Source: a virus. Taken from it: a stretch of DNA of 45,609 bases. This document shows, piece by piece, positions 1 to 45,609 of this stretch. The notes below the pieces were generated by a model, which worked only from the letters and a program-made list of their open reading frames with translations, did no database searches and had not been told where the DNA came from. Both the position numbers and the translations under genes were made by a program. Position 1 is the stretch's first letter. Each line of letters begins with the position of its first letter. The stretch lies in IMG/VR virus record IMGVR_UViG_3300027849_000002, positions 1 through 45,609 of that record; one strand, given 5' to 3'.

Positions 1-127
1 CAATTCGACTAAAAAACGAAGCACTATTAAAAAATCGGGTTGTAGTATACTTTGCTAATGATGACGTTCCAGAGCAAGACATTATATTGACCAACTTGCA
101 AGGTAAGGCCATTACAATGACACGCAA
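1..127. repeat. Terminal direct repeat, copy 1 (circular closure)
   Basis: Bases 1-127 are identical to 45483-45609. One open frame (start at 45437) runs through the join without a break. The overlap length of exactly 127 is what a de Bruijn assembler with k=127 leaves on a circular contig, so I read it as an assembly overlap and not a biological terminal repeat. The molecule may be circularly permuted, or linear with cos ends that were joined. Confidence 0.93.
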
Positions 128-224
128 TATTGCAACCGCAATTTCAGACTACCCTTATTTTTGGTCAGTTATGCTTGCAGTATTCTGTATAGAAAAAGGA
201 AAAAAACGTGCAAACTTGAGCTAG
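1..224 (+). CDS. Hypothetical protein, 3' part of gene that starts at 45437
   Basis: This is the continuation across the contig join of the frame starting at ATG 45437, giving an 89-residue protein that ends at TAG 222-224. The product is basic at its start, then has a mixed alpha/beta-looking segment containing VVVYFANDDVPEQDIIL, and ends IEKGKKRANLS. I do not recognise the family. It lies directly upstream of the large terminase. At 200-206 the frame reads GGA AAA AAA CGT, a perfect A AAA AAA slip heptamer; a -1 shift there enters the frame that stays open to 415 and would give a 153-residue protein. Confidence 0.75.
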   Translation, partial: IRLKNEALLKNRVVVYFANDDVPEQDIILTNLQGKAITMTRNIATAISDYPYFWSVMLAVFCIEKGKKRANLS

Positions 225-415
225 TTAAATTCAAACACCGATACCATCAAAAAGATTTAGTTGGATACTTAAATGATCACCATAAGAACATCTACAACAA
301 AAATGATAAAATGAATGTTAAGATGACAGGTATGGGATGGATTGCATCACCGCATGGTACTGATATTTCTGAGCATGATGCTGGTGTAATATTTGAAGAG
401 TTAAGGGCGTTTTAA
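161..415 (+). CDS. Hypothetical protein; probable -1 frame extension of the preceding gene
   Basis: This open frame ends at TAA 413-415, immediately before the terminase start. If it were a separate gene it would need TTG 161, lying 64 bases inside the previous gene with no clear Shine-Dalgarno sequence, or the late ATG 311. A simpler reading is that it is reached by -1 slippage on A AAA AAA at 200-206, entering with TCKLELVKFKH and ending GTDISEHDAGVIFEELRAF. The C-terminal half looks like real protein (SPHGTDISEHDAGVIFEEL). A one-base homopolymer error in the assembly would look identical. Confidence 0.6.
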   Translation: MVSYACSILYRKRKKTCKLELVKFKHRYHQKDLVGYLNDHHKNIYNKNDKMNVKMTGMGWIASPHGTDISEHDAGVIFEELRAF

Positions 416-2143
416 TTGATAATTAAAGAGTTAGCTGAAAAGTCATTTCTCGATGATATTGAAAAGTACGCATTCCCCGAGTTAGTCGATGGCGATCAGG
501 ATTATCGCTGGTGTCATCGATATGCTCACGATGTAGTTACAGGTAAAATCATTGCGGGAAAGTGGATAAAAAAAGCCTGTGAGCGACACTTAAAGGACCT
601 GTTGCGTAGTGATGTATATTTCGATAGCGATGAAGCTGAAAACGTAGTCAACTGGTTTAAATTCATACCCATCACTGATGGCAAGGCTGTCGGCAAGGCT
701 ACGGTTCTTTTCCCTTGGCAGATTTTTATGTGCTGCTGCCTCATGGCATGGAAAATCACTGATTCAGGACTACGCAAATATAAGTACGCTTACATTCAGG
801 TAGGCCGAAAGGCTGGCAAGTCAACATTAGCAGGTGGCTTAACACTTTATGTGATGTATACAGCGGGATATTTCAGGCCACGCGCTTACTCTGTCGCTAC
901 GAAAAAAGATCAGGCTAAAATATTATGGTCTGCCGCCTTGGTCATGATCAAGTTATCGCCAGAGTTGATGTCGATATTTAAACCACGCGCTAACGATATA
1001 TTACTGCCATCACAAGAAGGTGAGTTTAAGCCATTAGCAAGTGACTCAAACTCACTTGATGGACTTAACCCCCTAGTTGCCTCACTCGATGAATGTCACG
1101 CAATTAAAGACAGGAATTTGTATGGTGTAATGGTTTCAGCCTTTGGTGCGCAGCCAGAAGGTTTAATGCTCACTATCACAACTGCCGGAACTGTACTTGA
1201 TGGGATTTGTACCGATCTAAATAAAGCCGGTAAAAAAGTGCTGTCTGGTGAGCGAGTTCAAGACGCTTACTTTTATATGATCTATGAGATAGATAAAGGC
1301 GATGATTGGAGCGAAGAAAAAAACTGGTATAAGGCCAACCCTGCACTTGGCAGGCAGCCAAGCATAGAGTATTTACGAGACAGATTTATTGAGGCAACAC
1401 TTTCCTCTGAAGAAAAAGCCAACTTCATGACTAAGCATTTAAACGTATTCGTTTCTGGCGCAGACAAATGGCTTGATCTTGATGAAGTAAAGAATTGCCG
1501 TAAAATAATGAATATCGAAGAGTATTACGGACGTGAGTGTACTGTTGGCTTTGACAGGTCGCTTGTGAATGACATAACTTCATTCTGCCTGTTATTTCCA
1601 AATGAACTTGGAGGTGCTGACTGTTTTTATATCAATTTACTACCAATGCAAGCAGTTAAAGATGCGACTGACTACTTGCGTAGCGTTTACAACAAGGCCA
1701 TCGAGAATAAAAACTTAGAGGTGCTTGATGGTAAGGTCATAAAAAACTCGCAGCTTAAAAAATACTTCCTGTGGATAAATGACAATTTTGATGTGGAAAT
1801 GTTTGGCTACGATCCATATAAAATGCGTGAAACTGCTATGGATATGGAGGAGGCTGGCTTACCGATGGTTTCTGTTTCTCAAGGTGTCGGCAATATGTCA
1901 GAACCAACGAAAAAACTTGAGGAGCTAATTAAAAACGAGACTTTTGCTTATGATGATGACTTGTTTGAATTTGCTACAACTAATGCTATATTGGGCGTAA
2001 CAAAAATGAATAACGTGTCAGTTTATCGCGAGAATATCCAGACCGATAAGATTGATCCTTTAATTGCGACTGTAATTGCGCTATCTTGTGCAACATTGCA
2101 GGAAGTTAAACATAACGTGTACGAGAGTCGCGGATTAATTTAG
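416..2143 (+). CDS. terL: Terminase large subunit
   Basis: This is the packaging ATPase and nuclease (575 residues), docking on the portal to pump and cut DNA. The Walker A segment GRKAGKST lies near residue 133 and a Walker B-type segment SLDECHA near 225. The C-terminal RNase H-like nuclease begins at VGFDRSLVNDITSF, with a later acidic motif FGYDPYKM. Length and layout fit the HK97/P27-associated Terminase_1 family. The start is TTG directly after the preceding TAA, with AGGGCG upstream. The small subunit is about 3 kb upstream on the circle (42816-43220), with a run of small genes between. Confidence 0.95.
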   Translation: MIIKELAEKSFLDDIEKYAFPELVDGDQDYRWCHRYAHDVVTGKIIAGKWIKKACERHLKDLLRSDVYFDSDEAENVVNWFKFIPITDGKAVGKATVLFPWQIFMCCCLMAWKITDSGLRKYKYAYIQVGRKAGKSTLAGGLTLYVMYTAGYFRPRAYSVATKKDQAKILWSAALVMIKLSPELMSIFKPRANDILLPSQEGEFKPLASDSNSLDGLNPLVASLDECHAIKDRNLYGVMVSAFGAQPEGLMLTITTAGTVLDGICTDLNKAGKKVLSGERVQDAYFYMIYEIDKGDDWSEEKNWYKANPALGRQPSIEYLRDRFIEATLSSEEKANFMTKHLNVFVSGADKWLDLDEVKNCRKIMNIEEYYGRECTVGFDRSLVNDITSFCLLFPNELGGADCFYINLLPMQAVKDATDYLRSVYNKAIENKNLEVLDGKVIKNSQLKKYFLWINDNFDVEMFGYDPYKMRETAMDMEEAGLPMVSVSQGVGNMSEPTKKLEELIKNETFAYDDDLFEFATTNAILGVTKMNNVSVYRENIQTDKIDPLIATVIALSCATLQEVKHNVYESRGLI

Positions 2144-2152
2144 GAACTAAAG

Positions 2153-2305
2153 TTGAGCGACATAATAATGATAGCTACATATTCATTTATGGCCTTAATT
2201 ATCGTTTACTTAATTTTATTTGTTATTATATGGTTTTATGTCTCATCATTATCACTACATGAAAAGCTTATATTGCTTTATTATATCGAGTATGGCGATG
2301 AGTAA
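2153..2305 (+). CDS. Small single-span membrane protein
   Basis: This 50-residue frame lies between the large terminase and the portal. It starts at TTG 2153 behind AGGAA (alternative ATG at 2168) and stops at TAA 2303-2305. Most of the product is one strongly hydrophobic stretch (ALIIVYLILFVIIWFYV), followed by a short polar tail ending YIEYGDE. I recognise no family. Good spacing, a ribosome site and the tight fit between two late genes support it. Confidence 0.6.
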   Translation: MSDIIMIATYSFMALIIVYLILFVIIWFYVSSLSLHEKLILLYYIEYGDE

Positions 2306-2326
2306 TTTTTGATTAGAGGATTTTTC

Positions 2327-3616
2327 GTGGGCATAAAGTCATTCATACAAGATTTATATAGCGTGAAAAGCATAGGCATTGGAGCTAATGATTTATTTCG
2401 CAGCTTTCCAAGCAAAAAGGTAGCAGGAGTTAATGTAGATGCAAATTCTGCAATGAAGCTATCTACTGTTTACGCATGTATTCGCGATAAAGCTGAGTCA
2501 ATGGGGCAGTTGCCTGTACGTCTTTTTAAGCACTCAAGAAATCTTGATGAAGAAATAAAGAAAGGCAGGTACTACAAAATATTCACGCAAAAGCCAAACG
2601 ACTTTATGACCATGCAAGACTTTGTTGAAACGACAGAGACTTGTCTTGAAACATATGGTCGTTTTTGCGCTTATATTGTTCGCAATGATATCGGTGATGT
2701 TATGGAAATACTGCCATTTCGCCACCAACGCAATATCGGTATCAACATGGATACCAATGGCAACATTTATTACACATACACAACTAATGATGGCAGACCT
2801 GTCATTACAATAGATCATACTGAAGTTATGCATATTAAGCTTAACACGCTCGATGGCTTTACCGGCATGAGCCCAATATCATACAATGCCAGAGCCATCG
2901 GCTTAGGCATATCGCAAGAAGATCATTTAACGAGTACGATGGCAAAAGGCACAATGCCAAGTGGCGTACTTCAAACTGACTTAGCATTCAAAGATCCAAA
3001 AGCTGCCGAGCGAATTCGACAGGAATTTAAAGAAAAATATCAAGGCGTAGATAAGAACGGTGAAGTTATATTTCTTGAGCAAGGCTTAAAATACAATCCA
3101 TTATCATTATCGCCAGCAGATACAGAATTGATCTTGCAACGTCAATATAGTCGAGAAGAAATTTGCGGTATATTTAGAGTTCCTCCACATCGTATTGGTG
3201 CAAGCACTGGTGCTAAAAAAGAAGATATTGAACAGGCTAATAAAGACTATTACATCAATAAATTGATGCCGATAGTCAGAAAGATTGAGACTGCATTTAG
3301 CGAAATAACGCCAGATAACTTTTATATAAAATTTGATGAGCGTGGATTTATTCGTGGTGACTTAAAATCTCAGGTTGAGGCTTATGGCAACCTATTTAAG
3401 TTAACAGCGATATCAATCAATGAATTACGAGCTGGAGCTGACTTTCAACCTATTGAAAATGGCGAATACCACGCTATTGATACAAATAACATTACTTTAG
3501 GGACGCTTGATCAGGTTGAAGAGTTACAAGCAGAAAACCGAGAACTAGCAAGACAGGGCGCAATGAACCAGCAACAATCCAACGAAGAAGATGCAGAGGT
3601 AGAAGATGAATCTTAA
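2327..3616 (+). CDS. Portal protein (HK97 family)
   Basis: This is the dodecameric portal through which DNA enters and leaves the head. The sequence has the HK97 portal pattern: an N-terminal segment with AMKLSTVYACIRDKAESMG, a middle with MHIKLNTLDGFTGMSPI, and the clip/crown region with EEICGIFRVPPHRIG near residue 280. I place the start at GTG 2327 because AGAGGA sits six bases upstream; the in-frame TTG at 2309 has no good ribosome site. The C-terminal tail is acidic and Gln-rich. It overlaps the protease gene by 11 bases, as usual in HK97-type head modules. Confidence 0.93.
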   Translation: MGIKSFIQDLYSVKSIGIGANDLFRSFPSKKVAGVNVDANSAMKLSTVYACIRDKAESMGQLPVRLFKHSRNLDEEIKKGRYYKIFTQKPNDFMTMQDFVETTETCLETYGRFCAYIVRNDIGDVMEILPFRHQRNIGINMDTNGNIYYTYTTNDGRPVITIDHTEVMHIKLNTLDGFTGMSPISYNARAIGLGISQEDHLTSTMAKGTMPSGVLQTDLAFKDPKAAERIRQEFKEKYQGVDKNGEVIFLEQGLKYNPLSLSPADTELILQRQYSREEICGIFRVPPHRIGASTGAKKEDIEQANKDYYINKLMPIVRKIETAFSEITPDNFYIKFDERGFIRGDLKSQVEAYGNLFKLTAISINELRAGADFQPIENGEYHAIDTNNITLGTLDQVEELQAENRELARQGAMNQQQSNEEDAEVEDES

Positions 3617-4247
3617 ATATATGGTAGTACCTGCCACCGATTTTAAAATGGACAATGATACTGGTTTGTTTACAGCCTACGCTAATACAAAAAACTTCAT
3701 TGATCATGCTAAAGATCGTGCTATCGATGGTTGCTATATGAAATCAATAGAAAAGCACAAGTCAGCAAAAACCATGCCAAAAATGTTTTGGTCGCACAAC
3801 CCTTATGAGCTGCCGGTTGGCGCGTGGAAGGATATGCGGGAAGATAGTAAAGGACTGCTTGTGAAGGGTGGACTATCTAAAACCAGTATGGGTAAAGATA
3901 TCAAGATATTAGCCGATGATGGTGCGCTGGACTCGTTCTCTATTGGATACCAAGTTATTGAAGAAAAGTGGAACCACACGAAAAACTGCAACGATTTGAT
4001 TGATATACACGTAAAAGAAATATCTTGGGTTAATTTTGCTTGCAATGAAGAGTCTCTATTGCAAGAGATGAAAAGCGCAATGAAAAACGGTGAACTACCA
4101 ACTCGCAGAGAATTAGAAAAACTGTTGCGTGAAGCGATGCACTTATCGAAGTCTCAGGCCCAAAATATTGTGGCTCGATATGATGACTCTCCAATAGAGA
4201 CAAAAAGCAAAGATATATTTGACTTGATGGCTAAGTTGTCGCAATAA
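3606..4247 (+). CDS. Prohead maturation protease (HK97 gp4 / U35 family)
   Basis: This 213-residue serine protease would cleave the capsid delta domain during head maturation. The catalytic His is in FWSHNPYELPVG (about residue 65) and the catalytic Ser in ALDSFSIGYQV (about 113), as in the S78/U35 family. The last 70 residues are charged and helical, probably a scaffold or targeting tail. It is translationally coupled to the portal gene by overlap and lies directly before the major capsid gene. Confidence 0.92.
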   Translation: MNLKYMVVPATDFKMDNDTGLFTAYANTKNFIDHAKDRAIDGCYMKSIEKHKSAKTMPKMFWSHNPYELPVGAWKDMREDSKGLLVKGGLSKTSMGKDIKILADDGALDSFSIGYQVIEEKWNHTKNCNDLIDIHVKEISWVNFACNEESLLQEMKSAMKNGELPTRRELEKLLREAMHLSKSQAQNIVARYDDSPIETKSKDIFDLMAKLSQ

Positions 4248-4264
4248 TACGTATATTGTCGTGG

Positions 4265-4296
4265 CTGTGGTCAGCTCAAGCAATCACTGTGGTCAG
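4265..4296. repeat. Two CTGTGGTCAG direct repeats before the capsid gene
   Basis: The 103-base gap between protease and capsid genes carries CTGTGGTCAG at 4265-4274 and 4287-4296. The copies start 22 bases apart, about two helical turns. They could be a binding site for a late regulator, or chance. The rest of the gap is AT-rich and leads to the capsid ribosome site. Confidence 0.4.
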
Positions 4297-4349
4297 TGCT
4301 AGAGTAAAAAGTAACCATAAATTAATCATTAAATACAAAGGTAATTATT

Positions 4350-5765
4350 ATGACTCCTGAAGAGTTAAAAGCCCAACTAGCATTGGCTGTTAAGCTAGGT
4401 AAAGAAGTTGAAGCAGAAAACGCAAAAATCAAAATTAAAGCCGAGAAGCTTGAAGCTGATAACGTGGCTATGATGACTAAGTTTGAAGCACTTAGTAAGC
4501 AGATCGAAGATGGTGGTGGTGACATCAAGCAACTTGAAGAGATGGCTGAAACCATCAAAGAGTTGCAAAGTGAAATCTCTGATGTTCGCTCTAAGCATCA
4601 AAAGCCATCTTTGGTGTTACCAGAAGATGCAAAGACAGCACTTAAACAAGTTGCTGGTGGTGCAATCGGTAGTTTCTTAGCACAAAAGAAACGTGATGGC
4701 GGTGTTAAAGCTGATGACTTAAATGATTTTATGTCAATTGCTGCAGCAGGTGTTGCTGATAAAGTTAAGGCTTTAAATATTGCTACTGATGCTGATGGTG
4801 GTTTAGCTATCGCTGAAATCTTAGCAACTGATGTTTTAGATTATGCCCGTAATTCTTACCCGATTTTGCAAGAAGTTGGCTTTAAGTCTGGTATGACTCG
4901 CAACTATCGCCAGTTAGTTAATCTTGGTGGTGTTGGTGTTCGTCGCGGTGCTGAAAATACTGATGGACAAACTAAAATTGATCCTGCTACTGGTAAGTAC
5001 GTTAGTACAGCCACACAGTCTTACGCAGAAGTTAAGTCCAATACATTCCAAGCATCTGCAGAGCCATTAATCTCAGATCATGCAATGTCTGCACCAGATA
5101 TTGATATCTATAACGACTTGATCGTTGACTTAGGTATTGAAGTTGGCGAATGGCTTGCTAATGACGTAACCCTTGGCTCTGGCGCACTTACTGGTGGTGA
5201 TGGTACTGCTCGCGGTATTTTAGGTTCGCGCTTAGATATCACTAACTTAACTGGTGAAAGTTGGAAACCAACAAAAGGTGCTGGCAGACGTAATGCTGAC
5301 GTATTCCCTGCTTACGCTACTGGCGTTGCTGGCGATATGGGTGCTAACGATAAAACTCGCGTTGATTGGTTGCTGAAGTTTATGCGCCAATTGCCTGTTC
5401 GTTACCGTATGGGCGCTAAACTTTACATGAATGAAAATACATTAAGTGTTTTCGAATTGGCGCGTGATGCAAATGAACGTCCAGTATTTCGTGTAACCTA
5501 TATGGATGGTGAGCCACGCTTGAATGGCAAGCCAGTTGTTTTAGATGATAACATGCCTGATATCGCGACTGATGCTGCCTTCATTATGTACGGTGATTTA
5601 AAACTTGCTTACGCTATCAATAATGGTGACGTAGAGAAGATGCAGATCAACCCTTACATTGTTCGTGGTGCTACTGTTGTTGAGTACGATAAAGAAATGT
5701 TTGAGATGATCCAACGCTCAGATGCTTTAATTATCGGTGTTGCGACAACTAACGCTGCAGCTTAA
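4350..5765 (+). CDS. Major capsid protein (HK97 fold) with N-terminal delta domain
   Basis: This 471-residue protein would form the icosahedral shell. Residues 1-90 are a charged coiled coil (repeated EAENAKIKIKAEKLEA-type sequence), the scaffolding delta domain that the upstream protease normally removes. From about residue 140 the HK97 core begins (ATDADGGLAIAEILATDVL), and the end reads YDKEMFEMIQRSDALIIG, typical of Phage_capsid. The ribosome site AAAGGT precedes the ATG. A strong hairpin terminator follows, which would raise the relative amount of capsid message. Confidence 0.94.
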   Translation: MTPEELKAQLALAVKLGKEVEAENAKIKIKAEKLEADNVAMMTKFEALSKQIEDGGGDIKQLEEMAETIKELQSEISDVRSKHQKPSLVLPEDAKTALKQVAGGAIGSFLAQKKRDGGVKADDLNDFMSIAAAGVADKVKALNIATDADGGLAIAEILATDVLDYARNSYPILQEVGFKSGMTRNYRQLVNLGGVGVRRGAENTDGQTKIDPATGKYVSTATQSYAEVKSNTFQASAEPLISDHAMSAPDIDIYNDLIVDLGIEVGEWLANDVTLGSGALTGGDGTARGILGSRLDITNLTGESWKPTKGAGRRNADVFPAYATGVAGDMGANDKTRVDWLLKFMRQLPVRYRMGAKLYMNENTLSVFELARDANERPVFRVTYMDGEPRLNGKPVVLDDNMPDIATDAAFIMYGDLKLAYAINNGDVEKMQINPYIVRGATVVEYDKEMFEMIQRSDALIIGVATTNAAA

Positions 5766-5782
5766 TCTAAGTAGATGCAAAT

Positions 5783-5816
5783 AAAAGGGTGGTGTCATTG
5801 CGACCCGCCCTTTTTT
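5783..5816 (+). terminator. Intrinsic terminator after the capsid gene
   Basis: The stem AAAAGGGTGG (5783-5792) pairs with CCGCCCTTTT (5805-5814) through one T-G wobble, with a 12-base loop, and the 3' arm runs into six T. The next late gene begins 14 bases later, so it is probably a partial terminator that sets the capsid:connector ratio. Confidence 0.75.
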
Positions 5817-5829
5817 ATTATGGTGACTT

Positions 5830-6351
5830 ATGTTTTATAGAGTAATAAACCGAAGTGAGACTGCTGTTGTCACTTTGGCACAGTCCAAGAATCAACTTAA
5901 TATTGTAGATGACGAGGGCTTGGACGATGACCATATACAGTTACTAATTGACACTGCTGTAGAGTTGTCAGAAAAATATACTCGCAGACTTTTTACTGTC
6001 GAAACGGTAGAGTTGCTCACTCAAAATAAGCAGTCTTTTTTCCTTCCATTGGGCGAAGTTGAAACTGTAACCTCTGCAAAGTTTGCCAGTGATGATTCTG
6101 ATGTAGGCTTTACTTTCAACGCCATATCGCAAATATTTACCTTTGATGATAATGTAGATACCACCAAAGAAATAAAAATAACATATACTGCAGGCTACAC
6201 AAAGCCAGCAAGAGCAGCGATCATGGGTTCGATGATGCTGATCTCATCAATGTGGGAAAATCGAGAAGATACGATAACTGGCATGACAGTTGCAGATATT
6301 CCATTAAACTCAACTGCTATACTGGACTCAATTAAGCTAGGGTGGTTTTAA
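5830..6351 (+). CDS. Head-tail connector (HK97 gp6-like)
   Basis: This 173-residue protein fits the gp6-like adaptor that forms a ring under the portal. It starts with the typical pattern KNQLNIVDDEGLDDDHIQLLIDTAVELSEKYTRR (described here by its span, residues 21-54) and has the later segment KITYTAGYTKPARAAIMGSMMLIS common in the family. The position directly after capsid and before the stopper supports it. It ends in TAATG, overlapping the next start by one base. Confidence 0.85.
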   Translation: MFYRVINRSETAVVTLAQSKNQLNIVDDEGLDDDHIQLLIDTAVELSEKYTRRLFTVETVELLTQNKQSFFLPLGEVETVTSAKFASDDSDVGFTFNAISQIFTFDDNVDTTKEIKITYTAGYTKPARAAIMGSMMLISSMWENREDTITGMTVADIPLNSTAILDSIKLGWF

Positions 6352-6665
6352 TGCAATCTGGCAGACTACGCGACCAAGTTGAAGTGCAAGTAAAGTCTAG
6401 CTTGAAAGATGAGTACGGTGCTAAAGTTGATACATATTCTAAGCTTTATGTAGCAAAAGGAAATGTGAGATACATGGCTGGCTCTGAACTAATAAAAGCA
6501 GGCGTAGCATCAAACCTAGTCGTTATTACTGTGCTTATGCGATACGATAGGCGTATGACTAACAAGTGCTTCATAATGACTCATGGTGAGCGTTTTGAGG
6601 TTGAAAGCATTAAGCCATCTGATGATAGACGAGAAATTATTGTCACAGCAACAAGAGAAACATAA
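6351..6665 (+). CDS. Head closure / head-tail adaptor (HK97 gp7 / SPP1 gp16-like)
   Basis: This protein (104 residues) looks like the small beta-barrel head-closure family: MQSGRLRDQVEVQVKSSLKDEYG at the start (residues 1-23), then a middle strand region and RFEVESIKPSDDRREIIV near the end. I choose ATG 6351 with AGGGTGG upstream, rather than the in-frame GTG nine bases earlier. It lies between the gp6-like connector and the tail terminator, the canonical place. Confidence 0.82.
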   Translation: MQSGRLRDQVEVQVKSSLKDEYGAKVDTYSKLYVAKGNVRYMAGSELIKAGVASNLVVITVLMRYDRRMTNKCFIMTHGERFEVESIKPSDDRREIIVTATRET

Positions 6666-7018
6666 TGAATAGACCAGCGTTTGTTAGACTGCTGCAATCA
6701 GTCATTGTTGATCAGCAAATTTGGATTGACGTAGTGCCAGAAGAAGAGGCTTATCCTGCACTGACTTATACGCACGTTACCGGTGATGGCACGCGATTAC
6801 TTAATGGTGACAAAGTTAACCTGTGGGATACATGGCGAGTTAGAATTATTGGTAAAAGTCGCGCTGAATGTGATGCTATCGTGGCACTACTTGAGCCTTT
6901 GGATAACAGCAGAAGTGATGATTTTAGGCGAGTGATGATCAAGTCATCTCAGGGCGTACCATCAAGCCCTAATGATGAGTATGTTAGCTCATTTGTGGAC
7001 TTTAAAACTTACGACTAG
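6665..7018 (+). CDS. Tail completion / tail terminator protein (DUF3168-like)
   Basis: This 117-residue protein contains IDVVPEEEAYPALTYTHVTG and LWDTWRVRIIGKSRAECDAI, patterns of the DUF3168 tail-completion family, which caps the head-proximal end of the tail tube. Length and location agree. It starts in TAATG with the preceding gene. Assignment rests on these patterns and order, not on alignment. Confidence 0.75.
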   Translation: MNRPAFVRLLQSVIVDQQIWIDVVPEEEAYPALTYTHVTGDGTRLLNGDKVNLWDTWRVRIIGKSRAECDAIVALLEPLDNSRSDDFRRVMIKSSQGVPSSPNDEYVSSFVDFKTYD

Positions 7019-7025
7019 GTGATTT

Positions 7026-7535
7026 ATGGCTAAGGGTATTGTTTATATTTCTGATGTAGATGATGTAATCGCTGATTTTGATAAGACCGTTGGCGACATC
7101 GAAGTTTTGGCTAAAGAGTCGATGAAGAAATCACTGACAAGAATTGAAAGCCAGATGAAGATAAATACTTCAACCATGCTCAACAAGGGCTATGCAACTG
7201 GTAGAATGTTTAATGCTATAGGTCATCATGTAGGCGAAAACTATGATGGCGTTATAACCGGCAGTGTTGGCGTTTATGATGATAATATTCGAGATCCAAA
7301 GCGTAGACTTACACCACCACCATTAGCGAGAATGATAGAAAATGGTACTAGACCTCATTCGACTTCTAGTAATTCAAGGTTAAAGCATAAATCTAGGCGT
7401 GGTGAGGATAAAGGACAAGAGGAAAGGATTCATGGTGGTACACCGCCAATACCATTTTTATCTAGCGCTTTCGATGTTGGATCTATCGCTATATTTGAAG
7501 ATTTAAAGGCAGCACTAAAAAATTCCATTGACTAG
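7026..7535 (+). CDS. HK97 gp10-like tail/connector protein
   Basis: This is a 169-residue protein of the HK97 gp10 type: an N-terminal helix (VLAKESMKKSLTRIESQMKIN), a glycine-rich middle, ARMIENGTRPHS (typical for the family) and a C-terminal PPIPFLSSAFD motif seen in gp10-like proteins. Family members act in tail assembly at the joining of head and tail; the exact role is not settled. An 85-base AT-rich gap with no gene follows. Confidence 0.8.
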   Translation: MAKGIVYISDVDDVIADFDKTVGDIEVLAKESMKKSLTRIESQMKINTSTMLNKGYATGRMFNAIGHHVGENYDGVITGSVGVYDDNIRDPKRRLTPPPLARMIENGTRPHSTSSNSRLKHKSRRGEDKGQEERIHGGTPPIPFLSSAFDVGSIAIFEDLKAALKNSID

Positions 7536-7620
7536 TAATATTGCTTATACTTGTCAATAGGCGTATGGTTGGGCATGATAGTCTTAACTACTTTTAATTA
7601 ACTTTATACAGGAAAAAATT

Positions 7621-8073
7621 ATGGCAGATGAAGCAACCCTTGCTGCTGGCACGATAGTTAAGTTTGACACTGAACTAGTAGCGCCAACATTCGCAAAATT
7701 CATAAAAGGTGTTATTTCAGTAGGTTCAGTCGGTGAAATGGCAGAATCAAAAGAGCGCACTGTGCTAGCTGACACCTCTAAGAAGTACGGTGCTGGCATG
7801 AAAGATGCACCAGATAAAACAATCAAAGGTCAGCACTATGCTTTAAATGCAGACCAAAAAGCGTTTTTAACCGCAGCTAAAAACAACGAAACCGTAATGG
7901 TCCAAGTTGAATATCCTGCGCCAGTTGGTGCGGATACAGGTACTATTGCCAAAATGGAATTCAAGTTGCTTGGCTTTGAGCTTGATGACGTTACCGGTGA
8001 AGATTGGATGATGTTTACAGTTAATGCTAAACAAAACTCAATTGAATGGACTGATGCTGTAGCGACAGCTTAG
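7621..8073 (+). CDS. Major tail (tube) protein
   Basis: This 150-residue protein is probably the tail tube subunit: it follows the gp10-like gene, precedes the frameshifted chaperone pair, and has the compact beta-rich sequence of tube proteins (TIKGQHYALNADQKAFLTAAKNNETVMV by residues 64-91; EFKLLGFELDDVTGEDWM). The ribosome site AGGAAA lies before ATG 7621. The family is a short lambda gpV-like tube without an obvious Ig-like tail. Confidence 0.8.
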   Translation: MADEATLAAGTIVKFDTELVAPTFAKFIKGVISVGSVGEMAESKERTVLADTSKKYGAGMKDAPDKTIKGQHYALNADQKAFLTAAKNNETVMVQVEYPAPVGADTGTIAKMEFKLLGFELDDVTGEDWMMFTVNAKQNSIEWTDAVATA

Positions 8074-8112
8074 TAAAAACAAACCAGCGATCAATAACGG
8101 AGTAAAGTAGCA

Positions 8113-8457
8113 ATGCAAACAGCAAGTGTAAATTTAGTTAACGAAGATGGCAAAGAAGTTGCCAACTATCAGATAAGTCGTTTGAATGTTCGTGATGCCA
8201 TGCGTAGACAGCGAATGTTTAGCATGATAACTGAAGAAGATGAACTGGTGCGAGGTCAATTATTTGGTGCTGCATCAATTGCGTGTTCTTTGTGTGATAG
8301 CAAAGGTAATCCGGTGTACCCCGAAAAAGAATATCCAGACTTAAAGGCTATTGACGAGCTAATGAATATGGACTTTGAAGTGTACAATGCCATTGCTCAC
8401 GCAGCAATTGAAGTGAACCCTGTCACCTCGCTAAAGGCAAAAAAAAAGAAATCTTAG
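8113..8457 (+). CDS. Tail assembly chaperone, short product (lambda gpG-like)
   Basis: This 114-residue protein precedes the tape measure and has the predicted layout of the lambda G position. Its body includes MRRQRMFSMITEEDELVRGQL and PEKEYPDLKAIDELMNMDFEVYNAI. It ends LKAKKKKS at TAG 8455-8457. Near the end is a run of nine A and a G (8439-8448), giving the classic slip site A AAA AAG at 8442-8448 in the correct frame, which leads into the extension below. Confidence 0.88.
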   Translation: MQTASVNLVNEDGKEVANYQISRLNVRDAMRRQRMFSMITEEDELVRGQLFGAASIACSLCDSKGNPVYPEKEYPDLKAIDELMNMDFEVYNAIAHAAIEVNPVTSLKAKKKKS

Positions 8458-8666
8458 GCGATCCTGCGCTTTTGGTCTTAAAGCGCGTTTGCCAATTCCT
8501 GAGAAAACCTTTATTTGAAGTTGAGCAGTACCCATTAGATGAGTTAGAATTTTGGGCTGCTTGCTTTTCTATTGATGACAATAAAGATAAGCCACTATTA
8601 AATTACAACAAAAATCATGTTACAGTTGAGCAATCAATTGCAGATCTAAAACGAGTCCTTAGCTGA
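8113..8666 (+). CDS. Tail assembly chaperone, -1 frameshifted long product (lambda gpGT-like)
   Basis: A -1 slip on A AAA AAG (8442-8448) moves translation into a frame that reads EILGDPALLVLKRVCQF and stays open to TGA 8664-8666. The extension includes VEQYPLDELEFWAACFSID, a pattern common in T-like extensions. There is no good independent start for the second frame (only TTG 8472 inside the leader of the extension). The stop TGA overlaps the tape-measure ATG. In lambda the G and GT products chaperone the tape measure in a fixed ratio; I infer the same role. Confidence 0.88.
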
Positions 8667-11602
8667 TGTCAGAGTTAAAAACACTTACTTACGTTGTCAA
8701 GATGGATATTGGCGATGGTACTGAAAAAACAAAACAGTTCCGCACCACCATAAAGACGATGGAGCAAGATGCAGCCAAGGCATCTGTAGGAATTGATAAT
8801 CTAGCAAAAACCATTGGGGAAAAATACAATACCAAGGTTAGCACTGCTGTAGATCAAACCAACACTGTTAAAAATGAAATAAAATCAGCAGCAAGAGAAG
8901 CTAGTCGCTCTGAAAAAGCATACTCCCAACTGTCTCGTGAATATACTCACTTAGCTAATACATCTTCACTGGTAGGGCGAGAACTGCAGATAGCAAACGC
9001 ACAGTATAAGCTTGGCGCTAAAGCTACGGATGAACAAAAAAGGAAAATAGGCGAACTTGTTGGCGCAAACTATGATGCTATACAATCTAAAAAACTAGCG
9101 TCAAAAGAGCAAGAAAGATACAACAAAACACTTGAAGTATTCGCTCAAGATAGTGCAGCCAAAGCAGAGTTGCAATCAAAAAAACTAGCTGATAAAAATA
9201 GGCGCACTGCATTGTCGGCAAGGCAGTCTGAAAAGGCATTTGCTCAACTTTCGCGTGAATATACCCACCTTGCCAGCCGAACAGGTAAAACCGCAGACGA
9301 GCAAGAGGTTCTTAACGCTCAATATCGACTAGGCGCAAGTGCAACTAAGGCGCAGAAAGATCAAGCGGCAGCATTGGTAACTGCATATCAAGCACAGCGA
9401 AAAGCAGCCACAAAAACGCAAGGCTCTATGCGTGGGTTGCGTGGTCAAGCACAGAATCTTGGTTGGCAGATGCAGGATGTCGCGGTACAGGCTCAAATGG
9501 GAACTAATGCGCTTGTAATACTTGGTCAACAGGGTTCGCAGTTGGCATCAGGGTTTGGACCTATGGGGGCTTTAGTTGGTGCTGGCATTGCCGTTGGTGC
9601 TGCGGCACTAGGCGTTTTTTCAAAGTCAATGGGCAGCACTTCTGACTTAACAAAAAAACTAGAAGAAAGAGTTAAAGGTCTGAATGAAGCTCTTGTAAAG
9701 CTTGCTAGTGACAACAAGACAAGCAGCCTAGACAAAAGCATCAATGCAAAGCAGGCAGAGGCAGATCTAGAAAAAACAACTAAAGCAATGAAAAAGCTCA
9801 AGAAAAGTATGCTTGGGCAAAAAGAAGTTGCTGACGCTGACAAATTCTATTTATCTGTAGGCAAGGGCGAAGGTGTATGGTTAGATAAATCAAAGAAAAG
9901 ACGCAGGGAAGAGGCTCTTGCTCTTGAGACATCACAGAAAAAATACAAAGATCTTTCTGATGAGCTAGTTGCACATAAAAAAATAATTGAGGGCGCAACC
10001 GAAGAGGGAACAAAAGCCAACCAAAATATCAAGGATATGATCAAGACACTACAGCTTGAAGTTGATATGTATGGAGAAAGCGCAGAGGCAATTGAGTTAG
10101 AAAAACTAACCAGAGAAGGTGCTAGTGATGCGTTAATCAATGAACTTTCTGCGCTTCAAAATCTAAAAGATAAAAAGGGCGAAGAAGCCGAAGCCATTAA
10201 AAAGGCAAAAGAGGAAAGGGTAAATGAAACAAAAACTCTTGAGAAGTACCTTGAAAAAATCACTAGCGAATACCAAGCTATAGGAAGAAGTACAGAAGAA
10301 ACGCATAAGCATACTGCGGCATTGATCACTCAAGATCCTATGTACCAGCAGATGATTATTAATATCTTGAAAGCTACTGAAGCCAAAAAAGGCGAGATCA
10401 AAGCAACTCAAGATCAGATAGCAGTAAATGAAAAATTAGCCAGCATTGGAATGATGAGCGTAGATCAAGATCGTGCATCATACAAGGACTTGCTCAAGTC
10501 TCGACTTCAACTACTTGATGAGCAGTATGAAACTGAAAAAGATAGAGCAAAGCAGGCTTTGGACTTTGAGTTTGGCACTGAAGAAGATTACTACGCAAAA
10601 TTGCTAGAGCTTAAAGCAGATTACGAAAAGAAAAAAGCAGCTATAGAGGGTAAGCCTAAAGCAGTAAAGGATGACTCTGAAAAGGCACTGCAAGTACAAG
10701 CTAAGTACGATCCAAACGTCAAGCTTGCATTGTTGCAGCGACAATACGCTGAAGAACGCGCATTGCTTGGCGATAATGTTGAAGCACTAGCGAGAATAGA
10801 TCAGCATTACGCAGATGAGCGCATAAAAATAAACGGCACTGTCTGGGAAAAAATGGCAGTTAGCGCTAGAGAGTCGATTGAAAATACTGATGAAATGATA
10901 GCAGAAAGTCTTGACAGATTTGTTGATGGTACTGCTCAAGCTTTTGGTGATGCTATTGTTTTCTCTGATAATTTCGGTGATGCGATGAAAAACGTATTCA
11001 AAGGCGCTATATCTAGCATGATCTCGTACTTTGCTGAACTCGCTATACAGCAAGCCTTGATGTGGGCCTTTACAAAAGCTGGTGAGTCAACATTAAAAGC
11101 TGAACAAGCTTCATCTCAGTCGTTTATTAACCAAGCATCTGTATTTGAAGCAGGGCTAAATGCGTTCAAGTCTACTGCAGCTATACCTGTAATCGGTCCA
11201 TCTTTAGCGCCTGGTGCTGCAACAGCAGCAATAGGGTATGCACAACCTATGGCAGCAGCAGCAAATACATTGAACTTTGCCGGTGCATTCGACTCAGGCG
11301 GCATGATCCCATCAGGTAGCGCAGGTATCGTTTCTGAGTTTGGTGATGAACTAGTTGGCGGCACAATGATTTATAATGGTAGCCAAGGCAGCCTTGGCGT
11401 TACTGGTCGCGAAGATACAGCAAAAAAAATGGGTAGCAGTAATAACAATATTAGCGTAAATTCATACGGCAACGCTTCACCTGATGCAATAGCAAGAGCG
11501 ATGGTTAGACAACTTAAAAAGCCAAACAAGGCCATAGACAACGCTGTTTATGATTCAATGAATCGTGGGCGCAAAAACGGAGGTAAGCGTTTCAATGCTT
11601 GA
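8666..11602 (+). CDS. Tape measure protein
   Basis: This 978-residue protein sets tail length. It has long charged helices, a hydrophobic glycine/alanine segment at about residues 275-315 (GPMGALVGAGIAVGAAALGVF), and a C-terminal domain with FDSGGMIPSGSAGIVSEFGDE, typical of lambda-H-like tape measures. At roughly 1.5 angstrom per residue the tail would be near 145 nm (an estimate from known scaling). Residues 82-137 and 188-243 are an internal duplication: SEKAYSQLSREYTHLA against SEKAFAQLSREYTHLA, followed in each by a related AQYxLGAxAT segment. Confidence 0.95.
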   Translation: MSELKTLTYVVKMDIGDGTEKTKQFRTTIKTMEQDAAKASVGIDNLAKTIGEKYNTKVSTAVDQTNTVKNEIKSAAREASRSEKAYSQLSREYTHLANTSSLVGRELQIANAQYKLGAKATDEQKRKIGELVGANYDAIQSKKLASKEQERYNKTLEVFAQDSAAKAELQSKKLADKNRRTALSARQSEKAFAQLSREYTHLASRTGKTADEQEVLNAQYRLGASATKAQKDQAAALVTAYQAQRKAATKTQGSMRGLRGQAQNLGWQMQDVAVQAQMGTNALVILGQQGSQLASGFGPMGALVGAGIAVGAAALGVFSKSMGSTSDLTKKLEERVKGLNEALVKLASDNKTSSLDKSINAKQAEADLEKTTKAMKKLKKSMLGQKEVADADKFYLSVGKGEGVWLDKSKKRRREEALALETSQKKYKDLSDELVAHKKIIEGATEEGTKANQNIKDMIKTLQLEVDMYGESAEAIELEKLTREGASDALINELSALQNLKDKKGEEAEAIKKAKEERVNETKTLEKYLEKITSEYQAIGRSTEETHKHTAALITQDPMYQQMIINILKATEAKKGEIKATQDQIAVNEKLASIGMMSVDQDRASYKDLLKSRLQLLDEQYETEKDRAKQALDFEFGTEEDYYAKLLELKADYEKKKAAIEGKPKAVKDDSEKALQVQAKYDPNVKLALLQRQYAEERALLGDNVEALARIDQHYADERIKINGTVWEKMAVSARESIENTDEMIAESLDRFVDGTAQAFGDAIVFSDNFGDAMKNVFKGAISSMISYFAELAIQQALMWAFTKAGESTLKAEQASSQSFINQASVFEAGLNAFKSTAAIPVIGPSLAPGAATAAIGYAQPMAAAANTLNFAGAFDSGGMIPSGSAGIVSEFGDELVGGTMIYNGSQGSLGVTGREDTAKKMGSSNNNISVNSYGNASPDAIARAMVRQLKKPNKAIDNAVYDSMNRGRKNGGKRFNA

Positions 11603-12182
11603 TATTTCTAATTTTCCTTGGGCTGAATGTGCGATCACTGAAAATCGAACTGATTACAGAGCCGACACATTAGCACTAAGACGTAAATCTCGCAGCACAG
11701 GTGTTCATCGATATGAGTTTGAATTGGTTACTGTAGAAATGGAGTTGAAAGTTGCCAGAGGAGTTAAGGCGAAACTGTCAGCAGCTACCGATGATACTAT
11801 TACATTTATTCATCCAAGACTAAGCTATTGTCAGGGAACTGAGCCTGCATCAAAAATACAAGCTATTGGCACGAACAGCGCAGACAGTTCAACATTGTCT
11901 TTAACGTCTAATGAATCTTGGCAATTATTGGCTGGCGATTATATTCAAGTCGATAATGACACCAAAGTATATGAGGTGGCAGAAGATACGTTGTTGCAAT
12001 CTGGCAACCAAACAGTAACGCTAACATCTCCACTTCGATACTCACTTACTGCGGGCACTAACATTACCGCTAATGATGTTACTTGGTATTTGTTATCAAA
12101 CGGTGTTATCGAAACTGGCAGTATGGCTGCATCAGATAATCAAGATATGGAACTAACCTTAGTAGCGGTAGAAAAACTATGA
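11595..12182 (+). CDS. Minor tail protein, tail tip
   Basis: This tail-tip protein has 195 residues. I place the start at ATG 11595, behind CGGAGG, overlapping the tape-measure stop by eight bases; the in-frame GTG 11565 lies deeper inside the tape measure. The sequence has MLDISNFPWAECAITENRTDY at the start (21 residues, positions 1-21) and beta-rich body, with a late YLLSNGVIETGSMAA. Position corresponds to lambda M/L or distal-tail genes. The exact family is not recognised. It ends in ATGA with the next gene. Confidence 0.65.
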   Translation: MLDISNFPWAECAITENRTDYRADTLALRRKSRSTGVHRYEFELVTVEMELKVARGVKAKLSAATDDTITFIHPRLSYCQGTEPASKIQAIGTNSADSSTLSLTSNESWQLLAGDYIQVDNDTKVYEVAEDTLLQSGNQTVTLTSPLRYSLTAGTNITANDVTWYLLSNGVIETGSMAASDNQDMELTLVAVEKL

Positions 12183-15100
12183 TCAATGCACCACAAACTG
12201 TAATAGATGCACTAACATCTGGTAATTTTAAATACGCTAATTTAGTTGATGTTAATTTGGGCGATGCTTACGATACCGGATTCGATGTCGTTCTTTATTA
12301 TACAGACTACCATTCTGCAATATCTTTTGGTGGAAATAGTTATACACCAAACCACAACCTTAAAGAGCTAGCTGGGATAAGTCGAAAAGCATCCACTGGC
12401 TCTGATAAGGTTGATATCGTCTTTGATATTACTGATGAGTCAATTATTGATGTCATTAGATCTGAGCGATACATCAACAAGCCTACATCTATAAAAAGAG
12501 TCATTATGCAAGATGGCGCGGTTCTTGCTGACTTTGCTATTCCAATCAGGACTGCTTGGGGACTATCTCACGAAAGTAGTGGTGACACAGAAGATAGATC
12601 TATAACACTAACCATTGATTCATCGCTAGGAGATCTAGAAGGTGATAATGGCTGGTATGCTGTAAATAGTTCTCACCAGCGCAGATATCAGAGTGATTTA
12701 ATTATGAATCATTCAGGCACTGTGATGACTGAGGATCAGCAAGCTAAATACACAACTAACTTTAATGGCACAATTAACCAGCAAGTAAAACCACCTTCAT
12801 TGCCAAAAATTTATGGCTACAAAAATGTCGAGGCAGTACCTATTGCCATGCTTAAGCATCGCAAGACTCATACTAGTTACCGTCATTATTTTACGACATT
12901 AATTTATGCGCTAAATATTGGTGATTGTGATTATGTGGACATTGACAATATCAAAAAAGGTGGTGATGATTTTGATGTCACCATTGTAAATAATAATGAC
13001 CGTGATGTAGGCGGATGGTCTTGCCGAGTAAGAACGCCTGCAGATGCTGAAAATAGCAGCTTACTTGACGAAGAGAGTGCAGACTTAAGCTTTTGGTTTG
13101 AAGGTATGGACAGTGCCGAGATAGCTAGAATGAGTGGCATGTATGGTAAAGGGCTTACATTATTATTTCTGAAAAACAGAAATCGTGACGATTGGCTAAG
13201 TCAAGCACCAAAAATAACTGTACCTATACGTGGTGCCAGGGTGTACGACCCAAGATCGCAAACAACAGTGTTCTCTCGCAACCCTGCACTACAATACGCT
13301 GACTTTTTGCGCTCAACTAGTTATGGGGCAGGGCAGCGTGGCATTTCTGTATCTGATGCCAACATAAGCGAGCTTGCAGACCACTTCGATCAAATACCTG
13401 ACTCAATAGGTAATGATGGCATAAACTCTATACTTATTGATGTTCAGCTAGACACTGGCGATCCAATTGTTGATAACATGAATATATGGATGGAGGGCTG
13501 TCGGCTCTTTACGTCTGACTATTATGGTGAGTTCAGTATCAGAGTTGAGACAAAATCACCTGTAGTACTTAACATCAACGAGGATGACTTGGAGGATTTT
13601 CCTGACTACAATTCAGGCGAGTTCACTGACAGGCTGAACCAGTTAACTTATTCAATAAAGCAATTAGTTCAAGATAACACTGAAGATGCACTGCCTGGGG
13701 ACTTAGTTGAGGTCGATGTTGAAGCAACATTCCCTGCAGATGATTCTCAAATACATGTCGATTGGCTTGCCGAGGATGGCGGTATTGACAACTTCGACTC
13801 ATCGGCTTTGGATTATGTTACTGACTTAGAACAGGCTTATTATTGGGCTATGGTTGATGCGCGAATATCTAGACAGCCAAGAGAGTTAGAGTTGCCAATG
13901 GGTGCTATAGCTTGGCTACTGGAAACTGGCGATGTAATAAAATTCTCATCAAAAATACTAAACATGACAGATGTACTTTGGCGTGTTGACGAGGTATCTG
14001 AAGGTGATGGTATTAGTAGTGTAAAAAATATAGCTTACGACGATAGCTTTTACACACCAGATCCAAGTGCAATACCAGAGCCAGTAGCGTTTGCCAGACC
14101 TCCAACGGGTGCGAACTTATCACCTGTTTCTGGACTTGCTATTATCGAGAAAGGTGGCCTTTATTATCTTGATTGGACACCGTTATCTAGTGCAAATATT
14201 TTATGGTATGCGTTAGAAATCACAAAAGACAGTGTACTTATTTATGACGAACCTAAATTAGCTCAACCACCATTCTTGCTTGATGCTATTACTATTGGCT
14301 CGTACAGCGTTAAAATGACATCGGTAGGGTATGAAGATGAGGGCGGTGTTGCGACATTGGATTTTGATATCGCCTTACCAGAAGCGCCAACTATCAACAC
14401 AACGGTCGGCAACTTTACTATTGAAGTTTACCCTTCAGTGTCTGTTACCTATTTAGGCTCTAGCTTTGAGCTTGTCATTAATGATACTGATGATTTTGCG
14501 ACTGGTCAGAATAAAGGGACTTCGGGCTCATTCACTGTAGCCAATCTAGTGCCAAATACTCAGTATTGGATTTGGTGCAGAACTGTTAATTCAGTTGGAA
14601 AGTCAGATTGGTCCAGAGTAGACGTGCTGACATTAAATGACAACACTTCTTTAGTTGATTTTGTGGGCCTAGATAGACAAAGCATCATTGATGATTCTGT
14701 TAATGAGATGCAGACGCAAATAAATGACACTGTAAACTCAGCTATAGACGGTGCAATATCTGGCGCGGCTGATGAGGCTGTTGCTGAAATACAAGAAAGT
14801 CTTGATGGAATTACTGGCGAGGGCTCTCAGCAAAACACAATAGATCTGATTAATGGTATTTTTGATAGTGTTGAAACTGCTGAAAAGTCTTTTAGTGATG
14901 ATGCTGTCATTAATATTGAAACTAACGAATTAAAAGTTAGTCTTGGTGAGGCAGAGTCTAGCATTACTGAAACAAATAAAGTAATTGCTGATCTTGATGA
15001 GTCTGTTGCTATTAGGTTTAGCTCTGTAAATTCAGCAACAGCAAACAACATTGCTAGTATCAATAGGTTTGAAAAAACGGTAACTACAATAGAGAAATCA

Positions 15101-16438
15101 GTAGCGACAAGTATCAGCGCAATATCAGTTAGTACTGAAGAAAACAAAGCTAATATTGTATCCCTTGATCAAGCTGTTACTGATCTTGATAGTGCTACAG
15201 CTACAAGTATTAACGAGTTGAGCAGTTCTTTAGATGATAATGCTGCTGACATCTCAACACTTAACCAAACTGTTGTTGATCTTGATAGTGCCACAACCAC
15301 AAGTATCAGCACATTAACTAGCAATGTAGGCAATAACACATCTGACATTTCAACGCTTAACCAAACCGTTACTGATCTTGATGGTGCTACAGCTACTTCA
15401 TTAAGACAACTGTCTGTTGATGTTGGCAATAGGGCAACAACAACTGCACTTAATGCCGTAGAATCCAAAGCCGATGGTAATGCCTCAGCGATATCATCAT
15501 TAGGCACTCAGGTTAGCAACATTGATGGTGAGGTATCTTCAGCACAATTAATACTAAATACACACACTACCGATATAGGTGAGCTAGAAAGTCGCGCTTT
15601 TTTGGGTGTAGATGTTAACGGACTTATTGCCGGAATTTACATTAACGGTAGTGCATCGCAGTCTGATATCGAACTAAAAGCCGATACGGTTAGTTTTGTT
15701 AATCCCAATACAGACTTGAAAGATTTATACTACGATGCTGCATCACAGCGATTAATTTTTGGTGGTATAATTGAAGCAGGCACGTTAATTAGATCGCCTA
15801 AGATTGAGTTCATTGGCAGTACTCACATGAGGGTTAGCTCTGCTGATGGTTTTGGTTCAAGTAGCCAGTTTGTAGAATGGTTTGGCCCGAAAGTAATTTC
15901 TAACGGAGCTATTGACTATTCAGAGATGAAAGAAAGCAACGCTATAACTTATTTAAAAACAAACGGTGATGCTTACTTTGGTGGTTCACTATCTGCAGGC
16001 GTACTCAAGAATGCGGCACAAACATCAGTTATTAACAGTTATGTTGTGGACTCAAACCCCATTGAGATTGGACCATTTAACACAAATGGCAACGCTAAAT
16101 CTGTAGTTATATCTTGGGTTCTTAAGGGTAGCTCTGTGGAGTCTGGTTCTTGTGGTGTTTATGGCGATCCATCGTTTGGTTGGTCATTAGAAAGAAGGAT
16201 TGGTGTTGGGGCATGGTCAATAGTTGTTAGTGGCACATTCAATGGTAATACGGTTGGAAACCCTGAATCAGGAGATTGCATAGTTACCGAAGATGCAAGT
16301 GAATCTTACACATACACAGAGTCATCAACAAGCGTGGATAATTTCAGCTATCGTGTTAAAGTTAACTTATATAGTAGGCATCACGCTAATAACAAGATAG
16401 GTTCGCAAAGACTATCACTTATAAGTACCGAGGAATAA
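12179..16438 (+). CDS. Central tail hub / host-specificity protein (lambda J-like fusion)
   Basis: This 1419-residue protein looks composite. Residues 1-180 resemble DUF2163-like distal tail domains (YTDYHSAISFGGNSYTPN). About 300-640 is J-like hub sequence with VPIRGARVYDPRSQTTVFSR and FTDRLNQLTYSIKQL. Residues 650-820 look like fibronectin-type domains. Then a coiled stalk, where a 32-residue unit repeats about four times from base 15068 (STLNQTVTDLDGATATS type). A DUF1983-like segment follows (LESRAFLGVDVNGLIAGIYING), and a beta-rich end. It would form the tip that contacts the cell. It overlaps the preceding gene as ATGA. Confidence 0.85.
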   Translation: MINAPQTVIDALTSGNFKYANLVDVNLGDAYDTGFDVVLYYTDYHSAISFGGNSYTPNHNLKELAGISRKASTGSDKVDIVFDITDESIIDVIRSERYINKPTSIKRVIMQDGAVLADFAIPIRTAWGLSHESSGDTEDRSITLTIDSSLGDLEGDNGWYAVNSSHQRRYQSDLIMNHSGTVMTEDQQAKYTTNFNGTINQQVKPPSLPKIYGYKNVEAVPIAMLKHRKTHTSYRHYFTTLIYALNIGDCDYVDIDNIKKGGDDFDVTIVNNNDRDVGGWSCRVRTPADAENSSLLDEESADLSFWFEGMDSAEIARMSGMYGKGLTLLFLKNRNRDDWLSQAPKITVPIRGARVYDPRSQTTVFSRNPALQYADFLRSTSYGAGQRGISVSDANISELADHFDQIPDSIGNDGINSILIDVQLDTGDPIVDNMNIWMEGCRLFTSDYYGEFSIRVETKSPVVLNINEDDLEDFPDYNSGEFTDRLNQLTYSIKQLVQDNTEDALPGDLVEVDVEATFPADDSQIHVDWLAEDGGIDNFDSSALDYVTDLEQAYYWAMVDARISRQPRELELPMGAIAWLLETGDVIKFSSKILNMTDVLWRVDEVSEGDGISSVKNIAYDDSFYTPDPSAIPEPVAFARPPTGANLSPVSGLAIIEKGGLYYLDWTPLSSANILWYALEITKDSVLIYDEPKLAQPPFLLDAITIGSYSVKMTSVGYEDEGGVATLDFDIALPEAPTINTTVGNFTIEVYPSVSVTYLGSSFELVINDTDDFATGQNKGTSGSFTVANLVPNTQYWIWCRTVNSVGKSDWSRVDVLTLNDNTSLVDFVGLDRQSIIDDSVNEMQTQINDTVNSAIDGAISGAADEAVAEIQESLDGITGEGSQQNTIDLINGIFDSVETAEKSFSDDAVINIETNELKVSLGEAESSITETNKVIADLDESVAIRFSSVNSATANNIASINRFEKTVTTIEKSVATSISAISVSTEENKANIVSLDQAVTDLDSATATSINELSSSLDDNAADISTLNQTVVDLDSATTTSISTLTSNVGNNTSDISTLNQTVTDLDGATATSLRQLSVDVGNRATTTALNAVESKADGNASAISSLGTQVSNIDGEVSSAQLILNTHTTDIGELESRAFLGVDVNGLIAGIYINGSASQSDIELKADTVSFVNPNTDLKDLYYDAASQRLIFGGIIEAGTLIRSPKIEFIGSTHMRVSSADGFGSSSQFVEWFGPKVISNGAIDYSEMKESNAITYLKTNGDAYFGGSLSAGVLKNAAQTSVINSYVVDSNPIEIGPFNTNGNAKSVVISWVLKGSSVESGSCGVYGDPSFGWSLERRIGVGAWSIVVSGTFNGNTVGNPESGDCIVTEDASESYTYTESSTSVDNFSYRVKVNLYSRHHANNKIGSQRLSLISTEE
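15068..15451 (+). repeat. Four 96-base repeats coding the hub coiled stalk
   Basis: In the hub gene a 32-residue unit starts at 15068, 15164, 15260 and 15356. The last two copies are closest, both beginning LNQTV and containing DLDxAT. The period and the Ser/Thr/Asp-rich hydrophobic spacing fit a trimeric coiled stalk. Confidence 0.75.
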
Positions 16439-16439
16439 A

Positions 16440-19031
16440 ATGGCATCACCAACAATTAAATTTATAAAATCACCTTCAGTTAGTGTAACGAATGGCAGTA
16501 AAATAGTCACATTAACAGGTGATGTTGACACTTATCATGTTTACGATGGTACAGCTATATTCATTAATAATCACCCACCTGTCGAGGGCTTTTCTGGCAC
16601 AACAGTTGATGGCTCTGGCAATAGCACTATAACGCTAAAAGATGCTTGGACACTTCCTAGTGTGACAGGTGGCACGTTAGTTGCATTCAATAGTAACGAG
16701 GGATTACCTGAAGCAATTCGCAGAGCCAGAAGTATCGGTAACTTAACGCTAACATTAATGACAAATTTTGAAACGCTACTCAACAGCACCTCATCATCAG
16801 TGAGTATTGATATTGATGGCGTACCAACAAGCTTTGTTCCATATAAATATTTAGAAAACGAGTTTGAGTCAAAGATAACTGAGCTTAACAATCTAACTGG
16901 AAGTATCAACGCCACGACAAAAGCTGAATTTGATCGCGCCAGATTTAACGAGTTAAACAACTTCTCTGTGTCAGGTGTTGTAAATGTTGACTTTGATAGC
17001 GGCTATGAATTTCAGCAAATAAACGGTTGGCAGAACAAATTTACAATCAAGGCAGGCAAAGCCATGATTGATGGCATTTGGCATAAGTACAGCAGCACCG
17101 AAATTATGCTGCCTGATGCACCTGACGGCTTAGATAAAAAAGATTTGTCAAGTCGATTTAATGACTTGGCAGAAGCAACAGTGGCAGGAGGCGATGAGCT
17201 ATCTCAATCGTATTTAGATCAACGCTGTATCGTTTATGCTGTACAAAAAGACACTGAAGCGCCTTTTGGGTCTTCTGGAACATACATTCAAGATGCTGAT
17301 AACAATATTTACAGTAATGATGGTGTGTTACGCCAACGAACATTTGAATTTTTTTCTGAGCGATTGCTTGAAAGTGTATCTATCGAAGGTGCAGATTCAT
17401 ATCAGTCAACCATAAATGCTATGACCTCCCTCGGGTGGTCACAAGATAGCGATGTATTGGGGCAATTCAAAAAAGGTGATGACATTGCTATTGTGTTTAC
17501 TATTGTTCAACGTAGAAACCAAGGCGCTTATCACCCTAGTTACAATCCTGAAGGTGTGGCGTATGCTACTGACGGTGTAGATCTGAGCAATAGAGCATTT
17601 TGGACTGACTCTGCTGCTGCGATAACCAGTAAACAAGAGGCGTTTTCTAATGCGTGTGTTGCTGCAAATGCAAATGGTTCGTTAATATCTTCAACATCTT
17701 CTGGTGGTAGATTCCCTAGACCAGACGGCAAATTCTACGATGCAATATACGCCTCAGACGTTAAAGATTTACGTATGTCAGCTAAGAAATTACCGCTTAA
17801 AGAAATACGCGAGAAATACAAGCGTATGGCGATTGCAGGGGAAGTTCGTGGGTTTGAAGGTGTGCCACTTATAACAAAAGCACGACTAAGCGACTATCTG
17901 TCAGGAGATGATGCCGTTAACTACCTATCAGAGGGGAAATTTACACTAATACATAACGGAGAAGATCATTTAAGATTATCATCTCCGAGTCAAGTTTCAG
18001 CATTAGACGGCTTGAGCTGGATTTTCGTAAAAGGTGGTGTAATTTACCGTAATTACGCGTGGAATAATCAATATCACACAAGAATTTTTAAGTGGTCTGG
18101 TGGTTCATGGGGAGTGTCTACCATTGCAGAACTACAAGGGGAGTTTCTTGCTATCCCTTATGCTGCACCTAGTAGCGGAACAGGATTGCTTAAATCAGGC
18201 GCGGTTGATGGTGCGTGGGGTTACAAGTATAAAGGCCAACTTTCTGGTGCTATTATAAGCAATCACCAACAAGCAAACCCAATATGGACAGACATTATTG
18301 GCGACCCTGCTAATATTGCAGCAACTTTTCCCGATGGTGTTGAAGGTCAATGGATACCTGCACTACCTAGTGGTGTTACTACAGCATTTAAACTGAATAG
18401 AAAGTCATTAAATAACGTAGTGAACAGAGCTTGGTCTGATTTAGGTGACGGAACAGACTGGCAGAGCGCAGACAATATTATAGACGTGGTAAAGAATACA
18501 TCGGCAACAGGAATACCATCAACCGCGATAATGTTAATACACTACGAAACACAAGCACACTTCACACAAGATGATGTGAATAGCAAGGTGGTGGATTTGG
18601 GTGGTGTTTGGGCAAGTAATCACTATCAGCCAGATTGGGGCAGTGCGCTACAGTCCAGCTTGATTGGGGAGGTTGGAATTTCCACAACAGACCCTAGAGT
18701 GGGCTATTTTGGAGAAGTTAACGGATACCTATTGCGACCAACTAGCAATGACTTTCACCCTTCTAGTTCTTATGAGCCAACACATAAAAACGTGGTATTA
18801 GGTGGTACGTCAACCGCAGTAAAAACACTAGACTACCTTTCTCACGACAATAACGTAGCTAAATTGTGTTATGCGTATAAAGAAATGAAATTTGATGTTA
18901 CTTGGGGCGATAACAATCAGTTTGAAATTTATAATCAATCTGCTATTATTACGGATGACAACGGGAATAGTATTAAAGTTGGTACAAGCAGCTTTGATAC
19001 TCAGTTTTTCATAGATGATGGTGGTACGTAA
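16440..19031 (+). CDS. Tail fibre / receptor-binding protein
   Basis: This 863-residue protein directly follows the hub. The N-terminus (MASPTIKFIKSPSVSVTNG) is a likely attachment domain: a beta-rich head with TVDGSGNSTITLKDAWTLP, then ARSIGNLTLTLMTNFETLL, common in fibres that bind the tail tip. The middle includes FTIVQRRNQGAYHPSYNPEG, found in many marine phage fibres. The end reads IKVGTSSFDTQFFIDDGGT. A related end recurs 690 bases downstream, past the endonuclease gene, so the 3' end may have been rebuilt. AGAGGAATAA-type ribosome site precedes it (GAGGAATAAAATG). Confidence 0.85.
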   Translation: MASPTIKFIKSPSVSVTNGSKIVTLTGDVDTYHVYDGTAIFINNHPPVEGFSGTTVDGSGNSTITLKDAWTLPSVTGGTLVAFNSNEGLPEAIRRARSIGNLTLTLMTNFETLLNSTSSSVSIDIDGVPTSFVPYKYLENEFESKITELNNLTGSINATTKAEFDRARFNELNNFSVSGVVNVDFDSGYEFQQINGWQNKFTIKAGKAMIDGIWHKYSSTEIMLPDAPDGLDKKDLSSRFNDLAEATVAGGDELSQSYLDQRCIVYAVQKDTEAPFGSSGTYIQDADNNIYSNDGVLRQRTFEFFSERLLESVSIEGADSYQSTINAMTSLGWSQDSDVLGQFKKGDDIAIVFTIVQRRNQGAYHPSYNPEGVAYATDGVDLSNRAFWTDSAAAITSKQEAFSNACVAANANGSLISSTSSGGRFPRPDGKFYDAIYASDVKDLRMSAKKLPLKEIREKYKRMAIAGEVRGFEGVPLITKARLSDYLSGDDAVNYLSEGKFTLIHNGEDHLRLSSPSQVSALDGLSWIFVKGGVIYRNYAWNNQYHTRIFKWSGGSWGVSTIAELQGEFLAIPYAAPSSGTGLLKSGAVDGAWGYKYKGQLSGAIISNHQQANPIWTDIIGDPANIAATFPDGVEGQWIPALPSGVTTAFKLNRKSLNNVVNRAWSDLGDGTDWQSADNIIDVVKNTSATGIPSTAIMLIHYETQAHFTQDDVNSKVVDLGGVWASNHYQPDWGSALQSSLIGEVGISTTDPRVGYFGEVNGYLLRPTSNDFHPSSSYEPTHKNVVLGGTSTAVKTLDYLSHDNNVAKLCYAYKEMKFDVTWGDNNQFEIYNQSAIITDDNGNSIKVGTSSFDTQFFIDDGGT

Positions 19032-19032
19032 T

Positions 19033-19677
19033 ATGGCATTAGAAACTCATAACAGGTGGACTGTAACAGGTTTCGTGATGAAGCCTCGCTCAGACGGGAG
19101 AAAAATGAAGTACGCTAAATGTTTGTGCGAGTGTGGCACTGAAAAGGATGTAGCCTACAAGGATGTGAAAGCTGGGCGGTCTAAGTCCTGTGGGTGTTTA
19201 CAAAAGGAAAAGGCAAAATCTAACAAGCCTAATGCCACTCATGGTATGTATGGAACTAAGGTTTACCGAATTTGGAGAGGAATGAAAACCAGATGCAATA
19301 ACCCTAATGTCGTTGAGTACCCTGATTATGGTGGAAGAGGTATTAAGGTCTGCTCTGAGTGGGAAACTTTTGAAGGGTTCTACTCTAGTATGGGTGATGT
19401 TCCGAATGGAGATTTTACGTTAGAGCGTAATGACAACGATAAGGGCTACAGTATCCACAACTGTCGCTGGGTGGATAGAAAAACCCAAGCTAATAATAGG
19501 CGCAACAATACCTGTTATGAAATCGGGGGAACTACCAAAACTGTTGCGGAGTGGTGCGAACAGCATAACCAACCTGTGAACAGGGTTTACTCAAGACTTA
19601 AGTACGGGTGGGATATAATGGACGCACTATTACTACCTAAAATCACTACAGGGAATGCCCATGAAAGTACTGCATAA
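19033..19677 (+). CDS. HNH/AP2-type homing endonuclease
   Basis: This 214-residue protein carries two zinc-binding-looking CxC motifs at the start (CLCECGTEKD, SCGCLQKEK), then the phage HNH/AP2 signature: YRIWRGMKTRCNNPNVVEYP, YGGRGIKVCSEWETFEGFY, TLERNDNDKGYSIHNCRW, and KTQANNRRNN. A C-terminal segment (TKTVAEWCEQHNQPVNRVYSRL) looks like a DNA-binding helix-turn-helix of the NUMOD type. Start is ATG 19033 behind GGTGG in the fibre's last codons. It lies in an imperfect duplication of the fibre end, the usual mark of mobile-gene insertion. Confidence 0.85.
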   Translation: MALETHNRWTVTGFVMKPRSDGRKMKYAKCLCECGTEKDVAYKDVKAGRSKSCGCLQKEKAKSNKPNATHGMYGTKVYRIWRGMKTRCNNPNVVEYPDYGGRGIKVCSEWETFEGFYSSMGDVPNGDFTLERNDNDKGYSIHNCRWVDRKTQANNRRNNTCYEIGGTTKTVAEWCEQHNQPVNRVYSRLKYGWDIMDALLLPKITTGNAHESTA

Positions 19678-19720
19678 AACTGCTTCATTTGATACTCAAT
19701 ATTTTATTGCAGAGGAATAA
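19661..19720 (+). pseudogene. Remnant duplicate of the fibre 3' end
   Basis: ATG 19661 to TAA 19718-19720 encodes MKVLHKTASFDTQYFIAEE. This matches the fibre's last residues IKVGTSSFDTQFFIDD. At the DNA level 18963-19020 and 19651-19710 share GGGAAT, AAAGT and TTTGATACTCA in order. The fragment overlaps the endonuclease's last codons in another frame. I read it as the displaced or donor-derived end of a fibre gene; it might be translated as a 19-residue peptide but has no ribosome site. Confidence 0.6.
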
Positions 19721-19722
19721 TC

Positions 19723-20331
19723 ATGGACTTGTCATATTTTGAAACCGTAAATGAAGATGGTGAAGTAAGCTATATTCGCCCTGAAACAAAATCTATGACT
19801 GATTTAGAGCGAGTTATTGCTTTAGGTAAGCCATCGGATGTTATTGATAAGTTTGTTGCGCTGTACCTTTCTTGTCTGCAATGGGATTGGTTTGAATTAT
19901 ATCAGTCTTACTTAATTGAGCTTGATGAAGTTAATGCGCATAACGAAAACCCACCAGTAATCAATATTGATGAGTATTTCGTAAAAACTTATGCAGAACA
20001 AAAAGAATTACCTATAGAGCCCATTCGCCCTGATATATTAACTATTGATAGTTTTAAGGAATTAAACCCTGACTTACTTAATGGTTACATGAAAGAGCAA
20101 GGGGCTGAAATAAATGGCGTTATCGTTAGCCTTAATGAGAATAACCAAAACGGCATAGCTGCGGTATTAACAGGGTTAAACTTGGCAAGTGAGGTTGGTG
20201 CAAATATGTTTCCGATTTCATTCAAAGCCGAATCGAACAGTGGGATTATATCAATACCGTTTGAAACTTTAGAAGAATTCAAAGGCTTTGCACTTCAGTT
20301 CATGGGTGCAAGACAGGCGTTTTTTAAATAA
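19723..20331 (+). CDS. Probable tail fibre assembly protein (DUF4376-like C-terminus)
   Basis: This 202-residue protein follows the fibre and endonuclease genes and has AGAGGAATA before its ATG. The C-terminal half, with IPFETLEEFKGFALQFMGARQAFF, resembles the DUF4376 end of fibre assembly chaperones. The middle holds TYAEQKELPIEPIRPDILTI, a proline-rich hinge. The N-terminus (YFETVNEDGEVSYIRPETKS) is not recognised. Role is inferred from position and this end. Confidence 0.6.
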   Translation: MDLSYFETVNEDGEVSYIRPETKSMTDLERVIALGKPSDVIDKFVALYLSCLQWDWFELYQSYLIELDEVNAHNENPPVINIDEYFVKTYAEQKELPIEPIRPDILTIDSFKELNPDLLNGYMKEQGAEINGVIVSLNENNQNGIAAVLTGLNLASEVGANMFPISFKAESNSGIISIPFETLEEFKGFALQFMGARQAFFK

Positions 20332-20340
20332 GAGGTTTTT

Positions 20341-20709
20341 ATGTGGTCATTGATAGCAAGTAGTTTAGGTAAAATTTTTACAAGCTGGGTAGATTTAAAG
20401 AAATCCAAGAATGAAGCTGAAGCCGCTTATCACATGAAATCACTGACAGGTGAGCAAGATTGGGATTTAGAGGCACAAAAACAAGCGCAGTATTCATGGA
20501 AAGATGAGTTTATAACTGTGATATGGTTTGCGCCCTTGATCATGGCATGGTTTGATCCAGAAAAAGCTTTAGCATGGATTGAGTTTGTTTCTGAACTGCC
20601 TTACTGGTATCAGATCGGCATGTTCGGGATTATTGCCGCAAGTTTTGGTTTGCGTTGGTATTTCAAGTCGCAAGGATTCAAGATAAACAAGTCAAGATCT
20701 GGCAGCTAA
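20341..20709 (+). CDS. Holin (3TM family, PF11351-like)
   Basis: This 122-residue membrane protein matches the pattern of the 3TM holin family: a basic N-terminus, YSWKDEFITVIWFAPLIMAW and a second hydrophobic segment YQIGMFGIIAASFGLRWYF, with a basic polar C-terminus. It would permeabilise the inner membrane to release the endolysin. It is the last gene of the late strand. The predicted partner endolysin is on the opposite strand, converging on it, which is unusual. AAGAGG precedes ATG. Confidence 0.85.
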   Translation: MWSLIASSLGKIFTSWVDLKKSKNEAEAAYHMKSLTGEQDWDLEAQKQAQYSWKDEFITVIWFAPLIMAWFDPEKALAWIEFVSELPYWYQIGMFGIIAASFGLRWYFKSQGFKINKSRSGS

Positions 20710-20736
20710 CCTTCTACACTTCCTAGTTCTACAGCG

Positions 20737-20768
20737 AGGCTTGCATAATATGTGAGCCTTATTTTTTG
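20737..20768 (+). terminator. Weak hairpin after the holin gene
   Basis: AGGCT (20737-20741) pairs with AGCCT (20755-20759) across a 13-base loop and is followed by TATTTTTT. Short stem and large loop make it a weak candidate; the better terminator lies just downstream. Confidence 0.4.
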
Positions 20769-20855
20769 CATGAAACCATTAATTACACTCGGCACACTTT
20801 CTTAATACTGCCCCACAATACGCACACTCGCCATTAGTTGTAACGTGTCGCTAAT

Positions 20856-20880
20856 GGGGAGCGTAATTGCTCCCCTTTTT
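20856..20880 (+). terminator. Intrinsic terminator of the late operon
   Basis: GGGGAGC (20856-20862), six-base loop, GCTCCCC (20869-20875), then TTTTT. It lies between the convergent holin and endolysin genes and would stop late transcription. CCATTAG (20831-20837) pairs with CTAATGG (20851-20857) and shares bases with the terminator stem, so the two hairpins exclude each other. Confidence 0.88.
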
Positions 20881-21330
20881 CTATCGTACTATTTCAATAT
20901 GCCCACCATCATAAAGCTTAGTAAAATGACCGCCCCATCGAATTTTTAACCCTAATTCCATTGCTGCCTCATAGTAGCAAGATGCAATAAGTGCAAATGC
21001 ATCCTTATTATCCCAATCAGCTTTGCCATCAATGTACGGAACAAAATCAGTAGCATCACCAGACTGATGTATTGACTTATTGAAATACCCATCTGCATAA
21101 GTAACAATTAAACTAGCGTACATTTCTCTGCCAGTATCATCGCGCCCTTTTCGCCAAAGCTCGTGTTGCTCTTTATCTGTTCGCAATACAGATACAATTG
21201 ACCAATCAGGCGTTGGCTCCTTTCTTTTATTTGCTATCGACATGGCTTTGATATTTAATTTTTGCATGTCAGAAGTGCCTGTCAGTATGCGTTCCATACT
21301 TCTTTGTCCGTAGTGATTATTATTAGACAT
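20881..21330 (-). CDS. Endolysin, M15-type L,D-peptidase
   Basis: This is a 149-residue single-domain peptidase cutting peptide cross-links in peptidoglycan. Zinc-ligand motifs are visible: SIHQSGDATDFVPY (His and Asp, about residues 93-99) and the C-terminal GGHIEIVR (His about 145), as in phage T5 endolysin and VanY-like M15C/M15_4 enzymes. The ribosome site AGGAGG is the strongest in the window. It is the last gene of the leftward replication strand, facing the holin, so its expression may begin before late genes and depend on the holin for timing. No signal peptide is seen. Confidence 0.88.
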   Translation of the reverse strand: MSNNNHYGQRSMERILTGTSDMQKLNIKAMSIANKRKEPTPDWSIVSVLRTDKEQHELWRKGRDDTGREMYASLIVTYADGYFNKSIHQSGDATDFVPYIDGKADWDNKDAFALIASCYYEAAMELGLKIRWGGHFTKLYDGGHIEIVR

Positions 21331-21406
21331 AGTGCCTCCTAATTTTAAAAGCTTAATTAATCTGGTCTAATGTGTGAAAGCGTGCATTTTGCTCGTGTAC
21401 ACTGTG

Positions 21407-21890
21407 TTAGCGAGATTTACCCAAAGGCAGTGTCAATATCCGATAAATCCTTCTGGTGCAAATTATCTTTCAATAAATACCCCTCTAACATCCATATTTT
21501 ATTTCGCGCATTTTCAAAAGCGATCTTCTCACCAATTTCAGCGTTAAAATTTTCAGGACTTGCACATGCGCTTTCACCGCTTACAGTAAATCCGTTTTCT
21601 AAAGTTAGGCAGCAAACAGTTAAACAACTACCATCAAAAACATGGAATGCCTTACCTTTTATTTTACTATCAATTAAATCAGGTGTTAATCGCGGTGCGT
21701 TTAAGTTTTTATCTTGTATTTCTTTTTCAATAGATTGTTCAGTCATTTTATTTTTACCTTTTAGTTTTGGTGTTAGCAAATCTCGCTAACAACGCATTCA
21801 AACGGGATAAAAACAGTTTGCTGCGCGTTGCTAGTTTTGTTAAATAATTAATCTCTGTGTGTAATTCGTTTTTACCCTTTAATGCTAAGG
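21407..21890. mobile_element. Candidate integron-type gene cassette carrying the gp49-like gene
   Basis: The unit runs from the T after G in GTTAGCG (21406-21412) to the G of GTTAGTT (21890), 484 bases, the bounds a tyrosine integron integrase would use. TGTTAGCGAGATTT (21405-21418) at the left is the exact reverse complement of AAATCTCGCTAACA (21778-21791), the R''-box side of the attC-like site. In the closed circle these would form a perfectly paired outer stem. The gp49-like gene reads leftward, opposite to the usual cassette orientation. No integrase is present in the window. Confidence 0.5.
21417..21746 (-). CDS. N4 gp49 / Sf6 gene 66-like phage protein
   Basis: This 109-residue protein matches the pattern of the N4 gp49/Sf6 gp66 family: NLNAPRLTPDLIDSKIKGKA, CLTVCCLTLENGFTVSGESA, SPENFNAEIGEKIAFENARN, KIWMLEGYLL. 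Function in the family is not known. I choose ATG 21746 behind AAAGGT; an in-frame TTG at 21779 would lie within the flanking inverted repeat. The gene fits entirely inside the candidate cassette, and its stop codon is inside the left inverted-repeat arm. Confidence 0.85.
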   Translation of the reverse strand: MTEQSIEKEIQDKNLNAPRLTPDLIDSKIKGKAFHVFDGSCLTVCCLTLENGFTVSGESACASPENFNAEIGEKIAFENARNKIWMLEGYLLKDNLHQKDLSDIDTAFG

Positions 21891-21896
21891 TTAGTT
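21784..21896 (+). repeat. attC-like recombination site
   Basis: R''-like CGCTAAC (21784-21790) and R'-like GTTAGTT (21890-21896) bound an imperfect palindrome. Pairs are CTAAC/GTTAG, GCATT (21794-21798)/AATGC (21881-21885), AAA (21800-21802)/TTT (21878-21880), GGG (21804-21806)/CCC (21875-21877). Unpaired C at 21799 and 21803 are on the left arm, matching the extrahelical bases that set attC polarity. CTAACAACGCATTCAAACGG resembles known attC left arms. The R' box departs from GTTRRRY at one base. Confidence 0.55.
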
Positions 21897-22139
21897 TGCT
21901 TTAATATTAGGTAGTGTCTCTATCCATTCAAAAACGTCTTGAGAATTATCTAACTCCATAGTAGTTTCAAAATTTACGTTTTTATCAGCTTCCCATACTC
22001 TATCTTCTAGAGCTTCGCTAAATGTAAATACATAACCGTTAGCGTAACCCTCTGGTATAGGACAGCGCCTCTCATACTTAGCACTAATTGGAGTTATCAC
22101 TTTATCTCCTAGCTTTTTAACCATTTTTGCAATAGCCAT
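21891..22139 (-). CDS. Hypothetical protein
   Basis: This is an 82-residue protein, starting MAIAKMVKKLGDKVITPISAKYERRC; charged, no membrane segment, no family recognised. ATG is preceded by AGAGGTATTACG. The stop codon lies within the R'-like end of the attC-like site, so a cassette inserting there could have altered the gene's C-terminus (ending TLPNIKAN). Confidence 0.6.
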   Translation of the reverse strand: MAIAKMVKKLGDKVITPISAKYERRCPIPEGYANGYVFTFSEALEDRVWEADKNVNFETTMELDNSQDVFEWIETLPNIKAN

Positions 22140-22151
22140 CGTAATACCTCT

Positions 22152-22250
22152 TTAAATTAAATTTACTATAGCTACGATGACGACAGTTACCATACCACCA
22201 GCAGCGTACCCAACCCAAAAACTGTAACTTTCTACTTTCATTAATCCCAT
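22152..22250 (-). CDS. Small single-span membrane peptide
   Basis: This is a 32-residue frame from ATG 22250 to TAA 22152. It reads MGLMKVESYSFWVGYAAGGM and then a hydrophobic VTVVIVAIVNLI end, one predicted membrane span. GCGAGAGAGAAT precedes the start. It fills the gap between SSB and the preceding gene in the leftward operon. No family recognised. Confidence 0.55.
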   Translation of the reverse strand: MGLMKVESYSFWVGYAAGGMVTVVIVAIVNLI

Positions 22251-22274
22251 ATTCTCTCTCGCTTTTATTTCAAA

Positions 22275-22913
22275 TTAGAACGGAATATCATCAATATCAA
22301 TCGTTGGCTCTTGTGGGTTTACCTTAGGAGCATTTTGTTGAAAACCGCCTGACTGTTGAGACGACTGTTGCTGGTATCCACCAGATTGTTGTTGATAACC
22401 ACCAGATTGTTGAGAATTTGATTGCTGCTGTGCAGGTTGTTGATAACCACCGTTTTGTTGTGCCTGTTTGTTATAAGCTTGTTGAGGTGCTGCAGCTTGC
22501 TGCTGAAAACAGCCAGACTGTTGGGGTGCTTGTTGATTAAATCCACCTGCGCCAGCACCGCTACCGCCACGAGAGTCTAGCATTTGCATTGTGCCATTAA
22601 AGCCTTGAACTACAATTTCAGTCGTATATTGATCTTGGCCTTGTTGGTTCTGCCATTTACGTGTTTGAAAAGCGCCTTCAATGTAAACTTTAGAGCCTTT
22701 CTTTAAATATTCGCCAGCGATTTCTGCTAACTTACCGAAAATAACTACACGATGCCATTCAGTTTTTTCTTTCTGCTCGCCTGTTTGTTTGTCTTTCCAA
22801 GATTCAGACGTTGCGATTGATAGATTTGCAACAGCGTTGCCGCTTGGCAAAAATTTAACCTCTGGATCATTGCCAAGGTTGCCTAAAATCATTGCTTTAT
22901 TTACACCAGCCAT
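22275..22913 (-). CDS. ssb: Single-stranded DNA-binding protein
   Basis: This is a 212-residue bacterial-type SSB. The OB fold spans about residues 1-110 ([59 protein letters not shown]). A Gly/Gln-rich low-complexity linker follows (about 115-200, many QQSGGYQQ units), and the tip is DIDDIPF, the acidic tail that docks replication and repair partners. It would cover ssDNA during replication and recombination with the RecE-like nuclease of the same operon. Confidence 0.97.
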
Positions 22914-22914
22914 A

Positions 22915-23214
22915 TTACTCGCCTTGTTTGTTTTCGATTGATAAAAGACTCTGGATCTTATCTTCTATGTTGTTAACCGCAACGACAGCATCAGCTTTGA
23001 TCTTGTCGCGCACCTTTTCTAATTCTTTCACTTCAAATTCAACCAGATTATCTTCGCAGTTATCTGGTATTTCAATTTCAACTTCTTGCTCACATATATC
23101 AATAATAGTTTGAGTGCTATCGGTTGAGAATTTTATTGATGAGTTGTGAATCGCGAACTTATGCTCAAAGCAATATTTTATAGCTTGAGTGTAAATAGTT
23201 ATTTTTTGTTTCAT
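22915..23214 (-). CDS. Hypothetical protein
   Basis: This 99-residue acidic protein sits immediately before SSB (one base apart) and overlaps its upstream neighbour by one base. The second half is a likely coiled coil ([20 protein letters not shown]). No family recognised; operon context suggests an accessory recombination or replication role. Confidence 0.65.
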
Positions 23215-23774
23215 TACTTATCCACCTTAACAGTTTTTAATTGATTCTTTTGTTGCTCTGTCAATAATCCAACTTGTTCGCAAACCTCGATGATTTGTTG
23301 TGCTGTCATCTCGTTATTTTCAATAGCCAGTGACATGGCTTGAAATTCAGAGTTAAAACGATCATCACCATACATTGCTGGCTGAACTGCTTCAAGTTTA
23401 GATATTTTTATCGTGCGCTTTTTACCTCTGGTAGCTGTTAAGCTAATGTCAGCATTTTTGTCAATGTGAGACATAGCCTTTATCTCTAATCCACCAACCG
23501 CTTTACCAGCCCATGTTACGCTTGGCTCTGTAAATAACGTCATTGAGCGACCAGCGTATTGAGTTTCATCATCGCCCCATAGAGCAACCATAACTTTACG
23601 CATAGTTTTGTTTGGCTTGTACGGTCTGCCATTGTCGTTTTGGTAATTAACGACTACCGGTTGATCGCCCCCAACGATTGATACATTAGTGATGGCAATG
23701 GTAATCTCTGTATTAACCAAGTCATCAGCATTTAACTGGTCAGACTTTGGTGTTATTGTGGCTCGCATGTTCAT
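23214..23774 (-). CDS. Conserved phage protein of the recombination module
   Basis: This 186-residue protein has the family-like pattern KPNKTMRKVMVALWGDDETQ, YAGRSMTLFTEPSVTWAGKA and VGGLEIKAMSHI, which I associate with a widespread phage family of unknown function found beside recombination or ssDNA-binding genes. The N-terminal half looks beta-rich, the C-terminal 60 residues helical (NEMTAQQIIEVCEQVGLLTE). It overlaps its upstream gene as ATGA. Confidence 0.65.
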   Translation of the reverse strand: MNMRATITPKSDQLNADDLVNTEITIAITNVSIVGGDQPVVVNYQNDNGRPYKPNKTMRKVMVALWGDDETQYAGRSMTLFTEPSVTWAGKAVGGLEIKAMSHIDKNADISLTATRGKKRTIKISKLEAVQPAMYGDDRFNSEFQAMSLAIENNEMTAQQIIEVCEQVGLLTEQQKNQLKTVKVDK

Positions 23775-24127
23775 TTGTTTCTCCCTAAAATTAATTCATC
23801 CATAACATTGTCAATAGCAAGTGTCATCTTGGCTCTTGATGTGGGATCTTGCTTTAACTTTGCCACGGTCTTTTCAATTTCTCCGCCATATTGAGATATT
23901 AAAACTTTAGCTAGTTTTCTTTTTATTTCTGACTGCATTAAGTCTTTAAAGTCGTAACTATTTACCAGTTCACTAACTGATTCACTAGCCATTAAGTGCA
24001 ATTGATCTTTATGGTCACTTAAGGCATCTTTTACAGCTAAGTTAAGTGGTGAATTGTAAGATGACATTGAGTCAACTATGCATTTTTCTAGTGCTTTCTC
24101 TACTTGTCCTAATAATTCTGCGTTCAT
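23771..24127 (-). CDS. Hypothetical protein
   Basis: This is a 118-residue, mostly helical protein (MNAELLGQVEKALEKCIVDS; EIKRKLAKVLISQYGGEIEK). It lies three bases downstream of the RecE-like gene and overlaps the following gene, so it is translated with them. No family recognised. Confidence 0.65.
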   Translation of the reverse strand: MNAELLGQVEKALEKCIVDSMSSYNSPLNLAVKDALSDHKDQLHLMASESVSELVNSYDFKDLMQSEIKRKLAKVLISQYGGEIEKTVAKLKQDPTSRAKMTLAIDNVMDELILGRNK

Positions 24128-24130
24128 TTG

Positions 24131-25168
24131 TTATTCCTCAAAAGTGACAGTAACTTCACCATCATCAAAAATTCTAAACTCAGGGAATTGCTCATAAGCA
24201 ACCCATTTGTTATTTTCTTGACACTGCTTAAAGTCATCAAGCGCATCAAGCATTTCTTGCCAAAAGCCGTACTCTATAAGTTGGTCTTTGGTAATAGTAA
24301 AAACTGACACTGGATAGCGACCAAGGCTTGCTGATTTTGATACTACGCAAAAATTATACGTAGTCATTTCAATGCCGTAATGAATTGATCCAACATACAT
24401 ATAGTAAGCTGCAGTGAACCCATAACCCATATCAAAAAGTGGATTTTTCCACAGTGCTGAGTTGCGCCAATCATCAATATCTTTGGTTGACTTTACATCA
24501 TTAAAAATTGGTGGACTGCATGAGTCGATGATTTTATCAGGACGTATTTTTAAGCGCAGTCCTGTTCTTGGATCGTCAACAAATATAGACCCCTCACATG
24601 CGCCTTTTGCACAAAGTATTCGCTGAAACATTGGGTGAGCAATGGCAGAGTCGGTCATTAATTTTATCTGATCATCCTCTTTATCAGTTAAAACAATACT
24701 ACCTTTATTGTCCTTTTGCAGCTGTTGAAATGATGCAGATGTACGTCCTTTTGATGACGAAATTACCACTAGATCATCGTACAATTCAGGCTCAAGTAAT
24801 GACGTATGAAGCGCGGTGCCAAAATCACTTGCATCGGCTTTGGTTGGATCTGATGGTGCATTTTTGGCCCAAACATAATTTGATGGATTTTTAGCAAACA
24901 TTTGCAATTCACTGTTAGCCAAACCATCTGCATTGCGATACACGCTCATTTCGATGTCGTGAAAGCCAATAAAATCAGTTGCAGGTAAGGTTGATTCTTC
25001 ATTGGTGATATTGATTATTTCACCAGTTGCAGGATCGTATTCTACTTCAGCCTCTTCTGCATCAATATCGGTTATAATTCCCATTTCAGACTTGAAAATA
25101 TCATGAGCTAATGATTTGAAATCAACTTGCTCTGATGCTGAAAAGTCACTCGCTTCAAATTCAAGCAT
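24131..25168 (-). CDS. RecE-like 5'-3' exonuclease (PDDEXK, DUF3799-like)
   Basis: This 345-residue nuclease corresponds to the C-terminal catalytic part of RecE-type exonuclease VIII. Key parts: NSELQMFAKNPSNYVW (family entry motif), ASDFGTALHTSLLEPELY, the catalytic stretch LRLKIRPDKI (Asp) and NDVKSTKDI (Asp-x-Lys), and GYGFTAAYYMYVG. I choose ATG 25168, behind GGAG and overlapping the previous stop as ATGCTTGA. It would resect dsDNA ends for annealing recombination. I see no Erf/RecT partner; one of the unknown neighbours may take that role. Confidence 0.85.
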   Translation of the reverse strand: MLEFEASDFSASEQVDFKSLAHDIFKSEMGIITDIDAEEAEVEYDPATGEIINITNEESTLPATDFIGFHDIEMSVYRNADGLANSELQMFAKNPSNYVWAKNAPSDPTKADASDFGTALHTSLLEPELYDDLVVISSSKGRTSASFQQLQKDNKGSIVLTDKEDDQIKLMTDSAIAHPMFQRILCAKGACEGSIFVDDPRTGLRLKIRPDKIIDSCSPPIFNDVKSTKDIDDWRNSALWKNPLFDMGYGFTAAYYMYVGSIHYGIEMTTYNFCVVSKSASLGRYPVSVFTITKDQLIEYGFWQEMLDALDDFKQCQENNKWVAYEQFPEFRIFDDGEVTVTFEE

Positions 25169-26117
25169 CTTTTTGAACTCCAATACTATGTAAAGAGACA
25201 ATTCCAGCATCAGTGAGCATTTTCTGTAGCTTATCTTGTATTTGCTGCTCAGTAACAAAAGCTGGTACACGTAGTTTAAATTGCGCGGTAGCTGTATAGG
25301 CAACTTTACCATCACTAGATTGCTGTTGGCTTTTTAATTGCGCGGTAGGCTGAGGTTTTGCTTCAGGCTCTGGCTGCTTGACTTCATCAACTGCACTGGC
25401 AACTTCTTTTTCAGCCAATGCCTTTTTACGTGCTTTTGCTGCTTGCTGGCGTTCAAATTCAGACTCAATAGCATTATGCAAATGCTTATTGTAATTTTCA
25501 TCGGTGTCGAAAAGGAACTGCTCAACATTAAGGCGAACAAGAGGAATATCCAAGCCTGCTTTAAAGCTTTCAGACTCAAGATGTGCGAGTCTTAATTGCG
25601 TTGTTTGCATGATTGCTTTCTTATCTGCAACAATGGCATTAATGGCATCTTTAGAGCCTTTATTTAATGAACCTGTTTTAGTGACAGCCCCAAGTTTAAC
25701 TAAATGATCAATGCTTAATACGCGAAATTCATTATCAATATTCGCATCATCAAGCGAACTCATCATTGTCGTTTTTAGTAGCTCACGAATTTCTGTAAGC
25801 TTTTCTTCTTCAAACACTTTAACTTGCGACTTGATGGTGTCAGCTAGGTTGGTACACATACCACTTAGCTCTTTCATTTGACTGGCAAACACATTAATAG
25901 GCTCTGATATTTCAGCAACTTTCTCCTTGCGGATTTCATCGAACTCTTTTCCTTTTGCAGTAATTTCTTGTGCTAATTTTTTATCTGCAGCAAGTGTATC
26001 GATAGTGACAACAACATTATTGTATTTTTCTAGTTCTGCTGATAGGTCTGCTTTAACCAAGTCAAAGTTGGTTGTAATAGCTGGTAGATTTGATTGGACT
26101 TCAATTTCTGTGCTCAT
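25161..26117 (-). CDS. DUF1351-like phage protein
   Basis: This 318-residue protein has the DUF1351 layout: an N-terminal coiled part (LAADKKLAQEITAKGKEFDE, IRKEKVAEISEPINVF) and central helices, then a Gln/Pro-rich linker and a C-terminal small alpha/beta part (FKLRVPAFVTEQQIQDKLQK). DUF1351 genes commonly precede phage recombination genes; here it precedes the RecE-like gene with an eight-base overlap. Molecular function is not known. Confidence 0.75.
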   Translation of the reverse strand: MSTEIEVQSNLPAITTNFDLVKADLSAELEKYNNVVVTIDTLAADKKLAQEITAKGKEFDEIRKEKVAEISEPINVFASQMKELSGMCTNLADTIKSQVKVFEEEKLTEIRELLKTTMMSSLDDANIDNEFRVLSIDHLVKLGAVTKTGSLNKGSKDAINAIVADKKAIMQTTQLRLAHLESESFKAGLDIPLVRLNVEQFLFDTDENYNKHLHNAIESEFERQQAAKARKKALAEKEVASAVDEVKQPEPEAKPQPTAQLKSQQQSSDGKVAYTATAQFKLRVPAFVTEQQIQDKLQKMLTDAGIVSLHSIGVQKDA

Positions 26118-26129
26118 GGCTTTTTCCTT

Positions 26130-26642
26130 TTATTTGCTTAGTTTTTTAGATAGTTCGTCAACGCATTCTTGTGCTTTTTTAATGTAGTTGTCTGCCGATA
26201 GGCCTTTATAGTCTTTTCTTACTGCTTTACAGAAAGCATCAAAACTACCAAAAAAACAACCTGCACGTATTTTAAATTCACCACTAATAAATACAGCGTA
26301 AATTGTCCTGTTACTGCTGCCGCAGTTTTTGCGGTATGCGGATATTGATGTTTGTTTTTCAGGGTCTAGGTAAAGAGAGCCGACTACACTTAGGTTGTCT
26401 GGCAGTTCGGTGATGCTAGTTCCCTCTAGGTAAAGAGAGCCGACTACACTTAGGTTGTCTGGCAGTTCGGTGATGCTAGTGCCCCGAAGGTCAAGAGAGT
26501 CACCTACACTTAGGTTGTCTGGCAGTTCGGTGATGCTAGTGCCCCGAAGGTCAAGAGAGCCACCTACACTTAGGTTGTCTTTTATCAAGGATGCATCGAT
26601 TCCGATCATTGTTGCTAATATTTCTTTATTTGATTTTTTCAT
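26130..26642 (-). CDS. Repeat protein with 20-residue solenoid units
   Basis: This 170-residue protein has three full and one partial units of the form NLSVGGSLDLRGTSITELPD (residues about 25-100), which resemble leucine-rich or beta-solenoid repeats found in phage and bacterial proteins. The C-terminal domain (KIRAGCFFGSFDAFCKAVRK) is conserved-looking. ATG 26642 is chosen behind GCGAG; TTG 26663 is an alternative. A promoter lies just upstream. Role unknown; such domains often bind proteins. Confidence 0.8.
   Translation of the reverse strand: MKKSNKEILATMIGIDASLIKDNLSVGGSLDLRGTSITELPDNLSVGDSLDLRGTSITELPDNLSVVGSLYLEGTSITELPDNLSVVGSLYLDPEKQTSISAYRKNCGSSNRTIYAVFISGEFKIRAGCFFGSFDAFCKAVRKDYKGLSADNYIKKAQECVDELSKKLSK
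26365..26580. repeat. 60-base tandem repeats, near-identical
   Basis: Three complete 60-base units (26401-26460, 26461-26520, 26521-26580) and a 36-base partial unit (26365-26400) differ at only a few positions, all within the repeat protein gene. Near identity at DNA level indicates recent expansion, so copy number may vary between isolates and short-read assembly may misjudge it. Confidence 0.95.
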
Positions 26643-26677
26643 ATTATACTCGCGGTTAATCAACTGAATTAAACACG

Positions 26678-26705
26678 AGTATACTTAGTTTTATTTAATT
26701 TGCAA
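26678..26705 (-). promoter_or_regulatory. Sigma70-like promoter for the repeat protein gene
   Basis: On the - strand TTGCAA (26705-26700), a 16-base spacer and TATACT (26683-26678). The leader continues to TTAACCGCGAG before the ATG, the same arrangement as other promoters in this genome. The -35 box overlaps the end of the VRR-NUC gene. Confidence 0.65.
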
Positions 26706-27086
26706 GTATTCTTTTATACATTCTTTTGCTTGATCTAAACCATAACAAAACGTGCAAGCAAAGCCTTCTTCAGATAATTCGATGTTATACATGATCTGAT
26801 CTTTAGATGGGCCACCTTTGGTTTTGTCTTTTCGTTTTAGTTCAAGCATCAGTCCCGAATATTTGCCATTGGACTTTAAGAGCATTAAATCTGGAAAGCC
26901 ACGCCTAACGCCTTTTTTCTTGGCTTTGACTCTGCCCTGTACCGGCATCATACTTTCATTAGCAACATGCACCAGTAAGTGCTTAAAGTGAGGATAGTTA
27001 TAATCAAACCAAGCAACAGTGGCAATTAGATCTGTATCCTCTAAATTGCAGTCTCCTCTAAAGCCTGAGTCATATATTTGCTTCAT
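26691..27086 (-). CDS. VRR-NUC domain nuclease
   Basis: This 131-residue protein holds the VRR-NUC pattern: GVRRGFPDLMLLKSNGKYSG, then LMLELKRKDKTKGGPSKDQI, with the active Asp, Glu and Lys in PDL and ELK. The N-terminus (ATVAWFDYNYPHFKHLLVHV) is also typical for phage VRR-NUC proteins. The family cuts branched DNA in known cases (Holliday-junction or flap substrates); a role in resolving recombination intermediates is an inference. Confidence 0.88.
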   Translation of the reverse strand: MKQIYDSGFRGDCNLEDTDLIATVAWFDYNYPHFKHLLVHVANESMMPVQGRVKAKKKGVRRGFPDLMLLKSNGKYSGLMLELKRKDKTKGGPSKDQIMYNIELSEEGFACTFCYGLDQAKECIKEYLQIK

Positions 27087-27087
27087 G

Positions 27088-27429
27088 TTAAGCGCCTCCG
27101 ATTTGCATTATAGACTCACCTTTTGATAGGATGTTGCAAAAGCTAAACTCTATGTCTGTAGCTCTATCCATAACTTTGATTGTTTTTAATATTGGATTTA
27201 TAGATAGCACATTACTTACCTCGTAACCATCAGCATGTACAGTTATAGGACCAAAACCCCTACTTGAGAAGTAGCCCCTGTCATACTCAAACTCATCACA
27301 GTCAACTAGCTCAAGAACACTATTAAGCAACTCTTTTGGTAATAAATCCTTATGCTTTACTAGTAGATTAACTAGTAAGTTAACCTTTCCCAACCCTAAA
27401 ATATTTACGTCTAATTTAAGCTCTGCCAT
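27088..27429 (-). CDS. Hypothetical protein
   Basis: This is a 113-residue protein beginning MAELKLDVNILGLGKVNLLV. No family recognised. One base separates it from the VRR-NUC gene, and its start overlaps the preceding stop (TAATG), so it is within the same translation unit. Confidence 0.65.
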   Translation of the reverse strand: MAELKLDVNILGLGKVNLLVNLLVKHKDLLPKELLNSVLELVDCDEFEYDRGYFSSRGFGPITVHADGYEVSNVLSINPILKTIKVMDRATDIEFSFCNILSKGESIMQIGGA

Positions 27430-27599
27430 TATATTCCCGTCTTTTTCATTGATTTAGGTGTGAATTTTTGCGCCTTTAATTTACTACGGGCATTGGATGC
27501 AATAACTTGTATTTTACCACTTTGATCTTCAAAACGCTTTGCCACTGCCAGTGCTTCATCGTGTCGTTTTTTATTTTCTACTGCTTGGTGTGATCTCAT
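27429..27599 (-). CDS. Small basic hypothetical protein
   Basis: This 56-residue frame runs from ATG 27599 to TAA 27429. It starts MRSHQAVENKKRHDEALAVA and ends KAQKFTPKSMKKTGI; it is highly basic. Both ends overlap neighbours by one base (TAATG), filling the gap between the helicase and the 113-residue protein exactly, which is strong support. No family recognised. Confidence 0.75.
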   Translation of the reverse strand: MRSHQAVENKKRHDEALAVAKRFEDQSGKIQVIASNARSKLKAQKFTPKSMKKTGI

Positions 27600-29461
27600 T
27601 AGAATATTTTCCTATTGATTATTGATTTGTTTTTATCGTTAAAGCGATGGGTAATTTTTTTAGGTGTCATGACAAAGCCGGACGAAACGATACTTTCTAC
27701 AGTCCTACATTTGTTAAACGCTCTTATGTCATTCGATGATATGTGCTGCTGTACGAATTTAGTTTTGTATATTCTTCTAGCTATAACATTGTCAGAGAAT
27801 GGGCTGAAAAACTCAGTACCGATATCACCATTCGCTAGATTATATTTCAGCATCAAGCCTTGGTTTTTGCATGGGATTATTCTCATGCTGTTAACATCAA
27901 TTAAGTCTTTTTCAGTATAGTACTGACCATTTAGCTTTGCATTTGGATCAATTAACTGAAACGCGCACTTCCTGCATTGCCTTGCACATGGATCGTTTTG
28001 CGTGGGATGCATTTCACCATGAGCATTAGGCGATACACAATTGGGACAAGGGCGAAATGAAAAGAAAAACTCACAGCGTTCATCAACATAAGGATGTACA
28101 GGTTCGCCTTTTCTTTTGCGCGACTCATTCGCTATTTTTATTTGCTCATTTTCAAGCTCGGCATCTTCATCGGTATTGATGCAGCGCCTTGCCATCGGGC
28201 TATTATCGCCACCACATTTAGGGCATGGCACTGTTTCATTGTTTTTACGTGCAGACTGCTTCATACCTTCTTCAAGTATCGGGTTTTCATATAAATCGCC
28301 AAGCCTTGTAAATACGTCTGCATAATCTAGCACCAAACAATTAACCTTATCAAAATCATCTGAATCTTCAGGGATGCGAAAGCCGCGCCCCATTGTCTGA
28401 ATAAGTAATGTTAGCGAGTCCAGAGGTCGCAAATAACAAACTGTATCAATGCGCGGATTGTTATAGCCAGTAGCCAAAACGCCAACATTTACCAGATACT
28501 TGATCTCGCCACTTCGCGATGCTTTGTATATTTTGTTTCGATCTTTGTATGGAGTATCATCGCTAACAATACCATAGCTACTCTCTGGCAATACTTTGAT
28601 AGCTTCACGACAATGCTTTTTAGTTGAGCAGAATATCAAAACTCCAAGCCTGTCTTTGGTTCGAACCATTATTTCGTGCATAATTTTATGAGTAAGTGTT
28701 GGATCGCCATCAATGATCTCGTTAAGCTGATCTTCACTAAATGAATCACCATCCTTGTCAACTTCAATTGAAGAGAAATCGTAACCATCTTCTTTCTCTT
28801 CGGGAAAGCCAAAGATAGGAGGTACTAACCAGCCCCACTCAACAAGTTTATTTGTAGGTAGCTCATAAAGGCGCTCAGACCAAAAATCACCAACAATATA
28901 TTTTTTGCCACGAATCGGTGAGCCAGTGCCGCCAATTATTCTAAGCCTTGGATTCATGGCTTGAAAGAACCTGATGATCTTCATGTACTGGTTATCTTCA
29001 TCCTCCATGTTTATTTGATGGCATTCATCTACCATCAACAAGTCAGGACACCAGTTGGCTGTTATTTTACCATCTGTCCTTTCTGTATAACCAAAGTCAC
29101 CACCTTCGCCAATCTGTCTTGCAACTGTACCTTCTGATGCGTATACGATAGGATATTTTTTAGACTTCTGCTTTAAGCTTGCACTATAAACGCTATTCTT
29201 AAATCCAGCTTTCCAACAAAAACCAGAATTCTGCTCAACAAGCTCACCTTGCCTAGCTAAAACCATGACTTTTCCACCTTTACTGGCAACATGATCAGCG
29301 ATAAATGCGTAGATGGCCGTTTTTCCAGCACCCACAGACATATCCACAAACGCTGGCTTTGCATCTTTTTTCTTGCAGTGCGCGATAATGCTTTCAAGAA
29401 TAGGCTCTTGATAATCGCGTGGCTTAAATTTAATCTTGCTTTGTAATGTCAAATGACTCAT
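27599..29461 (-). CDS. SF2 DEAD/DEAH-type helicase with zinc ribbon
   Basis: This 620-residue replicative or recombination helicase has motif I VDMSVGAGKTAIYA, motif II MVDECHQI, motif III-type GGTGSPIRG, and motif VI LIQTMGRGFRIPED, preceded by NVGVLATGYNNPRIDTVCYL. After residue 405 two cysteine clusters (CPKCGGDNSPMARRC and CPNC...CARQCRKC) form likely zinc ribbons. The layout resembles phage RadD-like helicases. The leader contains a 10-bp inverted repeat. Confidence 0.92.
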   Translation of the reverse strand: MSHLTLQSKIKFKPRDYQEPILESIIAHCKKKDAKPAFVDMSVGAGKTAIYAFIADHVASKGGKVMVLARQGELVEQNSGFCWKAGFKNSVYSASLKQKSKKYPIVYASEGTVARQIGEGGDFGYTERTDGKITANWCPDLLMVDECHQINMEDEDNQYMKIIRFFQAMNPRLRIIGGTGSPIRGKKYIVGDFWSERLYELPTNKLVEWGWLVPPIFGFPEEKEDGYDFSSIEVDKDGDSFSEDQLNEIIDGDPTLTHKIMHEIMVRTKDRLGVLIFCSTKKHCREAIKVLPESSYGIVSDDTPYKDRNKIYKASRSGEIKYLVNVGVLATGYNNPRIDTVCYLRPLDSLTLLIQTMGRGFRIPEDSDDFDKVNCLVLDYADVFTRLGDLYENPILEEGMKQSARKNNETVPCPKCGGDNSPMARRCINTDEDAELENEQIKIANESRKRKGEPVHPYVDERCEFFFSFRPCPNCVSPNAHGEMHPTQNDPCARQCRKCAFQLIDPNAKLNGQYYTEKDLIDVNSMRIIPCKNQGLMLKYNLANGDIGTEFFSPFSDNVIARRIYKTKFVQQHISSNDIRAFNKCRTVESIVSSGFVMTPKKITHRFNDKNKSIINRKIF

Positions 29462-29486
29462 AGTTTACTCGCTACTTTGCTGTAGT

Positions 29487-29540
29487 ATCCCCAATCGCTT
29501 TCGTTTACTCGCTGGTTAACTTTGATTGGGGATTTTTTTT
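29487..29540. terminator. 10-bp inverted repeat with T8, in the helicase leader
   Basis: ATCCCCAATC (29487-29496) and GATTGGGGAT (29524-29533) enclose 27 bases; T8 (29533-29540) follows on the + strand. As a + strand terminator it would block antisense transcripts. In the - strand leader the loop contains TTAACCAGCGAG, so the hairpin could display or hide that motif. The rest of the 139-base gap is AT-rich without a gene. Confidence 0.65.
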
Positions 29541-29600
29541 GTTTAAAATTTGCTATTGCAATGATAAGTTAGTGTTAAATATAAATCAATAACAATATGT

Positions 29601-30464
29601 TTATTTAACTATCTTGAAGTCACTATCACTACCTGCCTTACCGTAAGCATCGCCTGTCAATAATCTCACAAGATGCTCATCTGAAAATTCAGCTAAGAAC
29701 CCACTATCTCTTGAGCAAATTACAGGCTTTAAATCTCGATGCACAGCCATACAGTACCGCAAATTCTCATCAGTAAATGCAATTAACACTGTCGCTTTTG
29801 TCTTATACCAGCACAATATTCCATCGATCGTGTCAGTAGTTATGATCAAGTGGTTACTGCCTTTGATGGTATAAAGTGCACCATAACTAATGCCGCCAGC
29901 AATAAATACTGGCTGACCGTTTTGGTATTTAACTAAATTAACAGCTACACCATCTTTGTTGTACATAGGCCAATAATCCACATTTGCTTTAGTGGGTAAT
30001 TGCTGTGGATTAGGCGCATTTTTGCCTAGCAAATTCATACTATGACACCATTCGCACTTAACTAAAAACCGCTCAACCAACTCATGATCTTGCTTGTGGT
30101 CTGGTGGCATATTGCGACTTGGCATAGCTCTTGCTTTAACCTTTGCTTGCTGTATTTTTTCAAGTGGCACATGGTTAATGTAATCAGCTAAATTAGTCAC
30201 CAATTCATTGAAGTTCATGTTGGTTAATTCAAGGATCACATCTTCGGCAGACTTCATCGAATCAGGGCAACAACTGCGACAAAATAGCGATACTCGTCCT
30301 TGACTCTCCCTCCAATGGGCGCGGTCATCACCACCACAGCAGGGGCATGGTCCATTTTTTGTATTAAGACCTTTAAAATCACCAACATCAATACCGTACA
30401 TCAACAGTATGTCAGGCCACATACCGCTCAAATCTGCTTGTATGTCTTTGTAGTTAATTGCCAT
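29601..30464 (-). CDS. DNA primase with N-terminal zinc finger
   Basis: This is a 287-residue protein. The zinc motif GPCPCCGGDDRAHW with FCRSCCPDS (about residues 38-66) is that of phage DnaG/P4-alpha-like primases. The second half contains a weak toprim-like part: NHLIITTDTIDGILCWYKTK. It lies next to a DUF3987 ATPase, which is commonly a helicase-like partner in such operons. It would prime lagging-strand synthesis. Confidence 0.82.
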   Translation of the reverse strand: MAINYKDIQADLSGMWPDILLMYGIDVGDFKGLNTKNGPCPCCGGDDRAHWRESQGRVSLFCRSCCPDSMKSAEDVILELTNMNFNELVTNLADYINHVPLEKIQQAKVKARAMPSRNMPPDHKQDHELVERFLVKCEWCHSMNLLGKNAPNPQQLPTKANVDYWPMYNKDGVAVNLVKYQNGQPVFIAGGISYGALYTIKGSNHLIITTDTIDGILCWYKTKATVLIAFTDENLRYCMAVHRDLKPVICSRDSGFLAEFSDEHLVRLLTGDAYGKAGSDSDFKIVK

Positions 30465-30672
30465 TTTTCAATGCCTCTAACTCACGCTTACGCTTATCTA
30501 GATTCTGAAACCATTCAAGCTTGCTGCGTAGTGATTGCTTGCCTTTTAGTTCTTCCACTTCAAGCATCATTCTCTCAAGAGACTCTTGATTTCGCTGTTT
30601 CTTTTTGTTGAGCACATCTTTAGCTTGATTAACTGTCATGCCAAATTCTGCAAAAAACTCATCATTAGTCAT
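30454..30672 (-). CDS. Small coiled-coil protein
   Basis: This 72-residue protein starts MTNDEFFAEFGMTVNQAKDV and continues as a charged helix (LERMMLEVEELKGKQSLRSK). It overlaps the primase start by 11 bases and lies four bases after the DUF3987 gene. No family recognised; tight coupling suggests a replication accessory. Confidence 0.7.
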   Translation of the reverse strand: MTNDEFFAEFGMTVNQAKDVLNKKKQRNQESLERMMLEVEELKGKQSLRSKLEWFQNLDKRKRELEALKNGN

Positions 30673-30675
30673 ACT

Positions 30676-32259
30676 CTACCCCTTTAGGTACGGATTGATA
30701 TGGATCTTGCCATCATGAACTACGCAGATATTGTTGGACTCCATAGCCGGTAGAAGTATATTTTTTAACTTGTGTGTTAGGTTTGGCGTACCTGTGAATG
30801 GCTTGATGTTTTTAAGGTTTGATCTTAACTGGGCTACACTCATCGTTAATTTGCCTTTTTCAGCATATTGCTGTAGCTTTTCTTCGACTTTAATGTATTC
30901 AGACTCGCAACCTGTAAAGCCTAATTCATCTGCAGCAGTAATATAAGACTCAACAATATCCTTGAAAAATTTAATAGCAGATTGAGTAGTTTTATCTTCT
31001 ATCTGAGTAGATCTATCACCTTTTTCCTGCCAATTTTCGATAACATGAAGGACACTGGCTATTTTCATTATTTGCTTATCTGCTTTACCAATAAACCCTC
31101 GCATCATATTGTTTCCATAACGCCCATTATCAGCCATTTCAGGCTCTAATGATGAACGGTACTCATTAATTATGTCTTTTGATTTAGCACTAAATTGTAG
31201 TGTTACGCCATCTTCTCGCACAATATTGAAGATCAACTTTGAATACTTTGCTAGTAGCTTATCGCAAACCCTGATTTGACTGCCAAAAACTCGCTTACCC
31301 AAAAAGGTACTTTCTCGAACCAGTAAAAATCGCTCGCTAATGCCTCGTCCACTTTCACCAGCAGCAAGTATTGTCTTGATTGACTCATCTTGAGCGATAA
31401 CGCAAATATTACCGGTAACGCGACCAGACATTACTTCTTGACTTGCTCTGGCCACATGGTGCCTTTCAGAATCCCATCCTTTTAGAAATATGCCAAAGTT
31501 AGCTTTCTTGTCAGAGTAAACGCCACCAAGAATGATGTTTATCGAGTCAGCTTCAGCACTGATGATATTAAACAAGCCCTTCTGGTTAAGTGCTATCTTT
31601 GCAGTAGCTTCAGGTGTAGCATCATCAAGCGCATAAGTGTAAACAGTGTGCTTGTCGTGCATCTTGTAAAGCTCAGTCATCTCATCTTCAAGTGCAAATT
31701 TTTGCTCGTCAGTTGCCGATGGGTTCTTTGCTGCATCTTTGAGCTCGCGCTTAATTGCTGCCATGCGGATCTTGGCTTTTTTACGCTCGACAATGGCTCT
31801 CTCATTGATCGAATCAAATGCGTGATGCACTGGTTCAACTAGTAATTCATTAACGCCTGATTTACCTGTTGATGGTGGTTGCGCGGTAACAACATAAAGG
31901 TTCACCGGCTTGGTACTATGACCATATTCAAATGAGAATGATTTACTCATAGCACTAGCAACAACCCCCATACCATGCGCGTAAATAGTATTTACTGGAA
32001 ACTGTATCGCCTTAGATATTGACCAGCATAGATCAGAAAGTAGGTTTTTTTCTTCAGCCAATCTTATTTTGCTGCCACGCTCCTCTGGCTCAAGCGAGTC
32101 AGACATTATCGGGGCATCCCAATGATTTATTGCACCTAGTGTTTTATATGAACCTCGCTCGATAAGTAATCGCGCTGGCATTATTCCTGCGCTTACCGCC
32201 TCGGCAACTATTGACATATTGATGTCTTTAATCGCGGTTGATGGTGAAAAACTATTCAT
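30676..32259 (-). CDS. DUF3987 family ATPase (replication-associated)
   Basis: This 527-residue protein has the DUF3987 layout: LYVVTAQPPSTGKSGVNELL with a Walker A (PPSTGKS, about residue 133), YTYALDDATPEATAKIALNQ, GLFNIISAEADSINIILGGV, and SERHHVARASQEVMSGRVTG. These proteins are found with phage and plasmid primases and probably act as the replicative helicase or loader. The gene would be first in the primase operon; an inverted repeat lies upstream. Confidence 0.85.
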   Translation of the reverse strand: MNSFSPSTAIKDINMSIVAEAVSAGIMPARLLIERGSYKTLGAINHWDAPIMSDSLEPEERGSKIRLAEEKNLLSDLCWSISKAIQFPVNTIYAHGMGVVASAMSKSFSFEYGHSTKPVNLYVVTAQPPSTGKSGVNELLVEPVHHAFDSINERAIVERKKAKIRMAAIKRELKDAAKNPSATDEQKFALEDEMTELYKMHDKHTVYTYALDDATPEATAKIALNQKGLFNIISAEADSINIILGGVYSDKKANFGIFLKGWDSERHHVARASQEVMSGRVTGNICVIAQDESIKTILAAGESGRGISERFLLVRESTFLGKRVFGSQIRVCDKLLAKYSKLIFNIVREDGVTLQFSAKSKDIINEYRSSLEPEMADNGRYGNNMMRGFIGKADKQIMKIASVLHVIENWQEKGDRSTQIEDKTTQSAIKFFKDIVESYITAADELGFTGCESEYIKVEEKLQQYAEKGKLTMSVAQLRSNLKNIKPFTGTPNLTHKLKNILLPAMESNNICVVHDGKIHINPYLKG

Positions 32260-32278
32260 AAATTTTGCCTTTGCTGTG

Positions 32279-32306
32279 GGCCAAACAGAATACTATCTTG
32301 TTGGCC
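32279..32306. promoter_or_regulatory. Imperfect palindrome upstream of the DUF3987 gene (possible operator)
   Basis: GGCCAA (32279-32284) and TTGGCC (32301-32306) lie 20-47 bases before the - strand start, in a 104-base AT-rich gap. The inner bases continue the pairing imperfectly (ACA against TGT). A weak -35/-10 pair (TTGAAT and TAGTAT with a short spacer) overlaps it on the - strand. It would fit an operator or a hairpin. Confidence 0.45.
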
Positions 32307-32363
32307 TAAAATTCAATCTAAATATAATTATGCTTATTATGAACTATTAAAGTAGTTTAAGAA

Positions 32364-32951
32364 TTATGAATACTTTTCTTTGTCGGTTTTAAATCGAATG
32401 CACTTTGCTTCGCCACCATTATTGAATGGTGTCCATAATGGAAAGCAAAGCGGAAAATTAGCACCGGACCTAACTATCTTGCCATTGTTAGGATTAATTC
32501 GCGTAAATGGTGTGCCATCATGTTTTAAGAATTGAATGCGCTTATCTGGCACATAGATGAACGTGGCCCGCTTTTCCATTTTTTGGAACCAATCAGCATC
32601 AGGCGCATGTTTTACACAACCAAGAGTTACAACGCCATAATTTGATTCATCTGCGGCTTTGGAAGTGAATTCTTTCGCCATGGAAAAAGGTGGATTCATA
32701 AAGCACGCAGCATTAGAGCCTCTCTCATGGTAAGAATTTCTTTGTCGGTAAATGTATTTGCTTGACCAGCATTGCTTTAACGCATCATCTTCAGCAGTAT
32801 ACCAGTCACTTGCCTTTGCTGAGTTTTCTCTTGCACAAACATCAATGATAATATCTAGATTAATGACCGCCTCTAGCTGTCGAATGATCCACCAAGGAGT
32901 CTGCGAGTTATCAGCCTCTTTATCACCGCTATGATAAGCTTTAGCTACCAT
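32364..32951 (-). CDS. Phage DNA N-6-adenine methyltransferase (Dam, PF05869-like)
   Basis: This 195-residue enzyme would methylate adenine in phage DNA. Patterns: SQTPWWIIRQLEAVINLDII, DVCARENSAKASDWYTAEDD, and the catalytic CFMNPPFSMAKEF (NPPF in the DPPY-type position, about residue 85). The end includes GANFPLCFPLWTP. The family protects phage DNA from restriction or affects packaging and regulation; specificity cannot be read from this sequence. Confidence 0.9.
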   Translation of the reverse strand: MVAKAYHSGDKEADNSQTPWWIIRQLEAVINLDIIIDVCARENSAKASDWYTAEDDALKQCWSSKYIYRQRNSYHERGSNAACFMNPPFSMAKEFTSKAADESNYGVVTLGCVKHAPDADWFQKMEKRATFIYVPDKRIQFLKHDGTPFTRINPNNGKIVRSGANFPLCFPLWTPFNNGGEAKCIRFKTDKEKYS

Positions 32952-33138
32952 TGTTAGCCTCCTTAACCATGACTACTTTTGTTCTTATATCGATAGAAGT
33001 AGCTTTGCGTGTTTTTTTGCATTCACACAGAAAATCTCTCGACTTAGCCACGCTAGGTGGCACAAGCACCCTGTACTCGCGTGAATTTCGAACCACACGA
33101 ATAACATCACCCTTTTTTAACAGTTTAATATCCATCAT
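32941..33138 (-). CDS. Small hypothetical protein
   Basis: This is a 65-residue basic protein; MMDIKLLKKGDVIRVVRNSR suggests a small beta-barrel (SH3/Kow-like) fold, an inference from GDVIRVV. Overlaps both neighbours by a few bases, as in the rest of this operon. Confidence 0.6.
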   Translation of the reverse strand: MMDIKLLKKGDVIRVVRNSREYRVLVPPSVAKSRDFLCECKKTRKATSIDIRTKVVMVKEANNGS

Positions 33139-33338
33139 CTCACCTTCTTTTTTACTAGGCTTTTTGCGGAACTAACCGCGCCATCAATTAACTTTGATGT
33201 TGAACCTTGGTAGTTGCCCTTCTCAAAGTTTTCTGCTGTTAATTTAGCTCTTTCGTGTGCAGATAAGGTGTCGCAACCTATTTGCAGGCATCGATCAAAA
33301 ACTGATTTATAAACTAGTTGTTTTGGTGTTCTATTCAT
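33135..33338 (-). CDS. Small hypothetical protein
   Basis: This 67-residue protein starts at ATG 33338 behind GGAAGAAG, overlapping the upstream stop as ATGAATAG. Sequence (MNRTPKQLVYKSVFDRCLQI) is helical and basic at both ends, ending KSLVKKKVR. No family recognised. Confidence 0.6.
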   Translation of the reverse strand: MNRTPKQLVYKSVFDRCLQIGCDTLSAHERAKLTAENFEKGNYQGSTSKLIDGAVSSAKSLVKKKVR

Positions 33339-33624
33339 GTTCTTCTTCCAATTCAAAACTCAATATTAAATGCTCACCAGAGCTGTACTTAGCAGCATCA
33401 CGATAGCATTCGCCCTCATATATTGACTCAGTACCATCAACCACGTCACACGAAATTGGTGTCTGGTCATCATTTAAGCAGTTGCAAAACTCGCACTCGC
33501 TCTTTACGTTGTAAAAATGGAAGTTAGCAAACTCACTCCCATTGCACTTACCTCCAACCTTGTGTGGGAAATTATAGGCGTTGCAATCACAGATCGGTCT
33601 TGGATCTTTACGCCTTTTTCTCAC
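33331..33624 (-). CDS. Cysteine-rich hypothetical protein
   Basis: This 97-residue protein has eight cysteines, including ICDCN and CEFCNC, and later GECYRD. It is probably metal-binding. The end is acidic (LILSFELEEEHE). No family recognised. Overlaps the HD hydrolase stop by four bases. Confidence 0.65.
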   Translation of the reverse strand: MRKRRKDPRPICDCNAYNFPHKVGGKCNGSEFANFHFYNVKSECEFCNCLNDDQTPISCDVVDGTESIYEGECYRDAAKYSSGEHLILSFELEEEHE

Positions 33625-34169
33625 TGTGCTTGCTCCAAGAAATTAAAAATACTCATAAAGTAGATGTAAGTATCTTTAGGTTTCATTTCTTGCATTATCA
33701 TTAGGTAAGGATAAATACCTGTAGCACTTAATTCTTCAGAGACAATATCAAGGCCAAACCTGTCAGCTTCAGTAGCAAGCACACGCAGATCAAATTCTTT
33801 TATTCGATCATCTTGTGTATTGATCTTGAAAAAATCATCAATAACATTGTGATGGTGCGCTTCAATTTCGCGGTACTTAGGAATTAGTTTTTTTAGCGGT
33901 GATGACATATCATTTAAGTATGCCTCTGGCGCATCGTGTAGCAAAGCCGATAACTGTAGCTTGTAATCGCTTGGGTGTGCAATTTTTGCCTGCTCATAGA
34001 CGTATATGGAATGCTGCGCAACGCTATACTGCCCTACGTGACCAGTAAAACGATTAACATTGCAAAGCGCAAAAGCTATAACTTCGATGTTAGGCTGAAA
34101 TACATTTAGGCTACCATCTTCGTTAAGAAAATCGTGCTTGCTTTTATCGCAAAGTTGAATGAATGACAT
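33621..34169 (-). CDS. HD-domain phosphohydrolase (YfbR-like)
   Basis: This 182-residue protein has the HD pattern: YSVAQHSIYVYEQ (His), then LSALLHDAPEAYLNDM (HD pair) and LRVLATEADRFG (distal Asp). It resembles YfbR-type 5'-deoxynucleotidases carried by phages, which adjust nucleotide pools. It would be the first gene after a strong promoter at 34209-34236 and starts behind GCGAG. Confidence 0.85.
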   Translation of the reverse strand: MSFIQLCDKSKHDFLNEDGSLNVFQPNIEVIAFALCNVNRFTGHVGQYSVAQHSIYVYEQAKIAHPSDYKLQLSALLHDAPEAYLNDMSSPLKKLIPKYREIEAHHHNVIDDFFKINTQDDRIKEFDLRVLATEADRFGLDIVSEELSATGIYPYLMIMQEMKPKDTYIYFMSIFNFLEQAQ

Positions 34170-34208
34170 ATTATTATTCTCGCTGGTTGATTTACTTAAT
34201 TTTCATCA

Positions 34209-34236
34209 AGTATAGCGATTATAATATCACTGTCAA
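34209..34236 (-). promoter_or_regulatory. Strong sigma70-like promoter for the HD/methyltransferase/replication operon
   Basis: On the - strand TTGACA (34236-34231), 16-base spacer, TATACT (34214-34209). The leader TATACTTGATG and the later AACCAGCGAG occur in the same order behind other promoters in the window. It lies in the gap between the virion-like module and the HD gene. Confidence 0.8.
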
Positions 34237-34268
34237 TATGTTTATGTTTATTTTTATTTAGAAAGATA

Positions 34269-34286
34269 CAAGCCCTTTACGGGCCT
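34269..34286 (-). terminator. Weak terminator after the virion-like module
   Basis: On the - strand GGCCC, a five-base loop and GGGCT form a short stem followed by TTGTATCTTTCT. It sits 4-20 bases after the stop at 34290, between two transcription units, but stem and T-run are modest. Confidence 0.4.
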
Positions 34287-34289
34287 ATA

Positions 34290-34661
34290 CTAATTGAATG
34301 TCACTGATAGGTTACTGTCTGATCGCTTGTGATGAACAATCGTTTGACCATTTGGCTTTGTTACACTGTAAGCTTTTATGTACGTTTCATAACTTCTGTC
34401 TTTTGCTATGGCTGTGCTTTCAACACTACCAAGCGCAATTGTTATATTGCCTGCATTGTCATAGCTTAACTTACCATCGTTATCCGCACTGTTCGCAATA
34501 ACAGCATCGTTATCATCACGAAAAAGCTTCATACTCGACACGCCATTATCAATAAATGGTATTGGTGTGCCTTGCGGATTTTCGCTATCAACTTTGTTTT
34601 TATCTAGGATAGTGATGAGTATCTCATCATCACTGCCTAGCCATACCTGTTTAGCCGCCAT
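34290..34661 (-). CDS. Hypothetical, likely virion-associated
   Basis: This 123-residue beta-rich protein starts MAAKQVWLGSDDEILITILD and contains NPQGTPIPFIDNGVSSMKLF. I have the impression of a conserved family in marine phages but cannot name a function. It is the last of five co-oriented genes (34290-37530) with structural-looking sequence. Confidence 0.6.
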   Translation of the reverse strand: MAAKQVWLGSDDEILITILDKNKVDSENPQGTPIPFIDNGVSSMKLFRDDNDAVIANSADNDGKLSYDNAGNITIALGSVESTAIAKDRSYETYIKAYSVTKPNGQTIVHHKRSDSNLSVTFN

Positions 34662-34668
34662 GAATCAC

Positions 34669-35043
34669 CTATGAAGCTATAGCTGCAGGGAACTTAATGC
34701 TAAATGCTGGTACGTTAAATGGATTCCCTGCTGTAATACTAACACCAGAGCTTTCACCTACATGCAATACTTTAGAGTTAACGGTATCTAAAATTGCGTA
34801 GTTGATGATAGCACCTGAATTTGTAGGTTCAGTCTGGTTAGTCGCTGCAGCAACGTCAGCTTTAAAGCCACCATTAAAAGCTGTTTTAGCAATAGATGGT
34901 GTATAGGTATACACTGCATTTGCAGTGATAGTCGCATATGAATCCGAGTAGTTACTCATTAGCGCAATAGAGTTACCATCAGCTACTAACTGATCTACTG
35001 AGCCTGATGGGTCATAAATTTCGGGGTTGTTATAAATGGTCAT
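34669..35043 (-). CDS. Hypothetical, likely virion-associated
   Basis: This 124-residue protein starts at ATG 35043 (MTIYNNPEIYDPSGSVDQLV) behind AGGATC, directly after the repeat protein stop. Ser/Thr/Ala-rich beta sequence (NAVYTYTPSIAKTAFNGGFK) is typical of surface or decoration proteins. No family recognised. Confidence 0.55.
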   Translation of the reverse strand: MTIYNNPEIYDPSGSVDQLVADGNSIALMSNYSDSYATITANAVYTYTPSIAKTAFNGGFKADVAAATNQTEPTNSGAIINYAILDTVNSKVLHVGESSGVSITAGNPFNVPAFSIKFPAAIAS

Positions 35044-35044
35044 A

Positions 35045-36439
35045 TTACTTGATCCTGTAGTCAGTTGTATTATCAATTAAATGATAACGGATAGTGTTGT
35101 CGATTAATAGTAAGTCATTATTGCCAAAAAATGGCATTACTTGTGTTGTTATATTTATGCTGTCAGATAGTGGCTGCACAATTGAGTCACTAAAGCTTAA
35201 CTCAGTATATAGCTCAATCGTGATAGAGTCACTAGTTGGCTGTATAGTGCTATCGCTAAATACCAAGCCTTGAGCGTTTACTATTGTTACTGTGTCACTA
35301 GTAGGTTGCACAGCACTATCGCTAAATAGTAACTGGCTCAGATTTTCAATAGTGATACTATCACTAGACAAGCTAACAACTGAGTCACTAATTAATAGTT
35401 CTGCGATATTCTCTAGTGTTAACGTGTCTGATTTAGGCTGAATAATACTATCGAATAAATATAGATTACCCTGCTGAGTAATCACTATTGAATCACTACT
35501 AACATTAGCCGTTGAACTAGTAAAACTTAGTTGAGTTAAATTTTGCAACGTACTTAAGTCTGAAGTAGGTTGCACCAAAGAATCATTAAGTAATAACTCG
35601 GTAATATTTTGTAGCGTAATGCTGTCAGCTAAAGGTTGAGCTAGTGAATCGCTAAATAGCAATTCTGTTATTAGTTCAAGCGATATTGAATCACTAGCTG
35701 GTTGCGATAATGAATCTAAAAAAGATAACTGGTTGATGTTTTGTATTGCAATACTGTCTGATGTTGGCTTTTGCTCCGAATCAGAGAATATTAGATCTAC
35801 TGTACCACCGCCTAAATCTACCCACGCGCTACCGTCTGTGGGAAAGTTAACTCCTGTGGCATTATTGTTGCCAATTGTATCCACTAAAACAGGTTGTGCG
35901 CCTGTTATTTCACGGTCGCTTGCCTCTGCACTAAAATAAAACTCAGCATCTCCTGCTAAGTCTTTTAAGTGAGCATACTCAATCTCTCCCTCAAACCAAC
36001 CACCACTTGTATGTTGATATCTACCTAATAATATTCTATGCAAGCTACCAGTGCCGCCACCATGAACAGCAAAGCTAGCGTCTTTCCCTGAGAGTATATC
36101 GACAGGAGTTACCATGTCATCAAGGTAGCATTTAACTGTATCAAAACTATTACTAAGCACTACTCTGACTATATGAAATTCACCATCATTAGGCACTACA
36201 ATCGAAGTGTGAATGGTGTTATTTGTAATTATAGTTAGTGCGCCTATCGTGTCTCTAAAGTAAACTCTTATGCCACCGTAAGAATTAGTAAGTATGTATT
36301 GGATCGCTCTGTCGTTTACCCTTTTTATTTTGAACTCAATCATCCATTCATCGGTTGGCATTAGAGCAGTTACAGCGCTTCCTCCAGATGGAGTTTGTAC
36401 ATAGTTATTTATGCCATTAAACTTGAGTGCTACGGCCAT
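35045..36439 (-). CDS. LamG-like protein with ten 22-residue repeats
   Basis: This 464-residue protein divides cleanly. Residues 1-210 look like a LamG/concanavalin-type sandwich (FNGINNYVQTPSGGSAVTAL; EWMIEFKIKRVNDRAIQYIL; FHIVRVVLSNSFDTVKCYLD), usually carbohydrate-binding. Residues 216-435 are exactly ten units of 22, with consensus LxFSDSxxQPxSDSITIxN. The last 29 residues end TTDYRIK. It suggests a surface fibre or decoration with a binding head, but no signal peptide is present, so a virion location is the better guess. Confidence 0.75.
   Translation of the reverse strand: MAVALKFNGINNYVQTPSGGSAVTALMPTDEWMIEFKIKRVNDRAIQYILTNSYGGIRVYFRDTIGALTIITNNTIHTSIVVPNDGEFHIVRVVLSNSFDTVKCYLDDMVTPVDILSGKDASFAVHGGGTGSLHRILLGRYQHTSGGWFEGEIEYAHLKDLAGDAEFYFSAEASDREITGAQPVLVDTIGNNNATGVNFPTDGSAWVDLGGGTVDLIFSDSEQKPTSDSIAIQNINQLSFLDSLSQPASDSISLELITELLFSDSLAQPLADSITLQNITELLLNDSLVQPTSDLSTLQNLTQLSFTSSTANVSSDSIVITQQGNLYLFDSIIQPKSDTLTLENIAELLISDSVVSLSSDSITIENLSQLLFSDSAVQPTSDTVTIVNAQGLVFSDSTIQPTSDSITIELYTELSFSDSIVQPLSDSINITTQVMPFFGNNDLLLIDNTIRYHLIDNTTDYRIK
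35135..35794. repeat. Ten 66-base coding repeats
   Basis: The repeat array of the LamG-like protein covers 660 bases with no length variation among units. Protein-level conservation (SDS, QP, SDS, N) is stronger than DNA identity, so the array is older than the 60-base repeats at 26365-26580. Unit 5 lacks the QP pair. Confidence 0.88.
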
Positions 36440-37098
36440 TAGATTAACTCAACACTAAAATCAGCATCAAGCAGCGGTATTCTGATCTCATAATTACCTG
36501 ATTTTTTACCACTCATATCAATGCGATATTTTTTAGCATCTTGTATGTGTACGTTACGTCCTGCATTTTCAGCGTTAAATCCTGCTTCTGTGCGCCATAT
36601 TGTGGCCGCCACTTTTTCGCTTAAATCAGCGTTTAGCGTGATTACAATATCCTTGCTTGGCTGATAGTTGATAGATATGGATTTATATAGACCTTTTGCG
36701 CTATTGAATTGTGAAAGCGTAGCGTTTTCATGCGGCTTTGTGGTGACTAAGCTTTTAGACCAGAATAGATCAACTAATGGCTGTTGAAATATGCCTTTAT
36801 CTACTAGTATTTGCGCCCCTGCACGGTTAAGAATCCCGTCCTCTTTCGTTGGGTTTGATGCAAATCCTGTTGTGCTCGCGCTATTTAATACAGTACGACA
36901 AAGTGAGCCTATAGTCGTTTGTGGCATACCTTCAAGTAACTGCACTAACTCTGTATTAGTTACGTTAGCTTCAAGCTCGTCAAGCATACCCACGATACCG
37001 AAAAACTGTGATGAGACACCAGCAGAAATTGGCTTGTATGATGTTTCGACATGCGCTTGTGCTAATTCTAAAGTTTCAAACTCTGATAATAATTTCAT
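36439..37098 (-). CDS. Conserved hypothetical, likely virion-associated
   Basis: This 219-residue protein starts MKLLSEFETLELAQAHVETS and contains KSISINYQPSKDIVITLNAD and AGFNAENAGRNVHIQDAKKY, ending in a beta-rich part. It looks like a conserved phage family of unknown function. It overlaps the LamG-like gene by one base (TAATG). I infer a structural part because of company and sequence character. Confidence 0.6.
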   Translation of the reverse strand: MKLLSEFETLELAQAHVETSYKPISAGVSSQFFGIVGMLDELEANVTNTELVQLLEGMPQTTIGSLCRTVLNSASTTGFASNPTKEDGILNRAGAQILVDKGIFQQPLVDLFWSKSLVTTKPHENATLSQFNSAKGLYKSISINYQPSKDIVITLNADLSEKVAATIWRTEAGFNAENAGRNVHIQDAKKYRIDMSGKKSGNYEIRIPLLDADFSVELI

Positions 37099-37530
37099 TT
37101 AATCAACCTTAATATCTTTACTAATAGCCCATAAATCCGAACCTGTAATTCTTGAAACTCTACTGTCACGAAATAACCTACTAGCTGCCGCGATTAATTC
37201 AAAACAATACCAGTGATTATCAGGTTTTTGTTTGACTCTAAATAGTATCGCTAGCACTGATTTAATGTCATAGCACTTACCAATCTGCTTATTCAAAAAC
37301 TCTTGTGCGAATTTATCATTACAATTTATTTCAACTAATGACGTTTTTTTATATCGCTTTAGAAAATCACGTATCGGTGTTTTTACTACGCCATTAAATA
37401 ACGTTGCTTCGATAATATGCTGACCATCATCTGTTAATGCACCGCAATGATGCCATCTTGACCAAGTAACAAGCCTTATTAATATACTCGCTACGCTATT
37501 GTTTCTAGTAAAAATTACTTTCATATTCAT
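37099..37530 (-). CDS. Permuted NlpC/P60 (YiiX-like) cysteine hydrolase
   Basis: This 143-residue protein has the permuted papain-like pattern: TRNNSVASILIRLVTWSRWH followed by HCGALTDDGQHIIEATLFNG (catalytic His) and HWYCFELIAAASRLF near the end (catalytic Cys about 116). Such enzymes cut peptide bonds in cell walls or acyl groups. In siphoviruses an NlpC/P60 protein often sits in the tail tip; here none is in the tail module, and this gene on the other strand may supply it (inference). Confidence 0.7.
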   Translation of the reverse strand: MNMKVIFTRNNSVASILIRLVTWSRWHHCGALTDDGQHIIEATLFNGVVKTPIRDFLKRYKKTSLVEINCNDKFAQEFLNKQIGKCYDIKSVLAILFRVKQKPDNHWYCFELIAAASRLFRDSRVSRITGSDLWAISKDIKVD

Positions 37531-37601
37531 CTAACCTTTAATTGCCAATTAACCATCTAACAACTGCCATTTATTACTGCTAATTCTCTTTAGTTTCATA
37601 T

Positions 37602-38273
37602 TCAACTGTCTAGATGTGTATCTGTTACAAAATCTACTACAACTATACCACCAACTCCATATTTTTCATCCCCTAACATAACAGAAAATTTCCATACGCT
37701 ATGCCACGTAGCTTCTGATGTCCCCCCACGTTTGGGGAATAGCTCCTTGGTGAGCAGGTACCCTTTTGATTTAAATACTTTTTCATCTGCTGCGACAAAC
37801 CCTTGGGCAACTTCTTTGCCCCACATTTCTTCATCAGTAGCGTTTTTATATCTTGCTTTTGACTTGCCGAATTTATGCACGTATGCGTTGTTGATCATTA
37901 CCATTCTAAACACGCCATCTTTGTCTTTTCTTTTTATCCATGCAGGAAATGGCAGGCTGTCGAGAAAAGATTGGAATAAGCTGGTTCTGGTTACGCTGAT
38001 AGTGAGTTCGCCACGTAGTTTTGCGTTTTCTTCACGTAACTTGACAATTTCAATGCCTTGCGTAACAAGTTGTGATGTTAGTACTAGATTATTAGCTTCA
38101 ACAGTTTCGAGTCTGCTTATTACTGTTGCTAGGAATGTGTTGTCGTTAGATTCAAGGTTACTGGTTAGTACCATATAAGCGCCGAGCAGAGTTACTAGGT
38201 TGCTGGTGACTAATTTCGCCCATTCATTACCGCTCGGCATCATTGCTTTTGCCTTGCTTGTTTTTGGTGCCAC
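37602..38273 (-). CDS. Membrane-anchored PAS-like protein
   Basis: This 223-residue protein has three parts: an N-terminal hydrophobic segment (LVTSNLVTLLGAYMVL, about 24-39), a coiled coil (about 50-90), and a PAS-like domain from about 100 (LFQSFLDSLPFPAWIKRKDK; FRMVMINNAYVHKFGKSKAR; SVWKFSVMLGDEKYGVGGIV). I choose GTG 38273 behind GAGGGA; ATG 38303 is in frame but lacks a ribosome site. PAS folds sense ligands or mediate binding; a lysis or host-signalling role is possible but unproven. First gene of the leftward strand. Confidence 0.7.
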   Translation of the reverse strand: MAPKTSKAKAMMPSGNEWAKLVTSNLVTLLGAYMVLTSNLESNDNTFLATVISRLETVEANNLVLTSQLVTQGIEIVKLREENAKLRGELTISVTRTSLFQSFLDSLPFPAWIKRKDKDGVFRMVMINNAYVHKFGKSKARYKNATDEEMWGKEVAQGFVAADEKVFKSKGYLLTKELFPKRGGTSEATWHSVWKFSVMLGDEKYGVGGIVVVDFVTDTHLDS

Positions 38274-38328
38274 TAAAAATCCCTCAAATAAAGCATAAAT
38301 CATGCCGACTTTTTAAACACATAATAGC

Positions 38329-38357
38329 AACATAAATGTTTTATTGGTAGATGTAAA
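38329..38357 (-). promoter_or_regulatory. Candidate leftward promoter for the PAS gene
   Basis: On the - strand TTTACA (38357-38352), 17-base spacer, TATGTT (38334-38329), about 55 bases before GTG 38273. Boxes depart from consensus at two or more bases; the position in the divergent gap supports it. Confidence 0.45.
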
Positions 38358-38384
38358 TCCATCAATAACCACTAGATCCGTAAA

Positions 38385-38775
38385 ATAAGATCCGCCCACG
38401 TGGGCGTGTTTAGGGCAGTTTGGGGCAAAAAATCCGCCCGCGCTCTAGCCCATACACACCAAGGGATGCAACATTCTATTAACGCGTTATGGGCGGGTTT
38501 TTCGCGATCATGCCCTATATATAAAAAAAGTGTAAAAAAATAAAGGTAAGTAGGTTTATTTATTGGTGTATATATTAGTTATTATTATTATTATTAATAT
38601 ACTGCCCTATTTATATATATATATACTATAAACCCTTATATACCAAGGGCTGTAGCGCGGGCGTATTGACCCGCCCACGGTTTTCAGGTAAAACAGCGCA
38701 AACCCATACACAGCAAGGCTTTCAGCGCGGGCGTATAAACCCGCCCAAAATAGCATAAAATCCGCCCCGAACAGT
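38385..38775. other. Candidate replication origin / control region with palindromes and repeats
   Basis: Between divergent genes. Contains the perfect palindrome CGCCCACGTGGGCG (38393-38406), TAACGCGTTA (38480-38489), an AT-rich block with six ATT units and a TATATA run (about 38517-38640), and GC-rich repeats: GCGGG-8-CCCGC hairpins at 38657-38674 and 38727-38744, 70 bases apart, each preceded by a CCC(A/T)TA-ACA/TACCAAGG element (38633 and 38703; a third copy at 38449). GC-rich repeats flanking an AT-rich block resemble iteron origins. No gene is seen. Confidence 0.6.
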
Positions 38776-38801
38776 AAAATTAAGTAAAATTGAGTATATT
38801 G

Positions 38802-38830
38802 TTGCTTATTTTTGTTTGATGATTTAATAT
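38802..38830 (+). promoter_or_regulatory. Candidate rightward promoter
   Basis: TTGCTT (38802-38807), 17-base spacer, TAATAT (38825-38830), 34 bases before ATG 38864. AGGACT lies before the ATG. Tandem AGTAAAATT units lie just upstream. Confidence 0.5.
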
Positions 38831-38863
38831 TGTCGCTAATGTTTTTATTAATTAGGACTAAAA

Positions 38864-39124
38864 ATGGCAGCACAAACAGAGAAGCAATTTAAACTATTGC
38901 ATGGTGATGAACAGAAATGGAGTAAAACAACCAGAGCTGTTTATGAGCATTTATTTGCAGGTAAACGCAGAATTGTCGCAGCAAATGACAATAACGTGTC
39001 TGAGCAAAGTATGTATTCGTTTATCAAAAACAACGAGCATAAGCATTTAAAACAAGCACAAGTGTTGGAAGATGCAATTGCATACCAAGAATCGGCTTTG
39101 GAGGCTCGCAATGAAACTATCTAA
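38864..39124 (+). CDS. Hypothetical protein, possible DNA-binding
   Basis: This is an 86-residue charged protein (MAAQTEKQFKLLHGDEQKWS) with a central segment KRRIVAANDNNVSEQSMYSF that could be a small helix-turn-helix. First gene on the rightward side of the divergent region. No family recognised. Confidence 0.65.
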   Translation: MAAQTEKQFKLLHGDEQKWSKTTRAVYEHLFAGKRRIVAANDNNVSEQSMYSFIKNNEHKHLKQAQVLEDAIAYQESALEARNETI

Positions 39125-39203
39125 ACTAACGATAGCCATTCGTATGGCAATTCCATTGATGTACGTTTCTCGCGCTCCTGTGGAGTCTGATGATGAGCTT
39201 TAA
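39111..39203 (+). CDS. Small hydrophobic peptide
   Basis: This 30-residue frame (MKLSKLTIAIRMAIPLMYVS then RAPVESDDEL) overlaps the end of the previous gene and the start of the next, 14 bases each. GGAGGC lies eight bases before its ATG, a strong ribosome site. This makes a coupled short gene likely. Confidence 0.55.
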   Translation: MKLSKLTIAIRMAIPLMYVSRAPVESDDEL

Positions 39204-39591
39204 TAAGAATACGTTACTAAAAAACAAAGATGCTATTGCTAAGGGTATCGAAGATGCAACTGATTTATGCCATGGCCTAGCTGTTGATTCTGGCTGGTGG
39301 AATGGTGTTGATGTTAATGCACCATTCGTTATCCCCACTAAGCTTTGCCTTGTTCACTCTGAAATTACCGAAGCAATGGAAGGTGCGCGTAAAGATTTAA
39401 TGGACGATCACTTGCCACATCGCAAAATGGTTGAAGTAGAACTGGCTGATGCCATGATTAGAATTATGGACCTAGCCGGTGCAATGGAGCTTGATCTTGG
39501 TGGTGCTATGGTCGAGAAGTTAATTTACAATCAAGAGCGTAGTGATCATAAGCTAAATAATCGCGCTAAAAGCAACGGGAAGAAATTTTAA
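39190..39591 (+). CDS. MazG-like nucleotide pyrophosphohydrolase
   Basis: This 133-residue all-alpha NTP pyrophosphohydrolase has metal-binding pattern LVHSEITEAMEGARKDLMDD (E..E) followed by VEVELADAMIRIMDLAGAME (E..D), and AMVEKLIYNQERSDHKL at the end. Phage MazG-like enzymes alter nucleotide pools or remove ppGpp-type signals. Two ATG codons in tandem (39190, 39193) are possible starts. Confidence 0.85.
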   Translation: MMSFNKNTLLKNKDAIAKGIEDATDLCHGLAVDSGWWNGVDVNAPFVIPTKLCLVHSEITEAMEGARKDLMDDHLPHRKMVEVELADAMIRIMDLAGAMELDLGGAMVEKLIYNQERSDHKLNNRAKSNGKKF

Positions 39592-39649
39592 ATCATTAGT
39601 GCTATAGTCGGCTCTGATATCAATTATTAATTAACTACAGGTGAATAAG

Positions 39650-39829
39650 ATGGCTGAATTAAAAGAACATGAAGTTCTAGCAGAAACCAAGTCTGGTCAG
39701 AAGTTAGTAGTATCAAAAAAGTATTACGAAGAAAATAAATCATCATTTAAAAAAATGGATGATAGCGAGTTAAGTAATAAAATGGATGCACCGGATTTGA
39801 GCGACAAATCAACCAAAACCAAAAAGTAA
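39650..39829 (+). CDS. Small acidic/basic hypothetical protein
   Basis: This 59-residue protein starts at ATG 39650 behind AGGTGA: MAELKEHEVLAETKSGQKLV. It is highly charged and Lys/Ser/Asp-rich at the end. TAATG couples it to the HNH gene. No family recognised. Confidence 0.65.
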   Translation: MAELKEHEVLAETKSGQKLVVSKKYYEENKSSFKKMDDSELSNKMDAPDLSDKSTKTKK

Positions 39830-40251
39830 TGAAGAAGTTATGCACCCAATCTGGATGCAAGGTTGTCGTTGATGTTAGCGACAACCGCCCCCCTCGATGT
39901 GAAAAGCATGTCAGAGTTCACATTTCAGTACCGCCAGAAGAACGCAAACGAATATACAAACATCATTACAACGAGCATGGTCAAAGCATTTATGGCACGT
40001 ATCGTTGGAAAAAACTCCGCAAACAAAAAGCCACACTTAACCCATTATGTGAGCATTGCTTACTGAATGATATCGCCAGGGCAGTTCAGGAAGTAGATCA
40101 TATTCACGAAATAGAAGATGGTGGTGAAATGTGGGATATCGACAACTTACAATCACTATGCAAGCGACATCACATTATCAAAACTAATCTAGCCAAACGC
40201 CAGCGCAGTCAAAAGAAAGATGAGCATGGTTATTACATGTTTGTAAAATAA
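39829..40251 (+). CDS. HNH endonuclease
   Basis: This 140-residue protein has the HNH core: LCEHCLLNDIARAVQEVDHI (zinc Cys and catalytic His), then DNLQSLCKRHHIIKTN. The N-terminal half adds a cysteine pair (CTQSGC, PPRCEKH). In HK97-type phages such an HNH gene lies next to the terminase genes and is needed for cutting at the packaging site; here the small terminase is 2.6 kb downstream, so either that role or a homing function is possible. Confidence 0.88.
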   Translation: MKKLCTQSGCKVVVDVSDNRPPRCEKHVRVHISVPPEERKRIYKHHYNEHGQSIYGTYRWKKLRKQKATLNPLCEHCLLNDIARAVQEVDHIHEIEDGGEMWDIDNLQSLCKRHHIIKTNLAKRQRSQKKDEHGYYMFVK

Positions 40252-40294
40252 TTTCAGAAGTATGCGGATGGGCCTATTTTTAAAAACGGTATCG

Positions 40295-40385
40295 TAATGC
40301 GGGTATCTTGAATTTCACTCTCAAACGATCGTAATGGGGGTATTTCGATTTTCACTCTCAAACGCTCCTAATAGGGGTATTTCGA
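40295..40385. repeat. 37-base tandem repeats downstream of the HNH gene
   Basis: Units start at 40295, 40332 and (partial) 40369. Shared parts are TAATG(C/G)GGGTAT and TTTCACTCTCAAACG. They lie in a 375-base gene-free stretch (40252-40626) that ends in a promoter. They could be binding sites for a terminase, replication or regulatory protein. No spacer-repeat alternation, so it is not a CRISPR. Confidence 0.85.
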
Positions 40386-40562
40386 AATCCAATCAATAAG
40401 CACGTAATCAACAATCAATCGGTATAATTGCAAATCTTTGTAGCTGTTAAATTGTCGTGAATTCGTGCGGCTTTGTCAGTCAAAGAGTTTTATATAGAAT
40501 TGTGTTTTTTTGTTGCTCTTATATAGCAAGGGTAATTAATGCAAATTATTTGTACAAAATAA

Positions 40563-40591
40563 CTTTACTTATGTTTAATTGTGTTTATACT
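40563..40591 (+). promoter_or_regulatory. Candidate promoter for the 40627-41988 cluster
   Basis: CTTTAC (40563-40568), 17-base spacer and TATACT (40586-40591). Downstream runs TTGTTTGCATCAAGTTAACG and then AAGCGAG before ATG 40627, the recurring leader. Confidence 0.6.
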
Positions 40592-40626
40592 TGTTTGCAT
40601 CAAGTTAACGAAAGCGAGCAATAAGA

Positions 40627-40704
40627 ATGTTTTTATATAACGGCACAAAATACACCTTAAACGAATTGACAATAATTTTTGCACTAACTAAAGCGAGTAA
40701 GTAA
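40627..40704 (+). CDS. 25-residue micro-ORF
   Basis: ATG 40627 to TAA 40702-40704 encodes MFLYNGTKYTLNELTIIFAL then TKASK. GCGAG lies 10 bases upstream. Its last codons contain the GCGAG used by the next gene at 40707, so its translation may control that gene. Could be a leader peptide. Confidence 0.5.
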   Translation: MFLYNGTKYTLNELTIIFALTKASK

Positions 40705-40706
40705 TC

Positions 40707-41255
40707 ATGAAAACAGTTAATAAAATGATCAAAGAACATTTAGCAAAAAACGAATGTGATTTAAATTCACACCTTGAAGTATTAGAAATATTAAAAAGTG
40801 TAGAGGGTAAGCAATTTAATTTTAGAACATTTAGTAAAAAAGTGTTACCTGATAAATTCGAGTTTAATAGTTCACATGGTCAATTTCATATATTCAACAA
40901 GATAGATAAGCAAAATCATTTAATTGGATACCATGATCAAAATGGTGTTGATTCTTCAAAATTCTACAATTTAGATTGTTGCTATTCAAAAGGCAGTGAG
41001 GAAAGAATTGAAAAACTTAAAAATTTAGATATTAAAAAACTAATAAGGGCACAAAAATTATTAAGTAAGAATTTTAATGCTATTCGTGATCTTTTTGGTG
41101 CAATGGACAGTCAAAAATTAGATAGCTTTGATAACCCTATTTATCACGATTTACTAAAAAGCATCTTTGATCACGAAAGCAGCAATAACCGTGACAATAT
41201 AAAGCTGTATGAATTCCATTACATCCGCACTCATAACAAAAAGGTGGTTTTATAA
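40707..41255 (+). CDS. Hypothetical protein
   Basis: This is a 182-residue Lys/Asn-rich protein (MKTVNKMIKEHLAKNECDLN), with a helical later half (EERIEKLKNLDIKKLIRAQK). No family recognised. It overlaps the next gene by one base (TAATG) and has higher AT content than the late genes. Confidence 0.65.
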   Translation: MKTVNKMIKEHLAKNECDLNSHLEVLEILKSVEGKQFNFRTFSKKVLPDKFEFNSSHGQFHIFNKIDKQNHLIGYHDQNGVDSSKFYNLDCCYSKGSEERIEKLKNLDIKKLIRAQKLLSKNFNAIRDLFGAMDSQKLDSFDNPIYHDLLKSIFDHESSNNRDNIKLYEFHYIRTHNKKVVL

Positions 41256-41488
41256 TGAAAACAATAACACAAGATCAATACAGACACTTGCAAGGGTTCT
41301 TTTTTGCATTGTCATGCCATTACTTGGAAGGTATAAAAACTAATTTCGGTCATTGGTCTAATTTATTAGATGATCGCGGAATACCTTGGAACATTCAAAA
41401 TAGCGTTAGCGAGTTAGCTCAATATAAAATCAATACAGGTTTTTATTTATCCACTCTATTAAAAGAAAAAGGGATCGCGGTATTATGA
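41255..41488 (+). CDS. Hypothetical protein
   Basis: This is a 77-residue protein, MKTITQDQYRHLQGFFFALS, with NLLDDRGIPWNIQNSVSELA. Coupled by overlap to both neighbours. No family recognised. Confidence 0.6.
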   Translation: MKTITQDQYRHLQGFFFALSCHYLEGIKTNFGHWSNLLDDRGIPWNIQNSVSELAQYKINTGFYLSTLLKEKGIAVL

Positions 41489-41616
41489 ATAGTTACGAAT
41501 TTAAAATACTAAAACAGTGCAGTCGCAAAAACTTAGATAATGAAAAAAGCATTATCTTGTTTTTGCAAATGGGCATCTCTTCATCAAGAGCCGAACAAAT
41601 TTTAGCTTACAAATAA
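41485..41616 (+). CDS. 43-residue hypothetical protein
   Basis: ATG 41485 overlaps the previous stop as ATGA. Product MNSYEFKILKQCSRKNLDNE and a helical end (LQMGISSSRAEQILAYK), possibly a small DNA-binding or adaptor helix bundle. No family recognised. Confidence 0.6.
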   Translation: MNSYEFKILKQCSRKNLDNEKSIILFLQMGISSSRAEQILAYK

Positions 41617-41627
41617 AGGCGAATAAA

Positions 41628-41825
41628 ATGAACAGCAACGAATTTAGATCAAAACTCGCGCTTATTGGACTTAAACAGGGTCAATTTGCAAAGATTATTA
41701 ATGTAAGCGCAAATACTGTTAGCTCGACATTAAAGCGTGATAATGTGCCTGTTTTGTGGTGTTTAGCGGTTGAATCATTGCTGCACTATAGTAGTGAGCA
41801 GATAGATCAATTGATGGGAGTTTAA
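41628..41825 (+). CDS. Helix-turn-helix (XRE-like) protein
   Basis: This 65-residue protein is a single HTH: LIGLKQGQFAKIINVSANTV with STLKRDNVPVLWCLAVESLL. It resembles short Cro-like phage regulators. Ribosome site AAGGCGA. It may bind one of the repeat arrays or promoters nearby. Confidence 0.75.
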   Translation: MNSNEFRSKLALIGLKQGQFAKIINVSANTVSSTLKRDNVPVLWCLAVESLLHYSSEQIDQLMGV

Positions 41826-41829
41826 TGGC

Positions 41830-41988
41830 ATGTTAAAAAAATACTTATTCATCGATCGTATGAAAGATAAAGAGCAAGCGTTTGATCTTGAAGTATTCGC
41901 CATCAATTTAGAGCAAGCACGAATAGAAGCGCGTAAGCTATCGCAAGATGATGATTCTATACTTTTATTGATAAGTTGGGATAGCTAA
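41830..41988 (+). CDS. 52-residue hypothetical protein
   Basis: ATG 41830 to TAA 41986-41988. It starts MLKKYLFIDRMKDKEQAFDL, is acidic, and ends DDSILLLISWDS. Last gene before a terminator. No family recognised. Confidence 0.55.
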   Translation: MLKKYLFIDRMKDKEQAFDLEVFAINLEQARIEARKLSQDDDSILLLISWDS

Positions 41989-42014
41989 CAGCAAAGTAAC
42001 ATACCCGCCACCAT

Positions 42015-42037
42015 AGCCGCATTTATTGCGGCTTTTT
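42015..42037 (+). terminator. Intrinsic terminator
   Basis: AGCCGC (42015-42020), seven-base loop, GCGGCT (42028-42033), then TTTTATT. It closes the 40627-41988 cluster. Confidence 0.85.
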
Positions 42038-42041
42038 ATTG

Positions 42042-42458
42042 CCCGCTTTTCAGTACCAATAATCTAATCATATAAAACATACCAGATAGTGCAGGTGTGC
42101 ATAGTGCGCTCTTTCGTCACTACATAATGACATAGGCAATAATGACATAATCGTATAGCGTTCTCTTGATGAGCTATTCGACCGCCCACAATTAACCTTA
42201 TGCAATGCTCTATATTATACCTATATATTGCGACATATTATGCCATGCCCCGCCATACCTAACGATAAATGATAGTAAGCACTATGCTTTATAGTCACAC
42301 GTGATGCGTCCTGTAGAGCCATGCTCTGAATGGCGCATTCTATAATGGCTACATGGGGGGGGTGCTTGGTTATGCAACTATCGTGCCATCTATCCCAGTT
42401 TCCCTTTTCTGTGAGTGAATTCAGCTAATTATTAAACCCCCATAAGTAAAAATAAACA
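42042..42458. other. Gene-free region upstream of the small terminase; candidate packaging site
   Basis: No frame of note lies here. It has ATAATGACATA twice (about 42125 and 42141), several ATAG/CTAT half-sites, a G8 run (42355-42362) in ACATGGGGGGGGTGC, and short palindromes. Placement before terS fits a cos or pac region of HK97-type phages. Nothing here is a recognised cos sequence. Confidence 0.45.
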
Positions 42459-42487
42459 TTGACAGGTTTAAAAATAGAGCTTATATT
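42459..42487 (+). promoter_or_regulatory. Strong sigma70-like promoter for the terS cluster
   Basis: TTGACA (42459-42464), 17-base spacer, TATATT (42482-42487). The leader continues TTGATGCTCAATTAACG and AGCGAG before ATG 42521, the recurring arrangement. Confidence 0.8.
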
Positions 42488-42520
42488 TGATGCTCAATTA
42501 ACGAAAACAGCGAGAAATTC

Positions 42521-42814
42521 ATGAAAAAATTAATATTATCACTGGCATTGTTATTACCATTATCTGCTCATGCAGAGCAGTCCAACTGCCAAGGGGTTAG
42601 CAGCCTAGCCAGAGTCATCATGGAAAGTCGGCAGACTGGCGTAAACATAATCGATGTCATTAATGCTGTTGATGATAATGAGCTAGCAAAGGTTATTATC
42701 ATTGAGGCGTACAAGGATCCTAAATTCTCAACAGATGATTACAAGAAAACATCTATCAATGAATTTGCAAGCAGATGGTATATCATCTGCCTTAAAGAGA
42801 AAGAGGAAGATTAG
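42521..42814 (+). CDS. Secreted (periplasmic) small protein
   Basis: This 97-residue protein has a clear signal peptide, MKKLILSLALLLPLSAHA, cleaved after AHA at about residue 18. The mature part holds SLARVIMESRQTGVNIIDVI, and two cysteines (about 23 and 90) that could form a disulfide. I have seen this ARxIMxxRQxG type pattern in other phage small proteins, but no role is known; a periplasmic effect on host or superinfecting phage is possible. Confidence 0.75.
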   Translation: MKKLILSLALLLPLSAHAEQSNCQGVSSLARVIMESRQTGVNIIDVINAVDDNELAKVIIIEAYKDPKFSTDDYKKTSINEFASRWYIICLKEKEED

Positions 42815-42815
42815 C

Positions 42816-43220
42816 GTGAGCTTAAAAAGCAACCCACCACCGTTTATGCGAACAAGTGAGCAGCTTTATTATTATGGTGAAGTGATCGACACCATGATGG
42901 AGGCTAAGATTGCTATACGCGACCAAGACGTTTATGCAATTGGCATGATGGCTTTGAATTTGGCCCTAATGGACGAGTGTGCAAACAGCATTGCTGAAGA
43001 AGGAATGATGATGCGAGTGCAAGGTGATCGCGCTACCGTATCAAAAGTAAACCCTGCTGTTGCTATGCAGAAAGAGGCACAAACTGCTTTGCGGTACTAC
43101 TTTGATCGGTTTCAAATGTCACCAAGCAGTCGCGGAAATAATATTTCTGGCGGTGGTTTGCAGCCAAAAAGCACTGGTGACAAAGCCAGTATTAGTTCAA
43201 TCACGGTTAATAAAAAATGA
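42816..43220 (+). CDS. terS: Terminase small subunit (P27 family)
   Basis: This 134-residue protein starts at GTG 42816 behind AGAGGAAG. The end contains NPAVAMQKEAQTALRYYFDR and MSPSSRGNN, the P27 family signature (NPxxxxQKEAxxxLRxxxxxFGLTPSSR). It recognises the packaging site and recruits the large terminase. It overlaps the next gene by four bases. Confidence 0.9.
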   Translation: MSLKSNPPPFMRTSEQLYYYGEVIDTMMEAKIAIRDQDVYAIGMMALNLALMDECANSIAEEGMMMRVQGDRATVSKVNPAVAMQKEAQTALRYYFDRFQMSPSSRGNNISGGGLQPKSTGDKASISSITVNKK

Positions 43221-43564
43221 CCAGAGCAAGAAAGTCATTACGCATAAACTACCTGTCGCAAGGTATGGAGTCACCGGCAAAAATTGACCTACTATTGAGC
43301 GTAACAAAAATATCTAGGTCCGAACTTATTGCAGGGTTAAAAGATTATTATTGTCGCGGATTTAGCAAGGTAAAAGCTGCATCACTTAATGGCGTTGCAT
43401 CTCAAAATCTGTCAGCACCAATCGCAAAACTTGATGAAGTTGCCGAGGCGTTTGAAAAGTACATTGAGCTAAAAGCTAACGAGTTAAGTGGTTCAAAATT
43501 AACGCCAGAACAACAAACGCAAGCAAAGCAACATAAAAATTTTAACAAGGAATACTTAGAATGA
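43217..43564 (+). CDS. PapB/FocB-like DNA-binding protein
   Basis: This 115-residue protein has LIAGLKDYYCRGFSKVKAAS and LNGVASQNLSAPIAKLDEVA, which match the helix-turn-helix pattern of PapB-type fimbrial regulators and phage relatives. The N-terminus is basic (MTRARKSLRINYL). It lies downstream of terS and may regulate the cluster. Confidence 0.65.
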   Translation: MTRARKSLRINYLSQGMESPAKIDLLLSVTKISRSELIAGLKDYYCRGFSKVKAASLNGVASQNLSAPIAKLDEVAEAFEKYIELKANELSGSKLTPEQQTQAKQHKNFNKEYLE

Positions 43565-43758
43565 AAAAAATAATTACATTACTGGCATTGATCATTATTA
43601 TGGTCTATGCACATTCTGCAGCATCGCACTACCTAGATGGAACTTGGCTTAAAACACCTACAATGGCATCTTTATCCTTACTTATAGTAATCCACGCGCT
43701 TGTATTCGCTTTTGATATTTACGCGCACTTAAAAGGGTTTGATAAAAATGAAAAATAA
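43561..43758 (+). CDS. Two-span membrane protein
   Basis: This 65-residue protein has two hydrophobic segments (IITLLALIIIMVYA and SLSLLIVIHALVFAF), separated by a polar loop, with a charged tail. Overlaps both neighbours. Small holin-like size, but the better holin is at 20341. Function unknown. Confidence 0.65.
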   Translation: MKKIITLLALIIIMVYAHSAASHYLDGTWLKTPTMASLSLLIVIHALVFAFDIYAHLKGFDKNEK

Positions 43759-44053
43759 CAACGAAATGTACAGTTTTTTCTCTAAATTCATCATTTTAAT
43801 ACTGCTTATTGTCGTTTTATTGTCATTAACTGGTGCTATTTATGCTGATAAAAAAAAGCAAGTTGAGCCATTAAGCATTGAGCAACAACAGCAAATAGTT
43901 ATGCAAATAGGCATAAGTGGCTACAAACGCATGATTAAGATAAATTGCTACGAATCATTGGTTATCCGAATTAGAACAGAACGATGGGATGATCAATACT
44001 GCGCCAGCTCTTACAATCACTTGGATTTTGATAAGATCAGGGGCAATAAATAA
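43748..44053 (+). CDS. Signal-anchored hypothetical protein
   Basis: This 101-residue protein starts at ATG 43748 (MKNNNEMYSFFSKFIILILL) with one membrane span at about 13-33, then a periplasmic-type domain with two cysteines (INCYESL and DDQYCASSY). It could be a small spanin-like or exclusion protein; no partner is evident besides the preceding two-span gene. Confidence 0.6.
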   Translation: MKNNNEMYSFFSKFIILILLIVVLLSLTGAIYADKKKQVEPLSIEQQQQIVMQIGISGYKRMIKINCYESLVIRIRTERWDDQYCASSYNHLDFDKIRGNK

Positions 44054-44331
44054 TGAATGTATTAAGTTTGTTTAACGGAATGAGTTTTTGCTCAATGGCT
44101 TTAGAATCATTAGGCTCATGGCAGCAGCTTTGTAATTCAACTGAGACAGAAATGACTTGGAAGAAGAAAGAGTTTATTAGCGTATATGAAACTTACGACA
44201 AAACACCCGTTGAATTTTTGCCTAGTTCACTGCCTGGGCGTATAGGATTAGTTGAGCATAAAAAAGAAGTGACTGAGTCATTCGCTAGTATTCAAGATGG
44301 TATCAATGCTTACAGACTTAAAAACAAATAA
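44053..44331 (+). CDS. Fragment of C5-cytosine methyltransferase fused to another sequence
   Basis: The first residues, MNVLSLFNGMSFCSMALE, are the motif I start of phage C5-cytosine methyltransferases (normally about 300 residues). After residue 22 the sequence becomes unrelated (TWKKKEFISVYETYDKTPVE) and stops after 92 residues. No catalytic PC motif or later motifs exist. It looks like an in-frame deletion fusion that kept its start; the C-terminal part may be an independent small protein. Methyltransferase activity is not expected. Confidence 0.65.
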   Translation: MNVLSLFNGMSFCSMALESLGSWQQLCNSTETEMTWKKKEFISVYETYDKTPVEFLPSSLPGRIGLVEHKKEVTESFASIQDGINAYRLKNK

Positions 44332-44362
44332 GTTAGACAGTAAACAACAATAGGAGTTAACA

Positions 44363-44728
44363 ATGAAATTAACAAAAGAAGAGAGACAAGAAAAAATAAA
44401 AGAACAAGATGAGGCTTATTACTCGCTTAGAAATGAACTAGACAGCTTAACATGGAGCCTTAGGCGAATTAACGAAGGTAGAGCTCGTAATTATGAGTTT
44501 AAATTATTGAAGATAGCTATTAATTTAACTCTTGAGCAAATAAGAAAAGATCACGATAGGTACGTTAAACGAATTAGAATTAAAGATGCTAATGAAGAGG
44601 TTGGGTTTATGCAAAAAGCACTTAACAGAGAGAAGGAAAAGAATGCAATTTTAGAGAAAAAAATAGAAGAAGCTAAAACATCAAGCGGATTATTTATTGA
44701 TTTTGCACGTAAAAAGTTAGGTGTTTAA
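44363..44728 (+). CDS. Coiled-coil hypothetical protein
   Basis: This 121-residue protein is almost all charged helix (MKLTKEERQEKIKEQDEAYY; ALNREKEKNAILEKKIEEAK). The leader AACAATAGGAG is shared with the next two genes. No family recognised. Confidence 0.65.
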   Translation: MKLTKEERQEKIKEQDEAYYSLRNELDSLTWSLRRINEGRARNYEFKLLKIAINLTLEQIRKDHDRYVKRIRIKDANEEVGFMQKALNREKEKNAILEKKIEEAKTSSGLFIDFARKKLGV

Positions 44729-44749
44729 ACAACAATAGGAGATATAAGC

Positions 44750-44947
44750 ATGCTAAATAAGAAAAAAGTTGTTGCTGAGCTTATGATGGCGCTTGGCTGT
44801 GATTCAAAATATGCTACAGAGCAATTAAACGAATTTATGTATCAAATTTCACCACCAAGGAAAGATGATTTCAATTTGATTGGTATGGAAGTTAATCATC
44901 CTGATGGGTGGTATAGAAAGTTTGATAAGCCAAATAAACGCAAGTAA
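44750..44947 (+). CDS. Hypothetical protein
   Basis: This 65-residue protein starts MLNKKKVVAELMMALGCDSK; contains ATEQLNEFMYQISPP and NHPDGWYRKFDKPNKRK. Strong ribosome site AGGAG. No family recognised. Confidence 0.6.
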   Translation: MLNKKKVVAELMMALGCDSKYATEQLNEFMYQISPPRKDDFNLIGMEVNHPDGWYRKFDKPNKRK

Positions 44948-44964
44948 CAATAGGGGATATAAGA

Positions 44965-45150
44965 ATGAACAAAGCATTTAAAGAAAGGCAATACGTAGGA
45001 AGATTATCATTAGCTGGCAGAAGAAACGCATACAAAGCAGCAATGAATGAAAAGCGGATTATGTGCGAAGATGTAGTTAAGCGCGTTTGCGGTTATGAGT
45101 GTGAAGACTGTCGGGATAATAAGCTTCACTGTTATTGCTTAGCGGCTTAA
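44965..45150 (+). CDS. Small cysteine-rich hypothetical protein
   Basis: This 61-residue protein has six cysteines in the last 30 residues (CGYECEDCRDN; LHCYC), likely metal-binding. Leader AACAATAGGGG. No family recognised. Confidence 0.6.
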   Translation: MNKAFKERQYVGRLSLAGRRNAYKAAMNEKRIMCEDVVKRVCGYECEDCRDNKLHCYCLAA

Positions 45151-45168
45151 TTAAAATGGGGTGTAAGA

Positions 45169-45393
45169 ATGGATAAGTTGGAAGAGTTAAAAGAGAAGCT
45201 AAGTGAAATAAACAGAGTTGCCAAATTTGAATGCAACAAGCTTATGCGTGATTATGCAATTAGCAATGCAAGATTTAAGGTTGGTGATATATTGCAAGAC
45301 TCAACATTCACAATATTGGTTACCCATATCAAGTGGGGGTCAACAAGATGGCTGGAAATGGGTGGACGATGGAAGTTATCAAGCATATATTAA
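45169..45393 (+). CDS. Hypothetical protein, possibly frameshifted at its end
   Basis: This 74-residue frame starts MDKLEELKEKLSEINRVAKF with a helix, then ARFKVGDILQDSTFTILVTH, a small beta domain seen in many phage hypothetical proteins. At the G5 run (about 45335-45339) the end becomes TRWLEMGGRWKLSSIY. The +1 frame from the same point reads GQQDGWKWVDDGSYQAYIKL and LKSRS to TAA 45413-45415, which looks more like the natural end. Either a sequence error or a recent indel is possible. Confidence 0.55.
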   Translation: MDKLEELKEKLSEINRVAKFECNKLMRDYAISNARFKVGDILQDSTFTILVTHIKWGSTRWLEMGGRWKLSSIY

Positions 45394-45436
45394 GCTACTC
45401 AAAAGTCGTAGTTAATGCATTAAAAGGACCTTAATA

Positions 45437-45609
45437 ATGTCAAAAGTAAAAAGCAGAAATAAAAAATACAATAGCGCAAACTCAATTCGACTAAAAAACG
45501 AAGCACTATTAAAAAATCGGGTTGTAGTATACTTTGCTAATGATGACGTTCCAGAGCAAGACATTATATTGACCAACTTGCAAGGTAAGGCCATTACAAT
45601 GACACGCAA
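45437..45609 (+). CDS. Hypothetical protein, 5' part (continues at base 1)
   Basis: ATG 45437 follows AAAAGGACC. The frame reads MSKVKSRNKKYNSANSIRLK and runs open to the contig end, then continues on bases 1-224 (see the first entry). It is the last gene before the large terminase on the circle. Confidence 0.75.
   Translation, partial: MSKVKSRNKKYNSANSIRLKNEALLKNRVVVYFANDDVPEQDIILTNLQGKAITMTR
45483..45609. repeat. Terminal direct repeat, copy 2
   Basis: Identical to bases 1-127. Represents circular closure of the assembly. Confidence 0.93.

Follow-up and report, generated by a model that had tools for sequence, protein, structure and literature searches.

An inverted single-gene unit with integron cassette architecture in an uncultivated phage contig

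Genomic context of the 484-bp unit

The IMG/VR virus record IMGVR_UViG_3300027849_000002 comprises 45,609 bases, and the window analysed here covered the whole of it (positions 1 to 45,609). Terminase, portal, prohead protease and capsid genes were found on one side of the record, and single-strand DNA-binding protein (SSB), helicase, primase-type and nuclease-type genes on the other. In the middle of the contig, the SSB gene (22275-22913, minus strand; PF00436) and an M15-family endolysin-like gene (20881-21330, minus strand; PF13539, phrog_465) lie in a co-directional operon. Between them lies a unit of 484 bp (21407-21890, plus strand), bordered by the M15 gene on one side and on the other by ORF82 (21891-22139, minus strand), which is upstream of the unit in the operon. 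The unit contains one small gene, encoding a 109-aa gp49-family protein (21417-21746, minus strand), and, upstream of the start codon of that gene, an attC site, which with its 3-nt flanks spans 113 nt (21784-21896, plus strand). The initial annotation had described a single gene-sized unit of 484 bases ending in an attC-like feature; the length of the unit and the coordinates and bases of the 21784-21896 feature were reproduced exactly.

The cargo gene had a full-length match to Phage_gp49_66 (PF13876, E 5.7e-30; 104 bits against a curated cutoff of 27) and a match to phrog_322 (E 3e-53). Its stop codon lies 10 nt inside the cassette boundary, not at the boundary. This family (N4 gp49 / Sf6 gene 66) is present in 432 phage records, and gp49 is common in phages that do not have the attC arrangement; the best GenBank relative, in Vibrio phage PS25B.1 (L002), had no match to an attC model.

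Host-chromosome contamination or a chimeric contig might have placed an integron fragment in a phage record, and this record is an uncultivated IMG/VR contig of which the ends and completeness are not established. This explanation was judged the least probable of those considered, given that the unit is mid-contig between the SSB and M15 endolysin genes, with the terminase, portal, protease and capsid genes flanking it on the same contig, and that the arrangement recurs in independent contigs.

Two other features of the window were recorded. The interval between ORF82 and the SSB gene (22152-22241, minus strand) may encode a 29-aa membrane peptide, MKVESYSFWVGYAAGGMVTVVIVAIVNLI, which was read by eye. 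A 220-aa protein encoded at 19015-19677 (plus strand) had relatives in two other loci, L105 and L166 (tblastn only), and is of a type that seems to move between phages.

Architecture and detection of the attC site

The attC site has the order R''-L''-spacer-L'-R', all on the plus strand. The R'' box core CTAAC (21786-21790) is followed by the L'' arm GCATT-C-AAA-C-GGG-A-TAAAAAC (21794-21814), the L' arm GTTTTTA-CCC-TTT-AATGC (21868-21885) and the R' box GTTAGTT (21890-21896), whose TTA, read on the other strand, is the stop codon (TAA) of ORF82. A phage-type spacer, TAAG, precedes the G|TT crossover point. R'' CTAAC and R' GTTAG flank 18 inner pairs, and three bases of the left arm (C, C and A) are unpaired. 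The R-box ends and bulged left arm that had been proposed from inspection were confirmed, but the proposed 11 inner pairs and two unpaired C residues were too few.

A strict covariance model with no variation in spacer length (R1) was constructed from 27 attC arms of V. anguillarum (MK672802), Shewanella M16-3 (MZ568829) and TJE1 (HQ225832). It contained 15 pairs that were 90.6% paired and showed strong covariation, compared with 30-46% in slid versions, and it recovered untrained attC sites in H101/PH101 and in class 1 integrons. The R1 scan of the window did not detect the site at 21784-21896, most likely because the 3' spacer before G|TT is 4 nt long, not 3 nt; the 3-nt spacer was present in all but one of the 25 bacterial training sites. 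A broader Infernal model (R2) was then derived from R1's own 46 matches at other attC sites, with the window site left out. R2 detected the site with a score of 36.2 bits (E 2.3e-6), the next place in the window scoring 12.3 bits. The covariance-model search recommended in the initial annotation therefore succeeded with the broader model but not with the strict one, a caution that phage sites can escape an attC search designed around bacterial ones.

A spacer-flexible profile, which allowed spacers of 3-5 nt and was trained on 52 other sites without the window, gave 49.3 bits and 11/11 pairs at the same position, or 38.5 bits when trained on bacterial sites alone. Elsewhere in the window the best score was 6.8 bits, and the maximum over 400 dinucleotide-shuffled windows was 25.9. 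Leave-one-out scores of the training sites were 31.6 to 56.8, except for one outlier of 3.9, which had been assigned to the wrong strand. Since the profile was designed after the site had been seen, R2 is the fairer test. Both searches found one attC site in the window and thus no proven array here; as a CALIN (a cluster of attC sites without an integrase) is defined by at least two attC sites (PMC9024848), the window does not contain one under the two-site rule. An Rfam search returned nothing relevant.

Cassette boundaries and folding

The crossover points of the unit were placed at the G|TT sequences at 21406|21407 and 21890|21891. The 5' end of an integron cassette is the complement of that cassette's R'' box, so that the ends pair when the cassette is circular. 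The left boundary and R'' of the window cassette matched at 7/7 bases and the match extended to 14 bp, forming an exact inverted repeat between 21405-21418 (plus strand; the cassette 5' end TTAGCGAGATTT together with the target TG) and 21778-21791 (plus strand; the extended R'' side), as had been noted. When the 1.8-kb region was shuffled 2000 times, a perfect 14-bp inverted repeat appeared 19 times, which makes it uncommon but possible by chance; taken alone it is modest evidence, and its weight comes from the fact that it begins exactly at R''. All 27 comparisons of adjacent sites in the V. anguillarum and Shewanella arrays showed closure at 7/7 bases, extending 7-12, and in the phage arrays 18 of 24 adjacent sites closed at 7/7, compared with 12% of random site pairs.

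Folding of the bottom strand across the circular junction gave the canonical attC structure as the minimum free energy (MFE) fold (-20.9 kcal/mol, z -4.6), and none of 300 shuffles was as low. For the isolated integrated site, in contrast, the canonical fold was at -5.9 kcal/mol, as determined by direct energy evaluation, whereas the MFE of -11.7 kcal/mol belonged to a competing hairpin of ordinary stability (z -0.86). The folding check supported the circular form and not the integrated one.

The preference of the isolated site for another hairpin, together with the failure of R1 and the overlap of some attC-like matches elsewhere with coding sequence, would be expected if the feature were an intergenic hairpin, such as a terminator or processing site, that merely resembles attC and is not integron-derived. 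We regard this as very improbable, because attC models trained without the window site fitted both its sequence and its pairing, because the boundaries close over 14 bp and because a very low energy was reached only in the circular form. The feature at 21784-21896 (plus strand) is an attC site. Together, the gp49 family match, the R2 match and the circle closure support the reading of 21407-21890 as a genuine single-gene integron-type cassette in a phage, as first suggested, with mobility a prediction from the sequence.

Orientation relative to attC and junction signatures

Genes in integron cassettes usually, although not absolutely, run in the same direction as their attC site. The window has attC on the plus strand and the gp49 gene on the minus strand, so that the gene does read away from attC, a feature that had been listed as an oddity. 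The orientation of attC was surveyed by a profile scan of 2.66 Mb of fetched loci, with orientation calls that rest on ORF predictions; the IMG/VR contigs included had been fetched through SSB or gp49 relatives or through one 16-mer, a sampling that gives no estimate of prevalence. Relative to both flanking genes, 30 attC sites on viral contigs were opposite, none was the same and seven were mixed, so that all 30 unambiguous sites shared the orientation seen in the window. The known bacterial-type arrays (V. anguillarum, Shewanella M16-3, TJE1 and class 1) gave 31 same and none opposite. In PH101, described by Qi et al., three attC sites were also opposed, the GenBank genes there all being on the minus strand and attC on the plus strand.

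The same result was obtained with Infernal only, as 23/23 R2 matches in SSB loci ran opposite to the SSB gene. One contig (G019, IMGVR_UViG_3300025296_000045; locus L182) carried thirteen attC sites between 22267 and 35292, in two clusters that surround SSB, ERF-like and DNA methyltransferase genes. These clusters are on opposite strands and each opposes its own genes, which indicates that the bias follows the genes and not one genome strand. Terminase genes were present in G019 and in a second record, G016, and G019 also had a P22-like portal gene. In phage contigs such as these, genes that read away from attC are therefore the norm, and other marine-type phages carry whole multi-cassette arrays with this orientation, the reverse of that in bacterial arrays.

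Two further signatures were associated with the inverted format. The TAA in the R' core (TAA|C in the gene direction) terminates an ORF of at least 40 aa at 25/35 viral sites, compared with 9% of all TAAC words, and ORF82 ends exactly at this TAA in the window. The base before G|TT was G in 30/36 phage-contig sites, as it is in the window, and C in 35/37 bacterial-type sites. Read in the operon direction, the order is an upstream gene ending in TAA|C, attC as a 5' leader, a ribosome-binding site, the gp49 gene and the next boundary. That several unrelated phage contigs share the inverted format, a distinctive spacer and the overlap with a stop codon suggests that phages use the integron reaction in a way adapted to them, and that they keep their own stock of swappable genes in a format unlike that of bacterial integrons.

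Long attC sites in L183 (7240-7368), L182 (5725-5851) and L173 (5884-6013) had an R''-L'' arm that also codes for an N-terminal motif like VSNPVEAVVS, in proteins that are otherwise different. The same frame in the window reads TVFIPFECVVSEIC and then a stop, without a start codon.

Other attC-bearing phage contigs

At least three other phages carried gp49 directly behind an inverted attC site. In L088 the gene is 35 nt behind the site, and the other boundary, GCATAAC, matches that R''; in L125 and L087 the inverted attC ends approximately 30 nt before the gp49 start. attC-like R2 matches were also present in two more gp49 contigs, L101 (5763-5874, E 0.007) and L103 (4584-4706, E 1e-4), outside an array context.

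Several related phages had attC sites downstream of the SSB gene. R2 matches were obtained in five SSB loci (L167, L169, L173, L182 and L183), all of which rank within the top 18 relatives of the window SSB. L173 had approximately seven attC sites just downstream of SSB (5532-8247), several of which measure about 130 nt and overlap the starts of genes. The sites in L173 and L183 were at first read as look-alikes in coding sequence, a reading that was abandoned when R2 and closure supported them as attC.

Integrase, source and proposed mode of entry

A search of this record (G000) for the integron integrase (TIGR02249), which a complete integron encodes, gave no match, and no IntI exceeded the cutoff in ten other array-bearing or related records; G016 had one partial 26-bit match to a tyrosine recombinase. 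These results make a host integrase the likely agent.

Exact and gapped patterns of the window attC had no occurrence in genome_contigs or viral_contigs, and BLAST of the site against plasmids found none. BLAST against phages returned two weak Enterococcus matches, which were judged to be chance. A 16-mer, CTAACAACGCATTCAA, occurred at 23 loci, mostly by chance, the exception being L024, which carries attC sites. The patterns tried gave no copy of the cassette, or of this type of attC, in plasmids, phage records or genome_contigs. The plasmid and genome_contigs pattern searches likewise yielded no bacterial donor of the proposed genera (Vibrio, Shewanella or Pseudoalteromonas).

A rival explanation is that a bacterial cassette was acquired once with its gene reversed by chance, leaving a single fossil attC without a continuing role. 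The presence of one attC in the window, the lack of IntI and the poor folding of the integrated site are in keeping with it, as are the pieces of host integrons in V. anguillarum phages noted by Qi et al. (PMC9892861). We nevertheless consider it unlikely: the format was inverted at every unambiguous viral site, gp49 is cassette cargo elsewhere, and the base before G|TT in the window is of the phage and not the bacterial type. The unit is probably an integron-type gene cassette in an inverted format, which presumably entered by IntI-type recombination.

The substrate of IntI is the bottom strand of attC in its folded form, and this sets the orientation of a cassette toward the Pc promoter (PMC11023631); IntI1 recombines phage attC sites (Qi et al., PMC9892861). 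Entry of the window cassette would involve the action of IntI on this folded strand, with the integrase supplied by the chromosomal integron of the host. With the crossover at a GTTA core that immediately follows a TAA stop codon, the neighbouring gene would stay intact and the incoming gene would read along the operon. Such phages may in this way swap small early genes with one another by attC x attC exchange in integron-bearing hosts. Were the cassette placed in a bacterial integron, it would read antisense to Pc.

A wider proposal, to which we give about even chances, is that there is a lineage-spanning stock of small early genes held as inverted cassette arrays, in many cases immediately downstream of SSB, in which attC serves as the 5' leader and the R' core provides the stop codon of the neighbour. 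Such arrays would be reshuffled by host integron integrases. Through the inversion, a phage cassette would be silent inside a bacterial integron and a bacterial cassette would be antisense inside a phage operon, which would keep the two pools functionally apart.

Comparison with known attC-bearing elements

Phage attC sites were previously known from few genomes and were treated as borrowed bacterial cassettes. CALINs have been published in the virulent phages TJE1, P12002L and H101/PH101, as described by Qi et al. (2023, PMC9892861). Like the window, those phages have attC without an integron integrase and single small genes, and their methyltransferase cargo is also found in G019. PH101 resembles the window in that attC opposes the annotated genes; it differs in having mostly C before G|TT, compared with G at most sites here. 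The passages of that paper on phage CALINs mention neither the inverted format nor the stop codon in R'. A search of an open-access library, with subscription papers and preprints outside its scope, found no description of an inverted, stop-codon-fused phage attC format.

The sedentary chromosomal integron of Vibrio, represented by the V. anguillarum array in phage Va_90-11-286_p16, shares with the window a stem of 5 bp-bulge-3 bp-bulge-3 bp, the R boxes and circle closure. The V. anguillarum array differs in that its genes run in the same direction as attC, an integrase is present and the 3-nt spacer ends in C. Class 1 integron cassettes, as carried by a P1 phage (MH445380), share the R and L boxes, a left-arm bulge and one gene per cassette; they differ in their short attC of about 60 nt, their co-oriented gene and the presence of an integrase and Pc promoter.

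A phage-adapted format would make it possible to test whether lytic phages exchange SSB-adjacent small genes, methyltransferases and gp49 through host integrases, and in what way large chromosomal integrons and phages interact.

ORF82 and relatives of the flanking genes

Relatives of the flanking genes were searched for an empty site. Among 15 records found through TerL relatives there was no SSB or gp49 match, and no true empty site was identified through the M15 gene, which had one distant relative, or through ORF82, the relative of which (L257) was in an unrelated context. The latter sequence (L257, 4001-4249) had 87.5% DNA identity that was confined to the ORF, on an otherwise unrelated contig without attC or the cassette unit. 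The cassette reading had been expected to fail if no attC model matched and if relatives shared the site within a conserved gene; R2 matched, and the L257 relative occurs without the unit. As ORF82 recurs alone in this unrelated contig, it may itself be a former cassette gene. Another relative of ORF82 (43%) was found in Vibrio phage Va_PF430-3_p42, a phage that is reported by Qi et al. (PMC9892861) to carry an integron integrase.
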